64,000 bases of DNA, taken from contig JAUNHE010000006.1 in assembly GCA_030524105.1 (NCBI GenBank), forward strand, positions 124,001-188,000, written 5' to 3'. This DNA comes from Rothia sp. (in: high G+C Gram-positive bacteria) (lineage in GTDB: Bacteria; Actinomycetota; Actinomycetes; Actinomycetales; Micrococcaceae). Position 1 is the stretch's first letter. Each line of letters starts with the position of its first letter. Both the position numbers and the translations under genes were made by a program. Below the pieces are notes generated by a model. The model was given only the letters and a program-made list of their open reading frames with translations, was not told the origin of the DNA and made no database searches. Positions 1 to 64,000 of the stretch are shown piece after piece.

Positions 1-776
1 TGGTCCCTGCTAATACCTTCTATTCTTAACCCGTTTTTAACCCGGACAGCCTGGGGCCACACCTGCAAAGCCCTGTCTATTTCAGGAGTTTCGATTATAA
101 GATCTGGAACAGACTCCTTAAACAGTTCTTCCCGATTACCCTGAAAAATCAGTCGGCCGGCTTTAAGAATGCCGAACTGGTCTGCTATTTTGTCTATTTC
201 GTCTAGTAAATGGCTCGAAATCATGATCGTAACCCCTTGATGAGAAAGATCCACAAGAAAATTCCTGATCTCTTCAATACCTGCTGGGTCAAGACCATTG
301 GTCGGCTCGTCCAAGACCAACAACTGGGGATCTTTGACAAGTGCCATTGCTATGCCCAAACGCTGTTTCATGCCTAAGGAGTAATTTTTGACTAATTTAT
401 CCTGATGCTTAGTTAGCCGAACAAGGGCCAGAGCACGATGAATGTTGTCAGAATCTAGGTTAAGCATCTCTTTAATGATGGTCATGTTTTCAAGACCGGT
501 CAGATGACCATACCCAGGTGGTGCCTCAATCATAGAACCAATAGAAGGTATTAGCTCTCCCTTGTTACGCCTGGTCAAAGGGGTACCAAAAATTTTAACA
601 GCACCATCGCTTGGCTCCAACAGACCCAGGATCATTTTCATACTAGTCGATTTACCCGAACCGTTAGGGCCAAGAAAACCATAAATTTGTCCGCAAGGAA
701 CTTCCAAATCGAGCGAGTCCACTGCTACATGTGATTTGAACTTTTTAGTAAGCTGGGTTGTTTCAATGGCTAGCAC
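1..776 (-). CDS. ABC transporter ATP-binding protein, BcrA/NatA type (C-terminal end outside window)
   Basis: The reading frame opens with GTG at 776 and runs off the left edge, so about 258 residues are visible and the C-terminus is missing. The N-terminus reads ETTQLTKKF, followed by a Walker A motif (GPNGSGKST), an ABC signature (YSLGMKQRLG), Walker B (LLVLDEPTNGLDP) and a switch-region histidine in ISSHLLDEI. This order is that of ATPases of ABC-2 exporters of the bacitracin/lantibiotic-resistance type. A permease would be expected beyond the left edge. The substrate cannot be inferred. The GTG start is supported by an AAGGA-like ribosome site 5 to 9 bases upstream. Confidence 0.85.
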   Translation of the reverse strand, partial: MLAIETTQLTKKFKSHVAVDSLDLEVPCGQIYGFLGPNGSGKSTSMKMILGLLEPSDGAVKIFGTPLTRRNKGELIPSIGSMIEAPPGYGHLTGLENMTIIKEMLNLDSDNIHRALALVRLTKHQDKLVKNYSLGMKQRLGIAMALVKDPQLLVLDEPTNGLDPAGIEEIRNFLVDLSHQGVTIMISSHLLDEIDKIADQFGILKAGRLIFQGNREELFKESVPDLIIETPEIDRALQVWPQAVRVKNGLRIEGISRD

Positions 777-895
777 GGTAATTCCTTGACCTTATTACCA
801 GGCTTAAACAGACAAGAATAGCCCCAAGGAAGAAGCAGTTAGACTGCCATCTATCCAGGAATAAATCGTGCCAGGTTCACCAGTAAATCCCTGAG

Positions 896-916
896 ACTAT
901 ATCGGAATATTTTCCG
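896..916 (-). promoter_or_regulatory. Possible promoter with palindrome for the ABC ATPase gene
   Basis: In the 328-base gap 777-1104 the minus strand carries a TATAGT -10 box (plus positions 896-901). It adjoins a short palindrome, CGGAA-TATT-TTCCG (903-916). No good -35 box is seen at the right distance. A repressor could bind the palindrome, but this is only a pattern match. Nothing else in the gap is recognisable. Confidence 0.3.
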
Positions 917-1104
917 CGCAAACACCGTACCACAAGCATAAACGCTAGACAAACCACCAAGAACTACCCCACACGAAATAAAATCAAGGCAGGAGTTTAC
1001 TCAGCAAGATCGTCATACCAGTTGATGCCTGGTACCGATTAGGTTAACCTTCCGACCTATGTCACTACTTCCCTACTCGGCTAGGACTAATTTCAAGATT
1101 CCAG

Positions 1105-1497
1105 CTAGATAAGATATAAGCCCGCAGAAGCACACATTAAAGCTGCTACGGGCTGTAACCATAAAGCCAGCTGGGAGACTAGCCAAAAACTCTGCCTGGC
1201 TAACTCTAGGCTTTCCAGCATAGCCGTTGAAAAAGTGGTAAATCCAGAAAGAAAACCCAACAAAATAAGAGCTACAGGCCATGTTGTGTAGTCAGTATAA
1301 CCCAGCACCTCCGGCAGCACCTTTAAAAATAACCCGCTCAGCACACCGTAGACAAAAGACCCCAGGCAGTTAACCATAAAAATCGGTAGGGGAAAAGGCT
1401 TTTTCCAGTACCTGCTACCCAGTTTACTCACTCCGTAACGGCTCAGTGCGCCTAACCCACCAGCACAAAAAAGACCGGCGTACAAAAAGATGCTCAT
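1105..1497 (-). CDS. crcB: CrcB/Fluc fluoride channel subunit 2
   Basis: This is a 130-residue, four-helix membrane protein with the family signatures GGLGALSRY near residue 13, NCLGSF in helix 2 and GFLSGFTTFSTAMLE in helix 3. Fluc proteins are dual-topology fluoride channels that export F- ions. In many Gram-positives two unequal copies form the channel, and here the gene overlaps the preceding crcB paralogue by four bases (ATGA). The copy here keeps the canonical GGxGAxxRY and T-T-F-S motifs, so it looks like the more conserved of the two. Confidence 0.92.
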   Translation of the reverse strand: MSIFLYAGLFCAGGLGALSRYGVSKLGSRYWKKPFPLPIFMVNCLGSFVYGVLSGLFLKVLPEVLGYTDYTTWPVALILLGFLSGFTTFSTAMLESLELARQSFWLVSQLALWLQPVAALMCASAGLYLI

Positions 1498-1898
1498 AGC
1501 TTTTCCCCGCTAAAGAACCCTAGCCAAACCGCTAGAAAACCTAGCAGGGTAACTAGCGCAAGATAACCTAGGCTAGCTAAACTGCCACCCGTGTTCGCAA
1601 TATCAACAGCTCCCATAGCAAAAGCAGAATAGCTGGTAAACCCGCCCAAAAAACCGGTTCCCAAGGTAGAGAAAACAAGTTCCTGCCACCTATCTTCAAC
1701 CAGGGTATGGTTCCCTTTTTTCTTAAGGAAGGCCGCTAAAAATCCCAGGGCAAAGGCTCCCAGTGTATTAATCAGAGGGTAGATAAAAATGCCATATCCC
1801 AGCGAAGACAGACTACGATATACCCCCTGCTGCACAGACACCCCGAATCCACCACCCACAAAAACTAGCAGGCCCGGCAGGATTTTTTGTAATTTCAT
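1494..1898 (-). CDS. crcB: CrcB/Fluc fluoride channel subunit 1 (diverged)
   Basis: This partner subunit is about 134 residues if Met at 1898 (MKLQKIL) is the start. An upstream in-frame ATG at 1925 also exists, but its ribosome site is only two bases away. Helix 1 has GGGFGVSVQQGVY in place of GGxGAxxRY, helix 2 has INTLGAF, and helix 3 has GFLGGFTSYSAFAM. The two genes are translationally coupled. No fluoride riboswitch (crcB motif) could be recognised between 1926 and 2013. Confidence 0.88.
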   Translation of the reverse strand: MKLQKILPGLLVFVGGGFGVSVQQGVYRSLSSLGYGIFIYPLINTLGAFALGFLAAFLKKKGNHTLVEDRWQELVFSTLGTGFLGGFTSYSAFAMGAVDIANTGGSLASLGYLALVTLLGFLAVWLGFFSGEKL

Positions 1899-2013
1899 AT
1901 CTCTAAACCTACACCTGCCCGCCATAACCCTTACAGGCTGCCTCTACTAGGCGAAAGATCTCCTACCTAAGTCCCAGATTTAAGGCTTCTCCACCACGGG
2001 CCCATTAACTCGC

Positions 2014-2925
2014 CTAAGTCTTAAAAATACCCCTAATTTCTCGGTAAACCTGCCTAGATTCCGGCAAATAGGGCAAAGCCATATATACGTGAAACCCGGT
2101 AGGGGCAACCATAAGTTTTATCGGAGCCCCCTCCTGCTGCGCTGTCTCAGAAAAAACACGAACATCCGGGTAAAGAATATCCTGCTTACCCTGGTAAATC
2201 AGGGTAAGTGGCAGATCCTGCGAAGAGCCAAACAAGGGGCTAATTCTTGGATCTTTGACATCCCACTCCCCTGCCCAGTCCCTACCGGCCTTAGTCAGCT
2301 CTTCTTGTTTGAGCATAGGATCTTTGATGGTCTTAATTTCGGGGTTCTGTAAAGTTACATCAAGCCAAGGCGAAAAAAGAATAAGCTGATCCGGCAGTGA
2401 CAGCTTCCGGTCACGTCGATTCATGGCATAGGCTAAAGCCAACCCGCCACCGGCACTATCACCGGCAATAACTATTTTTCCTTTTCTTTGCTGCACCCGC
2501 TGCTGCGCTAAATCATAGACCTTATCCAGGAGGGGGTAAACCTCAGCTGCCGTATGTTCTGGAGCCAGAAGATACTGGGGAACAAGAGCTCTTGACCGTG
2601 TCGTAGCCATAAGTCGATCAACGATCCCCCAGTGCATATGGTTGATGGGCTGGGTGTAGCCGCCACCGTGAAGATAAATCAGTTCATTAGGGTGACGGTA
2701 GGACTCTGGATCAAGTCGCACCACAGTGGCGCCTTCAATAGTTCTAAAATACGATCCATATTTTTCGTATATATAATTAGGAAGCTTGACCTGTTTTGCA
2801 GATTTTTCCGGGGTAGCGGGCAGTTTTCTACCCGTTAATGCCGATACTTTTTGGGCAATCGATATAGCGCCTACAGTGGCACGCATAAAAAAAGACATTG
2901 CCCTAACTCTTTCGGCTGTTATCAA
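2014..2925 (-). CDS. Alpha/beta hydrolase, HSL-type esterase
   Basis: This 303-residue protein shows the oxyanion-hole motif HGGG (YLHGGGYTQP, about residue 86) and the nucleophile elbow GDSAGGGLALAY (Ser about 156). A candidate acid lies in QGKQDILYPD and a candidate base in GFHVYMALP. This is the hormone-sensitive-lipase (family IV) esterase layout. The substrate is probably a small acyl or acetyl ester, but nothing in the sequence narrows it. It lies upstream of the crcB pair on the same strand with an 88-base gap, so co-transcription is possible. Confidence 0.88.
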   Translation of the reverse strand: MITAERVRAMSFFMRATVGAISIAQKVSALTGRKLPATPEKSAKQVKLPNYIYEKYGSYFRTIEGATVVRLDPESYRHPNELIYLHGGGYTQPINHMHWGIVDRLMATTRSRALVPQYLLAPEHTAAEVYPLLDKVYDLAQQRVQQRKGKIVIAGDSAGGGLALAYAMNRRDRKLSLPDQLILFSPWLDVTLQNPEIKTIKDPMLKQEELTKAGRDWAGEWDVKDPRISPLFGSSQDLPLTLIYQGKQDILYPDVRVFSETAQQEGAPIKLMVAPTGFHVYMALPYLPESRQVYREIRGIFKT

Positions 2926-3099
2926 ATCGTTATATTAAATACTCTAACATTACTTTTTTGATTTTTGTCAGGTAAATCTATACATTTTCGGTTTTTCCCC
3001 GGGTCCTTAGCGGGGGGTACCTGTCAAAACTGCCCCAGTTTTCTCCCTCACGACTAGGGAAAACTTACAATATACCGCCCAGCATAACAAGAATTACCT

Positions 3100-3170
3100 T
3101 AAAAATTTGCAGGGTCGCCACGTATATGATAAAGACTCCCCCTAGCTCTATCTTCATAACGTGGCAACCC
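3100..3170 (-). terminator. Long imperfect hairpin, likely terminator of the two-component operon
   Basis: Arms 3112-3123 (GGGTCGCCACGT) and 3159-3170 (ACGTGGCAACCC) pair with one mismatch. The stem continues inward as TATGA/TCATA with one bulged base. Read on the minus strand, the stem is followed by a TTTTT run about six bases on. It lies about 130 bases beyond the histidine kinase stop. The rest of the 378-base gap 2926-3303 shows nothing I recognise. Confidence 0.5.
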
Positions 3171-3303
3171 CATCAGGTATATACGCAGAGAGAAAACTTC
3201 ACCTCATAATTATTTTCTCACTGTGCAATACCTACATTCCCTAGCCTACACATAGAAGCATGAAGGTTGTCAATAGTGCTACTAATATTGCTTAGAGACA
3301 TAT

Positions 3304-4815
3304 CTAATTTTGAAATGTTTCTGCCCGGGGCAACCGGACTTTAAAAACCGTACAGCCGGGTCGTGTCTCCAGGTTAAGCGCACCCCCATGAGCCTCTACG
3401 ATGGCCTTAACAATAGGCAGGCCCAGCCCCGTAGTTCCCATTGATCCAGAACGGGCCCTGTCTGCCCGGCTAAACCGGTCAAAGATCTTGCTAACAAATT
3501 CTGGTTCTATCCCCTGCCCATTATCGGTAACAACAAATTCCACCTGCCGGGTATCCGTAATATTGCGTAATTCCACCCAGACGCTGCTACCTTTTTCCGT
3601 ATGTTTCCAGGCATTGGAAAGGAGGTTTAGCACAACCTTCTCTAGTTGCGACTTATCGGCCCGAACATACACTGGCTCATCAGAGACCTGTAAATTCCAG
3701 GTATGATCAGTAGCTGCTACCTGTAAATCTGTAACGGCCTCAAGCACAATCTCCGTCATATCAACGGTTTCCAGCTGCGGTGCTTTTCCTTCATCCAGGC
3801 GAGCCAGTAAAAGTAGATCTTCCACCAGTTTGCTCATGCGCTGGGTTTGTGAATCAATCCTGGTAAGCGATTTCTCCCCAGAGTCCGTTAGATCTTCCGT
3901 CCAGCGAATCAGCTGACTATAACCTTTAATGGCCGCCAGGGGTGTCCTCAACTCATGGGAAGCATCGGCCACAAATACTCGCATCTGCTCTTCTGTTCGC
4001 TGCCTGGTTTCCAGGGCAAGCTGCACATTATCAAGTAGCTGGTTCAGGGCGTAGCCAACTGATCCCACCTCAGTTCCTGGATGGGCATCCGCAGCTGCCA
4101 CCCTAGAGTCTGTACCGCTCAAGCCCACTCCCAGATCAGCACGTGCAAGATCTGTTGCTACTGCCGAAACACGCTCTAGCGGACGCATAGTTCGGCTAAT
4201 AAGCACCGACCCCAGCAGGCCAGCCAGTAAAATAATGAGCCCAGATCCAGCTGTCATCACCAGCAGAAGGCTCCCCAGCGTTGCCCGCATCTCCTCCAAC
4301 GGCACCCCAGTCAGCAGTTTGAGTTCCTGGTCGTTTCCCACCAGTTGAGCGCTCACAAGGTAGGGGCCCGCTTCTAACTCCAGCTGCTGGCCCTGCTGGC
4401 CCACTTGAATATTTTTAAGTTCAGCTATATCCGCATCCGAAAGTTCTTGTAGCTGCCCCTGGCCATCTAGCCAACCCGCAAAAATAACTTCATCGTTTTT
4501 AATGCAGAGGTTAAGCGTTCCCGATCCCTGCCCGGGAGCTTGCAGAGGATTGCCACCTTTCTCTGCCGCCGCACAACCATTTAATTCCTCTACCGCCGCC
4601 TGCTGGCCGTCATCAATAGGATGCATCATACTAGCGCGGTGTGAGGCCCCATTAAGGCGATCCTGCATCTGCCCCTCTAGTGACTTCTCTAGCGTAAGGT
4701 AACTAGCTACCCCTATAAAAAGGCAGGCGCCACTGAGCAGAACCACCATAAAGGCCAGCAGCTTCGTCCTCAGGCGTGGAGTCGGCAACCTGCTCACTCT
4801 TGTCTTATCGGGCAA
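3304..4815 (-). CDS. OmpR-type sensor histidine kinase
   Basis: This 503-residue membrane kinase has TM1 at about 17-40, an extracytoplasmic sensor region of about 135 residues, TM2 at about 182-206 and a HAMP linker. The HisKA box VADASHELRTP carries the phospho-accepting His287. The ATPase domain has an N box (NLLSNAWKHT), G1 (VTDNGQGIEP) and G2 (GTTGLGLPIVKAI). The start is TTG, two bases after the stop of the response-regulator gene, which implies translational coupling. The family arrangement resembles TrcS/TcrY-type kinases of mycobacteria. The stimulus is unknown. Confidence 0.93.
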   Translation of the reverse strand: MPDKTRVSRLPTPRLRTKLLAFMVVLLSGACLFIGVASYLTLEKSLEGQMQDRLNGASHRASMMHPIDDGQQAAVEELNGCAAAEKGGNPLQAPGQGSGTLNLCIKNDEVIFAGWLDGQGQLQELSDADIAELKNIQVGQQGQQLELEAGPYLVSAQLVGNDQELKLLTGVPLEEMRATLGSLLLVMTAGSGLIILLAGLLGSVLISRTMRPLERVSAVATDLARADLGVGLSGTDSRVAAADAHPGTEVGSVGYALNQLLDNVQLALETRQRTEEQMRVFVADASHELRTPLAAIKGYSQLIRWTEDLTDSGEKSLTRIDSQTQRMSKLVEDLLLLARLDEGKAPQLETVDMTEIVLEAVTDLQVAATDHTWNLQVSDEPVYVRADKSQLEKVVLNLLSNAWKHTEKGSSVWVELRNITDTRQVEFVVTDNGQGIEPEFVSKIFDRFSRADRARSGSMGTTGLGLPIVKAIVEAHGGALNLETRPGCTVFKVRLPRAETFQN

Positions 4816-4817
4816 TT

Positions 4818-5558
4818 TTATGCAGGCCTAATGACGTATCCGGCACCGCGTACGGTATGAATCATAGGGTCACGGCCGGCATCTATTTTTTTACGTAAAT
4901 AGGATATGTAGAGTTCTACGATGTTTGCCTGCCCGCCAAAATCGTAATTCCAGACGCTATCTAGAATCTGTGTCTTAGAAACCACCCGTTTGGCGTTCTC
5001 CATCAAATAGCGTAAAAGTTCAAACTGCGTGGCTGTTAGCTGTATTTCCTCCCCAGCCCGGGTAACCTCACGAGTATCTTGATTGAGAACCAAATCTCCA
5101 ACCACAAGTTCGGCAGCACCAACAGCGGTTACCCCAGAACGCTGAACCAGCCTGTGCAAGCGAATCATTACCTCTTCCATAGAGAAGGGTTTTGTTACGT
5201 AGTCATCTGCACCGGAAGCCAGACCAATAATACGATCATCCACTGAATCCTTAGCTGTCAAAAATAGGCAGGGAATATTAGCGTAGAGCTTACGAATGCG
5301 AGAGAGCAGCTCAACACCGTCATAGCCTGGAATCATAATGTCAAGCACCAGAATATCGGGGCGCCACTGTCTAGCAATCTCAAGCGCATCTGGCCCGGTA
5401 CCGGCCGACTGTACTTGCCACCCTGCCATTCGTAAACCAACACTAATGAGTTCTTCAAGCATGGCCTCGTCATCAACTACTAAAGCACGCACAGCAGAAC
5501 CATCGGGATGTTGAAGCTTGGGAAGGTTTTTTGCGATTTCGTTTGCTTTACTGCTCAT
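4818..5558 (-). CDS. OmpR/PhoB-family response regulator
   Basis: The receiver domain has the acidic pocket VVDDE, phospho-acceptor Asp73 in VLDIMIPGYD, and Thr/Lys switch residues in FLTAKD and VTKPF. A winged-helix DNA-binding domain follows (QLTATQFELLRYLMENAKRVVSK, ending HTVRGAGYVIRP). I take the ATG at 5558 as start (246 residues) because it gives the usual short lead into the receiver domain. The frame stays open to a GTG at 5645, but those 29 residues look non-coding. It is the first gene of an operon with the kinase. Confidence 0.93.
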   Translation of the reverse strand: MSSKANEIAKNLPKLQHPDGSAVRALVVDDEAMLEELISVGLRMAGWQVQSAGTGPDALEIARQWRPDILVLDIMIPGYDGVELLSRIRKLYANIPCLFLTAKDSVDDRIIGLASGADDYVTKPFSMEEVMIRLHRLVQRSGVTAVGAAELVVGDLVLNQDTREVTRAGEEIQLTATQFELLRYLMENAKRVVSKTQILDSVWNYDFGGQANIVELYISYLRKKIDAGRDPMIHTVRGAGYVIRPA

Positions 5559-5955
5559 GCCATTAAGGATAGCCAAGAAGACCGGCGCATGCCCCTTTAT
5601 CTGTGGATAGCTGCCGAATATACAGCAGCTACTTTTAGTAGACACAGCTTCTACACAGCTGTTAGTGACTACTATCTCTTATGGCAAAATCTTTTACAGA
5701 TAGAAGCTTAAATGGTTCAAACAAATTTTGCCGGAAATCCCCGAGCTGCCACTAAACTCCTTATGTTTTCCTAGGTTGCCCCACAACATACCCCCTTTTT
5801 TTCCGGGGCGATTAGCACGGAAAGACTGGCACTTAAATTGCTTATGCAAATCGACACTGGCTAGCTTATTCGCCAGTAACATACCCAACAGACCCTTATG
5901 TGGTCAGCATAATATTACTCATTAGTAAGAATTTTAACTTTTTTGCAAAAAATAC
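5559..5955. other. Intergenic region upstream of the response regulator
   Basis: About 400 AT-rich bases lie between the regulator start and the promoter of the RNA candidate at 5956. The promoter of the two-component operon should lie here on the minus strand. I could not pick out a convincing -35/-10 pair, and no conserved gene is visible. Confidence 0.4.
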
Positions 5956-5985
5956 TTGCATTCGAAACCGTTGTATGGATATAGT
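5956..5985 (+). promoter_or_regulatory. Promoter of the 6.0-kb RNA candidate
   Basis: TTGCAT (5956-5961) and TATAGT (5980-5985) are separated by 18 bases, a good housekeeping-type promoter. The predicted start of transcription is near 5991. It is not followed by an open reading frame before the terminator at 6069-6110. Confidence 0.6.
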
Positions 5986-5990
5986 TATCT

Positions 5991-6110
5991 CGTTGTCAAC
6001 TATTGCACCCGTCAGGGTGTGTGCGAGACTGAATCGCTGAGCTAAAGCTCGTGATTCATCTAGACTGGCTCGTGCCGGTGGTTGTGGTTCCCCCCGGCAC
6101 GAGTCTTTCT
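5991..6110 (+). ncRNA. Candidate small structured RNA, family unknown
   Basis: Between a promoter and a strong terminator lie about 120 bases without a usable ORF but with three hairpins. They are GCACCC/GGGTGT closing GTCA at 6005-6020, a two-part stem GAATC..GAGC-taaa-GCTC..GATTC at 6031-6057, and the terminator stem. It precedes the TetR gene by about 120 bases on the same strand. It could be an independent sRNA or an attenuated leader of the TetR-MMPL operon. It does not match the 6C RNA pattern (two C-rich loops), tmRNA or SRP RNA as I remember them. Confidence 0.5.
6069..6110 (+). terminator. Rho-independent terminator of the RNA candidate
   Basis: A perfect 10-base-pair stem CTCGTGCCGG / CCGGCACGAG (6069-6078 with 6094-6103) is followed by TCTTTCTTCCTTT. 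Confidence 0.85.
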
Positions 6111-6191
6111 TCCTTTAAAGAGACCTTCACCCCCACCCAAGCTCAAGATTCGTATTGTCTTTAAGATCTCACTAGAAAGAGGTTTAGGAAC

Positions 6192-6223
6192 TTGCACTGA
6201 GTGCAATGTTGCACTTAGTGTAA
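6192..6223 (+). promoter_or_regulatory. Tandem TetR operator palindromes
   Basis: TTGCACTGAGTGCAA (6192-6206) is a perfect palindrome and TTGCACTTAGTGTAA (6209-6223) a near-perfect one. Their centres are 17 bases apart, and the pair sits just upstream of the ATG at 6229. The core CACTNAGTG is a common TetR-family operator type. The position implies autoregulation of the TetR gene and the MMPL gene behind it. Confidence 0.75.
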
Positions 6224-6228
6224 TAACC

Positions 6229-6909
6229 ATGAGTTTGGTTGTAGAGACAAACAGTAAAAAACCCAACCGGCATCAGCTACGACGGCTGGAGAATCGGCAG
6301 GCTATCCTAGAGGCCGCTGAAAAGATTATGGTGGAACAGGGAGCCGCTGCCCTCACGCCTGAGGAGTTAGCCAGGGTAGCAAATGTCTCCCGTAGAACCA
6401 TCTTTAATCATTTTCAATCAGCCCTAGACGCCGTCCACGAGCGCATGGGCCAGCATATTGCAGATCTACTAGCCAGGTATAAGCCAAGTCTCAACCCAGC
6501 CACTACTGGATTTGAACGTACGCTGCTCCATGAAGCCCGTAAGGTTATTACCCTCCCCAATATCGCAGCCCACCTCTACCCAGCCATCACTATTGGTATC
6601 TCTTTATTAGAAGCTAACCATTCCCAAGACTGGAAATACCCCATGATGGCAGCGGCCCGACAACACCTGCTTGAAGAGTCAAAACGAGCCTATCCACAGG
6701 TTAGACCTATCCGCTTAGCCGTTTTCGTTAATTTACTGATCGACATTATTGAAAGCAGCGTGGAACTTTGGCTGGCCCAGTACTTTGCAAGGCAGAGCCG
6801 CGGTGAACCCGAACCAACCATGTCCGAACTATTCGATTCAATGATCGAAGGTTTTGACTATATCCAGCAATTTATTGCATCCCCTTCTGCATCCCCAGAA
6901 TCCAAGTAA
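6229..6909 (+). CDS. TetR-family repressor of the MMPL exporter
   Basis: This 226-residue regulator has an N-terminal helix-turn-helix domain (NRQAILEAAEKIMVEQGAAALTPEELARVANVSRRTIFNHF over residues about 18-60) and a helical ligand-binding C-terminus. The frame is open further upstream, to 6082. The operator palindromes and the terminator lie in that stretch, so the ATG at 6229 is the sensible start. The gene ends 34 bases before the MMPL start, so the two should form one autoregulated operon. The effector is unknown and is likely a substrate of the exporter. Confidence 0.9.
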   Translation: MSLVVETNSKKPNRHQLRRLENRQAILEAAEKIMVEQGAAALTPEELARVANVSRRTIFNHFQSALDAVHERMGQHIADLLARYKPSLNPATTGFERTLLHEARKVITLPNIAAHLYPAITIGISLLEANHSQDWKYPMMAAARQHLLEESKRAYPQVRPIRLAVFVNLLIDIIESSVELWLAQYFARQSRGEPEPTMSELFDSMIEGFDYIQQFIASPSASPESK

Positions 6910-6943
6910 GCTACCTATTCACACTACGTCTGAAGAGAAAATT

Positions 6944-9889
6944 ATGGCTAAATTTTTATATTCCCTCGGCCGCTTTGCAGCCCAAAAAGCCTGGGCTGTT
7001 GTAGGCATCTGGGCGCTGCTACTGGCAGCTACTGCTGGTGCTTATGCAGCATTTGGTGGCAGCTTGGTCAATACCTTCACTATTCCCGGATCCCAAACTC
7101 AGCAATTGGCTGACCAGCTGAAAGATAAGTATCCCTCAGCTAACCAGGGTTTAGGCCAGGTGGTTGTAACAACCGATAATGGCACTCCTATCACAGCAGA
7201 ACAAAAGCAGGCATTTAGTGATTCTTTAGCCAGCGCAGATAATATTCCCGGATTAGCATCTGTTGTTGATCCCTTTAAAACTGAACAAGAAAAGGTCGAC
7301 AACAAGGCTAAGCTAGATGCTGCTAAAAAACAGATAGACGCTGCCCCTCAGCAGTTTAAGGACGCTCAGGCAAAAATTGATCAAGCCCAACAAGAGATTG
7401 ACAGCGGGCAGGCTCAACTGGACGCTGCCCCAGAACAGATTGCTCAGGCTCAGCAACAGATCGATGCCGGTTTTGCCCAGCTTACAAGCGGTGAGCAAGA
7501 ATTACAGGCGGCTATTTCCCAGGCCAGTTCTTCCCAGGAACAAGTAAATCAGGCACGCAGCCAACTTGAGGCTGGCCAGGGCGAGCTTAATCTAGCCCAA
7601 GATCAGCTGAATCAGGCTATAGCGCAGGCCCGTGCTGCCGGGCTCTTGGATGCGCAGCGTCCAACCTTTGACGCCCAGCAGGCCCAGATCACTGCAAAAC
7701 AGCAAGAACTAGACGCTCAAAATCAGCAACTTGCTGCTTCGCAGGCGCAGATTGACGCAGCCCAGGCCGAAATTGCTCGTAATCAGCAAACTTTAGCTGC
7801 TAACCGAACCCAGCTGGAGAGCTCTCAGCAGGAATTGGATCAGAAGAAAGCTGCTCTGCCGTCACAGCAAAAGGAGCTTGATAGTGCTAAAGAAGAGCTG
7901 AAAGCTAATAAAGAAAAGTTAGCGCATAACGAAGCTGGTTTCCCGGCCCAAAAGGCCGAGTATGACTACAACTCTGCCCTCTTTAACCTGATGAAGGACT
8001 ATAAGTCTGTCTCTGAGGACGGTACAACCGCTGTTGCTATCCTCAGCTTTGATCAGGAGGCCCAGAATATTCCCCAGGACACCAAAGATCAGGTGATGGA
8101 ACATTTTGAATCGGCCGATCTGAAGGGCCTTAAGGTCAGCTTTGACAAAAATATTGCAGAGAACATGACCAAAATTCTTGGTGTTGGTGAGGTTGTTGGT
8201 GTAGTTGTTGCCTTGCTTGTTTTGCTGGTTATGTTAGGTACCCTTGTTGCTGCCGGCTTGCCCGTTCTGATGGCTTTGGTTGGTGTAGCTGTAGGAGTAC
8301 TTGCCTCCCTGGCTTTTTCCTCTCTCATTGAAATGACCTCAATTACTCCTGTCCTGGGTATTATGCTGGCTCTGGCAGTAGGTATTGATTATTCACTCTT
8401 TATTTTGAATAGACACCGCAGCAATCTGGCGCAAGGTATGAGCTTTAGCCAGTCCATTGCCTTAGCTAACGGCACCAGCGGCAATGCCGTGGTTTTTGCC
8501 GGTGCTACCGTAGTCATAGCACTTCTAGCCTTGAATGTGACCGGTATCCCCTTCCTGGCTGTTATGGGTAATGTTGCCGCTGTCTGTGTTGCTGTTGCTG
8601 TTTTGGTGGCAGTTACCCTCACCCCGGCTGCTTTGGCCATCATTGATCGGGCTGCCTTGCCTAAACGAGCCTGGGCAAGAATTGAGCAGGCCCATCAACC
8701 CGGTGTCAATGCCGAGGATGCTGCGGCTGCAGCTGCTGCGGCCCAGCAGTATATGGATAAACCCCGGGGCTGGATTAAGCTTGTCACCGGCCACCCTATT
8801 ATGACTCTACTTGCAACAACCATGCTGCTAGTCTTTCTAGCCTTGCCCATGGGGAGTATGCGTCTAGGTTTGCCGGACGCTTCTTCGGCCGATACCAGCT
8901 CAACCCAGTACATAACCTACAAGTTGGTTGACCAAAAATTTGGTGAAGGGGTTAACGGCCCCGTTATTACAGTTGCTGATTTCCCTGAGGGAATTAATGA
9001 GCAGCAGGCTAAGAACCTTCAGGTTGCAGTGGGAGAGCATCTTGCCGATCAGGATAAGGTTAAGACAGTTGTTCCGGTAGGTATTGCCGATGACCGTTCA
9101 CTGGCTGTTTTTCAGGTGATCCCTACAGCGGGCCCCAATGCTGAATCCACCATTGAGCTGGTTAATAATCTGCGCAGTACCACAGTGACGAGCTCGGATG
9201 GACAAGAAGCCAGCCTCGGCGTTACCGGACAGACTGGCGGCAACATTGATATCTCCCAAATTCTAGCCGGAAAGCTCCCTCTCTACTTGGGCATTGTTTT
9301 AGGTCTTTCCTTTATCATCCTTATTCTGGTTTTCCGCTCTATCCTGGTTCCATTCATGGCTACGGTTGGCTTCTTGTTCTCCGTCTTAGCTAGCTTTGGT
9401 GCTGTAGTTGCTATCTACCAGTGGGGTTGGCTGGGAACAATTTTTGGAGTACACGACCCCGGTCCTGTTCTTTCCTTCCTGCCAACCTTGATGATTGGTA
9501 TCCTTTTTGGACTTGCCATGGACTACCAGGTCTTTTTGGTTTCTGGCATGCGGGAGGCTTACGTACACGGTAAGGAAGCTACAGTTGCTATTATTACTGG
9601 TTTTAATAGCAGCGTTCGAGTTGTTGTTGCTGCTGCCATTATTATGATCACTGTTTTTGCCGGATTTATCCATGCAGAGTTGACCATGATTCGTCCACTC
9701 GGTTTTGGTTTAGCCTTTGGAGTTCTGGTAGATGCCTTCCTGGTTCGTATGACCTTTATCCCGGCAGCTATGCAGCTACTGGGCCAGCGAGCCTGGTGGA
9801 TGCCCGCCTGGCTGGATAGGTTACTCCCCGATATGGATGTTGAAGGCGCCAGCCTTGACCGTGAAGAGCCGCAAACCGTACAAGGCTAA
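6944..9889 (+). CDS. MMPL/RND-family transporter with long coiled-coil domain
   Basis: This 981-residue protein has an N-terminal TM helix (about 10-38) and an extracytoplasmic domain that contains, at about 95-345, a very Gln/Ala/Asp-rich heptad region (repeats like QAQIDAAQAEI). Two blocks of RND helices follow, with the sensor-type motifs GIDYSLFILNRHR and AMDYQVFLVSGMREAY. MMPL proteins use proton flux to export lipids or hydrophobic drugs. The coiled coil takes the place of the usual small periplasmic-type domain and may reach into the cell wall or hold a partner. The start ATG at 6944 was chosen over an earlier in-frame ATG that overlaps the TetR gene. Confidence 0.92.
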   Translation: MAKFLYSLGRFAAQKAWAVVGIWALLLAATAGAYAAFGGSLVNTFTIPGSQTQQLADQLKDKYPSANQGLGQVVVTTDNGTPITAEQKQAFSDSLASADNIPGLASVVDPFKTEQEKVDNKAKLDAAKKQIDAAPQQFKDAQAKIDQAQQEIDSGQAQLDAAPEQIAQAQQQIDAGFAQLTSGEQELQAAISQASSSQEQVNQARSQLEAGQGELNLAQDQLNQAIAQARAAGLLDAQRPTFDAQQAQITAKQQELDAQNQQLAASQAQIDAAQAEIARNQQTLAANRTQLESSQQELDQKKAALPSQQKELDSAKEELKANKEKLAHNEAGFPAQKAEYDYNSALFNLMKDYKSVSEDGTTAVAILSFDQEAQNIPQDTKDQVMEHFESADLKGLKVSFDKNIAENMTKILGVGEVVGVVVALLVLLVMLGTLVAAGLPVLMALVGVAVGVLASLAFSSLIEMTSITPVLGIMLALAVGIDYSLFILNRHRSNLAQGMSFSQSIALANGTSGNAVVFAGATVVIALLALNVTGIPFLAVMGNVAAVCVAVAVLVAVTLTPAALAIIDRAALPKRAWARIEQAHQPGVNAEDAAAAAAAAQQYMDKPRGWIKLVTGHPIMTLLATTMLLVFLALPMGSMRLGLPDASSADTSSTQYITYKLVDQKFGEGVNGPVITVADFPEGINEQQAKNLQVAVGEHLADQDKVKTVVPVGIADDRSLAVFQVIPTAGPNAESTIELVNNLRSTTVTSSDGQEASLGVTGQTGGNIDISQILAGKLPLYLGIVLGLSFIILILVFRSILVPFMATVGFLFSVLASFGAVVAIYQWGWLGTIFGVHDPGPVLSFLPTLMIGILFGLAMDYQVFLVSGMREAYVHGKEATVAIITGFNSSVRVVVAAAIIMITVFAGFIHAELTMIRPLGFGLAFGVLVDAFLVRMTFIPAAMQLLGQRAWWMPAWLDRLLPDMDVEGASLDREEPQTVQG

Positions 9890-9909
9890 AAAGACCTGCT
9901 TTTAGATGA

Positions 9910-9944
9910 GATCCCGGTAGAAAAATACTACCGGGATCTTGCTT
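9910..9944 (+). terminator. Terminator of the TetR-MMPL operon
   Basis: The perfect stem GATCCCGGTAG / CTACCGGGATC (9910-9920 with 9928-9938) is followed by TTGCTTT. Confidence 0.85.
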
Positions 9945-10079
9945 TATAAATACAGGCTTAGCCCTTTAGCTAGGTCTCTAAATCCAGGTTTTCCAGGCTG
10001 ACCTGCTACATTGGCCTCCTTTAAGTAGTAGCATTAGCAGCGGGCAATCTAGCCTAGACAACACTTTGGTGTATGGTCA

Positions 10080-10106
10080 GGATTACCAGCATTCGGGCTC
10101 AACTCC
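10080..10106 (+). promoter_or_regulatory. Possible RAT-like antiterminator element before the BglG-type gene
   Basis: GGA-UUACC-AGC-AUUCGG-GCU-CAAC-UCC folds as two short stems separated by an asymmetric internal loop, and it shares GGATT, CATTCG and CAA with the classical ribonucleic antiterminator consensus. It lies 79 bases upstream of the antiterminator gene. No overlapping terminator stem is obvious, which weakens the case. Confidence 0.3.
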
Positions 10107-10184
10107 ACTCCAAGAATCAAACGACTTGTCTTTAACATGCTTTAATGAGGTCTGAGGACGTTTACTTGGGCAGAAGGGGGTGCC

Positions 10185-11039
10185 GTGCGCATTCTACGCA
10201 TCTACAACAACAACGTTGCTCTTGCCGTCAATTATTCTGGTACGGAAACAGTGGTTGTTGGTCGCGGTTTAGCCTTTGCTAAACGTAAGGGAGACATGGT
10301 TGACCCCAAGCTGGTTGAGCAAACCTTTGTGCCCGAGTCAGGCACCTCCCAAGAACGTCTTAACTGGTCGCTTTCAGAAATTCCAGCAGAAATTCTTTCG
10401 CTAGCCATTGAGTTAGAATCAGAAGTAAAGGCAGCTGGTGGCTTCACTATTTCCCATTCATTCATCATCCCGCTTGCTGATCACCTTAATTTTGCTGTCC
10501 TGAGGGCTAAGGAAGGCGATGCCGTCGATTATCCCCTAGCTCTAGAAGTTACCCAACTCTATCCGCGGGAGCTTGAATTTGGCCAGCGGGCTCGGGATTT
10601 AACCAACCAGCGGCTAGGAGTTACTCTGCCAGAGCAAGAAGCTATTCCCCTAGCTTTACATCTGGTTAACTCCCAGTTTGCCACCGGGGATATGAACCAA
10701 ACCTTTCGGATGACTGAGATATTTAGCCAAATTTTTGAACTTATCTCCACCGTCTACGGCCAGGAAGTTGATCAGACATCGATGAGTGCGGCCCGTTTTA
10801 TTAGCCACCTACGCTATCTTTTTGTGCGTGTTGAGAAGAAGGGCAGTAGTTTCTACCAGGATGAGACGCCTGCCGCCCTCTTGGAAGCCGTACAAACCTC
10901 CTATCCACGAGCCTTTGCCTGCGCCCAGAAACTCTACCTTTTGCTGGAAATGCAAACGCAACAGGAACTCACCGATGGGGAGATAACCTACCTCACTCTG
11001 CACGTAGCTAGGCTGGCTAAAGACCTTAATCTCGATTAG
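10185..11039 (+). CDS. BglG/SacY/LicT-family transcriptional antiterminator
   Basis: This 284-residue protein has an RNA-binding CAT domain at 1-56 (RIYNNNVALAV, then GRGLAFAKRKGD). Two PRD domains follow, with all four expected histidines: His100 (PLADHLNFAV) and His159 (AIPLALHL) in PRD1, His208 (RFISHLRYL) and His273 (YLTLHVARL) in PRD2. Proteins of this family bind nascent mRNA and stop premature termination when the PTS phosphorylates or releases them. In Bacillus the homologues SacY/SacT control sucrose genes. Here the next genes are a levansucrase and a mannose-family PTS, so control of those is the natural inference. The start is GTG. Confidence 0.92.
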   Translation: MRILRIYNNNVALAVNYSGTETVVVGRGLAFAKRKGDMVDPKLVEQTFVPESGTSQERLNWSLSEIPAEILSLAIELESEVKAAGGFTISHSFIIPLADHLNFAVLRAKEGDAVDYPLALEVTQLYPRELEFGQRARDLTNQRLGVTLPEQEAIPLALHLVNSQFATGDMNQTFRMTEIFSQIFELISTVYGQEVDQTSMSAARFISHLRYLFVRVEKKGSSFYQDETPAALLEAVQTSYPRAFACAQKLYLLLEMQTQQELTDGEITYLTLHVARLAKDLNLD

Positions 11040-11564
11040 TGAGTGATGTAAACCACGTATATTAAAATGTGATATAAAGCACGTGCAATCGCTCGTCCCT
11101 GCACCCTTTTTGAAAAAATTCAAATACCATAAACTTCAAAAAATAGACCATTAATTTATAGATTAAGTAATCTACATAACTAGTCAAAATATATTTACAC
11201 CAGTCAAGTAAGAAAAAGTGGACCTCCCACCCCCCAATAACTACGCCCGGGAATCATATTAACAGCAACCAACAGGCCCGCCCCTTGGGTGAAAGCCGGT
11301 ACAACAAGCCCACTTAGCTTATCTATAGCTTCCAAAGTTTTGTCGCTTACTGGACATCTGTCTATTTCAAAAATAAACCGGACAGCGCGGTCTATAAATT
11401 AACAAAAACCTACCGATATATCTAGACATGTGGTCGATTGGTCGCCAGCAAAATCAGGAGATTTGTAGGCTATTTAGAAATATATATGGACTATTGAACC
11501 TACCGAATACCCGTGTTTATGCTGGCATCACCATGTACATCGAAATCAAATGAAGGAGTTTGAC
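11040..11564 (+). other. Long AT-rich leader region upstream of levansucrase
   Basis: These 525 bases contain no credible gene. A 10-base direct repeat AACCTACCGA occurs at 11407-11416 and 11497-11506. I found no clear antiterminator plus terminator pair like the sacB leader of Bacillus, and no confident promoter. The length suggests a long regulated leader. Confidence 0.4.
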
Positions 11565-13115
11565 ATGGCCAGTCAGCATCGACGGATCGACCAAACACCC
11601 ATTTCTCGCCGCAACCTAGGGCATCTTATGCTAGCCAGTGGTGCCGTTGCTGCTGCGGGGTTAACTACCTCAGGTCAGACCATTGCCCGAGCTTCTGGGT
11701 CCGGAACTCCCCTGCCCCCCGAACACACTGGCGAAGTCTACGACCCCGTAGAATCTGATTTCCATGCACGCTGGACCAGAGCCGAGGCCCGCCAGCTCAT
11801 TACGGAACAGACAAACACCAAGGTTAGCCCGGGGGAAAATTCCCTACCAAAGTCCTTGACCATGCCCGACATTCCCAAGGACTTTCCCATTATGAATGAT
11901 GTGGTCTGGGTCTGGGATACCTGGTCACTTACCGATGAATACGCCAACCAGATTTCCTACAAGGGCTGGGATGTTATCTTTAGCCTGGTGGCACCACGTT
12001 CCATTCCTTTTGATGAACGCCACTGGAGTGCCCGTATTGGTTACTTCTTCCGCCGCTCTGATGCAGAGCCCACGGACAAGTGGACCTACGGAGGTCACCT
12101 CTTCCCGGGTAACACTTCGGTCTCTAACACCGAGTGGTCAGGTTCAACTCGTCTTATCGAAGGAAATACCGTCCGGGTTTTCTACACAGCAACAACCTTC
12201 CCCCCTGTTCGCGCAGGTACCGAAGGCAAACCGTCTGTTATTGCAACGGTAGCCGGCAAACTCAATGTCCACGATTATGGCGTAACCTTCTCTGACTTTG
12301 GCCAGCACGAGACCATCCTAGAGCCGGACGGTGTCATGTACCAGACTCAGGAGCAAAACCCCGGCTTTGCCTTCCGTGATCCCTTCACCTTTGAAGATCC
12401 TAACGATCCGGGCACCTGCTACATGCTGTTTGAAGGCTGCGGTGGTGGCCGTCCTGGCGATCCCGAGACTCTCATTACCAAAGAAGATCTTGGCTACCGC
12501 GATGATGATCCCAACGCAGAAACCGTTGAGGAAGTTAATAAGATGGAGGCCTATAGGCAGCGCGGAAACATTGGTTTAGCCGTGGCAACCAACAAGGAGC
12601 TTACCAAGTGGAAGATGCTTCCTCCCATCCTGACTGCCTATGGAACCAATGATCAGACCGAGCGTCCTCAGATGATCATCCAAAAAAATAACTACTACCT
12701 GTTCACCATCTCTCACCAGTACACCTATGCACCGGGTCTGCGTGGTCCCGACGGTGTTTATGGCTTTGTCGGTAACGGAATACGCTCGGATTACAGGCCT
12801 ATGAACGGTTCTGGTTTGGTCCTGGCCTGCCCCACCGATCTCAACCTTCCCTTTGCGACCGCTGAGAATCCACAACCGCAACAGAATGTGCGCCAGTTCC
12901 AGGCTTACTCACACTATATTCAGCCCGGCGGCTTAGTGCAGTCCTTTATTGACAATGTGGACGGTCGACGCGGTGGAACTCTTGCCCCAACCGTTCGAAT
13001 TGTCTACTCAGGCACAACCTCCTATGTTGACGAGACTTTTGGTAATAACGGGTTAGGTGACTACGGTTATTTGCCCACTAATAGGCGGCTTAAGAACGTC
13101 CTGACCATAAAGTAA
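11565..13115 (+). CDS. Levansucrase (GH68), Tat-exported
   Basis: This 516-residue enzyme, counted from the ATG at 11565 (AAGGAG six bases upstream; an earlier ATG at 11550 has no such site), starts with a twin-arginine signal peptide (SRRNLGHLMLASGAVAAAGL). GH68 landmarks are present: nucleophile Asp118 in VWDTWSL, transition-state stabiliser Asp272 in FRDPF, and acid/base Glu366 in TERPQ. The enzyme splits sucrose, releases glucose and builds levan or fructo-oligosaccharides outside the cell. It is followed by its own terminator. The neighbouring PTS could take up the freed hexose. Confidence 0.95.
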   Translation: MASQHRRIDQTPISRRNLGHLMLASGAVAAAGLTTSGQTIARASGSGTPLPPEHTGEVYDPVESDFHARWTRAEARQLITEQTNTKVSPGENSLPKSLTMPDIPKDFPIMNDVVWVWDTWSLTDEYANQISYKGWDVIFSLVAPRSIPFDERHWSARIGYFFRRSDAEPTDKWTYGGHLFPGNTSVSNTEWSGSTRLIEGNTVRVFYTATTFPPVRAGTEGKPSVIATVAGKLNVHDYGVTFSDFGQHETILEPDGVMYQTQEQNPGFAFRDPFTFEDPNDPGTCYMLFEGCGGGRPGDPETLITKEDLGYRDDDPNAETVEEVNKMEAYRQRGNIGLAVATNKELTKWKMLPPILTAYGTNDQTERPQMIIQKNNYYLFTISHQYTYAPGLRGPDGVYGFVGNGIRSDYRPMNGSGLVLACPTDLNLPFATAENPQPQQNVRQFQAYSHYIQPGGLVQSFIDNVDGRRGGTLAPTVRIVYSGTTSYVDETFGNNGLGDYGYLPTNRRLKNVLTIK

Positions 13116-13132
13116 CACAGCGTCATTTTATT

Positions 13133-13165
13133 CTAGGCAGGGAATTATTCCCTGCCTAGATCTTT
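13133..13165 (+). terminator. Terminator of levansucrase
   Basis: The perfect 12-base-pair stem CTAGGCAGGGAA / TTCCCTGCCTAG (13133-13144 with 13148-13159) is followed by ATCTTT. Confidence 0.85.
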
Positions 13166-13348
13166 AATATTGGTTCTCATCAGGCTAAACACTATTGGGG
13201 ACAAATCCCTTGAATTTTATGCCGGCATACAGTGAGTAAGGATCCGCAAAACCCCCTACGATGAATTAAGACATATAGTTAATGTTGGCTTGCATTTAAT
13301 AAGACACTTTGGCAAATTTTCTTTCCCCCTCTCATCTGGTGTAAATTC

Positions 13349-13374
13349 TGGAATGTAACCACGTACACATTCCA
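13349..13374 (+). promoter_or_regulatory. Inverted repeat just upstream of the PTS operon
   Basis: TGGAATGT (13349-13356) and ACATTCCA (13367-13374) are perfect 8-base arms around a 10-base spacer. They end 23 bases before the first PTS start codon. This could be an operator or a leader hairpin. No regulator for it is identifiable in the window. Confidence 0.45.
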
Positions 13375-13397
13375 ACTACAGCGTGAGAGGATCGGCC

Positions 13398-14381
13398 ATG
13401 GTTGCCATTATTGTTGCGGCGCACGGGGAATCAGCCCCTGCGCTTTTAGCAACCACACGCATGATTCTCGGTAAATTCGATAAGGTCAGCCCGGTATCTT
13501 TCATGCCAGGGCAGGGTCCTGAGGATTTAATCGAGAACTATCAAAATATTGCCCAAGAATACCCCAGCGATGAAGAACTACTACTGCTGGTAGATCTCTT
13601 TGGCGGTAGTCCCTACAATGCAGCAGCACGTTTCGCTGCTGAACGAGAAAAAACTGATGTTGTTTCCGGAGTTAACCTCCCCATGCTCATCGAGGTTATT
13701 AGTGCTGCCGGACGCAAAAATATCAACCTAGCTAAACTAGTAGACAAGGCTAAATCTGCTGGAAGCCAGGGAATCCGCAGCTTCCAAGAGCAAATGAATC
13801 CTTCGGAAGAGAAACCCGTTACTGAACCCCCTCTTCCCAGTAGCCCCAGCCCAGCCCCAAGCGAACAGCCGGCAGCTGACGGACACATGAATGTGATTTT
13901 TTTGCGTATTGACTCTCGGCTGATTCACGGGCAGGTCTCGGGTAGCTGGGTTAATAACCTAGCGCCGCAGACCCTCATCGCTGCCTCAGATCAAGCTGCT
14001 CAAGACAAGCTTCGTAAAACGCTCCTGCTACAAGTAGCACCCTCACATATTAAAACTAATGTACTTGATATAGCTAAGACGGGTCGTGTCTACAAGAACC
14101 CCAAGTACACCGGTATGAAAACCATGATTGTTGTAGAAACCCCTCAGGATGCCCTCCGACTGCTGGACGAAGGTATCCAGATTAAAGAGGTTAATGTCGG
14201 CGGTGTTACCTATAAAACGGGTATGAAACAAGTATCGGAGGCAGTGTATGCCTCGGAAGATGACCTCAAAGCCTATCAAGAGCTTTCCCAACGCGGCATC
14301 AAGCTCACCATTCAGCAGGTACCTAACAGTGGCCGCGAAGATATGATGAACAAACTAAAAGAGAAAGGCCTGTTGAAATGA
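13398..14381 (+). CDS. Mannose-family PTS fused EIIAB
   Basis: The protein has 327 residues from ATG 13398, which has GAGAGG upstream. The EIIA domain occupies about 1-125, with phospho-His in IIVAAHGESA and the DLFGGSPYNAA motif. A Pro/Ser-rich linker at about 135-165 leads into EIIB, with phospho-His in RIDSRLIHGQV. EIIA takes phosphate from HPr and passes it to EIIB and then to the sugar. Fused EIIAB is the ManX-type arrangement, unlike the split LevD/LevE of Bacillus. It is the first gene of a three-gene operon. Confidence 0.93.
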   Translation: MVAIIVAAHGESAPALLATTRMILGKFDKVSPVSFMPGQGPEDLIENYQNIAQEYPSDEELLLLVDLFGGSPYNAAARFAAEREKTDVVSGVNLPMLIEVISAAGRKNINLAKLVDKAKSAGSQGIRSFQEQMNPSEEKPVTEPPLPSSPSPAPSEQPAADGHMNVIFLRIDSRLIHGQVSGSWVNNLAPQTLIAASDQAAQDKLRKTLLLQVAPSHIKTNVLDIAKTGRVYKNPKYTGMKTMIVVETPQDALRLLDEGIQIKEVNVGGVTYKTGMKQVSEAVYASEDDLKAYQELSQRGIKLTIQQVPNSGREDMMNKLKEKGLLK

Positions 14382-15181
14382 GTCCGCTGGAATTAATCTT
14401 AGTAACCCTCGTAGCTCTAATTTGCGGTATGGCCTCGGTCTTAGATGAGCGTCAGTTTCACCGCCCCCTTGTAGCCTGTACCCTCATGGGCCTGGTCCTT
14501 GGTGATCTACCGACCGGTATTGCGCTGGGTGGTAGCCTGGAGCTTATTGCCCTGGGGTGGATGAACGTCGGCGCAGCAATGGCACCGGATTCAGCCCTGG
14601 CCTCAACCATAGCAACCATCATTGTTATTGAAAGTAATCAGGATCTTGGTGAAGGTATTGCCCTGGCAATTCCACTTGCTACTGCCGGCCAGGTACTCAC
14701 CATCTTTGTGCGAACTATCACAGTTTTTTTCCAGCATCAGGCGGACAGATTTGCTGAAGAAGCTAATTTTAGAGGCATCGAAGCAATGCACTTTCTTGGC
14801 CTCTTACTGCAAGGTCTCCGGGTGGCTCTGCCTACGACGGCCGTGGCTGTTCTTGCCGGTACCGAGCTTGTCCAATCCTGGTTAGACGCCATTCCCGAGG
14901 TCATCACGTCGGGTCTGCAAGTAGCGGGAGGCTTTATTGTTGTGGTTGGTTACGCCATGGTTATTAACATGATGAAGGCCAGCGCTCTGATGCCCTTCTT
15001 CTTCCTAGGCTTTGTTCTAGCTGCTTTCATCCCTGATTTTAACCTTGTTGGTCTTGGCATGATCGGTGCCTGCCTTGCAGTTATTTATGTTCAGCTTAAT
15101 CCGGCCCTTCACGATTCAATTGTGGCCCCGGCCCCGGCAAAAGCGGCAGCTGCACACGATTTAGATAATGAGCTTGAGTAG
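14378..15181 (+). CDS. Mannose-family PTS EIIC
   Basis: This 267-residue polytopic membrane protein contains the EIIC signature GMASVLDERQFHRPLVACTLMGLVLGDLPTGIALGGSLELIALGWMNVGAA... near residues 14-65. It forms the membrane sugar channel together with EIID. Its ATG overlaps the EIIAB stop (ATGA), so translation is coupled. Confidence 0.93.
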   Translation: MSPLELILVTLVALICGMASVLDERQFHRPLVACTLMGLVLGDLPTGIALGGSLELIALGWMNVGAAMAPDSALASTIATIIVIESNQDLGEGIALAIPLATAGQVLTIFVRTITVFFQHQADRFAEEANFRGIEAMHFLGLLLQGLRVALPTTAVAVLAGTELVQSWLDAIPEVITSGLQVAGGFIVVVGYAMVINMMKASALMPFFFLGFVLAAFIPDFNLVGLGMIGACLAVIYVQLNPALHDSIVAPAPAKAAAAHDLDNELE

Positions 15182-15192
15182 GAGATAACATC

Positions 15193-16074
15193 ATGACACG
15201 TAACACGCAGAGTTCAGAAAACAATCAAGCTGTTCAAACTAAGCAAGAAGAACAGCTAGACCTTACCAAGCGAGACTATTACTCAACCTACATACGTTCC
15301 ACTTTCCTTCTGGGATCCTTTAACTTTGAACGTATGCAGGCCATTGGTTTTGCGGTATCCATGATCCCGGCTATTAAACGCTTTTATTCCAAGAAGGAAG
15401 ATCAGGCGTCAGCCCTCAAAAGACACCTAGAATTCTTTAATACTCACCCCTGGATTGCTTCTCCTATTATGGGTGTTACCGCCGCTATGGAACGGCAAAA
15501 AGCTGCCGGAGAAGACATTGACGAAGCAGACATTACTAACGTCAAAATTGGTCTGATGGGCCCAATGGCTGGGGTTGGTGATCCTATTTTTTGGGGTACA
15601 GCCCGGCCGGTACTTGCAGCCTTGGCTGCCTCCTTAGCTATTGCCGGAAATATTCTGGGCCCCTTAATTTTTTTCTTTGGCCTCACTATTATCCGAGTTT
15701 TTACCCGCTGGTATGGCTTTAAACTCGGATATGAGAAGGGTGTTGAACTTGTTTCAGAAATAGGCGGCCACACCTTACGCAGGTTTACCCAGGCAGCCTC
15801 TATTGTTGGTCTTTTTGTCATGGGATCTTTGGTTTCCAAGTGGACCAGTATTAATGTTCCCTTTGAACTGTCACGCTACAAAGATCCGGAAGGTAATGAG
15901 GTAGTGACCACAGTTCAATCTGTCCTGGATAGTCTACTTCCGGGCTTACTAGCCCTGCTACTAACCTTCCTCTGCATGTGGCTACTGCGCAATAAGGTTA
16001 ATCCCCTCTGGATTATCTTTGGCATGTTTGCTGTTGGTATCTTTGGTGTATGGTCAGGTATTCTTGCGCCATAG
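15193..16074 (+). CDS. Mannose-family PTS EIID
   Basis: This 293-residue membrane protein has the conserved EIID stretches RSTFLLGSFNFERMQAIGF, HPWIASPIMGV and GLMGPMAGVGDPIFWGTARP. It follows EIIC by 11 bases and completes the permease. The family carries glucose, mannose, fructose or amino sugars. The neighbouring levansucrase makes glucose or fructose the likely substrate, but the sequence alone does not decide. Confidence 0.93.
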   Translation: MTRNTQSSENNQAVQTKQEEQLDLTKRDYYSTYIRSTFLLGSFNFERMQAIGFAVSMIPAIKRFYSKKEDQASALKRHLEFFNTHPWIASPIMGVTAAMERQKAAGEDIDEADITNVKIGLMGPMAGVGDPIFWGTARPVLAALAASLAIAGNILGPLIFFFGLTIIRVFTRWYGFKLGYEKGVELVSEIGGHTLRRFTQAASIVGLFVMGSLVSKWTSINVPFELSRYKDPEGNEVVTTVQSVLDSLLPGLLALLLTFLCMWLLRNKVNPLWIIFGMFAVGIFGVWSGILAP

Positions 16075-16087
16075 ATCTTAAGTGTTG

Positions 16088-16140
16088 ATCCTCTTGTCTG
16101 CTCCTCGGTAGTCTGAGTAGCAGACAAGAGGATTCTTTTC
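16088..16140 (+). terminator. Terminator of the PTS operon
   Basis: The perfect 15-base-pair stem at 16088-16102 pairs with 16119-16133 (arms ATCCTCTTGTCTGCT and its complement). It is followed by TCTTTTCT. Confidence 0.88.
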
Positions 16141-16167
16141 TAGCAGGTAGCTATAGATAGGGTTTTG

Positions 16168-16932
16168 ATGAAGAAGCTAATGTCCTTTGATGTGGACGGT
16201 ACCCTGCTCTTTGAGCGTAAAATTGACCATAGAACTCTGACCGCTCTTAAGGCCTGGCAGCAGGCAGGTAACCTTGCTGTTTGCAATACAGGAAAGAGTA
16301 TTTACGCTAATCAAGTTGCCTTTGAGCCCTATGATTTTAGTTTTGATTATTATGTCCTCTACACCGGAGCTGTCATAACGGATAGTCAGTATCAGATACT
16401 GCAGCAAAAAACTCTTGATCTTGACCTTGTTTGTGAGGTAGTGGACCGTCTGGCAGGAACAAAAGATGTCAATGTTTTTGCCACAACGCTTGATCATGAC
16501 TACCAAATTAGTAACGGTACCGGTTGGGTTTCCAATATTTTGCCAGCCTTTTCTGCCCTGGATAAAGCAGAACTTAAAGAGCATCAGTATGTTGGCATAC
16601 CGCTCTGGGTTACAAATGATCAGCTCCGGGCTGAGATTCAGGCCTGGATCGAAGAGAAATTTTCTGGCAGGCTGGACTGCCACCGAAACCTAGATTTCTT
16701 AGATATTGTTCCCTTGGATAGTAATAAAGGATCCGGCTTAACCTGGCTTGTTAATTATTTACAGGAGCCGCTCAAAGTTTATACGATCGGGGATTCCTGG
16801 AATGACCTTGATATGCACCGGGTTGCTGATCGTTCAGCATCTTTGGCACACTCACCGGCAGATATTCAAGAAATGACCAATGATGTTGTTACCTATACCC
16901 ATGAATTCATTGATAGGGCCCTTCATGACTAA
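16168..16932 (+). CDS. HAD-superfamily (IIB, Cof-like) sugar phosphatase
   Basis: This 254-residue phosphatase has motif I FDVDGTLL near the N-terminus, a type-IIB cap domain, the late lysine in DSNKGSGLTWL and motif IV GDSWNDLDMH. Motif II reads CNTGKS rather than the usual ATGR, so substrate contacts may differ. The family removes phosphate from sugar phosphates. Its place just after the PTS terminator suggests, without proof, hexose-phosphate turnover. A TTG immediately precedes the ATG; I use the ATG. Confidence 0.85.
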   Translation: MKKLMSFDVDGTLLFERKIDHRTLTALKAWQQAGNLAVCNTGKSIYANQVAFEPYDFSFDYYVLYTGAVITDSQYQILQQKTLDLDLVCEVVDRLAGTKDVNVFATTLDHDYQISNGTGWVSNILPAFSALDKAELKEHQYVGIPLWVTNDQLRAEIQAWIEEKFSGRLDCHRNLDFLDIVPLDSNKGSGLTWLVNYLQEPLKVYTIGDSWNDLDMHRVADRSASLAHSPADIQEMTNDVVTYTHEFIDRALHD

Positions 16933-17332
16933 ACCTAGTTTTAAAGAAACTTTTATCCAAGTGAGCCGGCGTAGTCTGGATAAAAAGCGCCAACAAGAAG
17001 GGATCTATATTATTTCCGTTGCACCTTTACTGACCGGGTTGATGGTTCTTGCTGCCCTCCTGTATGTATGGACAAAGGGATGGGGAACCCTCGTTGTTCT
17101 TAGCTGCGCCTTAATCCTTTTATGGGGACGCTGGCTGCTGCAGCGCCAGGCCAGTAAAGATTTTGCTGACATGTATACGTCTCGAGACGGCTACCTAAAA
17201 ACAAAGGATCCCCAGTACCTTAACTTTATTGACCTGCGTGCCCAGCAAATGCTCCGCGATAACAAGGCCTTAACCGCTTCTGCCCGTGCCGAAATCGAGG
17301 GATTAAAGCAGTGGGCAGCACAGCAACGTTAG
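16925..17332 (+). CDS. Small membrane protein of unknown function, two TM helices
   Basis: The protein has about 135 residues from an ATG that overlaps the end of the HAD phosphatase gene by eight bases, so the two are coupled. The N-terminus is basic (KPSFKETFIQVSRRSLDKKRQQ). Two adjacent hydrophobic helices follow at about 28-66, and then a charged cytoplasmic tail. I do not recognise a family. Confidence 0.7.
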   Translation: MTKPSFKETFIQVSRRSLDKKRQQEGIYIISVAPLLTGLMVLAALLYVWTKGWGTLVVLSCALILLWGRWLLQRQASKDFADMYTSRDGYLKTKDPQYLNFIDLRAQQMLRDNKALTASARAEIEGLKQWAAQQR

Positions 17333-17350
17333 TTCTCTTCCTCCGCTACC

Positions 17351-17773
17351 CTACTCTTCTACTACATCAACTATTACTTCTATATTTCCCCGGGTAGCAC
17401 GTGAGTAGGGGCAGATTGCGTGGGCCCGCATGGCAATGTCACGAGCCTGAGCCATTTCAACATAGGGTAGGGATACTTCTAAACCAACAGCTAAAGTCTG
17501 AAGGCCCTGTTCATCCAGGCCAAAACTTATTCTGGATTGTACTGAAGATGAGCTAGCGTCTGCCTGCATCTGGCGAGCAACTTTTTTGACAGCCTGATGA
17601 AAACAGGTGGCGTAACCTAGAGCAAAAAGTTGTTCGGGGTTGGCGCCCTGGCCGCTACCACCTAGTTCTTCTACTTGGGCCATCTGTATTTCAAGTGTTC
17701 CATCGGTGAGGTAGGCCCTCCCGTCGCGCGCTTGTCCTACCGAGCGTGCTTCGGTGGTGTAAATATACTCCAC
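17351..17773 (-). CDS. ohr: Organic hydroperoxide resistance protein Ohr
   Basis: This 140-residue OsmC/Ohr-fold peroxidase has both redox cysteines: Cys57 in LGYATCFHQA and Cys121 in AICPYSRATRGNIEV. It reduces organic and fatty-acid hydroperoxides with lipoylated proteins as electron donor. No OhrR repressor gene is adjacent. It is convergent with the preceding membrane-protein gene, 18 bases apart. Confidence 0.94.
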   Translation of the reverse strand: MEYIYTTEARSVGQARDGRAYLTDGTLEIQMAQVEELGGSGQGANPEQLFALGYATCFHQAVKKVARQMQADASSSSVQSRISFGLDEQGLQTLAVGLEVSLPYVEMAQARDIAMRAHAICPYSRATRGNIEVIVDVVEE

Positions 17774-17944
17774 GAGCAGACTCTCCTTTATATTCGTATG
17801 CGGTTCTCAAATGTGTGAGTACCTTCAGCATATGAAATCTCTCAGTGGACCAGAAGGCTTTTGGGCCAGATGAAATAAATTGACTTGCTCTTTGCCGCTT
17901 TATTTGTGTGGATACTTGCCATAATTAATGTGGACCTCAGCCGG

Positions 17945-18190
17945 CTAGTCCCCTGGCTTCCCCTCTTGCTCAGTCCCACTTTTTCCCGTACGTAAGTAGT
18001 CACGGTTTGCTATAACCAGCAGGGCCATAGCATTAAGACCTAAACCCGCAATAAAAGTAATCCATCCCAGCAGCAGTAGGTCTGTACCAACCAGAATGGT
18101 GGCAAGGATTAAGAGGGCAACTGAAATACAATAGGCGGGGGAGATCAATATTTTAGTATTCACGGGAGCTATTTTATCCGTTAAAGCCAC
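17945..18190 (-). CDS. Small two-TM membrane protein, paralogue B
   Basis: This 81-residue protein has two hydrophobic helices (about 16-36 and 40-61) and a polar C-terminal tail. Its pattern (NTKxL..PA...LGWxxFIAGLGLNxxALL) matches the next gene upstream, 20 bases away, so the pair is a tandem duplication within one operon. The function is unknown. Confidence 0.7.
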   Translation of the reverse strand: MALTDKIAPVNTKILISPAYCISVALLILATILVGTDLLLLGWITFIAGLGLNAMALLVIANRDYLRTGKSGTEQEGKPGD

Positions 18191-18210
18191 CCAGGAAGGA
18201 GGCGGTGCTC

Positions 18211-18528
18211 CTAGGAATCAGAAAGATGGCTCCGGTGAATTGACTCAGAATTGACCGCCGATTGAATAGTAGTCGCCGTATTGTCGGTGTCCTCGGTAGC
18301 TGGCTGCTCATCTCTGCCGGTTTTCTTAGCCATCACCTGAGGCAGCGGCCCACCTTTAGCTCCCTGAATTGTCAGCAAAGCTGAGAATACGTTAAGAGCG
18401 AGTCCAGCAAGAATCAGAACCCAGCCAATCCAGCCGGTCAGTGATGAATTGAAAGAAATTAACAGCGCACCAATAAAAATAACAAGAAGAGAGGTCAAAA
18501 AAGCTGGAGATAATTCTTTAGTATTCAT
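18211..18528 (-). CDS. Small two-TM membrane protein, paralogue A
   Basis: This 105-residue protein has the same layout as its downstream neighbour: MNTKELSPAFLTS, a helix, then GWIGWVLILAGLALNVFSALL. A longer hydrophilic, Thr/Asp-rich tail of about 40 residues follows. It is the first gene of the pair. No known family is recognised and no catalytic motif is seen. Confidence 0.7.
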   Translation of the reverse strand: MNTKELSPAFLTSLLVIFIGALLISFNSSLTGWIGWVLILAGLALNVFSALLTIQGAKGGPLPQVMAKKTGRDEQPATEDTDNTATTIQSAVNSESIHRSHLSDS

Positions 18529-18692
18529 TGTTCCTTATCAAGAGGCTTCGTCAAAAGTGCACAATGTCCCTGCTCGTCTCATAAAATCAGCCCAAGGCAA
18601 GGCTTTTGGATCGGCCCCTATACGCTAGTCAATGGTTAGAGACATAGTAGCATCACTGCCTTTATCTACCCTGTTCTTATGCCTTATGTCTT

Positions 18693-19838
18693 CTAGGCAT
18701 TAGGCTTAAGATCGGTTCCTGTTCCCCTCTTGCGTGGAGTCGGCACAGGAAGAGTTTGAGCCGTCTTTTTGTCTGGAACGGGCCCAGCCAAAGCCCTGTC
18801 CTGAGACCCATAAGTCTTGATACGCTGACGGTGTTCTGCCAGCAGATCCCTCTCTTCGGCCCCCAATATCTCAAAGCCGCCATCATAAATCATCTGCAAA
18901 TCATCTAAAGCTTCCTGACCTTCAGACGTTAGATAATCTCCAATAAAAAGTGAATTGGCTAGATGCAGCCCCAAGCCCTGGAGGGAGCCAAGATGCTCTT
19001 CTCTTCCGGCTGCCAACCTAATTTCCCGGTCAGGATTTACCATGCGTACCATGGCTAAAATTTTTAGGCATTTAAGAGCTGTGAGATTGTACTGTCCCGC
19101 CAGGGGTGTTCCTTCAAAGGGCAGCAGAAAGTTTACCGGTATAGAGTCAACCTCTAATTCTTTGAGCGTGAAAACGGCCGAAACCAATTGCTGGTCACTT
19201 TCACCCATACCCGCAATGAGCCCAGAACAGGCCGATAAGCCGCTGGCTTGTACCTCCTCCACCGTCTTGGTTCTATCGTTAAAGCTGTGCGTACTACAAA
19301 TTTTCTGGTAGTAATCCGAACTACTATTAATGTTGTGGTTATAGGCTGTTGCACCCGCTCGGCCAAGACCTTGCGCTTGTCCTTCCTTAAGAATGCCCAA
19401 GCAGGCACATATTTCTAGCTCCGGCTGATCGGTTTTGATCTTTTGAATCATTCGGCTTACTCTGTCAACATCACGGTCCCTTGGACCTCTACCGGAGGCA
19501 ACCAAACAAACTCGCGCAGCTCCAGCAGCCCGGGCGGCCCGAGCCTGATCCAGGGCATGATCTGGATCAATCCAACTGTATTTTAGGATGTCTGCCTGCG
19601 AACCAAGTCGCTGAGAACAGTAGGAGCAGTCTTCGGGACATAACCCTGATTTAAGATTAATAAGGTAATTTACCTTAACCTTATTAGAAAAATACCGTCT
19701 TCTTAAGCGGGATGCAGCCTCGACTAGGCTAAGAATTTCTGCATCAGGAAGGGCCAGCATTGCTAGAGCTTCCTGCTGGCTGACCTCTCTTTGACCAGCT
19801 AAAACATCATCGGCTAGCGAGCTAAAGTTAATCTTCAT
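18693..19838 (-). CDS. bioB: Biotin synthase BioB
   Basis: This 381-residue radical-SAM enzyme, counted from ATG 19838 (AGGA four bases upstream; a TTG at 19850 is the alternative), has the [4Fe-4S] ligands Cys67/71/74 in CPEDCSYC. It also has [12 protein letters not shown], the [10 protein letters not shown] segment and the [2Fe-2S]-side arginine region [13 protein letters not shown]. It inserts sulfur into dethiobiotin to give biotin. A C-terminal extension of about 35 residues rich in Pro, Thr and Lys is unusual. A BioQ-like palindrome lies 20 bases upstream of the start. Confidence 0.95.
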
Positions 19839-19858
19839 AGTCCTAGTCAACTACTTTT

Positions 19859-19873
19859 TTGAACAGTGTTCAA
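19859..19873. promoter_or_regulatory. BioQ-like operator upstream of bioB
   Basis: TTGAACAGTGTTCAA is a perfect palindrome in the 43 bases between the pseudo-bioB stop and bioB. It fits the TGAAC-N3-GTTCA form reported for the actinobacterial biotin repressor BioQ. A half-site TTGAACA recurs at 20651-20657, next to the divergent regulator. Confidence 0.65.
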
Positions 19874-19881
19874 ATTCTTGA

Positions 19882-20643
19882 TTACTGGCTGGCTTCACCA
19901 CAACCACCGGAGCTACAGCCACAGCCACACTGGCCAGCACAGCCAAGCCCAGAAGCGGGCTGAGCATTAAGCAAGGAATCAGCTAATTCCTGTGCATCAC
20001 TAATCCCCTGCCCCTGTAGATAATTAACGTAGCTAAGAGCAAGGTCCTTCTCACCCTTGGGCATAACGAGCAGGCCAGCATCGGCTATTAACTTAAGATC
20101 GGCAAAAACCGAACTGGGTTCAGCTAAGAGGTCCCTGCTAAAAAACAAGGAGTCTATAAGATGCAAAGCAAGAGCCTGTAACGAGCGCAAACCCTCAACT
20201 CTACCCCGTCTTAGGCTCAATGATTTGGCGGGTGCGGCAAGTCGGATGCCAGCTAGGATGCGTAGTGCCGCCATTGGCTGAATACTATTGACTACTTCTG
20301 GGTTAGTATCCTCGGCAGTGACAAAGTCAACTGTAATTTTAGGGCAGTTATTGTTACTGGCTAAGTCTGCTATTTTGTGGGCTAACCAGGTTTGGTCGCT
20401 GCTGGAGGAAATTTCTAATAAAGGTTCTGGTTTACCGGTTTGCCGGGGGGCTCCGGTATGCTCATCCAGAAGGTTAACAACTTCTATGTGATTCTGAAAG
20501 AAGCTGCGTCTTTGCTGAGCTGCTAGTTCAACAATCGCAAAACTTGCGGCAGCATCGGCAGCCAGAATTTTTTGGATGTCTTCTAGACTAATTTTCTGTC
20601 CTGCCTGAACTTTTTGTGATAGATCTGCAAATATTAAGGTCAT
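19882..20643 (-). CDS. Degenerate BioB paralogue with Cys-rich tail (possible BsaP-like auxiliary protein)
   Basis: This 253-residue protein, counted from Met at 20643, aligns with BioB start to start. Residues 5-55 match BioB 5-55 (FADLSQKVQAGQKIS..., QQRRSFFQNHIEVVNLL), and residues 124-195 match the BioB C-terminal half (AALRILAGIRLAAP...LQALALHLIDSLF). The radical-SAM core with CxxxCxxC is deleted, and the arginine of REIRLAAG is replaced by serine. The last 20 residues carry five cysteines (235, 239, 241, 243, 248) as CxxxCxCxCxxxxC. It cannot be a synthase. Mycobacterial BioB needs a small Cys-rich auxiliary protein, BsaP, and this may play that part. Met at 20661 with AGGTGG upstream is an alternative start. 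Confidence 0.75.
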   Translation of the reverse strand: MTLIFADLSQKVQAGQKISLEDIQKILAADAAASFAIVELAAQQRRSFFQNHIEVVNLLDEHTGAPRQTGKPEPLLEISSSSDQTWLAHKIADLASNNNCPKITVDFVTAEDTNPEVVNSIQPMAALRILAGIRLAAPAKSLSLRRGRVEGLRSLQALALHLIDSLFFSRDLLAEPSSVFADLKLIADAGLLVMPKGEKDLALSYVNYLQGQGISDAQELADSLLNAQPASGLGCAGQCGCGCSSGGCGEASQ

Positions 20644-20703
20644 ACCTCTATTGAACAGCATTGTGCCACCTGTGTGCGTCACGCTTACCCTTACAATGGG
20701 TAG

Positions 20704-21246
20704 GTGGCCCTGTCTCGTCCAATTATTGTAGATACTGCTTTCAGGTTGCTCACCCGCTACGGCCTTGCTGATCTTTCTATGCGGCGGCTAGCCCAGGAGC
20801 TAGACGTTGCCCCCGGTGCTCTCTACTACCATGTCAAAAATAAGCAAGATCTGCTGGCTGCTTTAGCCTGCAAGCTGCTCACCGGCATTAAATTTGTGGG
20901 AACCACCCCCGGTAGCCGCCTAGAGGCAGGATGTCAAGAATTATATCGGCATCTTATCCAGATCAATGAGGCGGCCGATGTTATTCGTATTGGACTTGCC
21001 CTCATACCGGAGGAGCTAGAGTTTATCCACGTAGCCAGTAGCTTATTTGCAGAGCTTTGCCTTATCTCTCGGGAGCAAGAGTTAGCGGCAGCAACTTTGC
21101 TCCATACCTGTATCAGTTTGATTGAGCAGGAACAAATCCGGGCATTATTTAACACACACCTAAAACCAACTCAGCCTCAGCAGTCTTATTTCCTGGCAAT
21201 CCAGGCTAGTATCAATGGGTGGGAAAAACGAGCAGCAAACAGTTAA
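20704..21246 (+). CDS. TetR-family regulator, BioQ-like
   Basis: This 180-residue regulator has the HTH segment TAFRLLTRYGLADLSMRRLAQELDVAPGALYYHVKNKQDLLAALA and a short helical C-terminus, the size and shape of actinobacterial BioQ. It is divergent from the pseudo-bioB/bioB genes with about 60 bases between. A BioQ-like half-site lies in that gap and a full palindrome before bioB. A TACAAT box at 20692-20697 lies six bases before the GTG start, so the mRNA may be leaderless. The assignment as biotin repressor is inference from position and operator. Confidence 0.75.
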   Translation: MALSRPIIVDTAFRLLTRYGLADLSMRRLAQELDVAPGALYYHVKNKQDLLAALACKLLTGIKFVGTTPGSRLEAGCQELYRHLIQINEAADVIRIGLALIPEELEFIHVASSLFAELCLISREQELAAATLLHTCISLIEQEQIRALFNTHLKPTQPQQSYFLAIQASINGWEKRAANS

Positions 21247-22616
21247 ATGCTTTGATAGAACCTCATTGGGTTGTTTTACCGGATCATCACAGCCAGGTTC
21301 AGAAGGTTCGTGCTGCTTTTGTCCGTAAGTACGGTCAAGAACCTGATGGTGTTTGGTCTGCCCCGGGTCGTTTAAATCTTTTGGGTGAGTATATTGACTT
21401 TTTGGGTGGGTCTTGTCTGCCGATGCCGCTGCCTTACCGCACCTATATTGCTGGAAGGCTACGTCAAGACGGTATCTTGCGGGCAGAATCTTTGCAGATG
21501 CCTGGGGATGAGCGAACCGTTGTTATCCGCGATATTATTCCAGGTTCCCTTAAGGGTTGGTTTACCTATGTTGCCGGTGTGGCCTGGTCTATGAATCAAG
21601 AGGGCGGAAAAGATATTGCCCTACCACATGCTTTTGGTGCAGATTTACTCATTAATTCAGAGGTACCGGTTGGCGGTGGTTTGTCTTCTTCGGCGGCTCT
21701 TGAATGCTCTACCGTACTGACACTTTTAGATTTATCGTGCCCTATAAGGCAAGACTGTGATTGTACGGGGCCTCTGCCCTCAGATAGGGGGCCCAATAAT
21801 GATCAGCTTCGGGCTCGTTTGGCACAGGTCTGTATTCGGGCTGAAAATGAAGTTGCTAAGGCTCTAACCGGTGGTTTAGATCAAACCACTGCCTTACGTT
21901 CCAAGGCTGGTCAGGGCCTGGTGATTGACTTTCGTGATTTTTCGCTTGATCCGGTTGATATTGACCTGGATTCTGCTGGCCTCTCTTTCCTTGTTATTGA
22001 TACCAAGACCCCCCATGAGTTAGCGGGTAAGGGTTTTTCTCAGCGACGCTCGGCTGCAGAAGCCTGCACACGTGCTTTAGGCCTAGATTATTTACGAAAT
22101 GCTTTACCGGCAGATCTTAGCTGTGCAGGTATGGATGAGCAAAAAGCAAAAGTCTGGCGTCTGAACCGGGTCAATGAGGCAACTATCTTGGCCTTGGATG
22201 CCTTAGAAACTAGCCAGCACCCCCCGCAATTTCCCCGTGGTTGGATCCGCCATGTCTTTCACGATATGGCTCTGGTTGAGCGGGCTGCTTTCCTCCTTAA
22301 AAATTCCGGTCAGTTAGGTTTATCTGCCTGGACTGAGCTGGGACACCTTTTTACTGAATCTTTTATTTCTATGCGTGATGAACTTCGCGTTTCCCGTCCT
22401 GAGCTTGATCTTGCAGTTGATGCCTGCCTAGATTCTGCTGCCTTAGGAGCCCGGATTGTTGGTGGAGGTTTTGGTGGTGCTGTTATGGCCTTAGTGGAAA
22501 CAGCAAAGTTGGAATATACTTCGGCAGCAGTGGCACGGGCCTATATGCTTGCTGGTTTTACTGCCCCGGAATTTTTGCCTATGGTTGCCGGTTTTGCAGC
22601 GGATAAAGATTATTAA
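21219..22616 (+). CDS. Galactokinase-like GHMP kinase
   Basis: This 465-residue protein has the galactokinase signature region but altered: GRLNLLGEYIDFLGG instead of GRxNLIGEHTDYNGG. The GHMP phosphate loop is PVGGGLSSSAALE, the catalytic-Asp segment is GGLDQTTALRS, and the C-terminal motif is GARIVGGGFGGAVMAL. It phosphorylates galactose or a related sugar. The His-to-Tyr, Thr-to-Ile and Tyr-to-Phe changes sit in the sugar-binding loop. The GTG start overlaps the TetR gene by 28 bases; a TTG at 21252 is possible. No galT or galE is adjacent. Confidence 0.85.
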   Translation: MGKTSSKQLNALIEPHWVVLPDHHSQVQKVRAAFVRKYGQEPDGVWSAPGRLNLLGEYIDFLGGSCLPMPLPYRTYIAGRLRQDGILRAESLQMPGDERTVVIRDIIPGSLKGWFTYVAGVAWSMNQEGGKDIALPHAFGADLLINSEVPVGGGLSSSAALECSTVLTLLDLSCPIRQDCDCTGPLPSDRGPNNDQLRARLAQVCIRAENEVAKALTGGLDQTTALRSKAGQGLVIDFRDFSLDPVDIDLDSAGLSFLVIDTKTPHELAGKGFSQRRSAAEACTRALGLDYLRNALPADLSCAGMDEQKAKVWRLNRVNEATILALDALETSQHPPQFPRGWIRHVFHDMALVERAAFLLKNSGQLGLSAWTELGHLFTESFISMRDELRVSRPELDLAVDACLDSAALGARIVGGGFGGAVMALVETAKLEYTSAAVARAYMLAGFTAPEFLPMVAGFAADKDY

Positions 22617-22830
22617 GGAAGCCGGCCCTGCTGGCTGCAGTTTAGCCAGCCACAGCAGCAGAATGTAGGTACTTACTAGGACTTTATCCCCTCTAAAGTG
22701 TTCTCCTGCAGCATATTTTTGCCAAGTTCTTTGCATACCTGCCCGGGGTTAGTACAGTGACTCTTAGTGCATACAAGTGCACGGTGAGGACTTCAGATCG
22801 TTGTCCCGTATCTCACGAAGGGAGGATGCC

Positions 22831-23004
22831 ATGGGTTTTGACGTCGACGGCATCAAAGATAAGGTAAATGAAGGCGTAGATTCTGTAAAGGATACCGTCA
22901 ATGAAAAGGCTGGCAGGGATCTGGTAAACGAAGATATCAGCAACCAGGTTAAGGATAAAGCCGCTGAGACTATCGACGGTCTTGGAAGCAAGTTCGGCCA
23001 GTAA
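22831..23004 (+). CDS. Small charged helical protein, antitoxin/CsbD-like
   Basis: This 57-residue protein is counted from ATG 22831, with a strong GGGAGG site six bases upstream. It is made of amphipathic repeats (GIKDKVNEGVDSVKDTVNEKAG..DISNQVKDKAAETIDGL). It resembles the small helical proteins annotated as MT0933-like antitoxins or CsbD relatives. No toxin gene lies next to it. An abundant stress protein is at least as likely. Confidence 0.7.
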   Translation: MGFDVDGIKDKVNEGVDSVKDTVNEKAGRDLVNEDISNQVKDKAAETIDGLGSKFGQ

Positions 23005-23029
23005 ACCTTATTTTTTGCTTGTAGACTGT

Positions 23030-23080
23030 AAGCTGCCGTAGCTACCTTGGGTAGTTGGGGCAGCTTTCTTTTGATTTTTT
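23030..23080 (+). terminator. Terminator after the small helical protein
   Basis: AAGCTGCC (23030-23037) pairs with GGCAGCTT (23059-23066), with an inner CTAC/GTAG stem. TCTTTTGATTTTTT follows. Confidence 0.8.
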
Positions 23081-23158
23081 GAGTTTAAACGTGATATTTT
23101 TCTTGTATCGTTCGTCTAACCTTTTAAGCCCAGAATGGGTGGTTATCTAGGAGGTCTT

Positions 23159-23374
23159 ATGGAAAACGACTACAGCAAGGCAGAAAATAAACTGGATGAG
23201 TTGGCCGGAAAAGCCAAAGAGAGCCTGGGCAACGTCACCGGTGACAGTGAGCTTGAAACTGAAGGAAAAACTGATCAGGCCCAAGCTAAGGCTGCTCATG
23301 CGGTCAATACTGCCAAAGAAAAAATTGAAGGCACTCTTCGAGGTATCAAAAATTCCTTAAAGAAGGATAGCTAG
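23159..23374 (+). CDS. CsbD-family stress protein
   Basis: This 71-residue protein from ATG 23159 (GGAGG seven bases upstream) carries the CsbD pattern NKLDELAGKAKESLGNVTGDSELETEGKTDQAQAKA. CsbD proteins are small, abundant and induced in general stress; their molecular role is unknown. The gene has its own terminator. Confidence 0.88.
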   Translation: MENDYSKAENKLDELAGKAKESLGNVTGDSELETEGKTDQAQAKAAHAVNTAKEKIEGTLRGIKNSLKKDS

Positions 23375-23399
23375 TTCCTACTCCATCATATTTCATGTT

Positions 23400-23440
23400 A
23401 AGGAAGGCACCCCTTTATGGCGGGGTGCCTTCCTTGTATA
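23400..23440 (+). terminator. Terminator of the CsbD gene
   Basis: The perfect 14-base-pair stem AAGGAAGGCACCCC / GGGGTGCCTTCCTT (23400-23413 with 23422-23435) forms a stable hairpin. The tail is only weakly T-rich on the plus strand. Confidence 0.75.
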
Positions 23441-23548
23441 TTGCTGGTGGCAATCAAAATATTTGACTAGAGTAGAAGTAAAGGTTCACTCACAAACGTG
23501 CCACTGTTCCCAACTGTTTCACCGGGTCTATGAGAGGAATTCCCAAAA

Positions 23549-24388
23549 ATGTCTAGCAACTTTCCTGGTCGGCCCCCGCTTAACCGAGATACCACTGTCT
23601 GTATTTCTTTATCAGGCCGGCCCTCGAATCACGGTATAAAGTTTCACAATTATCTGTACGAAAAATACGGCCTAGATTACCTGTATAAGGCAATGACAAC
23701 AAAAAATATTGATCAGGCCATTGCCGGTGTTCGAGCCCTAGGGATACGAGGCTGCTCGATTTCCATGCCCTTTAAGGAAGATGTTCTAGCCCTGGTTGAT
23801 GAAGTTGACCATTCCGCACAGGTCATTGGCGCCGTCAATACCATCGTTAACAGCGATGGTTATCTTAAGGCCTACAATACTGACGTCATTGCTGTGGCGT
23901 CTTTACTTGCCAGCTACGGTGTTGACCCAAAGCTACCTTTTGTGATCAAAGGATCGGGAGGAATGGCCCGGGCTGTTGCTGGAGCTTTCTACGATGCCGG
24001 TTTCCATCAGGGCACAATTCTTGCTCGTCATGCTCAGAACGGACAGAAGCTTGCTCAACAATATGGTTATACCTGGTCTCAAGATGAGGCTAGTCTTTCT
24101 GCCCCTCAGGTGCTGGTCAACGTTACACCCCTAGGAATGGCTGATGGCCCCGAGGAACATTCTTTAGCCTTTAGTGAGGCTAGTATCGGCGCAGCTTCAC
24201 TCATTTTTGATGTTGTAGCTATGCCTGTTGAAACACCGCTTATCCAGGCTGCACGTTCCTTGGGTAAAAAGGTGATTACTGGAGGTGAAGTCGCTGCTCT
24301 ACAGGCAGCTGAGCAGTTTAAACTCTATACAGGCCGGCAGGTCGCAGCGGCCGATGTTGCCGAAGCAGAGGCTCAGGCTTACGATTAA
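23549..24388 (+). CDS. Shikimate dehydrogenase-like protein (AroE family)
   Basis: This 279-residue protein has an AroE fold. The substrate motif appears as SLSGRPSNHGIKFHN, the catalytic Lys lies in SMPFKEDV, and Asn/Asp lie in GAVNTIVN and YNTDV. The Rossmann loop is KGSGGMARAV. The substrate motif departs from the classical SxSPxxHN, so it may be a paralogue acting on quinate, shikimate or another polyol acid rather than the pathway enzyme. The ribosome site is GAGAGGA. Confidence 0.8.
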   Translation: MSSNFPGRPPLNRDTTVCISLSGRPSNHGIKFHNYLYEKYGLDYLYKAMTTKNIDQAIAGVRALGIRGCSISMPFKEDVLALVDEVDHSAQVIGAVNTIVNSDGYLKAYNTDVIAVASLLASYGVDPKLPFVIKGSGGMARAVAGAFYDAGFHQGTILARHAQNGQKLAQQYGYTWSQDEASLSAPQVLVNVTPLGMADGPEEHSLAFSEASIGAASLIFDVVAMPVETPLIQAARSLGKKVITGGEVAALQAAEQFKLYTGRQVAAADVAEAEAQAYD

Positions 24389-24414
24389 AAATAACCCTAC
24401 CAATAGGATACAAG

Positions 24415-24564
24415 TTATCCACAGATGGGGATAAAGGTGGGGAAATCTTTACAAGGGTGTAATTTCCCCTCCTTCTCCCCCGTCCTTTCAGCTGGCAACC
24501 CCTCACCTAGTAGCAAAATTACAATTATGTACTTATAAACAGTGTGGATAAACCCTGTGGATAA
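24415..24564. promoter_or_regulatory. Cluster of three perfect DnaA boxes away from oriC
   Basis: TTATCCACA occurs at 24415-24423, and its complement TGTGGATAA at 24543-24551 and 24556-24564. All lie in the 205-base gap between the AroE-like gene and the rhomboid gene. The gap is about 15 kb from dnaA. No other gene or RNA is visible in it. Confidence 0.7.
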
Positions 24565-24593
24565 GATTCTTGGGGTTAGCAACTGACTCAGGT

Positions 24594-25370
24594 TTATCCT
24601 TGCTTATTGTTTCTGAGCCCAGCTTTTTGAAGAAGCCAGGTAACGAAAAGACCGGTCAGTAAACCGCCCAGGTGAGCTTGCCAAGATATACCCGGAACAA
24701 TAAAACCGTAGATCAAGTTGATAGCAATCAAAATAACAATAGGGGTCATATCTGCTCCCCGGAGCTTGGTTAAGATAAAGAAAGCACCAAAAAGCCCAAA
24801 TATTCCACCCGAGGCACCAACCGTATTCACATTAAGGTCGGCTGTTACTAGTCCAATCAGCCATACCCCGGCTGAACCGCCCAGGATAGACAGCAGATAA
24901 ACAAGCAGATACTTTATTTTCCCCAAAGCGGGTTCAATAGCCCTTCCAAAGAGCCAGAGAGAAAACATATTAAGCAGTAAATGGGTAAGGTTAGTCTGAT
25001 CGTGCACAAATCCCGCCGTGAGAGCTCTCCACCATTGACCGGTGAATTCCACGTACAGGGGATTATAGAGTAGAGAAGAAATAACCAAGTAGTTTGGTAG
25101 CAATTGCTGTAGAAGATAGACCATCAGGTTAATGGCAATAAGAATATAGGTAACCCAGACGGCTGTGCTTGACTGCTTTCTTTGAAGGGCAGCAGTCCTC
25201 TCCATTGCACAGTCGCTACAGATCATCCCAACTTCAACCGGGTGCTGACAACCGGTACACATGGGTCTTGAACAGCGACCACACCGGGTATAAGCCATCT
25301 GGTCAGGGTGCCTGGGACAGTGTGGAAACTGCGAATTTTGCCCTCTCTCCTGGGGAAAATTTGAGGTCAC
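24594..25370 (-). CDS. Rhomboid-family intramembrane serine protease with N-terminal zinc-binding B-box
   Basis: This 258-residue protein starts with a Cys/His-rich B-box-like domain (CPRHPDQMAYTRCGRCSRPMCTGC.., about residues 18-60). Six helices follow, with the catalytic serine in GASGGIFGLFGAFF and the histidine in WQAHLGGLLTG. Rhomboids cut proteins within the membrane; the substrate is unknown. The start is GTG with AAGGAG upstream. It follows the PPIase gene on the same strand, as in other Micrococcales. Confidence 0.92.
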   Translation of the reverse strand: MTSNFPQERGQNSQFPHCPRHPDQMAYTRCGRCSRPMCTGCQHPVEVGMICSDCAMERTAALQRKQSSTAVWVTYILIAINLMVYLLQQLLPNYLVISSLLYNPLYVEFTGQWWRALTAGFVHDQTNLTHLLLNMFSLWLFGRAIEPALGKIKYLLVYLLSILGGSAGVWLIGLVTADLNVNTVGASGGIFGLFGAFFILTKLRGADMTPIVILIAINLIYGFIVPGISWQAHLGGLLTGLFVTWLLQKAGLRNNKQG

Positions 25371-25420
25371 AATATTCTCCTTGGCTGTATCTTGTAGCGA
25401 AGCATTGTTTTTAAAGCGAT

Positions 25421-25470
25421 TCTATGGAGTAGGCCCGCTCGGAAAAATCCGAACGGGCCTACTCCATAGA
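25421..25470. terminator. Very stable hairpin between PPIase and rhomboid genes
   Basis: The 17-base arms 25421-25437 and 25454-25470 pair perfectly, and TCGG/CCGA (25439-25442 with 25449-25452) extends the stem inward. A clear T-run is missing on either strand. It may terminate by structure or protect the PPIase mRNA 3' end. Confidence 0.6.
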
Positions 25471-25486
25471 GAATCACCGCTACCGT

Positions 25487-26020
25487 TTAGAGTTCTGCAA
25501 TGTCAATTGAAGAAATAACCACATCTTCAACCGGCTTATCCATGGCTCCGGTTGCTACTGCTTCAATAGCATCCACAACTTTTTGGGATGCTTGATCCGT
25601 TACTTCACCAAAAATGGTGTGCCTGCCATTAAGCCAAGGTGTCTCTACGGTTGTGATAAAAAACTGCGAACCGTTTGTCCCCGGCCCAGCATTAGCCATT
25701 GCCAGCAGGTAAGGCTTGTTAAAGGAAAGCTCGGGGTGGATTTCGTCTTTAAACTGGTAGCCGGGGCCACCTGTTCCCTGTCCTAGTGGGTCTCCACCTT
25801 GAATCATGAAGTCACGAATAATTCGGTGAAAAATAACATCCTTGTAGAGGGGCCCTTCTTGTACTTCACCTGTACTTGGATGCCGCCATTGCTGAGAGCC
25901 GTCAGCTAGGCCAATAAAGTTCTTAACGGTCTCTGGAGCATGATTTCCAAAGAGATCAACCAGGATATCACCGTGGTTGGTATGAATCGTTGCTTGAGCA
26001 GTTGCATTAGTCATGCTCAT
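25487..26020 (-). CDS. Cyclophilin-type peptidyl-prolyl isomerase
   Basis: This 177-residue single-domain cyclophilin has the motifs FHRIIRDFMIQGGDPLGQGTGGPGYQFKDE, MANAGPGTNGSQFFIT and LNGRHTIFGEV. It has no signal peptide, so it acts in the cytoplasm. A second ATG six bases downstream is an equally possible start, and no strong ribosome site is seen. Its neighbours match the conserved PPIase-rhomboid pair near the origin in Micrococcales. Confidence 0.95.
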   Translation of the reverse strand: MSMTNATAQATIHTNHGDILVDLFGNHAPETVKNFIGLADGSQQWRHPSTGEVQEGPLYKDVIFHRIIRDFMIQGGDPLGQGTGGPGYQFKDEIHPELSFNKPYLLAMANAGPGTNGSQFFITTVETPWLNGRHTIFGEVTDQASQKVVDAIEAVATGAMDKPVEDVVISSIDIAEL

Positions 26021-26209
26021 TATTCTGGCACGGTGGGTCTTATCTTAGCCAGATCAACTCTCCCCTTTTTCACTAAGCGGAAAACAGCCAGATTTTGCCA
26101 GTCATACAAGGGTAAAGTTCACGGACAGTCAGTAAGCTAGGTTTTGAACATTTATTTGCCGTGCGGCAGCCTCCGCGCGGTCATTGTCACCCCATAGGAG
26201 GTCACCCTC

Positions 26210-26746
26210 ATGGCATGTAGAAATAAGGCCGCCAAGGCACAAAAAGCCGCTGAGAAAACTCTTTCCAAGGCAGAGAATGCCTCCGGAAAAAAAGCCGAGA
26301 AACTGGCAAAGCTTTATCAGGATCAGGCTGCTAAAGCCCATCGATTCGCTGAAAAACAGGCTTCCCGTAGTTCTAAAAAAATTGAGTCGTTACAGCACTC
26401 TGTTAGTCCTGCAGTTGAAGATATGACCAACAAGGCCCGTCATAAGGCTGGTGAGGTAGCCTCTGCTGTCGCCCAAAAGATTAGTGATGTAGAGATCCCT
26501 GCCCAGGCTGAGCATCTTATTGAAAAAGCTGGCGGAAACAAGAAGGCCTTAAAAAACGCCCAGAAACAAGCCGTTAAAGCGGCCAAGGCCTACGCAAAAG
26601 AGCAAAAGAAAGCTGCTCGTATTGGAGGCGGTCGTAAGGGATTAATCTGCCTTGGTTTGTTAGCAACTGCGGCTCTGGCTGGTTTTGCAGCCTACAAGGC
26701 TTCTCGCCCCGTTGAAGATCCCTGGAAAACACCCAGTTCAGTCTAG
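26210..26746 (+). CDS. Lys/Ala-rich coiled-coil protein with C-terminal membrane anchor
   Basis: This 178-residue protein is almost entirely helical and rich in Ala, Lys and Glu, apolipoprotein-like (residues 1-140). One TM helix follows at about 148-165, and the tail reads YKASRPVEDPWKTPSSV. The ribosome site AGGAGGT is ideal. A similar protein with a RPVEDPW tail is common next to the PPIase gene in Micrococcales. The function is unknown; a basic cytoplasmic coil tethered to the membrane could contact DNA or the envelope. Confidence 0.8.
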   Translation: MACRNKAAKAQKAAEKTLSKAENASGKKAEKLAKLYQDQAAKAHRFAEKQASRSSKKIESLQHSVSPAVEDMTNKARHKAGEVASAVAQKISDVEIPAQAEHLIEKAGGNKKALKNAQKQAVKAAKAYAKEQKKAARIGGGRKGLICLGLLATAALAGFAAYKASRPVEDPWKTPSSV

Positions 26747-26784
26747 CCTGACTTTTATATCTCAGGCCTGATCATAAGTCTAGG

Positions 26785-26819
26785 GCAGGTACAGCAATGG
26801 TGTGCTGTACCTGCTTTTT
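26785..26819 (+). terminator. Terminator of the coiled-coil gene
   Basis: The perfect 12-base-pair stem GCAGGTACAGCA / TGCTGTACCTGC (26785-26796 with 26803-26814) is followed by TTTTT. Confidence 0.88.
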
Positions 26820-26880
26820 CTCTTTCTGTTGTCCAAAAATTAGCCCAGCACCCTAAGAAGGATCTAAAAACAGAAATTGG

Positions 26881-26929
26881 AAGAAAATAAAGGGGAGATC
26901 CTGACCATAAACAGATCAAAATCTCCCCT
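26881..26929 (-). terminator. Terminator of the tRNA-Ala/5S unit
   Basis: Read on the minus strand, AGGGGAGAT (26929-26921) pairs with ATCTCCCCT (26899-26891), and TTATTTTCTT follows. It lies 12 bases beyond the 5S 3' end. Confidence 0.8.
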
Positions 26930-26940
26930 AGGAAAAATAT

Positions 26941-27057
26941 TCCGGCGATGTCCTACTCTCCCACACCGTCGCCAGTGCAGTACCATCGGCGCAAAGAGCC
27001 TTAGCTTCTGGGTTCGGGATGGAACCAGGCGTTTCCCTCTTGCTATAATCACCGAAA
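26941..27057 (-). rRNA. rrf: 5S ribosomal RNA, copy 1
   Basis: The minus strand begins TTTCGGTGATTATAGC. It contains the conserved GAACCCAGAAGCTAAG and CGATGGTACTGCA segments and ends GAGAGTAGGACATCGCCGGA. It is identical to copy 2. No 23S or 16S gene is in the window, so this 5S is detached from an rrn operon. The tRNA-Ala gene ends two bases upstream. Confidence 0.95.
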
Positions 27058-27059
27058 AG

Positions 27060-27132
27060 TGGAGGCGAGGGGACTCGAACCCCTAACCCTCTGCTTGCAA
27101 AGCAGATGCGCTACCAATTGCGCCACGCCCCC
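27060..27132 (-). tRNA. tRNA-Ala (anticodon TGC)
   Basis: This 73-base cloverleaf has acceptor GGGGGCG/CGCCTCC with the alanine identity pair G3.U70 and D stem GCGC/GCGC. The anticodon arm is TCTGC-TTTGCAA-GCAGA (TGC at 34-36), and the T arm is AGGGG-TTCGAGT-CCCCT. Discriminator A73 is not followed by an encoded CCA. Its 3' end lies two bases from the 5S gene. Confidence 0.95.
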
Positions 27133-27147
27133 CGGGCACTCCAATAG

Positions 27148-27175
27148 CTTATACCAAGACTCCAGATAGAGGCAA
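27148..27175 (-). promoter_or_regulatory. Promoter of the tRNA-Ala/5S unit
   Basis: On the minus strand TTGCCT (27175-27170) and TATAAG (27153-27148) are 16 bases apart. The -10 box lies 15 bases before the tRNA. This gives the unit its own promoter. Confidence 0.6.
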
Positions 27176-27232
27176 ATTGAATTTCCATGAGCTACGCCAC
27201 ATAAATACCGGTCAGAAGGGCGAACCTCAATC

Positions 27233-27676
27233 CTAGTCTGTCTCTTGATCAGATACCATCCCTAGCTGGGCAGCAGCAGCCTGTGCAATCTTTTTTTCAT
27301 CCTCAGTAGCACCCTGATAATGCACATAACCTTTCGTACCGCTCGCACTGACCTCATCGTCAGGACCAAAATGTCCCTGCGAAATCAGTAAACCGTGCGC
27401 ACCTAAAATACGAGCTACCCGATCAATTTCTTGTGGTGTTGGAACATCGTCTACTACCTTACGAATGTACTCATTAATTCTTTGATCGCTGACGTATTCT
27501 TCGCCGCGAGCAGCACGAGAAGCCATAAGTCTTCGAATAACTTCCTCAAGCTGATCATCACTAAGACGATGGCGTAAAATCGCCATAACAGCTGCCCGGT
27601 CCTGAACAGGGATATCTTCCGGGTAACCAACGCTTAGCCAATCAATAACCCTTCCCACAAAGCTTCGCTGGGTCAT
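27233..27676 (-). CDS. DUF3349-family protein
   Basis: This 147-residue soluble protein has residues 10-110 (WLSVGYPEDIPVQDRAAVMAILRHRLSDDQLEEVIRRL...VPTPQEIDRVARILGAHG) that fit the helical DUF3349 domain known from mycobacteria and relatives. The C-terminal 40 residues are polar. The function is unknown. It is the last protein gene of the PiT cluster on this strand. Confidence 0.78.
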   Translation of the reverse strand: MTQRSFVGRVIDWLSVGYPEDIPVQDRAAVMAILRHRLSDDQLEEVIRRLMASRAARGEEYVSDQRINEYIRKVVDDVPTPQEIDRVARILGAHGLLISQGHFGPDDEVSASGTKGYVHYQGATEDEKKIAQAAAAQLGMVSDQETD

Positions 27677-27711
27677 CTCACACTTCCTTTGCTCAAAACG
27701 TGCATTGCAGG

Positions 27712-28008
27712 TTATTCACCGGCTGAACCAAATAGATTAAACCCGGTACTGTGATATATAAAGTCCTTAGCAATCCACAAAATTGCGATAATGATTACCA
27801 GCACAATAACAGCAAAGATAAGGTAGCCTACCACTTTTCGCAGTCCGGACGGCGGTTCCACCTCGATTAAGCGGCCATCGGCAGTATATTCAGTAACTCC
27901 GGCAAGCATTCTCATGCCAAAAGCATACAGAGCGGTAAGTCCCGCGCCAAAAAACAGACCGGCAAGAGCAACCGGAATAACTTTTTCAAAAATTTCTAGA
28001 ATACTCAC
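27712..28008 (-). CDS. Small two-TM protein coupled to the phosphate transporter
   Basis: This 98-residue protein has TM helices at about 10-35 and 58-83, with a short loop bearing TADGRLIEVEPP. It starts on the base next to the PiT stop codon, so expression is coupled and it may be an accessory subunit of the transporter. The family is not recognised with certainty. Confidence 0.7.
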   Translation of the reverse strand: MSILEIFEKVIPVALAGLFFGAGLTALYAFGMRMLAGVTEYTADGRLIEVEPPSGLRKVVGYLIFAVIVLVIIIAILWIAKDFIYHSTGFNLFGSAGE

Positions 28009-29307
28009 TTATGCCTGAACCTTCGTCGTCTGGCTTGCTAGCAGCCTAGTCTGAGCAGCTTCTTGATTCCTTGTACTGCCTTGCTCAGTTCTTCCTTGTC
28101 CTTGCTGACCATTTTCCCAATCATCATTAACATTGGAGGGATTAATAGGAGCACGCTTAGAGTGTAGATACATCCAGGTGCAAAAACCCAGCAAAATAAG
28201 GAAAACAACAAGTTCTCCCAACCAGTCACTACCCGTGAACCTATTAATATGGTGGCCTATCAACCAGGTTACTGCTCCTATAGACCCCGCTGCCGGCAGG
28301 GTAATGATCCAGGCAACAACCATGCGCCCAGCCACTCCCCAACGTACCTCAGCTCCTTTACGACCTAAGCCAGATCCTAAAATAGAACCGGTGGCAACGT
28401 GCGTGGTGGATAAGGCCATTCCAAAGTGGGAAGAAGTCAAAATAATAGCTGCCGAAGATCCTTCAGCGGCCATACCCTGCGGTGTGTCTATCTCTACCAG
28501 ACCCTTGCCCAAAGTTCGAATGATACGCCAACCACCCCAGTAGGTTCCCAAGGCAATAGCAAGTGCACAGGAAGCTTTTACCCAGAAGGGAATATCCGCA
28601 TCGGAATCAATTTCTCCAGCGGCAACCAAGGCTAAAAATATAACACCCATCGTTTTTTGAGCATCATTAGTACCGTGTGCAAGAGAAACCAGGGAAGCCG
28701 TTCCTACCTGACCCCAGCGGAAGCCAGCATGCCGTTTGTCATCCGCCACGGGACGGGCAATACGGTACACCAGCCAGGTACCGACAGTAGCCACCAGGGC
28801 AGCAATAAAAGGTGCCATAAGAGCCGGAACAACAATTTTAGAGACAACCCCACTCCACTGCACGCCTGAAGTCCCTAGCGCCGCTAAGGCAGCACCAATC
28901 ATGCCTCCAAAAAGAGCATGGGAAGAGCTAGACGGTAAGCCTAAAAGCCAGGTCAGTACGTTCCATAAAATACCGCCAACAAGGCCCGTAAAGACAATGA
29001 GCATGAGTCCAGAGTTATTTTCTGATACTGCCTCAAGGTTTACTATGCCCTTCCCAACCGTTTTAGCAACCTCTACAGAGAGAAAGGCGCCAACTAAGTT
29101 TAAGACAGCAGAAAGTGCAACAGCGGTTCTTGGTTTAAGGGCACCAGTGGCAATTGAGGTTGCCATCGCGTTTCCGGTGTCATGAAACCCGTTTGTAAAG
29201 TCAAATGCCAGTGCAGTAAGCACTACAATAACCAGGATGATCAGTTCAGTAGTCACTCCTTGATTATCTGCCCAGCACCCCCAAGATGAAAATATTAAAT
29301 ACGACAC
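28009..29307 (-). CDS. pit: PiT-family inorganic phosphate transporter
   Basis: This 432-residue polytopic protein has the duplicated PiT signatures: first DFTNGFHDTGNAMATSIATGAL with SSSHALFGGMIGA, then SLAHGTNDAQKTMGVI with LSTTHVATGSILGSG. It carries metal-phosphate in with protons. A hydrophilic tail of about 40 residues rich in Gln/Thr ends the protein. The GTG start at 29307 has no clear ribosome site; a GTG 17 codons later is an alternative. The upstream region shows no recognisable PHO box. Confidence 0.92.
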   Translation of the reverse strand: MSYLIFSSWGCWADNQGVTTELIILVIVVLTALAFDFTNGFHDTGNAMATSIATGALKPRTAVALSAVLNLVGAFLSVEVAKTVGKGIVNLEAVSENNSGLMLIVFTGLVGGILWNVLTWLLGLPSSSSHALFGGMIGAALAALGTSGVQWSGVVSKIVVPALMAPFIAALVATVGTWLVYRIARPVADDKRHAGFRWGQVGTASLVSLAHGTNDAQKTMGVIFLALVAAGEIDSDADIPFWVKASCALAIALGTYWGGWRIIRTLGKGLVEIDTPQGMAAEGSSAAIILTSSHFGMALSTTHVATGSILGSGLGRKGAEVRWGVAGRMVVAWIITLPAAGSIGAVTWLIGHHINRFTGSDWLGELVVFLILLGFCTWMYLHSKRAPINPSNVNDDWENGQQGQGRTEQGSTRNQEAAQTRLLASQTTKVQA

Positions 29308-29621
29308 TCAAGCCTGTGTGTTCTTACGGAAAAACCACATTCAGTTATTGGTATAAAAATTCATGATGTGCATAAAAATAAGCTTTTTATCCACATTCCC
29401 CGCAAGATCAAGGTTGAACGACTGAAAATTTACCAAAAAATCGGTAAACAAAAAATGTTGTTTTATGTTGTTTTTTACTAATTTTTAGAAAAAAGCCACA
29501 TTATTAAACCGTTTATTTTCGTTCTATTTACCTTAAATTCATATTAATGGGGATAAGATACGGCTCACATTACTAGATGGTTTCCGGTCGAAGCTTAGAC
29601 TTCCGATTCCAAAGCAAACAT
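29308..29621. other. AT-rich intergenic region upstream of pit, with one DnaA box
   Basis: This 314-base gap holds one perfect DnaA box TTATCCACA (29387-29395) and several T-rich tracts. Promoter elements for the pit gene are expected here, but no clear pair can be chosen. No gene is visible. Confidence 0.5.
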
Positions 29622-29660
29622 ATAAAAACGGGGACCTTGACCATAGATCAAGATCCCCGT
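29622..29660 (-). terminator. Terminator of the tRNA-like/5S unit
   Basis: On the minus strand ACGGGGATCTTGA (29660-29648) pairs with TCAAGGTCCCCGT (29640-29628) with one G.U or mismatch. TTTTTATA follows. It is placed 12 bases beyond the 5S end, as at copy 1. Confidence 0.85.
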
Positions 29661-29671
29661 ATCAATAATAT

Positions 29672-29788
29672 TCCGGCGATGTCCTACTCTCCCACACCGT
29701 CGCCAGTGCAGTACCATCGGCGCAAAGAGCCTTAGCTTCTGGGTTCGGGATGGAACCAGGCGTTTCCCTCTTGCTATAATCACCGAAA
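29672..29788 (-). rRNA. rrf: 5S ribosomal RNA, copy 2
   Basis: The sequence is the same as copy 1 over all 117 bases by eye. A tRNA-like element ends two bases upstream and a terminator follows. It is again not part of a 16S-23S operon inside this window. Confidence 0.95.
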
Positions 29789-29790
29789 AG

Positions 29791-29862
29791 TGGAGGAGAA
29801 GGGAATCGAACCCCTATCTTCTGCTAAGAAGCAGACGCACTACCAATTGCGCTACATCCCCC
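29791..29862 (-). tRNA. tRNA-Ala-derived element with aberrant anticodon loop (pseudo or non-canonical tRNA)
   Basis: This 71-72 base copy of the neighbouring tRNA-Ala keeps the D loop (AATTGGTA), the anticodon stem TCTGC/GCAGA, the T arm and the G3.U70 pair. Acceptor pair 6:67 changed from C-G to A-U on both sides. The anticodon loop is only six bases (TTCTTA), one extra base lies between acceptor and D stem, and the variable loop has four bases. Forced into a cloverleaf it would read as Lys(CTT). It occupies the place after DLW-39 where relatives carry tRNA-Ala. Confidence 0.7.
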
Positions 29863-29873
29863 GCGTGTTTACC

Positions 29874-29902
29874 ACTATACCATTTTAAACCGAGTCTGTC
29901 GA
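29874..29902 (-). promoter_or_regulatory. Promoter of the tRNA-like/5S unit
   Basis: On the minus strand TCGACA (29902-29897) and TATAGT (29879-29874) are 17 bases apart, 12 bases before the tRNA-like element. The -35 box lies inside the last codons of the DLW-39 gene. Confidence 0.7.
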
Positions 29903-30001
29903 CTCTTTCCAAGATTTTTTATTTTCTTGGTTATCTCGAAGTTTTTGAGCTGCAACTAAGCTTGCCGCTGCGGCAACCAGCACCACAAGAAACTTCTTCA
30001 T
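29885..30001 (-). CDS. DLW-39 family small membrane protein
   Basis: A 38-residue ORF runs from ATG 30001 to TAA 29885, with GGAG upstream. It begins MKKFLVVLVAAAASLVAAQKL and ends in a charged Lys/Glu tail with one Trp (KKSWKESTDSV). Proteins of about this size and shape (DLW-39) are found between tRNA-Ile and tRNA-Ala downstream of gyrA in many Actinobacteria. It has one N-terminal TM helix. The function is unknown. Confidence 0.85.
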   Translation of the reverse strand: MKKFLVVLVAAAASLVAAQKLRDNQENKKSWKESTDSV

Positions 30002-30026
30002 AGTATCTCCTCAACAGTCAAGGAAG

Positions 30027-30100
30027 TGGGCGTACCAGGAATTGAACCTGGGACCTCTACATTATCAGTGTAGCGCTCTAACCGTCTGAGCTATACGCCC
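30027..30100 (-). tRNA. tRNA-Ile (anticodon GAT)
   Basis: This 74-base cloverleaf has acceptor GGGCGTA/TACGCCC, D stem GCTC/GAGC, anticodon arm CTACA-CTGATAA-TGTAG, T arm CCAGG-TTCAATT-CCTGG and discriminator A. CCA is not encoded. It has the usual actinobacterial position after gyrA-DUF3566. Confidence 0.96.
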
Positions 30101-30218
30101 CTTGTACCCTCAAGGACGAAATAAAACTCTACACGAGTCCTGCAGAACTTTCCAAATCGAAATTCAGTGTTCCGTATCACGGTTTTGACCATGGATCTAT
30201 AAAATCTTCATCAGATAA

Positions 30219-30752
30219 CTAGTCATCTGTCAAGGTTAAACTAATGCCACCCACCAGACGGGCTGCCACGTTATAGAGCATGGCACAAATAGTGCTTAAT
30301 ACGGTAAAAAGTACCACATTGATCACAGAAATAATGGTGGTATACAGGGCAACTTGTCCCAGAGACATAAACTCCGATATATCAATCTGATCCCCTGTCG
30401 TTCCCAGCATGGTCAGCAAATCATTAAGGCCCTGGAAAGCACCCGTAGCTTGCATGGTCAGCCACAGAACCACCGAAGAAACAACAAAGACAATTCCCAC
30501 CGCAACTGAGAGCAAGAAAACTAATTTTGAGACTGAAAAGGTATCAACTCTAGCAACAACAAGCCGGGCACGACGAACTTTAGAACGCGGTGCCGGCCTG
30601 ACCAGTGGTTTATTACGATTACCTGCTGCTCCTACCCGAGGATTGCTTGCACGATTTCCCGTTCTCGCCCCCTGCTGCTGCCGCTGCCGACCAGCTTGAG
30701 ACTGTGGCCTACGGGCTGCAGGCTTTCGGGCATTGATACCGGATGTGCTCAC
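30219..30752 (-). CDS. DUF3566 membrane protein
   Basis: This 177-residue protein has a basic, low-complexity N-terminus (residues 1-65, Arg/Gln/Pro-rich). The DUF3566 domain follows: RRARLVVARVDTFSVSKLVFLLSVAVGI, a helix, a Gly/Leu loop and a second helix. Its GTG start shares one base with the gyrA stop codon (TAGTG). DUF3566 is found after gyrA across Actinobacteria; its role is unknown. Confidence 0.92.
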   Translation of the reverse strand: MSTSGINARKPAARRPQSQAGRQRQQQGARTGNRASNPRVGAAGNRNKPLVRPAPRSKVRRARLVVARVDTFSVSKLVFLLSVAVGIVFVVSSVVLWLTMQATGAFQGLNDLLTMLGTTGDQIDISEFMSLGQVALYTTIISVINVVLFTVLSTICAMLYNVAARLVGGISLTLTDD

Positions 30753-33415
30753 TAGTTACCTCCGTGTGCGTTCTTATCTGTGCTGTCCACTAAAGCAGAT
30801 TTTTGCTGGTGTTGACCGTGTTCTAACGGTACTCCATTTTCCGAAACTACGCTTGCTTCAACAAGATTTTTGCCGGCCGTATCTTCTGTAGTTTTTTCCT
30901 TGGCAGCATCCTCAAGATCTTTCTCTAGCTGCCTATCCTGGTTCCGGGCAAGACCAACTATATGATCACCCTTGCCAGGCTTGGCAAAAATAACCCCCAT
31001 CGTATCTCTACCCTTAGCTGGCACTTCTGCCACAGAGGTTCGTACAACCTTACCTGATTGCATAACAACTAGCACTTCATCGTCGTCTTCGACAATAAGA
31101 CCACCTACAAGATCTCCTCGATCTTCCGCTAGTTTTGCTACTTTAATACCTAATCCGCCCCGGCCTTGAACCCGGTATTCACTAACCTTAGAGCGTTTAG
31201 CGTAGCCACCTTCGGTAACCACAAATACAAAGGATTCATTGCTGACAACATTCATACTCAGCAGCTCGTCCTGCTCCCTAAATTTCATGCCGGCAACACC
31301 GGATGTTGCCCGGCCCATGGGCCGCAGAGCTTCATCACTGGCTGTAAATCGCAGTGATTGCCCCTTACGAGAAATAAGCATTAAATCGTCTTCTGCCTCA
31401 GCTAAAACAGCCGACACAAGCTCATCATTTTCACGTAAATTAATGGCGATTACGCCAGAGGTTCTGTTGGTATCGTAATCCGAAAGTCGTGATTTTTTAA
31501 CTAGCCCGTTTTTTGTTGCCAAAACTAAGTAAGTTGCATCGTCGTAAGACTTTAACTCCATTACTCGGGCAATAGTTTCACCGGGTTGGAAGGCTAAGAG
31601 GTTAGCTACATGCTGCCCTTTAGCATCACGACCTGCTTCCATCAGCTCATATGCCTTAGTTCGGTAAACTCGACCCATATTGGTAAAGAAAAGAATCCAA
31701 TTATGGGTAGTTGTCACAAAGAATTGTTCCACCACATCGTCACCGCGTAAGGTTGCACCTTTAATTCCCTTACCACCGCGGTGCTGTGAGCGGTACTGAT
31801 CGGAACGAGTCCGTTTAATATAACCACCTCTGGTGATGGTTACAACCATCTCTTCTTCTGGAATGAGATCTTCCATGGACATATCGCCATCAAAACCCAT
31901 CAGAATCTTGGTTCGACGCTCATCCCCAAAACGATTAACAATTTCAGCTAGTTCTTCCGAGATTATTCCACGCTGTAAATCTTCAGAACCAATGATCTGC
32001 TGATAGTGCTCTATCAACTTCATCAATTCATCGTGACGATCCTGGATCTTTTGCCGCTCTAAGGCAGCCAACCTCCGCAGCTGCATATTAAGGATTGCCT
32101 GAGCCTGTTCCTCATCTATGTTAAGCAGCTCCATTAAACCCGTGCGTGCATGATCTGCAGTTGGGGAGCGCCTAATGAGGGCAATCACCTCATCCAAAGC
32201 ATCCAGAGCCTTAAGCAGACCCCGCAAAATATGTGCTTCAGACTCAGCCTGGCGCAACCTATACTGTGTTCTGCGAACAATGACTTCCATCTGATGGTTT
32301 ACCCAGTGACGGATAAAGGCATCAAGGGAAAGAGTTCTTGGTACTCCATCAACGATGGCAAGCATATTAGCCGAGAAGTTCTCCTGCAGCTGGGTGTGCT
32401 TATAAAGGTTGTTGAGCACTACCTTTGCAACTGCATCTCGTTTTAATACAATCACCAGTCGTTGACCGGTACGTCCGGAGGTTTCATCGCGTAAGTCTGC
32501 AATACCGGTAATCTTGCCATCTTTAACAAGATCTGCAATTTTAATAGCTAGATTATCGGGGTTAGCTTGGTAGGGGAGCTCAGTAACAACAAGGCAGGTT
32601 CTCCCCTGGATCTCTTCAACATTGACCACTGCCCGCATGGTAATAGAACCCCGACCGGTACGGTATGCATCTGCAATACCCTTATGGCCAAGAATGGTTG
32701 CACCCGTTGGAAAATCTGGTCCTTTAATCCTCTGAATTAATGCCTCTAGCAATTCTTCATTGCTGGCCTCTGGATTTTTAAGGAACCATTCAACGCCCTC
32801 AGCAACCTCGCGTAAATTATGCGGCGGAATATTGGTTGCCATACCAACAGCAATGCCAGAAGATCCATTGATAAGCAGGTTAGGAATACGGGAAGGTAAG
32901 ACGGTTGGTTCCTGGTTTTTACCATCATAATTATCCTGAAAATCAACGGTATCTTCATGGATATCTCTAACCATTTCCATGGCAATTGCGGACATTTTAG
33001 TTTCGGTGTACCTGGGTGCGGCCGCCCCATCATTACCCGGTGAACCAAAGTTACCTTGTCCCAGTGCCAGCGGATAACGCATAATCCAACTTTGGATAAG
33101 ACGGACCAAGGTATCGTAAATGGCAGAGTCTCCGTGTGGATGGTACTGCCCCATGACCTCGCCAACAACACGGGCACATTTATTAAAAGAGCGATCAGGA
33201 CGGTAGCCACCGTCATACATGGCATAAATAACCCGGCGATGTACAGGCTTAAGGCCGTCCCGTACATCCGGTAGAGCCCTGCCAATGATGACGGCCATGG
33301 CATAGTCAAGATAAGAACGTTCCATTTCGGATCGTAAATCTACCCTGTTGATACGTCCGTGAATTTTATCTATCTGGTCTGAACTGTTACTATCGTTATT
33401 TATTTCATCGCTCAT
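30752..33415 (-). CDS. gyrA: DNA gyrase subunit A
   Basis: This 887-residue protein starts with a helix-turn-helix region containing the quinolone-resistance segment ([17 protein letters not shown]). The catalytic Tyr lies in [11 protein letters not shown], and the six-bladed C-terminal beta-pinwheel has the GyrA box variant [10 protein letters not shown] polar tail of about 60 residues follows the pinwheel. With GyrB it introduces negative supercoils. It follows gyrB by 66 bases. Confidence 0.98.
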
Positions 33416-33481
33416 GTTTTCCCTACCCTTTGATCAGCCTTGAGTTATATTCCTTAACGGGTATGTTTATTGTATTGTCCT

Positions 33482-35865
<2,384 letters not shown>

Positions 35866-36459
35866 CTATCCGTAGGTATCGCGTGGGCCTCTGCCACCTC
35901 GACTGCTTAACTTGCCATGGTTCCAACGAGGGGGCTGGGGTCCATTAATAACCAGATGCGTCACTATTCCTGGCCCAAGTTCTCTTGCAAACATGGCAAG
36001 TATTTCCCCTCTTAAAAGTTTTAGATGAGTTGCCCAAGCGGTACTATCACATCGGACTGTTACCGTGGAGTCATAAAAACTCTCGGGCTGAGCATGCTGA
36101 GCAATTTCTTCTCCCAATAATTGATCCCAGCGAGCCAGCACCGCCGATACTGCAATAGGTTCTTTCCAGCCCCGCCCAACGATCATCATATGAATAACAC
36201 TGCTAAGAGGTTTAGGATCTCTCACTGACTCTCTAGCGCCAGTATAACCTCCTAATACCCTGGGATCTCTTGAAAAATTATAGTAAGGACGGACCTTGCG
36301 GTAACCAGGGTCTTGCCCGACAACAGCAGAAAAATCCCGCAGTATTTTTTTGGCGGCAGCTCCCGTAAGACGTCTTTCACCGCGGGCAGCTGCCGCATAA
36401 CGTAACCTATTGAGCAGAGCAGCGGGGGCATCAACTTCATCCTGATTATATTCATCCAT
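35866..36459 (-). CDS. DUF721/DciA-like protein
   Basis: This 197-residue protein has a C-terminal DUF721 domain (about 85-180): WKEPIAVSAVLARWDQLLGEEIAQHAQPESFYDSTVTVRCDSTAWATHLKLLRGEIL. DUF721 is related to DciA, the ancestral helicase loader. In Actinobacteria the gene nearly always sits between recF and gyrB, as here. A role in loading DnaB is inference from DciA. Confidence 0.92.
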   Translation of the reverse strand: MDEYNQDEVDAPAALLNRLRYAAAARGERRLTGAAAKKILRDFSAVVGQDPGYRKVRPYYNFSRDPRVLGGYTGARESVRDPKPLSSVIHMMIVGRGWKEPIAVSAVLARWDQLLGEEIAQHAQPESFYDSTVTVRCDSTAWATHLKLLRGEILAMFARELGPGIVTHLVINGPQPPRWNHGKLSSRGGRGPRDTYG

Positions 36460-36484
36460 AGAAATATTCTTTAATATCTATATA

Positions 36485-37648
36485 CTACTCATTAGTATAC
36501 TCAGCTCTTCCGGAAGAGACTTGAATATAAGCGGGATCGCCCAATTCAGCGGGAATATCGGAAGGTACTGCAGAAGTTACCAACACTTGTTCAGCCTCAG
36601 AAACCAAACTACCTAATCTACGCCGTCGATCCCTATCTAACTCAGCAAATACATCATCAAGAATTAAGATAGGAGCCAATCCGGGGGAGACTTGATCAGC
36701 ACAGTGAAGATACCAGGATCCTAGCCGCAGAGACAGGGCTAAAGACCAGGTTTCTCCGTGGGAAGCAAAACCCCGAGCTGGCAGGGAACCAAGATCAATA
36801 TTTATCTCGTCTCGATGCGGTCCAACAAGGCTCATACCGCGTTCAATTTCTTCGGCCTGTTTTGTGTGGTATTCATCCAAAAGAGTCGCGATCATCTGTT
36901 CCACATTCAAAGACGCGGCCTGCTTCAAAAAATCACCAGAAAGTAGAGGGAAAACCGTTGATTCATAGCTCAGCTCTACCTGTTTAGAAGCATCTGTTAA
37001 TTCTGCATAGGCTCGCTGAATATGGGGGGACAGCAGCAGCAGGACCTTTAATCTAGCCAGTAAAAGATTGGCCCCAGCCTCCGAAAGCTGCTGATTCCAA
37101 ACCTCTAGTTCTTGTTTTTCCTGTAAGCCATACCGTTTAGTTCGCATTATCTTAAGAAGGGAATTACGCTGGCGCACAAGGCGGTCGTAATCCGAACGGT
37201 AGGCTGCAACCGCTGGACGTAAAGCAACAGCTAAATCATCCAGGTATCTACGTCGAAAAGAAGGGTCCGCCTTGATCAAAGATAAATCTTCAGGAGAAAA
37301 AAGGACTGTCTTACTGATGCCCAAGGCTTCCCTGGCAGCAACCGGTCCGGCCCTATTGATACGTACCCGATTGCTCTGTCCCGGTGTAATCTCAAATTCA
37401 GTAACGGTTTGCTGATTATTTTGTAGTACGCGAGTACGAATGTAGGCATGTTTGGATCCCATTCGTACTAAGGGACCGTCATTGCTGACCCGATGTGATT
37501 TTAGGTTGGCTGTGTAATCTATAGCCTCTACGATGTTGGTTTTTCCAACGCCGTTCGGGCCTAAAAAGACGGTGGCTCCGCTATGCAGAGGTAGATTGAG
37601 CAGGGCATAGGTTCGGTAATTCAGCAATGATACATGATCAATGTACAC
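36485..37648 (-). CDS. recF: DNA replication and repair protein RecF
   Basis: This 387-residue SMC-like ATPase has Walker A FLGPNGVGKTN, a signature segment near MSLVGPHRDEI, and Walker B ILDDVFAELDRDRR. The N-terminus MYIDHVSLLNYRTYALLNL is canonical. It loads RecA at gaps together with RecO/RecR. It follows dnaN by 39 bases. Confidence 0.97.
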   Translation of the reverse strand: MYIDHVSLLNYRTYALLNLPLHSGATVFLGPNGVGKTNIVEAIDYTANLKSHRVSNDGPLVRMGSKHAYIRTRVLQNNQQTVTEFEITPGQSNRVRINRAGPVAAREALGISKTVLFSPEDLSLIKADPSFRRRYLDDLAVALRPAVAAYRSDYDRLVRQRNSLLKIMRTKRYGLQEKQELEVWNQQLSEAGANLLLARLKVLLLLSPHIQRAYAELTDASKQVELSYESTVFPLLSGDFLKQAASLNVEQMIATLLDEYHTKQAEEIERGMSLVGPHRDEINIDLGSLPARGFASHGETWSLALSLRLGSWYLHCADQVSPGLAPILILDDVFAELDRDRRRRLGSLVSEAEQVLVTSAVPSDIPAELGDPAYIQVSSGRAEYTNE

Positions 37649-37687
37649 ACAGACCTCTCCTAGCTAGGTAGGGTATCCCGGTAGCTT

Positions 37688-38812
37688 TTAGTTGGGTAGA
37701 CGAACAGGCATGAGCAGGTAACGATAATTTTTATCGTCGTCTTCACCAATAACTTTTTGACCTGACAAAACAGCAGGTTTTGGGGGAGTGGTGAATGAAA
37801 ATCGTACATAGTCGGTCTCAAAAGTGTTAAGACCTTCTGAAAGATAAATAGGATTAAAAGCAACCGTAATGTCTGATCCTTCAAGATGAGCCTGTAGTGA
37901 TTCTGAAGCTTGAGCATCTTCACCGGTACCGGCATCTAAGGTTACCTGAGATTGGGTAAAGGATAGTCTTACCGGAGTATTACGTTCTGCAACCAGGGAT
38001 ACTCGACGGACAGCTTCTAGCAAATCTGAAGTGCGAACTACAGCATGAATAGGTGTTTCTTCAGGAAAGAGGGAGCGAATTTTAGGGTATTCTCCGTCAA
38101 CAAGCAGGCTAGTTGTTCTTTTATTCTCAGACTCAAATCCAATGAGTTCGTGACTCTCTGCCAGAGCAATATTAAGATCACCAGATCCACCTAAAGTTTT
38201 AGCAACCTCTGCCATAGTTTTTGCTTTGATAAGGGTAGCTGTGGACAGATCTTCTTGAACAGGGTTCCAGGTTAGCTCCCGCATAGCAAGGCGGTAGCGG
38301 TCAGTTGCCAAAAGAGTGATAACTTTGCCTTCAATTTCCATACGAACAGCAGTAAGAATAGGGAGGGTATCATCTTTTGAAGCAGCTACAGCAACTTGAC
38401 TTACCGCACGGGAAAAATCAGAGCCGGCAACGCTACCACAAATTGTAGGCAGGGAAGGTAGCTCCGGATAATCAGCAACAGGCATGGTAGCGAGGTTAAA
38501 GTTAGCCGATCCGCAGCTTAAATGCAGTTTGGCGGCATCAGTTTCGACAAGTACTTGGCTTTGTTTAGGAAGGGACCTACAAATCTCGGCTAGGAGCCTA
38601 CCAGAAACGAGGCTTGTTCCTTCTTCAATGACTTCAGCACTGACATGGAGTTTCGCTGAGGTTTCATAGTCAAAGCTGGCTATTGTAACTTCATCATTTT
38701 CTGCCTTGATTAATAAGCCTGCTAAAACAGGAACCGGTGGGCGTGGTGAAAGCGATCGTGCAGTCCAACCGACTGCGTCAGTAAGGGCTTCTCGATCAAT
38801 GGAAAATTTCAC
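37688..38812 (-). CDS. dnaN: DNA polymerase III beta sliding clamp
   Basis: This 374-residue three-domain clamp starts MKFSIDREALTDAVGWTARSL and ends in the canonical YRYLLMPVRLPN. The middle has ATDRYRLAMREL. Its length matches the family. It is the second gene of the dnaA-dnaN-recF cluster, separated from dnaA by the DnaA-box array. Confidence 0.98.
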   Translation of the reverse strand: MKFSIDREALTDAVGWTARSLSPRPPVPVLAGLLIKAENDEVTIASFDYETSAKLHVSAEVIEEGTSLVSGRLLAEICRSLPKQSQVLVETDAAKLHLSCGSANFNLATMPVADYPELPSLPTICGSVAGSDFSRAVSQVAVAASKDDTLPILTAVRMEIEGKVITLLATDRYRLAMRELTWNPVQEDLSTATLIKAKTMAEVAKTLGGSGDLNIALAESHELIGFESENKRTTSLLVDGEYPKIRSLFPEETPIHAVVRTSDLLEAVRRVSLVAERNTPVRLSFTQSQVTLDAGTGEDAQASESLQAHLEGSDITVAFNPIYLSEGLNTFETDYVRFSFTTPPKPAVLSGQKVIGEDDDKNYRYLLMPVRLPN

Positions 38813-39275
38813 CGGTAACTCCTAAAAATACAAAAATCACGTGGGGATAGCTCGGCTACCCAGTCTACCGGAGAAAAGACCGGTTTGAATCTATTCTTGC
38901 TAGGTGCTTGGGTGCAAGGGGGCCTGCTGGCTCAGAGTCTGGGTAGGAAAATGTTATTTGGCTTTTTTCTCTTAAAGAATCATAGTATTAGTAACAGTTG
39001 TGGATACTGTGGAAAACTGTCTGGATCCCTGTCATAGCAAGGATTTTGGCTGTTGATAAGGTGTGGAAAAAAGCAAATGGTTTAGGGGAGGGGAGTGGAT
39101 AAAAATTTATGTAAATTACAAAATCCACAGGCAGCATCCCTATGTTCACTTAAAATCCACAGATCTAGCTCTTTATCCACAACTTTTATCCACAGCCCTT
39201 TGAGAGAGGATAAATTTCTTATCCACAACCTTATCCACAAGGAGTTTCTCCTAGTAAACTGAGGAATTCTTGAAA
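38813..39275. promoter_or_regulatory. oriC: Replication origin, dnaA-dnaN intergenic DnaA-box array
   Basis: Four perfect TTATCCACA boxes in the same orientation lie at 39173-39181, 39186-39194, 39219-39227 and 39231-39239. Degenerate boxes occur over 39000-39160 (for example AGTGGATAA at 39094-39102). An AT-rich run (38945-39000) with TTTTTTC tracts could serve as unwinding element. The dnaA-dnaN gap is the standard actinobacterial oriC site. Confidence 0.85.
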
Positions 39276-40889
39276 TTACTTCTGCGTGCGCTGTTCCTGT
39301 TTAATCTTGTTGGTAAGTTCAGTCACCTGGTTAAAAATTTGATGCCTCTCAGCCATGAGCTTACGAATCTTGCGGTCTGCATGGATGACAGTTGTATGGT
39401 CTCGACCTCCAAATTCCTGGCCAATTCGAGGCAAAGACATATTGGTCAGTTCTCGTAGCAAGTACATGGCGATCTGCCGGGCAACAACTAAAGTTCTGTT
39501 GCGAGACTTGGACTGTAGATCTTCTAAAGTGACATTGAAGTAGGCTGCTGTAGCTGCTAATACCTGTGGCGCAGTGATTTCTTCTGCTCCATCATCCGTG
39601 ATCAAATCTTTGAGAACCAACTCAGCCAGGGGACGATCTACTTTTTGCTTGTTTAAGGACGCAAAAGCTGTCACCCTGATCAAAGCACCCTCTAATTCGC
39701 GAATATTGGTGGTGATATTAGAGGCAATATATTCCATCACCTCATCCGGGACATCGAGAGATTCGTTCTGAGCCTTCTTCCGCAAAATTGCAATACGTGT
39801 CTCAAGTTCAGGGGGCTGCACATCGGTGATTAGACCCCACTCAAACCGTGAGCGCATCCGTTCTGCAAAACCGGTCAAAAGTTTAGGGGGCATATCGGAC
39901 GTAATGACCACCTGTTTTTGGTGATTATGGAGGGCATTAAAGGTATGGAAGAACTCTTCTTGCGTATGCTCCTTGCCCGCCAAAAACTGGATGTCGTCTA
40001 TAAGGAGCATGTCTACATTGCGGTAGATCTGTTTAAAGGATGAGCCTTCGTCGTCACGGATAGAGTTAATAAAGTCGTTGGTGAACTCCTCCGAATTAAC
40101 GTAGCGAACTCGTAAATCCTGGTACAGGTGCTTAGCATAGTGGCCGATAGCGTGTAACAGATGAGTCTTACCCAGACCTGAATCGCCATAGATAAAGAGT
40201 GGATTATAGGCACTAGCCGGTGTTTCTGAAACAGCAAAGGCAGCAGCATGGGCAAAACGGTTTGACTGGCCAATAACAAAGGTGTCAAAAGTGTATTTTG
40301 GATTTAACCTTGCCGATGATTCCCACATAACATCGTCGTGATCGAGGGTAAGCTCAGCTAAATTATCTTGAATGGAAGCAGCTTCTTGTCTGTCCTTGGT
40401 CTGGCTATGACCTAATTCAGCTTCCAAATCTTCTAAGGACGGAAGCTTGGCATGAGCTGGAGCAGGATTAGAAGGAGCCTGCCCTAGAGTCTGCGATTTT
40501 TTATCCCGGCTATTCCTGGCTGCCAGCAGGGGTGAATCCTGATCGCTATTCTTAGTAGTTCCCTGTTGACTAGCTAAATTATTGTTTTCTTCAGGCTGAT
40601 GTCCTGTATCTGCTGTCAGAGTTTCAAGACTGGTATCAATAACAATAGCAACCGAGGTTCCTTCGCCAAAAGATGCAGCCAAAGCATTTTTAAACTCGAG
40701 GTTTATTCGTGTTTCAAAGACATTTCGGGTGTACTCGTTAGGGACGGCCATCAGGAGGACATTGCCCATATAGGCTTGTGGCTGAGCTAGGCCAATGAAG
40801 CCACCCCAACGCTGGCCGAGACTGTTTCGTAGCAGGTTGATCATGTGATTCCAACGAACCAGAGTCTCGTCATCAAGATTTTCGCCCAT
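39276..40889 (-). CDS. dnaA: Chromosomal replication initiator DnaA
   Basis: This 537-residue protein has domain I at 1-90, a long acidic linker (about 100-205) typical of actinomycetes, AAA+ Walker [16 protein letters not shown] and Walker [14 protein letters not shown]. Domain IV has the DnaA-box-binding signature [15 protein letters not shown]. It starts replication at the adjoining box arrays. Confidence 0.98.
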
Positions 40890-41388
40890 GATACTCCTTG
40901 TGCACAGTTAACGGTGGGTGTTCAATTCTAGACCATAGAAAGAACTTATCCCCAACTTATCCACAGTATTTATCAACAGGCTGGCAATCCTGTGGATAAG
41001 ATGTGGATAGGATGCTGCTATCTGTGTATAACTCGGGAAAAGAGAATTGATTTGCTTGACTTTCCCTTTTTTAGCTGTGAATACTTGTCCATGCTAGCTT
41101 GTGGATAAGCCCAGAGAGACTCTAGCAGCTGCCCTTTAATCCACAGCCTGTGTCAGAGCTTTAATGCACAGGTTGTGATTAAAGACCTAGCAGATAACTA
41201 CTTGACCAAATCCGCTGAATCTCATAGGGTTTTTAACCGTATGTGTGTACTTCGCTACCTTGATCCAGACAGGAATTTTTCTGGGGAAGGGGTTGTTGGG
41301 TACACTCAGGATGAAGTAACAAGCGTCAACCTATTTCTAAACACTGGTGAAGGGTTGCGCCCCTACCAATAGGTTTTGGAGTAACACA
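40890..41388. promoter_or_regulatory. Second DnaA-box array, dnaA-rpmH intergenic region
   Basis: Boxes occur at 40957-40965 (TTATCCACA), 40970-40978 (TTATCAACA), 40991-40999 (TGTGGATAA), 41002-41010 (TGTGGATAG) and 41100-41108 (TGTGGATAA), in both orientations. The region should also hold divergent promoters for dnaA and rpmH. A 65-codon frame at 41175-41372 lacks support. Confidence 0.75.
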
Positions 41389-41526
41389 ATGAGTAAGCGG
41401 ACCTTTCAGCCGAATAACCGCCGCCGTGCCAAGAAGCATGGTTTCCGTCTTCGTATGCGTACCCGTGCCGGTCGTGCGATTCTTTCACATCGTCGTTCTA
41501 AGGGACGCGCTTCGCTATCGGCCTAA
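41389..41526 (+). CDS. rpmH: 50S ribosomal protein L34
   Basis: This is a 45-residue, very basic protein: [20 protein letters not shown] at the start, then [24 protein letters not shown]. This is the full L34 pattern. It begins the rpmH-rnpA-yidD-yidC cluster on the strand opposite to dnaA, 500 bases from it. Confidence 0.97.
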
Positions 41527-41593
41527 GAAATTTTTCTCTCTTTTTTCTCGGTTGGGTTCTGAGAACTTTTAGCCGAACACGAAAGGAGAACAT

Positions 41594-42004
41594 GTGCTGG
41601 CTCAACAGCACCGCATGCGGACAAAAGTCCAATTTATATCGACTACTCGTTCCGGTGCCCGCTCAGGGCGCCGGAACTTAGTTCTATATGCGGATAAATC
41701 GGGTAGCAAGCCTAGCCAAGTTGGATTTATTGTTTCAAAAGCGGTTGGTAAGGCAGTAGTTCGTAACAAGGTCAAAAGACGTCTACGGGAGCTTGCTGCT
41801 CAAGTTATTGGGCAACACCCGCACGGGCTGTATTTAGTGATTCGTGCTCTACCTGCTTCAGCTGAGGCAAGTTGGCAGGAACTTTCTACAGATTTCAATG
41901 CGGCATATGTCGTTGTTCTTGCTAAAATTTCTAAGCAAGACCCAAACATAGCAGTAGCCCAGAGCCCTGAGACTGCAGCCTGTACCCATGGAGAGGAGTT
42001 CTAA
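41594..42004 (+). CDS. rnpA: Ribonuclease P protein component
   Basis: This 136-residue basic protein has the RNR-like signature VGFIVSKAVGKAVVRNKVKRRLREL at about residues 47-71. It is the protein cofactor of the RNase P ribozyme that matures tRNA 5' ends. The start is GTG with AAAGGAG upstream. It overlaps yidD by 17 bases. Confidence 0.96.
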   Translation: MLAQQHRMRTKVQFISTTRSGARSGRRNLVLYADKSGSKPSQVGFIVSKAVGKAVVRNKVKRRLRELAAQVIGQHPHGLYLVIRALPASAEASWQELSTDFNAAYVVVLAKISKQDPNIAVAQSPETAACTHGEEF

Positions 42005-42425
42005 TTCCGTGGGAAGATACTCCCAAGATTTTGATTTAGATACGGATTCTCTTGCTGCTCAGGAGATCTTTCGAACAGCCCCCCATGAGTTTATAAAACC
42101 TGAAAGTTTTTCCGAAGCTCTCTGGACTTTTCCGCAAAATCTTCTGATCGCTTTGCTGAAGATTTACCGTGCCCTTATTTCACCCTTGTACGGTGATGTT
42201 TGCAGGTATTTCCCTAGCTGTTCAGCCTATGCCTTGGAGGCAGCCACTGTCCACGGTGTCCTTCGTGGTCTTTCTTTGACAGTAAGACGCCTTTTACGCT
42301 GTCACCCTTGGGCAACCGGGGGAATTGACCATGTTCCACACGGTAACCGAAGCTTTGCACCCGGTTGCCAGCCAAAAATCATTCTTTTGAATCATCCCTG
42401 CAGTAGTACTACTCGCTCGCACTAG
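41988..42425 (+). CDS. yidD: Membrane protein insertion efficiency factor YidD
   Basis: The core LLIALLKIYRALISPLYGDVCRYFPSCSAYALEAATVHGVLRG...RRLLRCHPWATGGIDHVP is the complete YidD family domain, with its conserved cysteines. An N-terminal extension of about 40 residues precedes it; the true start may be later than the ATG at 41988. It assists YidC. It lies between rnpA and yidC, as in most bacteria. Confidence 0.94.
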   Translation: MERSSNSVGRYSQDFDLDTDSLAAQEIFRTAPHEFIKPESFSEALWTFPQNLLIALLKIYRALISPLYGDVCRYFPSCSAYALEAATVHGVLRGLSLTVRRLLRCHPWATGGIDHVPHGNRSFAPGCQPKIILLNHPCSSTTRSH

Positions 42426-42459
42426 CTAACAGAGCTTTTGCTGAGCCAAGGAGAATACG

Positions 42460-43446
42460 ATGTTTGACATCATCCTCTGGCCCTTTAAGTGGATTGTTTC
42501 CTTAATCCTCTGGGCTTTTCATGGACTCTTTACCAGCATTGGTATGGATCCAGCGTCCGGTATGACTTGGGTACTTGCCATTGTTGGTCTAACCCTCGTG
42601 ATGCGTACCCTTACCATTCCACTTTTTGTCAAGCAGATTAAATCGATGCGAGGCATGCAAGAGCTCCAGCCTGAGCTAGCAAAACTTCAAAAAAAGTATA
42701 AAGGTAAAACGGACCAGCTTTCTCGTCAAGCTATGGCTCAGGAACAGATGGCCCTTTATCGCAAGACGGGTTCGAATCCACTTTCATCCTGTATGCCCAT
42801 TATCGTTCAGATGCCAATTTTCTTTGGGCTTTTTCAAGTTCTTAACGGTGTGCCAACTGCAGCTGAACGGAACGAAGGCATTCTTATGCTTTCGGCAGAC
42901 CTGATTAAACAATTTGATAACGCCTATATTTTTGGTACCGTACCGCTGTTCTCCACGATGATGAAGCCGGGTAACGGCAACCATATGATGACTATTATCG
43001 TGGCGGCTGTACTGGTTGTGCTGATGTCTGCTTCGATGTTCTATTCCCAGAAACAGCTGGGGGCAAAAAATATGTCTGAGGCTGCTAAAGAATCACCGAT
43101 GTATCGCCAGCAGCAGATGATGATCTATATCTTCCCAGTTATCTTTCTTATCTCCGGCATTAATTTTCCCATCGGTGTTTTGGTTTACTGGACTATCTCA
43201 AACTTTTGGTCTGTTGGGCAGCAGTACTGGGTTATCAAAAATAATCCAACACCCGGTTCACAAGCTGAAAAGGAACTCAATGAACGCCGAGCAGCTAAGG
43301 GTCTGCCTCCTGTAGGTAAAACTAAAGAACAGCATGAAAAGGAGCTGGAAGAGGAGCGCCAGCGTGCTCAGCGGGGTCAACGGCAACAGCCGATGAGTAA
43401 AAAACGGCAGAAACAGCAGAAGAAGAAAAAAATAGTTAAAAAATAG
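42460..43446 (+). CDS. yidC: Membrane protein insertase YidC/Oxa1
   Basis: This 328-residue protein has an N-terminal helix, the Oxa1 core (LTLVMRTLTIPLFVKQIKSMRGMQELQPELAKLQKKYKG, then SSCMPIIVQMPIFFGLFQVL) and five TM helices in all. A Lys/Arg/Gln-rich tail of about 60 residues probably contacts the ribosome. It inserts membrane proteins alone or with SecYEG. Confidence 0.96.
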   Translation: MFDIILWPFKWIVSLILWAFHGLFTSIGMDPASGMTWVLAIVGLTLVMRTLTIPLFVKQIKSMRGMQELQPELAKLQKKYKGKTDQLSRQAMAQEQMALYRKTGSNPLSSCMPIIVQMPIFFGLFQVLNGVPTAAERNEGILMLSADLIKQFDNAYIFGTVPLFSTMMKPGNGNHMMTIIVAAVLVVLMSASMFYSQKQLGAKNMSEAAKESPMYRQQQMMIYIFPVIFLISGINFPIGVLVYWTISNFWSVGQQYWVIKNNPTPGSQAEKELNERRAAKGLPPVGKTKEQHEKELEEERQRAQRGQRQQPMSKKRQKQQKKKKIVKK

Positions 43447-43474
43447 TTAATTCATAGCGCAGGAGTAGAGAAGC

Positions 43475-43990
43475 GTGTCTGAAGCAATCGATAAGCCCGA
43501 GATAGAAGAGAACATTGCCCTTTTAGAAGAAGAGGGTGACATAGCTGCTGACTATCTTGAAGAGTTACTGGATATTGCCGATATAGACGGTGATATAGAT
43601 ATTGAAATCCGCAATGGCCGTACCTACCTTTCAGTCATTACCGAAGATGATAGCTATCAGGACTTAAGCAACTTGGTAGGGGAGCGGGGAGAAGTTTTAG
43701 ATTCCCTTCAGGAACTTGTTCGACTCTCGGTATTAGCAGCAACAGGTAACCGTTCTCGCTTGATCCTTGATATTGCAGATTATCGTGCTAACAGGATCAA
43801 AAATCTTGCTCAGATAGCTCAAGAAGCCATTGACAAGGTTAAAGATGGGGCTCAAGAAGTACATCTGGATCCCCTTGGTGCTTATGAAAGAAAATTAGTG
43901 CATGATCTTGTGGCCGAAAATGGACTCTATAGCGAGTCTGAAGGTGAAGGCGCTGACCGACATATCGTTATTTCTATGCCGGAGGCATAA
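43475..43990 (+). CDS. jag: Jag/KhpB RNA-binding protein (KH-R3H)
   Basis: This 171-residue protein has an acidic N-terminus, a KH domain with the GxxG-like loop VGERGEVLDSLQELVRLSV, and a C-terminal R3H domain (RANRIKNLAQIAQEA, then DPLGAYERKLVHDLV). The start is GTG. Its place between yidC and rsmG is conserved. It binds RNA and affects cell-envelope growth in Gram-positives. Confidence 0.94.
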   Translation: MSEAIDKPEIEENIALLEEEGDIAADYLEELLDIADIDGDIDIEIRNGRTYLSVITEDDSYQDLSNLVGERGEVLDSLQELVRLSVLAATGNRSRLILDIADYRANRIKNLAQIAQEAIDKVKDGAQEVHLDPLGAYERKLVHDLVAENGLYSESEGEGADRHIVISMPEA

Positions 43991-43993
43991 ATA

Positions 43994-44638
43994 TTGACTT
44001 CGAGCGATTTTCCCGTTTTAACCGGGACTGACCTTACTGCCGCACAAAAAATTTTTTCCACAGAACTTGGCCTGGCTCAACGCTATGTTGAGCATCTAGC
44101 AAGTTCGGGTATTGAACGAGGCCTGCTTGGACCGCGAGGGGTTCCTAGGCTGTGGGCTCGTCACGTCCTTAACTGCGCTGTAGTTCAGGAAGCTATTGAC
44201 CAAGAGTCTCGAGTTGTTGATGTGGGTTCCGGAGCCGGCCTTCCTGGTCTCTGTCTGGCCATTTCTCGTCCGGATCTATCGCTAACTCTGGTTGAGCCCT
44301 TAGAACGCCGTGTCATATGGCTTGAAGAAGTTGTGCATGATCTTGGCTTAAAGAATGTGACAATTATTCGTTCACGGGCAGAGCAGCTGGCTGGCACACT
44401 TGATGCGGATTATGTGACGGCCCGTGCCGTTTCCGCACTTTCTAGTCTGGTCGATATAACTTTACCAATATTGCGGGGTAGAGGAGAATTGCTAGCTATC
44501 AAAGGGCAATCTGCAGAGCAGGAAATTACTAAGGCACAAAAGAAGCTTGATAAGTATGGGGTAAGACAGGTAGCTGTTCTTAAACTTGGAGTAGGGATTC
44601 TAGAACAGGCCACTACTGTTGTACAAGTAAAACTTTAA
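43994..44638 (+). CDS. rsmG: 16S rRNA (guanine527-N7)-methyltransferase RsmG
   Basis: This 214-residue SAM-dependent methyltransferase has RLWARHVLNCAVVQEAI, the SAM loop VVDVGSGAGLPGLCLAISRPD, and LVEPLERRVIWLEEV. It methylates G527 of 16S rRNA. The start is TTG three bases after the jag stop. Confidence 0.95.
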   Translation: MTSSDFPVLTGTDLTAAQKIFSTELGLAQRYVEHLASSGIERGLLGPRGVPRLWARHVLNCAVVQEAIDQESRVVDVGSGAGLPGLCLAISRPDLSLTLVEPLERRVIWLEEVVHDLGLKNVTIIRSRAEQLAGTLDADYVTARAVSALSSLVDITLPILRGRGELLAIKGQSAEQEITKAQKKLDKYGVRQVAVLKLGVGILEQATTVVQVKL

Positions 44639-44643
44639 TCTTC

Positions 44644-44695
44644 TAGTACGAGGGGTCTGGCTAGCTATAGCGCAGTCCCTCGTACTATTGCTTAA
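44644..44695 (+). terminator. Terminator after rsmG
   Basis: TAGTACGAGGG (44644-44654) pairs with CCCTCGTACTA (44677-44687), and TTGCTT follows. The remaining 240 bases before parA hold no visible gene and should contain the parA promoter. Confidence 0.75.
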
Positions 44696-44936
44696 GATCT
44701 TATGATGATTGTCTTGGCTCTCAGCTACCGGGACCTTTGCTAAACAAAAGAAGCTGTACTGTTGAATCTCGCCTTGGAGCTGGGTGAATTCTTCTTATCG
44801 AGAATATAGCTTGGACTAGCCCTTAGTAGAGGGCAATAAAACAATCTATTAACATTGAGCTGCCTCATTCTTTCTCGCTTGAGTGAAATACTAGTAGTCT
44901 ATTAGAAGACAAAACTTCACAACACGGGAGACCTTG

Positions 44937-45953
44937 GTGGAAAAACATGTTAACACTCCAGACTTCGGAAATCCTCCGGAGCCACACCATATGAATGAGG
45001 ACATCAAACTGGACCGTGGAAAGTATGTTTCACGTGAAACGCGTGAAAAACTTGAACGCACCATGGAAGAGCACAAGATTGATACTGCATTTGCGAAAGA
45101 AGTCATGACCGAAAAGCAGAAATTTCACGATATTGAACAGATCCAGCTCAAGCCACCTGCTGGGACACGCGTTTTTACTATTTCAAACCAAAAAGGCGGA
45201 GTGGGGAAAACAAGCACGGCAGTAAATCTTGCGGCAGCCTTGGCTAGTAAGGGTATGAATGTACTGGTTATTGACAACGATCCGCAAGGTAATGCTTCAA
45301 CAGCACTCAACGTCGAACACGGTACAGATATCCAGAGCACTTACGATGTTTTGATTGATGATGTTCCTATGTCGGAAATTGTGCAGGAATGCCCCGACAT
45401 TAAAAATTTATGGCTAGCCCCTGCAAATATTGATCTGGCAGGAGCAGAGATTGAACTGGTTTCGATTGTTGCACGTGAAACTCGTTTAAAAACTGCCTTA
45501 GCAGACTACGCTACTTGGCGTGAAAAAGAAGGTATGCAACGTCTGGACTATGTTTTTATAGATTGCCCACCATCTTTGGGGCTGTTAACCATCAATGCTT
45601 TCTGTGCTGCCCAGGAAGTTCTTATTCCTATTCAGTGTGAGTATTATGCTCTAGAGGGCTTAAGCCAATTATTAAAAAATATTCAGATGATTCAAAAGCA
45701 TCTTAATCCGGAACTGCATATTAGTACCATCCTTTTAACCATGTATGATGGGCGGACCAACCTTGCCTCGCAGGTTGCAGATGAAGTTCGGCAGCACTTT
45801 GCACAAGAAGTTTTGCAAACTATTATCCCGCGCTCTGTCAGAATATCTGAAGCACCGAGTTACCAGCAAACAGTTGTTAATTACGATCCGACCTCAAGTG
45901 GATCCTTGGCCTACTACAACGCTGCCATAGAGATTGCTGAAAGAGGAGCCTAG
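44937..45953 (+). CDS. parA: Chromosome-partitioning ATPase ParA (Soj)
   Basis: This protein of about 338 residues has the deviant Walker A KGGVGKTSTAVNLAA, switch I IDNDPQGNASTAL and Walker B YVFIDCPPSLG. About 75 residues precede the ATPase core, longer than Bacillus Soj. I prefer the GTG at 44937 over the TTG at 44934 by ribosome-site spacing. A parS site lies inside the gene near its start. Confidence 0.95.
   Translation: MEKHVNTPDFGNPPEPHHMNEDIKLDRGKYVSRETREKLERTMEEHKIDTAFAKEVMTEKQKFHDIEQIQLKPPAGTRVFTISNQKGGVGKTSTAVNLAAALASKGMNVLVIDNDPQGNASTALNVEHGTDIQSTYDVLIDDVPMSEIVQECPDIKNLWLAPANIDLAGAEIELVSIVARETRLKTALADYATWREKEGMQRLDYVFIDCPPSLGLLTINAFCAAQEVLIPIQCEYYALEGLSQLLKNIQMIQKHLNPELHISTILLTMYDGRTNLASQVADEVRQHFAQEVLQTIIPRSVRISEAPSYQQTVVNYDPTSSGSLAYYNAAIEIAERGA
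45026..45041. promoter_or_regulatory. parS: parS site 1 (inside parA)
   Basis: TGTTTCACGTGAAACG matches the 16-base parS consensus TGTTTCACGTGAAACA at 15 of 16 positions. It lies within the N-terminal coding part of parA. Confidence 0.9.
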
Positions 45954-46010
45954 CTCAAGTTTTAAACATTTTTACAAGAGGGCTGACTAAGTACTCGGCA
46001 ATTTTTGGCA

Positions 46011-46026
46011 TGTTTCACGTGAAACA
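46011..46026. promoter_or_regulatory. parS: parS site 2 (parA-parB gap)
   Basis: This is a perfect 16-base consensus TGTTTCACGTGAAACA, with flanks CA/TG extending it to a 20-base palindrome (46009-46028). Confidence 0.97.
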
Positions 46027-46125
46027 TGACAAAAAGTTCATTTTATCCAAGGCTTGACCAAAATTCTCGCTTACACTAGGAGAAAAGGAAAATAAGCCTG
46101 GTGCTGAGGATTGATGGAGGCTTTT

Positions 46126-47409
46126 GTGGTAGAGAAACGTAGAGGGCTTGGTCGAGGTCTAGGGGCTTTGATTCCGGAAAGCACTGAAGATGATCTCAAT
46201 AAGAGTAGTTTTCAGGCTGCGGCAAAAATTGATAAAGCATCCAGAAATGCCATAAAAAATAAAACTCAGCCTGCTACAGCCAAAGATACGGCTGCTTATC
46301 CCAGACGGCAACCTATTTCTTCTGCTCAAAAAGGAGAAAGTCAGCAGTTAGCTTCCCCTAAGCAAGAAGGAGAAAATGGGGTTAACAAGGAAGGGAAGCA
46401 AAATAGAGCAAAGGCTTCAAAAAATGTTTCACGTGAAACATCGACGAAAAAGACCGCTTCAACTTGGCAGGATCAAAAGAAGAAGCGTGCCGATATGGGG
46501 CTTGCCTTGCGGAGTACAACAACAACGCGACGCCCAGTTGATTTTTTCTTTGGAGAAGAACAAGAAAAAGGTAATCGTTTAGTTCCGGTACCGGGTGCTG
46601 AATTTGCTGAAATAGCAGTTAAGGATATTCACCCTAACCGTAAGCAGCCCCGCACTGAATTTGCAGAAGACGACATGGCGGAGTTGGTTCACTCTATCAA
46701 AGAAATTGGTGTTTTGCAGCCTATCGTTGTGAGACCCTCTAAAGAAACCGGCTCTGCCAAGTATGAATTGGTGATGGGGGAGCGGCGTTGGCGTGCTAGC
46801 CAGCAAGCGGGGTTAAAAGCAATCCCAGCAATTATTCGCGCTACAAAAGATATTGATCTTCTGCGTGATGCTCTTTTGGAAAATTTGCACCGTAGCCAAC
46901 TTAATCCTATTGAAGAGGCTGCTGCCTATCAGCAACTTTTGGATGAGTTTAATACTACGCAAGAAGAGTTGGCACAGCGAATAGGGAGGTCCCGGCCTCA
47001 AATTTCCAATACTATTCGTTTACTTAAACTTCCAGCCTTGGTTCAACGCAGGGTGGCAGCAGGCTTACTCACTTCCGGACATGCCAGGGCTCTGTTGAGC
47101 TTAAAAAGCCAGGCTGATATTGAAAAAATTTCACAGCAGATTGTGGCAGAAGGCTTATCCGTTAGGGCTACAGAAGAATTGGTAGCAGCGGTTGGAGAAG
47201 AGCCAAAAAAGGAAAGCAAAAAAGCTGAGCCGCAAAAACATCATGAAAGGCTTGATTACGTAGCGGATGCCTTTGCAGATAAATTGGATACTAATGTAAA
47301 GATCCAGCTAGGTGCCCGTAAGGGAAAAATGACGATAGAGTTTGCTTCGGTTGAAGATTTAAATCGCATCATTTCTGTTCTTGATCCTTCGCTGGAAACA
47401 CATAATTAA
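46126..47409 (+). CDS. parB: Chromosome-partitioning protein ParB
   Basis: The protein has about 427 residues from GTG 46126 (GGAGG five bases upstream), giving the classical start [17 protein letters not shown]. An in-frame ATG lies at 46114. A disordered linker of about 140 residues rich in Lys/Gln follows. The CTPase/ParB N domain has [11 protein letters not shown] and [21 protein letters not shown], and the HTH has [28 protein letters not shown]-terminal dimer domain ends the protein. It loads at parS and spreads as a CTP clamp. Confidence 0.96.
46425..46440. promoter_or_regulatory. parS: parS site 3 (inside parB)
   Basis: This perfect 16-base TGTTTCACGTGAAACA lies inside the parB linker coding region, where it encodes NVSRET. 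Confidence 0.97.
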
Positions 47410-47467
47410 TTCTCCTAGTCCTTGAAGGTACTAGGCAAGGGGTGGGCCTAGCGAGCTTCTATTCTTA

Positions 47468-47483
47468 TGTTTCACGTGAAACA
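47468..47483. promoter_or_regulatory. parS: parS site 4 (downstream of parB)
   Basis: This perfect 16-base consensus has flanks that extend the palindrome to 24 bases (47464-47487), the longest of the four. Confidence 0.97.
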
Positions 47484-47531
47484 TAAGGCTCGGTGTAGTT
47501 AGATAAGACTCAATACATTTTATAGACTGCA

Positions 47532-47578
47532 AAAGAGCAGCTCTTGAAATCAAAGGATCTCAAGGGCTGCTCTTTTTG
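47532..47578. terminator. Terminator between parB and trxA, usable in both directions
   Basis: AAAGAGCAGCTCTTGA (47532-47547) pairs with TCAAGGGCTGCTCTTT (47560-47575) with one mismatch. It is flanked by T-rich and A-rich ends, fitting the convergent parB and trxA genes. Confidence 0.85.
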
Positions 47579-47617
47579 ATGAATAGCCATGTGCTTAAGG
47601 CACAGTAGGGGTATCTA

Positions 47618-47941
47618 TTAATCGGCTAAATATTTTGAAAATTCTTTGAGAAGGGCAGCCTTAGGTTTGGCACCGATAGTCTGCTGATCAACTTCGCCAT
47701 CTTTGAAAACAAAAATTGCAGGTATGGATGTAATGCCGTATTTCATTGCCGTTGCAGGATTACTTTCGACATCGAGTTTAAAAACTTTGACCTTATCTGA
47801 GTATTCTTGCCCAATTTCATCAATAACTGGACCAACCATACGGCAGGGTCCGCACCATTCAGCCCAAAAATCAACAATAACAGGTTTATCAGACTTTAAT
47901 ACCTGGTCTGCAAAGGTAGCATCAGTAACGTGCTGTGCCAT
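47618..47941 (-). CDS. trxA: Thioredoxin
   Basis: This 107-residue protein has the thioredoxin fold with active site WAEWCGPCR and the cis-Pro segment GITSIPAIFVFKDGE. It is the cytoplasmic dithiol reductant, kept reduced by the TrxB product of the adjacent gene 16 bases upstream. Confidence 0.97.
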   Translation of the reverse strand: MAQHVTDATFADQVLKSDKPVIVDFWAEWCGPCRMVGPVIDEIGQEYSDKVKVFKLDVESNPATAMKYGITSIPAIFVFKDGEVDQQTIGAKPKAALLKEFSKYLAD

Positions 47942-47957
47942 GATAATTTCCTTTCTT

Positions 47958-49001
47958 TTAGGAGAGTTTCTCTAAGTAATGTTGGGCATCGAGAGCTGCT
48001 ACGCAGCCTGAACCTGCAGCAGTAACTGCTTGACGATAGGTTGCATCAATCACATCACCTGCTGCAAAGACTCCGGCTACGGAAGTGTGGGAAGAACGGC
48101 CAGAAACGGCGATCGTTCCGGCATCTGTCAGATCTAGTTTTCCCTTAACTAGATCGGTACGGGGATCAGAACCAATAGCAACAAAAACACCTTCGACGGC
48201 TAAGTCTGACTCTTGGCCAGTTTTGTTATTGTGCAAGCTGATTGATGCCACCTTATCTGAGCCATTAATCGCTACAAGGCTAGAATCCCAAATAATTTCA
48301 ATTTTTTCATTGGCAAAAACCCTCTGCTGCATAATATCGGACCCGCGTAGGCTAGAACGACGGTGGACCAGATAAACTTTAGAAGCATGGTGGGTGAGGT
48401 AGAGGGCTTCCTCCAATGCAGAGTCTCCACCACCAACAACAGCTAAAGCTTTTTCTTTAAAGAAAAATCCATCACAAGTAGCACACCATGAAACACCGTG
48501 ACCAGAAAGTCGTTCTTCCCCGTCAATGCCTAGTTTTCGATACTCAGAACCAGTAGAAATAATGAGAGTTTTTGTTCGATAGGTTGAACCATCAGTGAGC
48601 TTAACCACTTTTATATCTTGGTCAAGGTCTAAAGAAGCAACATCTTCATACCGAATATCAGCACCAAAGCGTTCAGCCTGAGCTCCCATCGTGGCCATGA
48701 GATCGGGTCCCTGAACCCCATTCTCAAATCCGGGAAAATTCTCAACCTCTGTTGTGGTCATTAAATCACCACCAGGTGAAACAGAAGAAGCGAAGACAAG
48801 GGGCTTAAGGTTGGCACGCGCGGTGTAAATTGCCGCGGTGTAACCTGCGGGCCCAGAACCTACAATAATGACATCGTGAATGGTTTCATCCCCAGCTGAA
48901 CTAGCTGCATCGTGAGAGGCAGCAAGATCCATGGCGAGGGGAGAAGCATTAGCAAAGATACCGCCCAAAGAAGAAGTCAAAATACTTCCTTTCATGGTCA
49001 A
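47958..49001 (-). CDS. trxB: Thioredoxin reductase
   Basis: This 347-residue flavoenzyme has the FAD-binding IVGSGPAGYTAAIYTARANL, NADPH-binding VVGGGDSALEEALYL, redox pair CATC in SWCATCDGFFF, and GVFAAGDVIDATYRQ. The first about 40 residues (Ala/Ser-rich) are not part of the usual enzyme; a start at Met24 is possible. It is part of the conserved trxB-trxA pair near parAB in Actinobacteria. Confidence 0.96.
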   Translation of the reverse strand: MTMKGSILTSSLGGIFANASPLAMDLAASHDAASSAGDETIHDVIIVGSGPAGYTAAIYTARANLKPLVFASSVSPGGDLMTTTEVENFPGFENGVQGPDLMATMGAQAERFGADIRYEDVASLDLDQDIKVVKLTDGSTYRTKTLIISTGSEYRKLGIDGEERLSGHGVSWCATCDGFFFKEKALAVVGGGDSALEEALYLTHHASKVYLVHRRSSLRGSDIMQQRVFANEKIEIIWDSSLVAINGSDKVASISLHNNKTGQESDLAVEGVFVAIGSDPRTDLVKGKLDLTDAGTIAVSGRSSHTSVAGVFAAGDVIDATYRQAVTAAGSGCVAALDAQHYLEKLS

Positions 49002-49108
49002 ATGTTTACTCAGACTGTAGAACCTATAATTAACAAGGATTATTCCGGACTGGCTAGGACCTAGTAGAGGTCACAAAAGTGGAGTGCAAGTAGTCAGAAC
49101 CAATAGAT

Positions 49109-50443
49109 CTAGCTGTTAGCAGTAATTTCTGCTATACGAACACCGTAACGGTAGCCTGCAATAGGTTGGGACATGGCAGGTGCTTCGGTAAACTGAATAA
49201 GCAAATACTTGTTACCCTGCCCCTGGGCTTGCTTGTCAAGCTGGATTTCTACAGTGGGACCGGTGAAAGAACCGGAGCCAACCTGAGTAGCACCGTCGAG
49301 AGAAGCTGAATTATTTGTATAGACTGTAAATGCTCCGCCACTGCCAGAAATTTGTTGGATAGTGAGGCTGGAGATAGGGGTTTCTTGCTCAAGTTCTAAG
49401 GCAAGAGAAAAATTTTGAATAATGCTGCCAAAATTAGCGGAAGCAAAACCATAGCTCATCCAGGCAGAAGAAGGATTATTATCAAACATTTGGCCTAGGG
49501 TTGCATCCTGATCTGCCATAAAGCTTGGATTGGAAGGTACTATGCGGGTGGCAGCCACAAATTTTGGTTCTGCTGCGGACGTAGAAGGGGAGGCGGATGA
49601 TTCTTGGGCCTGTCCTTGACTGGAGGAAGCTCCAGAGGAGGGCTCTTGAGAACTCTGTGAGTTAACAGCGCGATTAGAAGCTTCCTGATCTACCATACCG
49701 TTGAGGTTGGCAAAGACTGCAGCAACTCCAATAACAAGAAGAATAATCGCAGCTACTGCAACAATCCATACCCCACCCCGACGTTGGTCTTCTTCATCGG
49801 CAAAATCAGGCTCTTCGGGATATTCACTGTAGCCTGAATAATCGTTATATTCCTCGTAGGGGCTGTAGTTTTCGTAGGCATAGCCGTTGGCAATGGGAAC
49901 GGCAACCGTTTGAGCTTCTGCAATAGAGCGCGGCTCAATATAATGCTCTTCTTCTGCTTCAAGGCTGCGGGTAGCTGAAATTGTGGTCTGCTCGGAAGAA
50001 AGTGCCGGCTTTTCTTCTTGACTTGCAGGACTAATGTAAGGGCTCTGAGCATTGCTAGCAGCTTCGTCGCCAAAAATCTCTTCCCCCAGAGCTTCTTCAG
50101 ATTCCGAGGAGGCTGCTAAAGCGGCGGTATCGGCCAAAAAATTATCTAGGAGGGAATCTGGACGAGAGTAGGAGGTAATAAGGTAGGTCTTGCCGTTGGT
50201 GTTCCCCAGATCCAAAATCTGAATATTAGAGCGAGAATTAGTTGCCATGGTGCGAGCATTGGCAATCAAGCGATCATTATTCTTAGCGGCGGACACAACG
50301 ATAGAAACCCTACGGTTAAGAACCTGGTCCTTACCGTCGAGGATAGCATCGCCGTCTGCGGTCATCACCGCAGTTGACGTCACTTTATAGCGTTCGCCTA
50401 AAACGGTGTTGAGTGGTATTGGATTAGACGGGTTCTGAGACAA
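49109..50443 (-). CDS. Membrane protein with half pseudokinase N-lobe and discoidin-like C-domain, next to MurJ
   Basis: Residues about 10-105 (LNTVLGERYKVTSTAVMTADGDAILDGKDQVLNRRVSIVV...ILDLGNTNGKTYLITSY) resemble only the N-lobe of the Ser/Thr pseudokinase found with MurJ/MviN in Actinobacteria. No C-lobe (no HRD or DFG region) follows. An acidic, Tyr/Glu-rich linker, one TM helix (about 227-249) and a Ser/Gln-rich spacer come next. An extracytoplasmic domain of about 140 residues that looks like an F5/8 type C (galactose-binding) fold ends the protein. It probably couples a cytoplasmic signal to wall-precursor flipping. Function is by context only. Confidence 0.75.
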   Translation of the reverse strand: MSQNPSNPIPLNTVLGERYKVTSTAVMTADGDAILDGKDQVLNRRVSIVVSAAKNNDRLIANARTMATNSRSNIQILDLGNTNGKTYLITSYSRPDSLLDNFLADTAALAASSESEEALGEEIFGDEAASNAQSPYISPASQEEKPALSSEQTTISATRSLEAEEEHYIEPRSIAEAQTVAVPIANGYAYENYSPYEEYNDYSGYSEYPEEPDFADEEDQRRGGVWIVAVAAIILLVIGVAAVFANLNGMVDQEASNRAVNSQSSQEPSSGASSSQGQAQESSASPSTSAAEPKFVAATRIVPSNPSFMADQDATLGQMFDNNPSSAWMSYGFASANFGSIIQNFSLALELEQETPISSLTIQQISGSGGAFTVYTNNSASLDGATQVGSGSFTGPTVEIQLDKQAQGQGNKYLLIQFTEAPAMSQPIAGYRYGVRIAEITANS

Positions 50444-50526
50444 CGTACCCTCCGAGGCTCTGATAGGTTCTCTAGTCTACGTGGAATTCTACTTGACGCA
50501 CTGGGAAAACGCGTGTCCAATAAAAG

Positions 50527-52188
50527 TTAGATCTTGATAAACGGCAGTTTTCGACGAACCGGCGCCATCAAGGTATCCAACTCACGAACCCGGAAAATTT
50601 GCAGAAATCCGTAGTACGCGATTCCCATCACCACGCTGCCGGCTGTAATGGTGCTGACTGAATTGATCACACCTCCCCACATAAAGCCCGAAAAAGATGA
50701 ACCTCCCAGCATAAGAAGGGCTGTGTAACCCATTGCCCCAGAACAAAGAGCCGACAGAGCAACACGGGCGTGAGTGGAAACAATCCTTAGTCCATCATAG
50801 TAGCCAAAACGTCGTTTGAGAACGAAGTGGCAGAGAATCACAGCAACAACGTTTTGCAAGGCGTAGGTGGCAGATAGCCCAAAGATTATATATCGCGGGT
50901 CTAGCAAGGAGGACCCAAAGCCCATCAGCATTATTCCCAGCGCAGAAACAAGCTGAATAAAGAAGGGGGTTTTAGCATCTTCTTGGGCGTAGAGAACGCG
51001 CATCATCATAAAGGAGATGGTCAAAAAGGGGCCACCTAGAGCCATGATCGCAATGGCCTGGCCAATTTGCGCACCCACGATATGGTTGCCGTTGCTAAAA
51101 AGCATGCCAATAGGACCGGCAAAAACTACTAGAGCAGCGGCACAAAAGATGGTTGCGATAGAGGAGACTCGTAAGCCTGAGGAGAGGGCTCCAACGACTT
51201 TGCCGTGATCCTGATCCTGCGATGACTTTGACATCTTATTAAAAAGATAGGTAGCTATGGATAGGCCAACGACGCCGTGGGGTAGTGAATAAAGCATCGA
51301 GGAATAATTGAGGGCGCCAACACCTAAGATTGATATTCCTGCATCAGCATATTCGCCACGGGCTCCCGTGGGTATGGCAGCTACTTTGGTCAGATAGAGA
51401 AAGGCAAGATTAGAGACTATACCGGTGGCTAAGGTCCAACCAGCTAGCTTGGCGGCACTGCCCAGGCCAATGCCGCGCCAACCAAATTTTGGGCGAAGCC
51501 GCAGATCTAATCTACTGAGGGGGAGGAGTAGGATCAGCGCCTGTATTGCCACCCCCAGGGTTGCTGAACCAGCAAGAAGTAAAGTCTGTTGGTTAGTCCA
51601 GTTTGATGTGTCGTGCAGGGGAGGAACAGAGTTAGTCTGCCGCCCAAAGAGGTTAATAAAAGCCAGTAAAGAGGTAATAGCTACCAGGTTATTGACTACT
51701 GGTGCCCACATAAACCAGCCAAAAGCTCCGCGAGCATTAAGAACTTGCCCAATGATTGTGTAAAAGCCATAGAAGAAGATTTGCGGAAAACACCACAGGG
51801 CAAAGGTGGCACCTAGAGCTCGCTGTTGGTCGGTCCAGTCACTGCCCATCACGGAAATAATGGGCCAGGAACAGAGAAGCACAAGCAGGGTTACAGCGGC
51901 AATACCTACGGTAGCTAAGGTGACGAGTCTAGAGATAAAGTCTGAACCGCCATCATCGTGCTTAGCAGCCTTAATAATCTGCGGTACCAGTACTGCGTTA
52001 AAGATGCCACCGGCTACCAAAACATAGATAAGATTTGGCAAGGTATTGGCTGTTTCAAAGACATCCCCCACGCTAGTGGCGGAACCAATGGCCCAGGTAA
52101 CCAGAATAGTTTTTACAAACCCTAAGATGCGCGAGACCATAGTCCCCGAAGCCATGATGGCACTTGATACTGCACCGGTACGTGCCAC
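50527..52188 (-). CDS. murJ: Lipid II flippase MurJ (MviN)
   Basis: The protein has about 553 residues from GTG 52188 (AAAAGGG eight bases upstream; the frame is open to 52254, overlapping the NUDIX gene). The N-terminus SSAIMASGTMVSRILGFVKTILVTWAIG is the MurJ signature, followed by about 14 TM helices with the charged central-cavity region. It flips lipid II across the membrane. It lacks the C-terminal pseudokinase of mycobacterial MviN; that part is in the separate gene downstream. Confidence 0.94.
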   Translation of the reverse strand: MARTGAVSSAIMASGTMVSRILGFVKTILVTWAIGSATSVGDVFETANTLPNLIYVLVAGGIFNAVLVPQIIKAAKHDDGGSDFISRLVTLATVGIAAVTLLVLLCSWPIISVMGSDWTDQQRALGATFALWCFPQIFFYGFYTIIGQVLNARGAFGWFMWAPVVNNLVAITSLLAFINLFGRQTNSVPPLHDTSNWTNQQTLLLAGSATLGVAIQALILLLPLSRLDLRLRPKFGWRGIGLGSAAKLAGWTLATGIVSNLAFLYLTKVAAIPTGARGEYADAGISILGVGALNYSSMLYSLPHGVVGLSIATYLFNKMSKSSQDQDHGKVVGALSSGLRVSSIATIFCAAALVVFAGPIGMLFSNGNHIVGAQIGQAIAIMALGGPFLTISFMMMRVLYAQEDAKTPFFIQLVSALGIMLMGFGSSLLDPRYIIFGLSATYALQNVVAVILCHFVLKRRFGYYDGLRIVSTHARVALSALCSGAMGYTALLMLGGSSFSGFMWGGVINSVSTITAGSVVMGIAYYGFLQIFRVRELDTLMAPVRRKLPFIKI

Positions 52189-52219
52189 GTGTATTACCCT
52201 TTTCTGCTCTGCTGTGATT

Positions 52220-52723
52220 CTAGGATAGCTGGTGGATGATATATTCGCGTGCAATCTCAGCTATGCGACGCTCATTAGGGAAAGACAGCTTCTGACCCAA
52301 ATCATCGATATTAACCCAGGCTACGTCAACGGCTTCGTGATCGGGATCTTTTTCTGTCGTCAAATATCCACCGGTAGCAGCCAGTAGATAGTGGTGCACT
52401 GTTTTATGGATCCGGTGTCCAGAAATGGTAAACCAATAGTCAATACTGCCCAAAGAAGCTAAAATTGTTCCAGAAATTCCAGTTTCTTCTTCAATCTCTC
52501 GAGCGGCTGCCTGGAGTCTGGTCTCATGACCCTCCGGATGTCCCTTGGGTAAACACCATTCTAGGCGACCTCCTCTGTTGACTCTGGCGATGATTGCAAC
52601 AGGCAGTTTTGGTAGATCAAAGTTAACAATGACGCCTCCAGCAGAGACCTCCTCAATAGTGGACAGCATAGACACAGGCATGTATGCCCGTTTCTTTGGA
52701 GCCCGAGGTACTGGAAAAGTCAT
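52220..52723 (-). CDS. NUDIX hydrolase
   Basis: This 167-residue protein has a Nudix box GHPEGHETRLQAAAREIEEETGI at about 67-89 in the expected spacing. It cleaves nucleoside diphosphates linked to another group; the substrate is unknown. Its place divergent from pcnA and upstream of murJ is conserved in Actinobacteria. Confidence 0.94.
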   Translation of the reverse strand: MTFPVPRAPKKRAYMPVSMLSTIEEVSAGGVIVNFDLPKLPVAIIARVNRGGRLEWCLPKGHPEGHETRLQAAAREIEEETGISGTILASLGSIDYWFTISGHRIHKTVHHYLLAATGGYLTTEKDPDHEAVDVAWVNIDDLGQKLSFPNERRIAEIAREYIIHQLS

Positions 52724-52813
52724 GTATCTACCTTAACCGATAGACTTGGATAAGTGTGATTATATTTCGGAAAGCACCCTTGGGGCAGTAGCTCCGGCAA
52801 CATTAAAAGGACT

Positions 52814-54226
52814 ATGACAAATCTACTTGACTCAACTTCTATCCATCCGCTGGCACAAGAGCTCGGTGAGCTTTTTGTTGCTGCTGGTTTTGAGCTAGCC
52901 CTTGTTGGTGGTCCAGTGAGAGATCTCCTTCTGGGCCAGAATTCAAGCGATCTTGATTTCACGACCAATGCTCATCCGGATCAAACAATTGAACTTGTGC
53001 AGCACTGGGCTGATGCTCTGTGGGAGATTGGTAAAGAGTACGGAACAATAGGGATTCGTAAGCGGAATACGATGATAGAGATAACTACCTATCGTGCTGA
53101 AGCTTATACCGCTGATTCCCGTAAACCTGCCGTAGTATTTGGGACAAGTTTGCAGGAAGATCTTTTTCGGCGGGACTTTACCATCAATGCAATGGCGCTC
53201 CGGCTTCCACAGCTAGCCTTAATTGATCCCTATGGAGGTATTAGAGATCTTAGCTCCGGTCTTATCCAGACACCGGGGAAAGCAGAAGATTCCTTTTCTG
53301 ATGATCCGCTTAGGATGATGCGGGCAGCTCGCTTTGCCGCTCGATTTAATATGGAACTGGCGCCAGAAGTCCTAGCTGCTATGACCCATATGGCCCAAAG
53401 AATTACTGTCATTTCAGCTGAACGGGTACGGGATGAACTGGTAAAGCTTATTAATGCACCCTTCCCGGTAATCGGTATCAATCTAGTTGTTGATAGCGGT
53501 TTAGCGTCCTACATTCTGCCAGAGATCCCTGCCCTACAACTAGAAGTTGATGAGCACCATCGTCACAAGGATGTTTACCAGCATTCTCTGCGGGTACTAG
53601 AGCAGGCAGCAGCTCAGGAGACGGATGCTGCCGGTGCAGTGCCTGGCCCGGATTTTATTTTACGTTTTGCGGCTTTGATGCATGATATTGGCAAACCTGC
53701 AACGCGTAAATTTGAGTCCAACGGTTCGGTAAGCTTTCTGCACCATGATCTAGTAGGTGCCAAACTGGTTAAAAAACGTATGCGGGCTTTACGTTTTGAT
53801 AATGAGACAACAAAGGCCGTTGCCCGCCTTGTTGAGTTGCACATGCGTTTTTACGGCTACGGGGATTCTGGCTGGAGCGATGCGGCAGTTCGGCGTTATG
53901 TGCGTGATGCTGGAGACTTGCTGGAGAGATTACACCGGCTTACTCGTGCAGATGTAACGACCAGAAATAAAAGGAAAGCTCAACGTATTTCACGAGCCTA
54001 TGATGATTTAGAAAATAGAATCGAGCAACTTGCACACCAGGAGGAGTTGGCTGCGTTACGTCCAGAACTTAATGGCGAACAGATTATGGCTTTACTGGAT
54101 ATTCCGCCGGGCCCGGCTGTTGGTAAGGCCTATAAGTACCTCTTGGATTTGCGGCTTGACGAGGGACTTCTAGGTCAGGAGCAAGTTATACTTAGGCTGC
54201 GCCAGTGGGCTGAACAAAATCTATAG
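52814..54226 (+). CDS. pcnA: CCA tRNA nucleotidyltransferase
   Basis: This 470-residue class II nucleotidyltransferase has an active-site segment LVGGPVRDLLLGQNSSDLDFTT, then RRDFTINAMAL and RMMRAARFAARF. A C-terminal HD domain follows (ALMHDIGKPATRKF). The tRNA genes in this window do not encode CCA, so this activity is required. It is divergent from the NUDIX gene. Confidence 0.95.
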   Translation: MTNLLDSTSIHPLAQELGELFVAAGFELALVGGPVRDLLLGQNSSDLDFTTNAHPDQTIELVQHWADALWEIGKEYGTIGIRKRNTMIEITTYRAEAYTADSRKPAVVFGTSLQEDLFRRDFTINAMALRLPQLALIDPYGGIRDLSSGLIQTPGKAEDSFSDDPLRMMRAARFAARFNMELAPEVLAAMTHMAQRITVISAERVRDELVKLINAPFPVIGINLVVDSGLASYILPEIPALQLEVDEHHRHKDVYQHSLRVLEQAAAQETDAAGAVPGPDFILRFAALMHDIGKPATRKFESNGSVSFLHHDLVGAKLVKKRMRALRFDNETTKAVARLVELHMRFYGYGDSGWSDAAVRRYVRDAGDLLERLHRLTRADVTTRNKRKAQRISRAYDDLENRIEQLAHQEELAALRPELNGEQIMALLDIPPGPAVGKAYKYLLDLRLDEGLLGQEQVILRLRQWAEQNL

Positions 54227-54378
54227 ACATGGGAACTTTTTCTTAGCTTTGTATCATTTAATCAATAAAATCCTTGATTTTTATCTTCATACTGAAGAAA
54301 AAATAAATAATTTTGCGTAGGCTTGGTCCTAGTGAGTCACAATGAAAAGATAGACGGTAGCTATGAGGAAATCCCCAT

Positions 54379-55539
54379 ATGATAGAAGTTAAATCCCTCA
54401 GCAAGACCTATGGATCCAAGACCGCTGTTGATGACCTAAGCTTTACTGTTCCAGATGGTAAGGTGACAGGATTTTTAGGTCCTAACGGTGCCGGAAAATC
54501 AACGACTATGCGGTTGATTGTGGGTTTAGAAAAGCCTAGTTCTGGTAAGGCCCTGGTGGATGGAGCAACCTATGTTTCAAAGCCATCGCCGCTGTCGTCC
54601 GTAGGAGTTTTGCTGGATGCAAAAGCCATGCACCCGGGTAGATCGGGACTTAACCATTTACGGTCCCTGGCTTTGACACACGGTATTCCTAAGAAACGTG
54701 TTGATGAAGTTATTGAGATGACAGGCTTGTCAGCTGTATCAAAGAAAAAGGTTAAAGGTTTTTCCCTAGGCATGGGGCAGCGTATGGGTATCGCCGCTGC
54801 TTTACTGGGTGATCCCCAGAACGTTATTTTGGATGAGCCCGTTAACGGTTTGGATCCCGAAGGCGTGATCTGGGTACGAAACTTGGCACGCTACCTGGCC
54901 TCAGAGGGTAAGACAGTTCTTATCTCATCGCACCTGATGAGTGAAATGTCTCAAACCGCAGATGACCTTATTGTTATCGGTCGGGGTCGACTGCTGGCTA
55001 ACTCTTCGATGGATGAGTTCTTAGCTCTTGCCGCCAGTAATGATGTTTTGGTTCGTACCGATGCGCGCGATGTTTTTGATAGGTTGCTTACGGATCGAGG
55101 GATTGCCACCTCTTCCGTGGATACAGATGGTTTACTGGTCAAGGACCTATCTTCCCGAAAGATTGCTCGTATTGCCTTAGAAAGCGGAGTTTTGCTGCAC
55201 GAGATCATACCGCAGCGGGCAACCTTAGAAGACGTTTATATGAACATGACCCGTGATGAGGTTGAATACAATTCTGCTCAGCCAGATACCTTGAGCCCGG
55301 ATATTGACCCTGCAGTCAAATTTTGGCAGGACGAGCGGGCTGACTCAGCAGAGCAGGCACCGTCATCTGAATATATTTCAACAGTTCAGGCTTCTACTAC
55401 TCAATCTTCTTTACCTAAAAAACCGGTGGCCCCGCCAGAGACTGAAAAAAAGAAGACAAACACCAAAGGTTCCTTGTCTAGGTATCGGCGTGATAGCTCC
55501 GCTCCCTGGGCAGATGTCAAACGGAAGGGACGTCGATGA
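54379..55539 (+). CDS. ABC-2 type transporter ATP-binding protein with disordered tail
   Basis: This 386-residue protein has Walker A GPNGAGKSTTMRLI, signature FSLGMGQRMGIAAALLG, Walker B NVILDEPVNGLDPEG and switch His in ISSHLMSEM. Residues beyond about 300 form a Pro/Ser/Lys-rich tail ending in RYRRDSSAPWADVKRKGRR, which is unusual for the family. It pairs with the permease that starts four bases before its stop. The substrate is unknown. Confidence 0.92.
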   Translation: MIEVKSLSKTYGSKTAVDDLSFTVPDGKVTGFLGPNGAGKSTTMRLIVGLEKPSSGKALVDGATYVSKPSPLSSVGVLLDAKAMHPGRSGLNHLRSLALTHGIPKKRVDEVIEMTGLSAVSKKKVKGFSLGMGQRMGIAAALLGDPQNVILDEPVNGLDPEGVIWVRNLARYLASEGKTVLISSHLMSEMSQTADDLIVIGRGRLLANSSMDEFLALAASNDVLVRTDARDVFDRLLTDRGIATSSVDTDGLLVKDLSSRKIARIALESGVLLHEIIPQRATLEDVYMNMTRDEVEYNSAQPDTLSPDIDPAVKFWQDERADSAEQAPSSEYISTVQASTTQSSLPKKPVAPPETEKKKTNTKGSLSRYRRDSSAPWADVKRKGRR

Positions 55540-56438
55540 CAGCTAGCACCCAAGCTGCAGTAGATAAAAAAAGCAGGTCAACTTCTGGTTTTTCTCACAA
55601 AAAACTAAATTTTTTTGGAGTCATCGGCTCTGAGTTTCTTAAATTTCGTACTTTGACAACCAACTGGGTTATGAGCATCATCGTTGTTCTCTTGATGGTT
55701 GGTCTTGCCTTAGCTTTTGCCTCATCATTAAATCTTTACTTGGAGGCGCTCAAGGAGCAAGCTGCAGCTCAGGCTGGTCAAAGAGGCGGCGATTTTGGGG
55801 ACATGACTCTGGATAGCATTAATAACTATGCTCTGCACCTGGGGGCATCGGGAGTATCCCTAGCCAGCATGTTGGTAGGGTCCCTGGCAGTAGTCTTTAT
55901 TGGATCGGAATATGCCACCCGATCTATCCAATCGACTATTACGGCAGTCCCCAAGAGATCTTTGGTTTTTCTAGCAAAGCTTCTAACTCTGTCTTTCTAC
56001 TCTTTTGTGCTGGGTTTTATTTTAGCTGCGGCCTCTTACCGGCTGGGGACTCTTATCTTGGATCAGGAAATCCGTGATTCTGCTCCTTTTGGAGATACGG
56101 TAGTGTATAGCTGGCTGGCTGTGGCAATTTATTTTATGCTGATGGCTTGGATGGGCTTCGGCTTTGGCAGCTTGATTAGGAACAATGCTGGCGGCATAGT
56201 TTGCGTTGTTATTTGTATGTTTATTCTGCCCATCATCCTTGGCTTATTGGGACTCGGTATAGAGTGGATTAAAGATTTTCAACCCTATCTTCCATCAGCT
56301 TTGGGAGATGTTATGACGGGTTTTGAGCAAGGCAGCGATGATATAGGCCAGAAAGAGGCTGGTTTATGGTTTGGCCTCTGGGCTGCTGTTCCTGCTCTTT
56401 TGGGTTACCTGCGCTTCCGATTTACGGATAGTAAGTAG
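55536..56438 (+). CDS. ABC-2 type transporter permease
   Basis: This 300-residue protein has six TM helices, with FGVIGSEFLKFRTLTTNWVMSIIVVLLM at the start and the typical EYATRSIQSTITAVPKRSLVFLAKLL segment after helix 2. It overlaps the ATPase gene by four bases. In other actinomycetes such pairs serve export of peptides or drugs, but nothing here identifies the cargo. Confidence 0.88.
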   Translation: MTASTQAAVDKKSRSTSGFSHKKLNFFGVIGSEFLKFRTLTTNWVMSIIVVLLMVGLALAFASSLNLYLEALKEQAAAQAGQRGGDFGDMTLDSINNYALHLGASGVSLASMLVGSLAVVFIGSEYATRSIQSTITAVPKRSLVFLAKLLTLSFYSFVLGFILAAASYRLGTLILDQEIRDSAPFGDTVVYSWLAVAIYFMLMAWMGFGFGSLIRNNAGGIVCVVICMFILPIILGLLGLGIEWIKDFQPYLPSALGDVMTGFEQGSDDIGQKEAGLWFGLWAAVPALLGYLRFRFTDSK

Positions 56439-56463
56439 CTCTGCCCTATTAAGCTACCGTGTT

Positions 56464-56500
56464 AAAGGAGCTGTCCCCAGGTTTTAGGGACAGCTCCTTT
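56464..56500 (+). terminator. Terminator of the ABC-2 operon
   Basis: The perfect 14-base-pair stem AAAGGAGCTGTCCC / GGGACAGCTCCTTT lies at 56464-56477 with 56487-56500. Confidence 0.8.
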
Positions 56501-56529
56501 GCAGCAAGAATCCTAGGGAATGACGGGGA

Positions 56530-57792
56530 ATGAGAAGCGTGCTTGATGAAGAAGGTCCTCAAGACCATCGAGGTAGCCTTGAGGAGCGGAAGCTGAGCGC
56601 CGGCCCGTCGGACAAGGAAGAAAGTGACGAAAAACCCTGGTGGTCACCGGGTGGTTTAGTGGGTTCTAGGTCATCACGGGCGGTAGGGATACTGACACGG
56701 GCTGAAAAAACATCGGTACAGCGCAGACTGGGACTAGTTGCTTTTTTTCTAATATTTTTTGCGGCAGTATTTGCTTCGGCTGGAAATTATATATTTTTAT
56801 CTCATACCCCAGAGCAGGCCGTGAAAAAATACATGACTGCCTTACAGAACGGTAATTATTTTGCGGCAGTTGATCGCTCAACTTTTGTTAGCCAACCAAA
56901 GGTTCTTTTAAAGAATTCTATGTATCGGGCTGCCCAGCGTCGGGTAGATCATTTTGAGGTTATAGCTGTACAAGAGCAAGGGGATCGTGCAGAGGCTACG
57001 GTGCAGGTTGAGATTGCTGGGGGCAGTCAACAGATTCGCCTCCCTCTTGTCCATGAGCACCGGCCGGGGCTTTACAACGATTTTTGGCGACTTGATGAGG
57101 TACTTCAGATTGATAGTAATCTTCAGGCTCAGCTGCCCTTAGATCGGATAACGGTTAACGGTAGTGCTCTGCGGCTCAAAGAAGCTGCCGCCCAGCAGCA
57201 GGAGGCTAGCTTTAGATGGACCCTTCCCCTACTTCCCGGACAGTACAACTTTTCTCTACCTGAGGACTCTTACTATGCCCTGGTTGCTGGCCAGCAAACC
57301 CTCACTATTGGACTGACTGAGCAACTGCTGCAGCCGGTTACTTTAGAACTGCGTCCTTCCCAAAGGATGTGGCAGGAGACGAACGCTGCAATTGATTCCT
57401 GGCTCAATAGGTGCGCCTCAGCTAAATCCCTTGCCCCAACGGATTGTCCGGGTTCTAAAAAATATGATAATTCCGGTAAAGCCCTAAGTCAGGCTGGAAC
57501 AAGTCAAGCTCGTGTAAGCTCTGGCCCAGCGACTAGCTCAGGAACACAGGCAGGCGCTGACATTAGTAATGTACGCTGGAGCCTTAAAAGCAAGCCTTTC
57601 TTATGGTTGCTGCCCGATCCAAATTCCACCCAAACCTGGCAGTCCAGCAGGTACCAGCCGGCAATTTTTGAACTGAGCTACGAGGTTAACGGCAAGCAAG
57701 AAAAAGAAAATATTGAAGCCTACATTCAGAGTAAGACTGTTTCTACCGGTGATACTGCCAGCATTGCTGTTGGCCTAGGCCAAAAACCTTGA
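56530..57792 (+). CDS. Membrane-anchored extracytoplasmic protein of unknown function
   Basis: This 420-residue protein has a charged cytoplasmic N-terminus (about 65 residues), one TM helix (about 67-90) and then SHTPEQAVKKYMTALQNGNYFAAVD. That stretch resembles the NTF2-like or DUF4878-type start of wall-facing domains. Two beta-rich regions follow. Two cysteines (NRCASAKSLAPTDC) could form a disulfide. No enzyme motif is seen. It precedes the TM2 gene and the rpsF operon on the same strand. Confidence 0.75.
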   Translation: MRSVLDEEGPQDHRGSLEERKLSAGPSDKEESDEKPWWSPGGLVGSRSSRAVGILTRAEKTSVQRRLGLVAFFLIFFAAVFASAGNYIFLSHTPEQAVKKYMTALQNGNYFAAVDRSTFVSQPKVLLKNSMYRAAQRRVDHFEVIAVQEQGDRAEATVQVEIAGGSQQIRLPLVHEHRPGLYNDFWRLDEVLQIDSNLQAQLPLDRITVNGSALRLKEAAAQQQEASFRWTLPLLPGQYNFSLPEDSYYALVAGQQTLTIGLTEQLLQPVTLELRPSQRMWQETNAAIDSWLNRCASAKSLAPTDCPGSKKYDNSGKALSQAGTSQARVSSGPATSSGTQAGADISNVRWSLKSKPFLWLLPDPNSTQTWQSSRYQPAIFELSYEVNGKQEKENIEAYIQSKTVSTGDTASIAVGLGQKP

Positions 57793-57885
57793 TGGGTCAC
57801 GCCCTGTGCGAAAGCTACTTGTGCAAGCAGGATGATCTAGTAGATTGAGGGGTAAACGGTAATTCAGGGCAACAAAGGAGCACCG

Positions 57886-58257
57886 GTGAGTGAGAAGCCG
57901 CAACACTACACCCCGCAGTATATTAATAGCCAAGGGACTAGAAATCCCTTTTCTCCGGGATTTGGCTTAGGCCAACCTGCTGCCGGCCCAACCTATATTA
58001 TTCGGCAAAAATCAATATTGATCTCTTATCTGCTCTGGATCTTCCTTGGGATTTTTGGCCTCCATAAGCTGTATTTGCGTCAGCCGGGAATGTTTATCTT
58101 CTATTTGCTACTGCACGGTCTTGGCTGGCTGACAGCCCCCATCATCATTGGTTACTTGTTCTGGGCTCTTCTGGGGTTGCTGCTAGTCATAGATCTATTT
58201 ACGATTCCCATTCGGGTCAGCTTGATAAACGCACGGGCAAACCGCCGTATTTACTAG
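57886..58257 (+). CDS. TM2 domain protein
   Basis: The protein has 123 residues. After a Gly/Pro-rich N-terminus of about 45 residues comes the TM2 hairpin: SYLLWIFLGIFGLHKLYLRQPGMFIFYLL, a turn, then FWALLGLLLVIDLFTIPIRV. The conserved GxHKFYxG-like turn appears as GLHKLYLRQ. The function of TM2 proteins in bacteria is unknown. The start is GTG with AAAGGAG upstream. Confidence 0.85.
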   Translation: MSEKPQHYTPQYINSQGTRNPFSPGFGLGQPAAGPTYIIRQKSILISYLLWIFLGIFGLHKLYLRQPGMFIFYLLLHGLGWLTAPIIIGYLFWALLGLLLVIDLFTIPIRVSLINARANRRIY

Positions 58258-58366
58258 CTGAATTTTGCCTTATTGCTGTTATTTACCGAAAAACTGCTGT
58301 AGTCTTGTGAAGGTCTGTCTTTGTTACCGTTAGCGGTTAAGGGCAGATCTCACGTAAGAATCTCCT

Positions 58367-58385
58367 GCTATGGAAGGACCATAGC
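58367..58385 (+). promoter_or_regulatory. Hairpin in the rpsF leader, possible S6:S18 autoregulatory element
   Basis: GCTATGG-AAGGA-CCATAGC forms a perfect stem 28 bases before the rpsF start, followed at once by CGCTTAGCC. Many bacteria regulate rpsF operons through an RNA hairpin bound by the S6:S18 pair. The match here is positional, and the conserved CCG-bulge pattern is not clear. Confidence 0.35.
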
Positions 58386-58412
58386 CGCTTAGCCCAGAGG
58401 AGGGATTTAATC

Positions 58413-58718
58413 ATGCGTGCATACGAACTGATGGTTATCCTCAATCCAGAGGTAGAGGACAAGGCTGTAGAGCCGACTCTCGCAAAATTTCTTGAAACTA
58501 TCAGCAAGGGCGGGGGAAGCATAGATAACCTCGATATTTGGGGACGTCGCCGCCTTGCCTACGAAATTCAGAAAAAAAACGAAGGCATTTATGCTGTCGT
58601 TAACTTCAGTTCCACTCCGGAAGTAGCTGCAGAGCTAGATCGTATTCTTAACCTGAATGAATCTGTGATGCGGACTAAGATTATTCGCCCAGAAGATCAG
58701 AAGATTTCTTCCAAGTAA
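58413..58718 (+). CDS. rpsF: 30S ribosomal protein S6
   Basis: This 101-residue protein has the complete S6 pattern: [44 protein letters not shown] and [14 protein letters not shown]. It is the first gene of the rpsF-ssb-rpsR-rplI operon. Confidence 0.98.
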
Positions 58719-58806
58719 GAAGGTTGGCAGGTGGAGGGGAAGCAAATTCCTTATACTCCTTACCCAGAATCTAAACGGAACGTGTAAGAAGGACTGGAGA
58801 GTTCAT

Positions 58807-59427
58807 ATGGCTGGCGATACTGTCATCACAGTTGTCGGTAATCTAACGGGAGACCCAGAGCTTCGCTTCACCCCTAACGGTGCGGCAGTAGCTAATTTTA
58901 CGATTGCATCTACCCCGCGCAATTTTGATCGTGCCTCGGGGGAGTGGAAAGAGGGAGAAACCCTCTTTTTACGCGCATCGGTTTGGCGTGAGGCTGCAGA
59001 GAACGTTGCTGAGACCCTGCGTAAAGGCATGCGTGTTATTGCTCAGGGTCGTTTGAAGTCTCGTTCCTACGAAACCAAAGAAGGCGAACGCCGCACTTCA
59101 ATGGAGCTAGAGATAGAAGAAATTGGCCCTTCCCTGCGTTTTGCCTCGGCAAGTGTCAACCGAAATCAGCGTTCCGGCGGAGCTAACTTTGGAGGAGCCC
59201 CTCAACAGGGTGGCTTTAACAATGCTGCCGGAAACTTCGGCTCTCAGCAGCAGGGTCAATATTCTGCTGGTAGCGGGTATAGCAACAACCCCGCAGATTT
59301 CCCTGGTCAGCAACAGCAGAATCCAGCTGCAGCACAGCCTGCACCTAGTTCTGCTGATCCCTGGGGGGCTCAGTCTGGTGGAAACTATGACTGGGGCGCT
59401 GGGGCCGATGACGAACCTCCCTTCTAA
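58807..59427 (+). CDS. ssb: Single-stranded DNA-binding protein
   Basis: This 206-residue protein has an OB fold at residues 1-115 ([57 protein letters not shown]). A Gly/Gln/Asn-rich linker ends in the acidic tip DDEPPF that recruits replication and repair proteins. It sits between rpsF and rpsR as in most bacteria. Confidence 0.98.
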
Positions 59428-59505
59428 AATATTCACATCAATTATATTTATTCAACCCATCCCGCAATTCTATGTGCGGGCTCCCAAAGATTAAGGAGCA
59501 CCACG

Positions 59506-59742
59506 ATGGCTAAGGCAGAGATCCGTAAGCCTAAACCAAAGCAGAATCCTCTTAAGGCTGCTGATGTAACCGTTATCGACTATAAAGATGTTGCGCTTCT
59601 TCGTAAGTTCATCTCAGATCGCGGTAAGATCCGTGCACGTCGTGTTACCGGTGTAACTGTTCAGGAACAGCGCAAGATTGCTCAGGCAATTAAAAATGCT
59701 CGTGAAGTTGCGTTGCTACCTTACTCCGGCGCTGGTCGCTAA
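59506..59742 (+). CDS. rpsR: 30S ribosomal protein S18
   Basis: This 78-residue protein has [49 protein letters not shown], the S18 signature. It lacks the zinc-ribbon cysteines of C+ paralogues, so it is the Cys-free form. Confidence 0.97.
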
Positions 59743-59763
59743 AGAGAAGGAGAATAGAAGAGC

Positions 59764-60213
59764 ATGGCAAAAATTATTTTGACCCAGGAAGTATCCGGTC
59801 TAGGCGCAGCTGGCGATGTTGTCACCGTCAAAAATGGTTACGCCCGTAACTATCTGCTACCGCGCGGTTTTGCAGTGAACTGGACCAAGGGTGGCGAACG
59901 TCAGGTTGAATCTATTCGTAAAGCCCGCCTGGCTCGTGCTAAGGCCTCTCTTGAGGAAGCCCAGGCTCAGGCTGAGCGTCTGGCTGATGCTACCATTACC
60001 CTTGCCCATAAGGCAGGTAGCCAGGGCCGCCTGTTTGGCTCCGTTAAGGCTGAGGCTATTGCCGATGCTATTGAGACTGCAGGGTTTGGTTCTGTTGATA
60101 AGCGTGCAATTCACCTTGGTTCTGCGATCCGCTCAACCGGCTTGCATGCTGTGACAGTGCGTCTACACGATGACGTTATTGCCAAGGTAGAGCTTAATAT
60201 TGTTGCTGCCTAA
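59764..60213 (+). CDS. rplI: 50S ribosomal protein L9
   Basis: This 149-residue protein has the N-domain [37 protein letters not shown], a long connecting helix and the C-domain [16 protein letters not shown]. It is the last gene of the operon, before a strong terminator. Confidence 0.98.
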
Positions 60214-60242
60214 ATATTTATTAGGTAGTTAAAACTGTCAGG

Positions 60243-60290
60243 GGCCGGCCTCAGCATAAGACTAACACTTATGCTGAGGCCGGCCTTTTG
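60243..60290 (+). terminator. Terminator of the rpsF-rplI operon
   Basis: The perfect 18-base-pair stem lies at 60243-60260 with 60268-60285 (arms begin GGCCGGCCTCAG). TTTT follows. Confidence 0.92.
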
Positions 60291-60334
60291 GTTATTAGTC
60301 AGGCTTTAGTGCTGCTCTTTGGCATACTTATACT

Positions 60335-60664
60335 ATGCCCTCACAAGAAAAGCCCAAGACTGCTCCCCACCCCAGAATGCTTGCCAGTACCCAGATGTTT
60401 CTTGTGGGGTCCATAGCTGAAGTGCTAGCCGTGTTAACCGGCTTGCTGGCTATCTTTGTGAGCCTGGGATCCCCTTCAACAACAATGGCTATCTTTTTGG
60501 TCTGCATCGTGCTGAGCATTATTGCTTCGGCCTTGGCGGGCATTCTGGCTCTTGTAGGTTTACTGCGTTATAGCAGGTTAACCGGGTGGAATATTCTGCT
60601 TCTACTTATTTCGATTGTTTTTAACCCCGCTGTTTGGCTGGGATTGCTAGCTTTAACCGCTTAG
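60335..60664 (+). CDS. Small membrane protein of unknown function, three TM helices
   Basis: This 109-residue protein has a short Pro/Lys-rich N-terminus and hydrophobic helices at about 22-43, 51-78 and 86-107. Helix 2 is Ala/Leu/Ser-rich. No motif is recognised. It is isolated between the rplI terminator and the convergent oxidoreductase gene 22 bases away. Confidence 0.65.
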   Translation: MPSQEKPKTAPHPRMLASTQMFLVGSIAEVLAVLTGLLAIFVSLGSPSTTMAIFLVCIVLSIIASALAGILALVGLLRYSRLTGWNILLLLISIVFNPAVWLGLLALTA

Positions 60665-60686
60665 TTTTAACAGGTATCCGTTAAAA

Positions 60687-61802
60687 CTAGAAGCGTGCCC
60701 GCCAAAGTTGGGGAGCATGGGGGAGCTGGTCTCGGGGGACCCTTAATTCTTGCGCTGCCTGGCTAGCCCAATGGGGGTTTCCTAGGGCAGTGCGGGCAAA
60801 GGAGATAGCGTGGGCTTGATTGGTTCTAAGAATAGTTTCAGCTTGTAGGGCGTTATCAATCATGCCAACCGTTGAAACAAGGATATCCTTTTTGGCTAGG
60901 GAGCGAACAAGGTCTGCGGCCAAGGTTGTTTGGTAGCCAAAACCAATGGGTATGGTCTTGCCGTCTGTTAACCCTCCCGAAGAAACGTCCACCCAGCTAA
61001 GTCCCGATTCTTTGTGCATTTGCTCAATGAGTTTGCTAGATTCGGCAAGATTCCAGCCATGATCAACCCAGTCTGTGCCGCTTATACGAATTCCTAAAAC
61101 CTTATCTTTGGGCCAGCAATCAGCTATAGCATCGCTCACTTGCCGGATAAAACGGGTTCTGTTTTCAAAGGAGCCACCGTATTGATCTTTACGGTTATTG
61201 GTTAGGGGTGAAAGAAATTGATGAATGAGGTAACCGTGGGCGGCATGGATTTGGATAACATCGTAGCCGGCTTGATCTGCTCGTTCTGCAGCAGCTGCAA
61301 AGGCTTGAACAAGCTCTTCAATTTCCTGAGTTTCTAGTTGCCGTGCTGGCTTGAGTTCGGGCAAAACGGGTTGATCTGTTGCAGAGACCGTCTGCCAGCC
61401 GCCCTCATCTGTAGTGAGTGTTCTATTTTCCTCCCCCGGCAACCAGGGTGGAGTTGAAGCTTTAGCGCCGGCATGAGCTAGCTGGATAGCGGCTTTAGCA
61501 CCCAGGGAATGGATAAAGTCTACGATTCGCCGGTGTTCTTTGATCTGCCTGTCTTCCCAGAGACCTAGATCTGCTGGGGAGATGCGCCCTCGAGGTTCAA
61601 CAGCTGTGGCTTCAATGGTGATGAGGGCAAATCCTCCAGCAGCAAAGGCGCCGTAGTGCATAAAATGCCAGTCTTGAGGCATTCCATCGTGCCCGGTTGC
61701 ACTGTACTGACACATGGGTGCAACGATCGTTCGATTTTTAAGGGTTAAACCCTGTCCCTGCCGGGCTGGGAAGGTAATGGCTTCAAATAATTTAGCTGGC
61801 AT
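60687..61802 (-). CDS. Old Yellow Enzyme family NADPH:flavin oxidoreductase (YqjM/NamA-like)
   Basis: This 371-residue TIM-barrel flavoenzyme has the YqjM-type active-site Cys in VAPMCQYSATGHDG, the His pair region IQLAHAGAKA, IHAAHGYLIHQFLSPLTNNRKDQYGGSFENR, and VSTVGMIDNALQAE. It reduces activated C=C bonds of enones, nitroesters and the like; the physiological substrate is uncertain. No adjacent regulator is found. Confidence 0.92.
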   Translation of the reverse strand: MPAKLFEAITFPARQGQGLTLKNRTIVAPMCQYSATGHDGMPQDWHFMHYGAFAAGGFALITIEATAVEPRGRISPADLGLWEDRQIKEHRRIVDFIHSLGAKAAIQLAHAGAKASTPPWLPGEENRTLTTDEGGWQTVSATDQPVLPELKPARQLETQEIEELVQAFAAAAERADQAGYDVIQIHAAHGYLIHQFLSPLTNNRKDQYGGSFENRTRFIRQVSDAIADCWPKDKVLGIRISGTDWVDHGWNLAESSKLIEQMHKESGLSWVDVSSGGLTDGKTIPIGFGYQTTLAADLVRSLAKKDILVSTVGMIDNALQAETILRTNQAHAISFARTALGNPHWASQAAQELRVPRDQLPHAPQLWRARF

Positions 61803-61972
61803 GCGTCTCCTTTTTTACTAGCCTATAACGCCCCTGCTATAAAACACAGCGTGAACTTTAAAAAATGATGTCAGGTCATAAGATTCGTTCATAGAATATT
61901 TTTAAAATGTTCAGATTACTCTCAGGCTTCTCCAATGGATACTAAAGGTCGGTGGTGTTTTATAGTATTTAG

Positions 61973-62116
61973 ATGGTTCGAGAAAGGCTCCAAAGAAGAG
62001 CTCGAAGCATTCTGATAACTAAATAGCCGATGCGAGAATGCTGTATTCGTATCGAGAATGTGTGTGTGATAAAACTAGCGGTGGAGCCAGTATGGGGGCT
62101 TCGCCGCTAGATTTTT
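61973..62116 (+). ncRNA. Candidate structured RNA upstream of glycerate kinase
   Basis: Within the 374-base gap a TATAGT box (61961-61966) precedes about 140 bases with nested complementarity: TTCGAG/CTCGAA (61977-61982 with 62001-62006) and AGCATTCT/AGAATGCT (62006-62013 with 62035-62042). The terminator stem follows. CGAGAATG repeats at 62033-62040 and 62053-62060. No ORF or ribosome site is seen in it. It could be a stand-alone sRNA or a leader that attenuates glxK. No known riboswitch class is recognised. The -35 box is poor. Confidence 0.45.
62075..62116 (+). terminator. Terminator of the RNA candidate before glxK
   Basis: CTAGCGGTGGAGCC (62075-62088) pairs with GGCTTCGCCGCTAG (62097-62110) over 14 pairs, two of them G.U. 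ATTTTT follows. Confidence 0.85.
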
Positions 62117-62176
62117 AAGAGGATAGATTTTAATGAGTCTTGGCATTTGTCTGCTGGGGTGATTCATAATGGAAGA

Positions 62177-63331
62177 ATGACTTTTTTACCCGCTTCCGAT
62201 GTGCTGATTGCAGTGGATAAGTTCAAGGGTTCACTGACGGCTAGGGAACTTTCAGACGCCATTGTCAGCGGTATGCGTCAAGAGCTTGGGCAGGACTTTA
62301 ACCCAAAAATTTGTCCTATTGCAGATGGTGGTGAGGGAACGGTAGAGGCTGCTCTGGCTGCCGGTTATGAGGAGCATTCCTGCCAGGTGCGGGGACCCCT
62401 AGGAGAGACAGTAAGAGCTCGCTTTGCCTTTAAAGCTGATCAGAAAATTGCAGTCATCGAAAGTGCCCAAGCTTGCGGTATGTGGCAGCTGCAGGATCAA
62501 AAGTTAGACATTTGGCGAGCCAGTAGCTACGGGGTAGGACAGCTAGTAGCTGCAGCCTTGGACCGTGCTGCCCAAAAAATTATAATTGGCTTAGGTGGTT
62601 CCGCTAGCAGTGACGCTGGAGCCGGTATGCTACAAGCCTTGGGCTGCCACCTCTATGACAGCCAAGGAAAAGAGCTTAAAGCGGGAGCTGGCTACCTTAA
62701 CCGAGCTGTTAGTGTGGATTTTTCCCAGCTGGAACCGGCCTTAAAATCGGTGGATTTAGTGGCGGCTTGTGATGTTACTAATCCCCTCTATGGTCCTGAA
62801 GGGGCAGTCTTTGTCTACGGACCGCAAAAGGGAGCTAAGGCAGAGCAGCTCCCTCTTTTAGATGGTGGACTTAAGAATTTCTCGCAGTTACTAGAGGCTG
62901 AGTTAGCAGTTAAAGACGGTTACTATGCCAGTCAAGCCGGTGCTGGTGCTGCCGGTGGCCTTGGTTTTGCCTGTCTTGCTCTAGGAGCTGCTATAAGATC
63001 GGGGGTTGAACTCTGTTTTGACTTAACCGGCTTTAGACAAGCTTTAGCAAAGAGCCGCGTAGTGATTACTGGCGAGGGCAAGCTTGACCGGCAGACACTT
63101 GCTGGAAAGGGACCTGCCGGTGTTGCCCTAGCTGCCCATAAAACGGGGGCAAAGGTCTATGCTGTTTGTGGTCTTAACCAGCTGACCCAGCAGGAGTGGA
63201 AGCAAGCTGGTTTTAGCGGTATTTATGCGGTCGTGGGCAGGGAAGTTAGTTTACAAGAATCCCTGGCTAGAGCCCACCAGCATGTTCAGCAACTTAGCCG
63301 ACGCCTGGCCCAAGATCTTCTTGCACGGTGA
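62177..63331 (+). CDS. glxK: Glycerate 2-kinase (GlxK/GarK family)
   Basis: This protein of about 384 residues has IAVDKFKGSLTARELSDAI, PIADGGEGTVEA, the GLGGSASSDAGAGMLQALG loop and TGEGKLDRQTLAGKGPAGVA, all diagnostic of the glycerate kinase I family. It phosphorylates D-glycerate. ATG 62177 is used although the frame opens at TTG 62147. A CATAAT box six bases before the ATG suggests a leaderless mRNA. Confidence 0.92.
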   Translation: MTFLPASDVLIAVDKFKGSLTARELSDAIVSGMRQELGQDFNPKICPIADGGEGTVEAALAAGYEEHSCQVRGPLGETVRARFAFKADQKIAVIESAQACGMWQLQDQKLDIWRASSYGVGQLVAAALDRAAQKIIIGLGGSASSDAGAGMLQALGCHLYDSQGKELKAGAGYLNRAVSVDFSQLEPALKSVDLVAACDVTNPLYGPEGAVFVYGPQKGAKAEQLPLLDGGLKNFSQLLEAELAVKDGYYASQAGAGAAGGLGFACLALGAAIRSGVELCFDLTGFRQALAKSRVVITGEGKLDRQTLAGKGPAGVALAAHKTGAKVYAVCGLNQLTQQEWKQAGFSGIYAVVGREVSLQESLARAHQHVQQLSRRLAQDLLAR

Positions 63332-63432
63332 TGCGCTGGCGCAGCTGAAGGGTAGGCATGGAAAAATAGAGAAGAGACTATTAGCCTAGAGCACACAAAA
63401 TATGGTGTGACCGTGAATTGTAGAGGATAAAC

Positions 63433-64000
63433 GTGTCTGAGCCCCCCTCTGAATACAGTATTCGAACCCTGCCTCACGACGAAGTTGCCGAGCAGTCGGT
63501 ACTTGGCGGTATGATGCTTTCAAAAGATGCAATTGCCGACGTCGTTGAGATTCTTAGCGGTCAAGATTTTTACAAGCACTCCCATGAAATGATTTATGAG
63601 GCCATTATTAGCCTCTACGGCCACGGTGAACCTGCCGATGCGGTGACCGTTGCCGACGAAATGAGTAAGCGGGGAGATCTTAACCAAATAGGTGGGGCAC
63701 CCTATCTGCACTCTCTTATTTCCTCAGTTCCTACCGCAGCTAACGCTGGATTTTATGCCGAGATTGTGGCAGAGCAGGCAGTTTTGCGTCGTTTGGTTGA
63801 GGCTGGAACTAAGATTGCCCAGTTGGGCTATACTGCCGATGGCGAAGTGGAGAGTCTGGTTAATCAGGCTCAGTCCGAAATCTACGGTGTAGCTGATGGC
63901 CGTAAAGGCGAAGACTATGTTGCCCTGAAGGACGCCTTAGATGCAACGGTCAGTGAGATTGAAGCTAACGGGTCCCGTAGCGGGGGTGTGCACGGGGTCC
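63433..64000 (+). CDS. dnaB: Replicative DNA helicase DnaB (C-terminal part outside window)
   Basis: The frame begins with GTG 63433 (AGAGGA upstream) and is open to the right edge, giving about 189 residues. LPHDEVAEQSVLGGMMLSKDAIADVVEIL, FYKHSHEMIYEAIISLYGHGEPADAVTVADEM and GGAPYLHSLISSVPTAANAGFYAEIV are the DnaB N-terminal domain and linker. The ATPase domain lies outside. Its place after the rplI operon is conserved in Actinobacteria. Confidence 0.95.
   Translation, partial: MSEPPSEYSIRTLPHDEVAEQSVLGGMMLSKDAIADVVEILSGQDFYKHSHEMIYEAIISLYGHGEPADAVTVADEMSKRGDLNQIGGAPYLHSLISSVPTAANAGFYAEIVAEQAVLRRLVEAGTKIAQLGYTADGEVESLVNQAQSEIYGVADGRKGEDYVALKDALDATVSEIEANGSRSGGVHGV

Follow-up and report, generated by a model that had tools for sequence, protein, structure and literature searches.

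A tRNA-Ala-like element without a normal anticodon loop precedes a 5S rRNA gene in Rothia and may act as a processing signal

RESULTS

Two tRNA-Ala-5S modules lie downstream of gyrA

We analyzed a 64,000-nt stretch of the chromosome of a Rothia species (the window; assembly GCA_030524105.1, contig JAUNHE010000006.1, positions 124,001 to 188,000), taken from a 2.19-Mb draft genome of 11 contigs (G000, here called the window genome). Along the minus strand lie, in order, gyrB, gyrA, a conserved 177-aa ORF, tRNA-Ile, a 38-aa ORF, a tRNA-Ala-like element, a 5S rRNA gene, a pit-type transporter gene with small ORFs, an intact tRNA-Ala(TGC), and a second 5S rRNA gene (Table 1). The element, its 3-nt spacer, the 5S gene, and a terminator-like hairpin follow one another as a unit. 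The gyrA locus has two tRNA-Ala-5S modules, of which this unit is one (26940-27132 and 29671-29862, with 2.7 kb between the twins). The element occupies the ancestral tRNA-Ala position adjoining tRNA-Ile. The sole difference found between the two 5S copies lies beyond their 117 identical nucleotides.

A promoter-like sequence is found just upstream of the element. Consensus matching gave 2 such sites in 800 bases against 1.3 expected from shuffled sequence, a count little above expectation, so that the argument for this candidate would be its position and not its existence. A search of the window assembly for 23S rRNA found none, and the 5S genes of the rrn operons are absent from the draft. 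The rrn operons appear to be missing or collapsed in it, and the 5S genes present are the two gyrA-locus copies only.

Table 1. Features of the gyrA-locus modules in the window and of the UUCG-looped element in two relatives
Feature	Position	Strand	Basis or remark
tRNA-Ile(GAT), upstream neighbor	30027..30100	-	ARAGORN, Rfam
38-aa ORF between tRNA-Ile and tRNA-like element	29885..30001	-	Similar small ORF in the same place in relatives inspected
Promoter candidate TCGACA-17-TATAGT, sigma-70-like, just upstream of tRNA-like element	29874..29902	-	10/12 match, TG before -10
tRNA-Ala-like element, no normal anticodon loop	29791..29862	-	Loop TTCTTA, variable loop AGAT, extra U, G3.U70 and A73 kept
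3-nt spacer, tRNA-like A73 to 5S	29788..29790	-	Sequence
5S rRNA copy 1	29671..29787	-	Identical over 117 nt to copy 2
15-pair intrinsic-terminator-like hairpin and U run after 5S copy 1	29628..29660	-	Sequence scan
Intact tRNA-Ala(TGC), second module	27060..27132	-	Same sequence as copies of several relatives
5S rRNA copy 2, second module	26940..27056	-	3 nt after intact tRNA-Ala
UUCG element	G012: L118:1227-1297; G023:C11:167619-167689	Reverse strand of L129 in G023	Sequence

The element keeps alanine identity and all stem pairs

Direct reading shows that the element is a derivative of tRNA-Ala(UGC), and ARAGORN and Rfam both call it a tRNA. It reads GGGGGATGTA GCGC AATTGGTA GTGC G TCTGC TTCTTA GCAGA AGAT AGGGG TTCGATT CCCTT CTCCTCC A. 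Rfam scored positions 29791-29861 at 51.9 bits versus 72.4 bits for the intact tRNA-Ala copy, with a gathering score of 29 for the tRNA family. ARAGORN labeled the element 'tRNA-???' with a two-base anticodon, and neither program called a tmRNA there.

Twelve substitutions separate the element from the intact tRNA-Ala; in addition, a U has been inserted, and two deletions have occurred, one in the anticodon loop and one in the variable loop (GGGTT to AGAT). The earlier note had described a tRNA-Ala-derived element with alanine identity, and direct reading bears this out: G1-C72, G2-C71, G3.U70, and A73 are all intact, and both determinants of alanine identity (G3.U70, A73) are kept. The same reading confirmed that pair 6:67 changed on both sides from C-G to A-U and that T-stem pair 50:64 is weakened to G.U; A49-U65 is present, and 51:63 is still G-C. 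The D-stem pair 12:23 is now G.U, and the D-loop GG at 18-19 is retained. The anticodon loop has the six bases TTCTTA, as the note had it, and contains no TGC; a seven-base loop with UGC being absent, normal decoding is lost, and the expectation of poor decoding holds. The extra base that the note placed between the acceptor and D stems does exist, although it is most plausibly a bulged U that leaves U8 and A9 in place. With this U bulged, 21 of the 21 stem pairs are standard. Structure prediction gives a cloverleaf whose inner acceptor stem is shifted; in the minimum-energy fold, the U and A at the two ends of TTCTTA pair, which leaves a four-base loop.

To evaluate this conservation of pairing, 12 substitutions were placed on tRNA-Ala under neutral to AT-biased spectra, with the inserted U carrying no penalty. 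The probability of no broken pair was about 0.1-0.3% (0.001-0.0026); conditioned on four stem hits, that of keeping all pairs was about 0.01-0.02. Because all 21 pairs are standard beyond simulated chance, the fold has probably been maintained by selection for at least part of its divergence, and the selection on folding that the earlier note had suggested is likely. On the other hand, 9 of the 12 substitutions are GC-to-AT changes, matching the AT drift of the genome, whose gyrA GC3 is 0.41 versus 0.76 in the nearest relative and 0.56-0.86 over the relatives measured and whose terminal branch in the gyrA tree is the longest of the genus. As a test of lost constraint in this one genome, the element gives a mixed picture: its stems are kept beyond chance, yet it has indels and an AT-biased spectrum.

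Spacing of the modules is invariant in the genus

Modules of the tRNA-Ala-5S type, lying at the gyrA locus or on fragments of it, occur in 25 genomes of the genus, including the window genome. In all 48 modules of these genomes, exactly 5 nt separate A73 from CGGTGAT, and the spacer sequence itself varies (CTCTT, CGTTT, CTTTC, CTTTT). For 21 relatives, a single stretch covered both modules, and in every one of them (21/21) the two tRNA-Ala copies match exactly; they differ only in the window genome. In the nearest relative, G002, the region ahead of the second 5S consists of N, which places its second tRNA outside this identity comparison. Both module parts, tRNA-Ala and 5S, show concerted evolution with an invariant spacing through much of the genus. 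The rrn-operon 5S copies inspected had no tRNA in front. Away from the gyrA locus, the nearest relative has another 5S gene that follows a tRNA-Ala-like match (71.6 bits) after 3 nt (G002:C1:444392-444584). A tRNA homologue abutting a mature RNA end is one feature of a t-element-like processing signal, and the window element lies in this way 3 nt before the 5S.

Two sister species carry a UUCG-looped tRNA-Ala-like gene

A second tRNA-Ala-like gene, which we call the UUCG element, first came to light in G023; searching 395 family genomes with a fixed-spacing pattern then revealed it in G012 as well. In both, an intact tRNA-Ala lies about 160 nt upstream of it. Its sequence is GGGGGTGTGGCGCAACTGGTAGCGCAGCTGCCTTCGGGCAGAAG(A/C)TAGAGGTTCGAGTCCTTTCGCCTCCA. 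Its anticodon loop is a C-UUCG-G tetraloop, and therefore it should not decode. It is free-standing, with no 5S behind it, and by eye it is flanked by the terminator-like hairpin of tRNA-Ala on one side and by its own hairpin on the other; a simple scan around it in G012 found no consensus promoter or terminator. It is presumably transcribed. G012 and G023 are sister species in the gyrA tree (support 99/96), and the element is 70/71 identical between them despite a 42% difference at gyrA fourfold sites and flanks of 64-67% identity, for which reason it is, judging by this comparison, under strong purifying selection. Its T-stem has A49-U65, G50.U64, and A51-U63, with 51:63 changed on both sides relative to tRNA-Ala, and it keeps G2-C71 and the D-loop GG. 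This gene may encode a new small RNA. Upstream of the pit-type phosphate transporter gene at these loci (L118, L129) are GTTAACC/GTTCACC repeats that are conserved between G012 and G023 and that resemble PhoP boxes.

Features common to the window copy and the UUCG element are the six-base loop, G50.U64, and a variable loop of four bases (AGAT in G023 and in the window copy, AGCT in G012). In the gyrA tree, their genomes are placed in separate deep clades of the genus. At least 3 identical shared substitutions arose by chance in about 15% of fold-preserving simulations, and homology of the two is not established, although the two deletions at matching places would make coincidence less likely. 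The earlier note had proposed looking for the six-base loop in related genomes. Its exact geometry recurs in G012 and G023 but not elsewhere in the family sample: with zero mismatches, the pattern matched only these two and the window genome among the 395 family genomes. In 396 phylum genomes there was one other match, with 3 mismatches and not an evident tRNA, and the UUCG pattern had no match in 396 order genomes, a sample that lacked G012 and G023 and hence a positive control. A covariance search of 35 genus genomes likewise put these three in the lead by 10 bits, followed by ordinary tRNA-Ala. Wide conservation was rejected, no other case being found in the family, order, or phylum samples, as was a mobile or phage origin, there being no match in IMG/VR patterns or phage records.

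Candidate transferases do not track the variant tRNAs

The earlier note had also proposed a search for FemX/MurM-type transferases. Such proteins (PF02388) do occur, in 35 of the 35 genus genomes, but with or without a variant tRNA; being universal in the genus, their presence does not discriminate. Two FemAB-family proteins are encoded in the window genome (G000:C10:17147-17746 and G000:C11:39399-40007). An MprF-type domain is found in 22/35 genomes, the window genome, G012, and G023 among them, in a distribution that does not match the occurrence of the variant, and the presence of Fem or MprF was rejected as proof of a role in wall synthesis. RqcH-type alanine tailing was rejected as the user of the RNA, since NFACT-R occurs in 0/35 genus genomes.

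Two structural features of known non-ribosomal tRNAs were compared. In the non-proteinogenic tRNA-Gly of Staphylococcus aureus, A49-U65 and A51-U63 replace the pairs that bind EF-Tu strongly (review, PMC4052509). The G012/G023 element has both of these weak pairs, whereas the window copy departs from them at 51:63. The replacement of the D-loop GG seen in those tRNA-Gly isoacceptors is found in neither the window copy nor the G012/G023 element.

DISCUSSION

A possible 5S processing domain

Our leading interpretation, which we hold tentatively and at somewhat less than even chances, is that the window element is a non-decoding tRNA-Ala copy retained to serve as an RNA-processing domain at the 5' end of a 5S unit. 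The unit would be transcribed from the candidate promoter as a leader, the tRNA-like domain, and 5S. RNase P and a tRNA 3' endonuclease of the RNase Z type would recognize the acceptor/T-arm fold, and a cut after A73 would leave the 5S 5' end within a few bases, so that release of the 5S could be what selects for the fold. The twin module would supply the decoding tRNA-Ala(UGC); the anticodon-loop, variable-loop, and linker positions of the window copy would therefore be free to change under AT drift, with the stems remaining paired. This interpretation is favored by the retention of all pairs, the cloverleaf prediction, the 48/48 spacing, the identical 5S copies, and the flanking promoter candidate and terminator-like hairpin, and also by the inspected rrn-operon 5S copies having no tRNA in front and by the precedent of t-elements. 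Several points count against it: the case comes from a single genome, the acceptor stem may be bulged by the extra U, which could weaken cleavage, the promoter match is little above chance for the region, and the UUCG element, which has a similar loop geometry but no 5S, needs another explanation or a coincidence.

The main rival is plain decay, in which a redundant second tRNA-Ala(UGC) escaped gene conversion and is drifting to AT, its paired stems being leftover or chance. We consider it unlikely on balance, yet the strongest of the alternatives. The nine GC-to-AT changes, the inserted base and the two deletions, the AT-richness of the genome relative to the relatives measured, and its long end branch all fit decay, as does the existence of an intact copy in the sole genus genome where the module copies were seen to differ. 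Decay accommodates less readily the low probability of leaving no pair broken, even given four stem hits, the intact terminator-like hairpin and candidate promoter, and an Rfam score that is still about 23 bits over the gathering score. Continued decoding by an unusual six-base-loop tRNA-Ala, for example with CUU as its anticodon or by frameshifting, is highly improbable: TTCTTA does contain a C-T-T triplet, and ARAGORN gives a two-base anticodon, but reading Lys codons as Ala should be costly, the predicted four-base loop is closed by U-A, and the genome already holds tRNA-Lys(CTT).

In another alternative, the RNA would be charged by AlaRS without decoding and would feed alanine to Fem/MurM-type wall or MprF-type lipid transferases, with the UUCG element serving likewise; a comparable supply of glycine by special tRNA-Gly isoacceptors has been proposed in S. 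aureus. For this we see a small chance. Both alanine determinants are kept together with G2-C71, which Weissella FemX needs as an identity element (PMC4052509), FemAB is found throughout the genus, and an MprF-type domain is encoded in all three genomes concerned. The G012/G023 element, with its strong purifying selection, UUCG loop, A49-U65, and A51-U63, fits such a donor better than the window copy does, and the six-base loop, the AGAT variable loop (in G023), and G50.U64 link it to the window copy. However, the window copy keeps G51-C63, both elements keep the D-loop GG that is replaced in the S. aureus isoacceptors, genomes that lack any such tRNA have FemAB just the same, and the shared substitutions have the chance frequency given above, so that neither a shared function nor a shared origin is established. 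With 51:63 unchanged and a reason to keep the fold already given by the 5S context, the role of donor is less likely for the window copy, for which it is unproven; for the G012/G023 gene, it is credible and would be the leading explanation. A broader proposal, to which we give marginally less weight still, is that the genus evolved, perhaps twice, tRNA-Ala derivatives with a closed four-base loop as ribosome-unusable alanine carriers for wall or lipid aminoacylation. In this proposal, the UUCG gene would be the clear example, and the window gene would be another that is also used for cutting out 5S.

If the processing interpretation is true, a bacterium punctuates its rRNA with a non-decoding tRNA, a device described for plant mitochondria. 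If the G012/G023 gene is indeed a donor, it would be an aminoacyl carrier withdrawn from translation by outright deletion of the anticodon. Annotation software would report genes of this kind as tRNAs of undetermined type, which is how ARAGORN labels the window element. In the open-licence literature that we searched, we found neither a bacterial tRNA-Ala copy that has lost its anticodon loop and precedes 5S nor a conserved UUCG-looped tRNA-Ala-like gene.

Comparison with known tRNA-like elements

tRNA-like genes that act outside translation are already known, namely, t-elements, Bacillus cereus tRNA-Other, S. aureus tRNA-Gly isoacceptors, and tmRNA. In plant mitochondria, t-elements are degenerate tRNAs by means of which RNase P and RNase Z can define rRNA and mRNA ends. 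They need not be aminoacylated for this, and they are known to receive a CCA tail without being charged (PMC11658184). The window element is like them in being a tRNA-like sequence at a transcript end. It differs in lying on a bacterial chromosome, as one altered copy of a duplicated module with the alanine identity pairs kept, and in that its cleavage is predicted.

The S. aureus tRNA-Gly isoacceptors suggest that diversion of a charged tRNA from translation is also conceivable here, and the UUCG element has the same A49-U65 and A51-U63; those isoacceptors, however, are tRNA-Gly with a replaced D-loop GG, whereas the window copy keeps GG and G51-C63 and has a defective anticodon loop. The pseudo-tRNA tRNA-Other of B. 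cereus is likewise a bacterial tRNA-like gene outside translation (PMC3399842), but it has a Trp anticodon, is located at a genomic island, and forms part of a longer regulatory RNA, while the window element has lost its anticodon loop and belongs to a tRNA-5S unit. The tRNA-like domain of tmRNA is charged with alanine and has no anticodon (PMC3985003, PMC3929946). Unlike tmRNA, the window element is a 72-nt full cloverleaf without an mRNA-like part.
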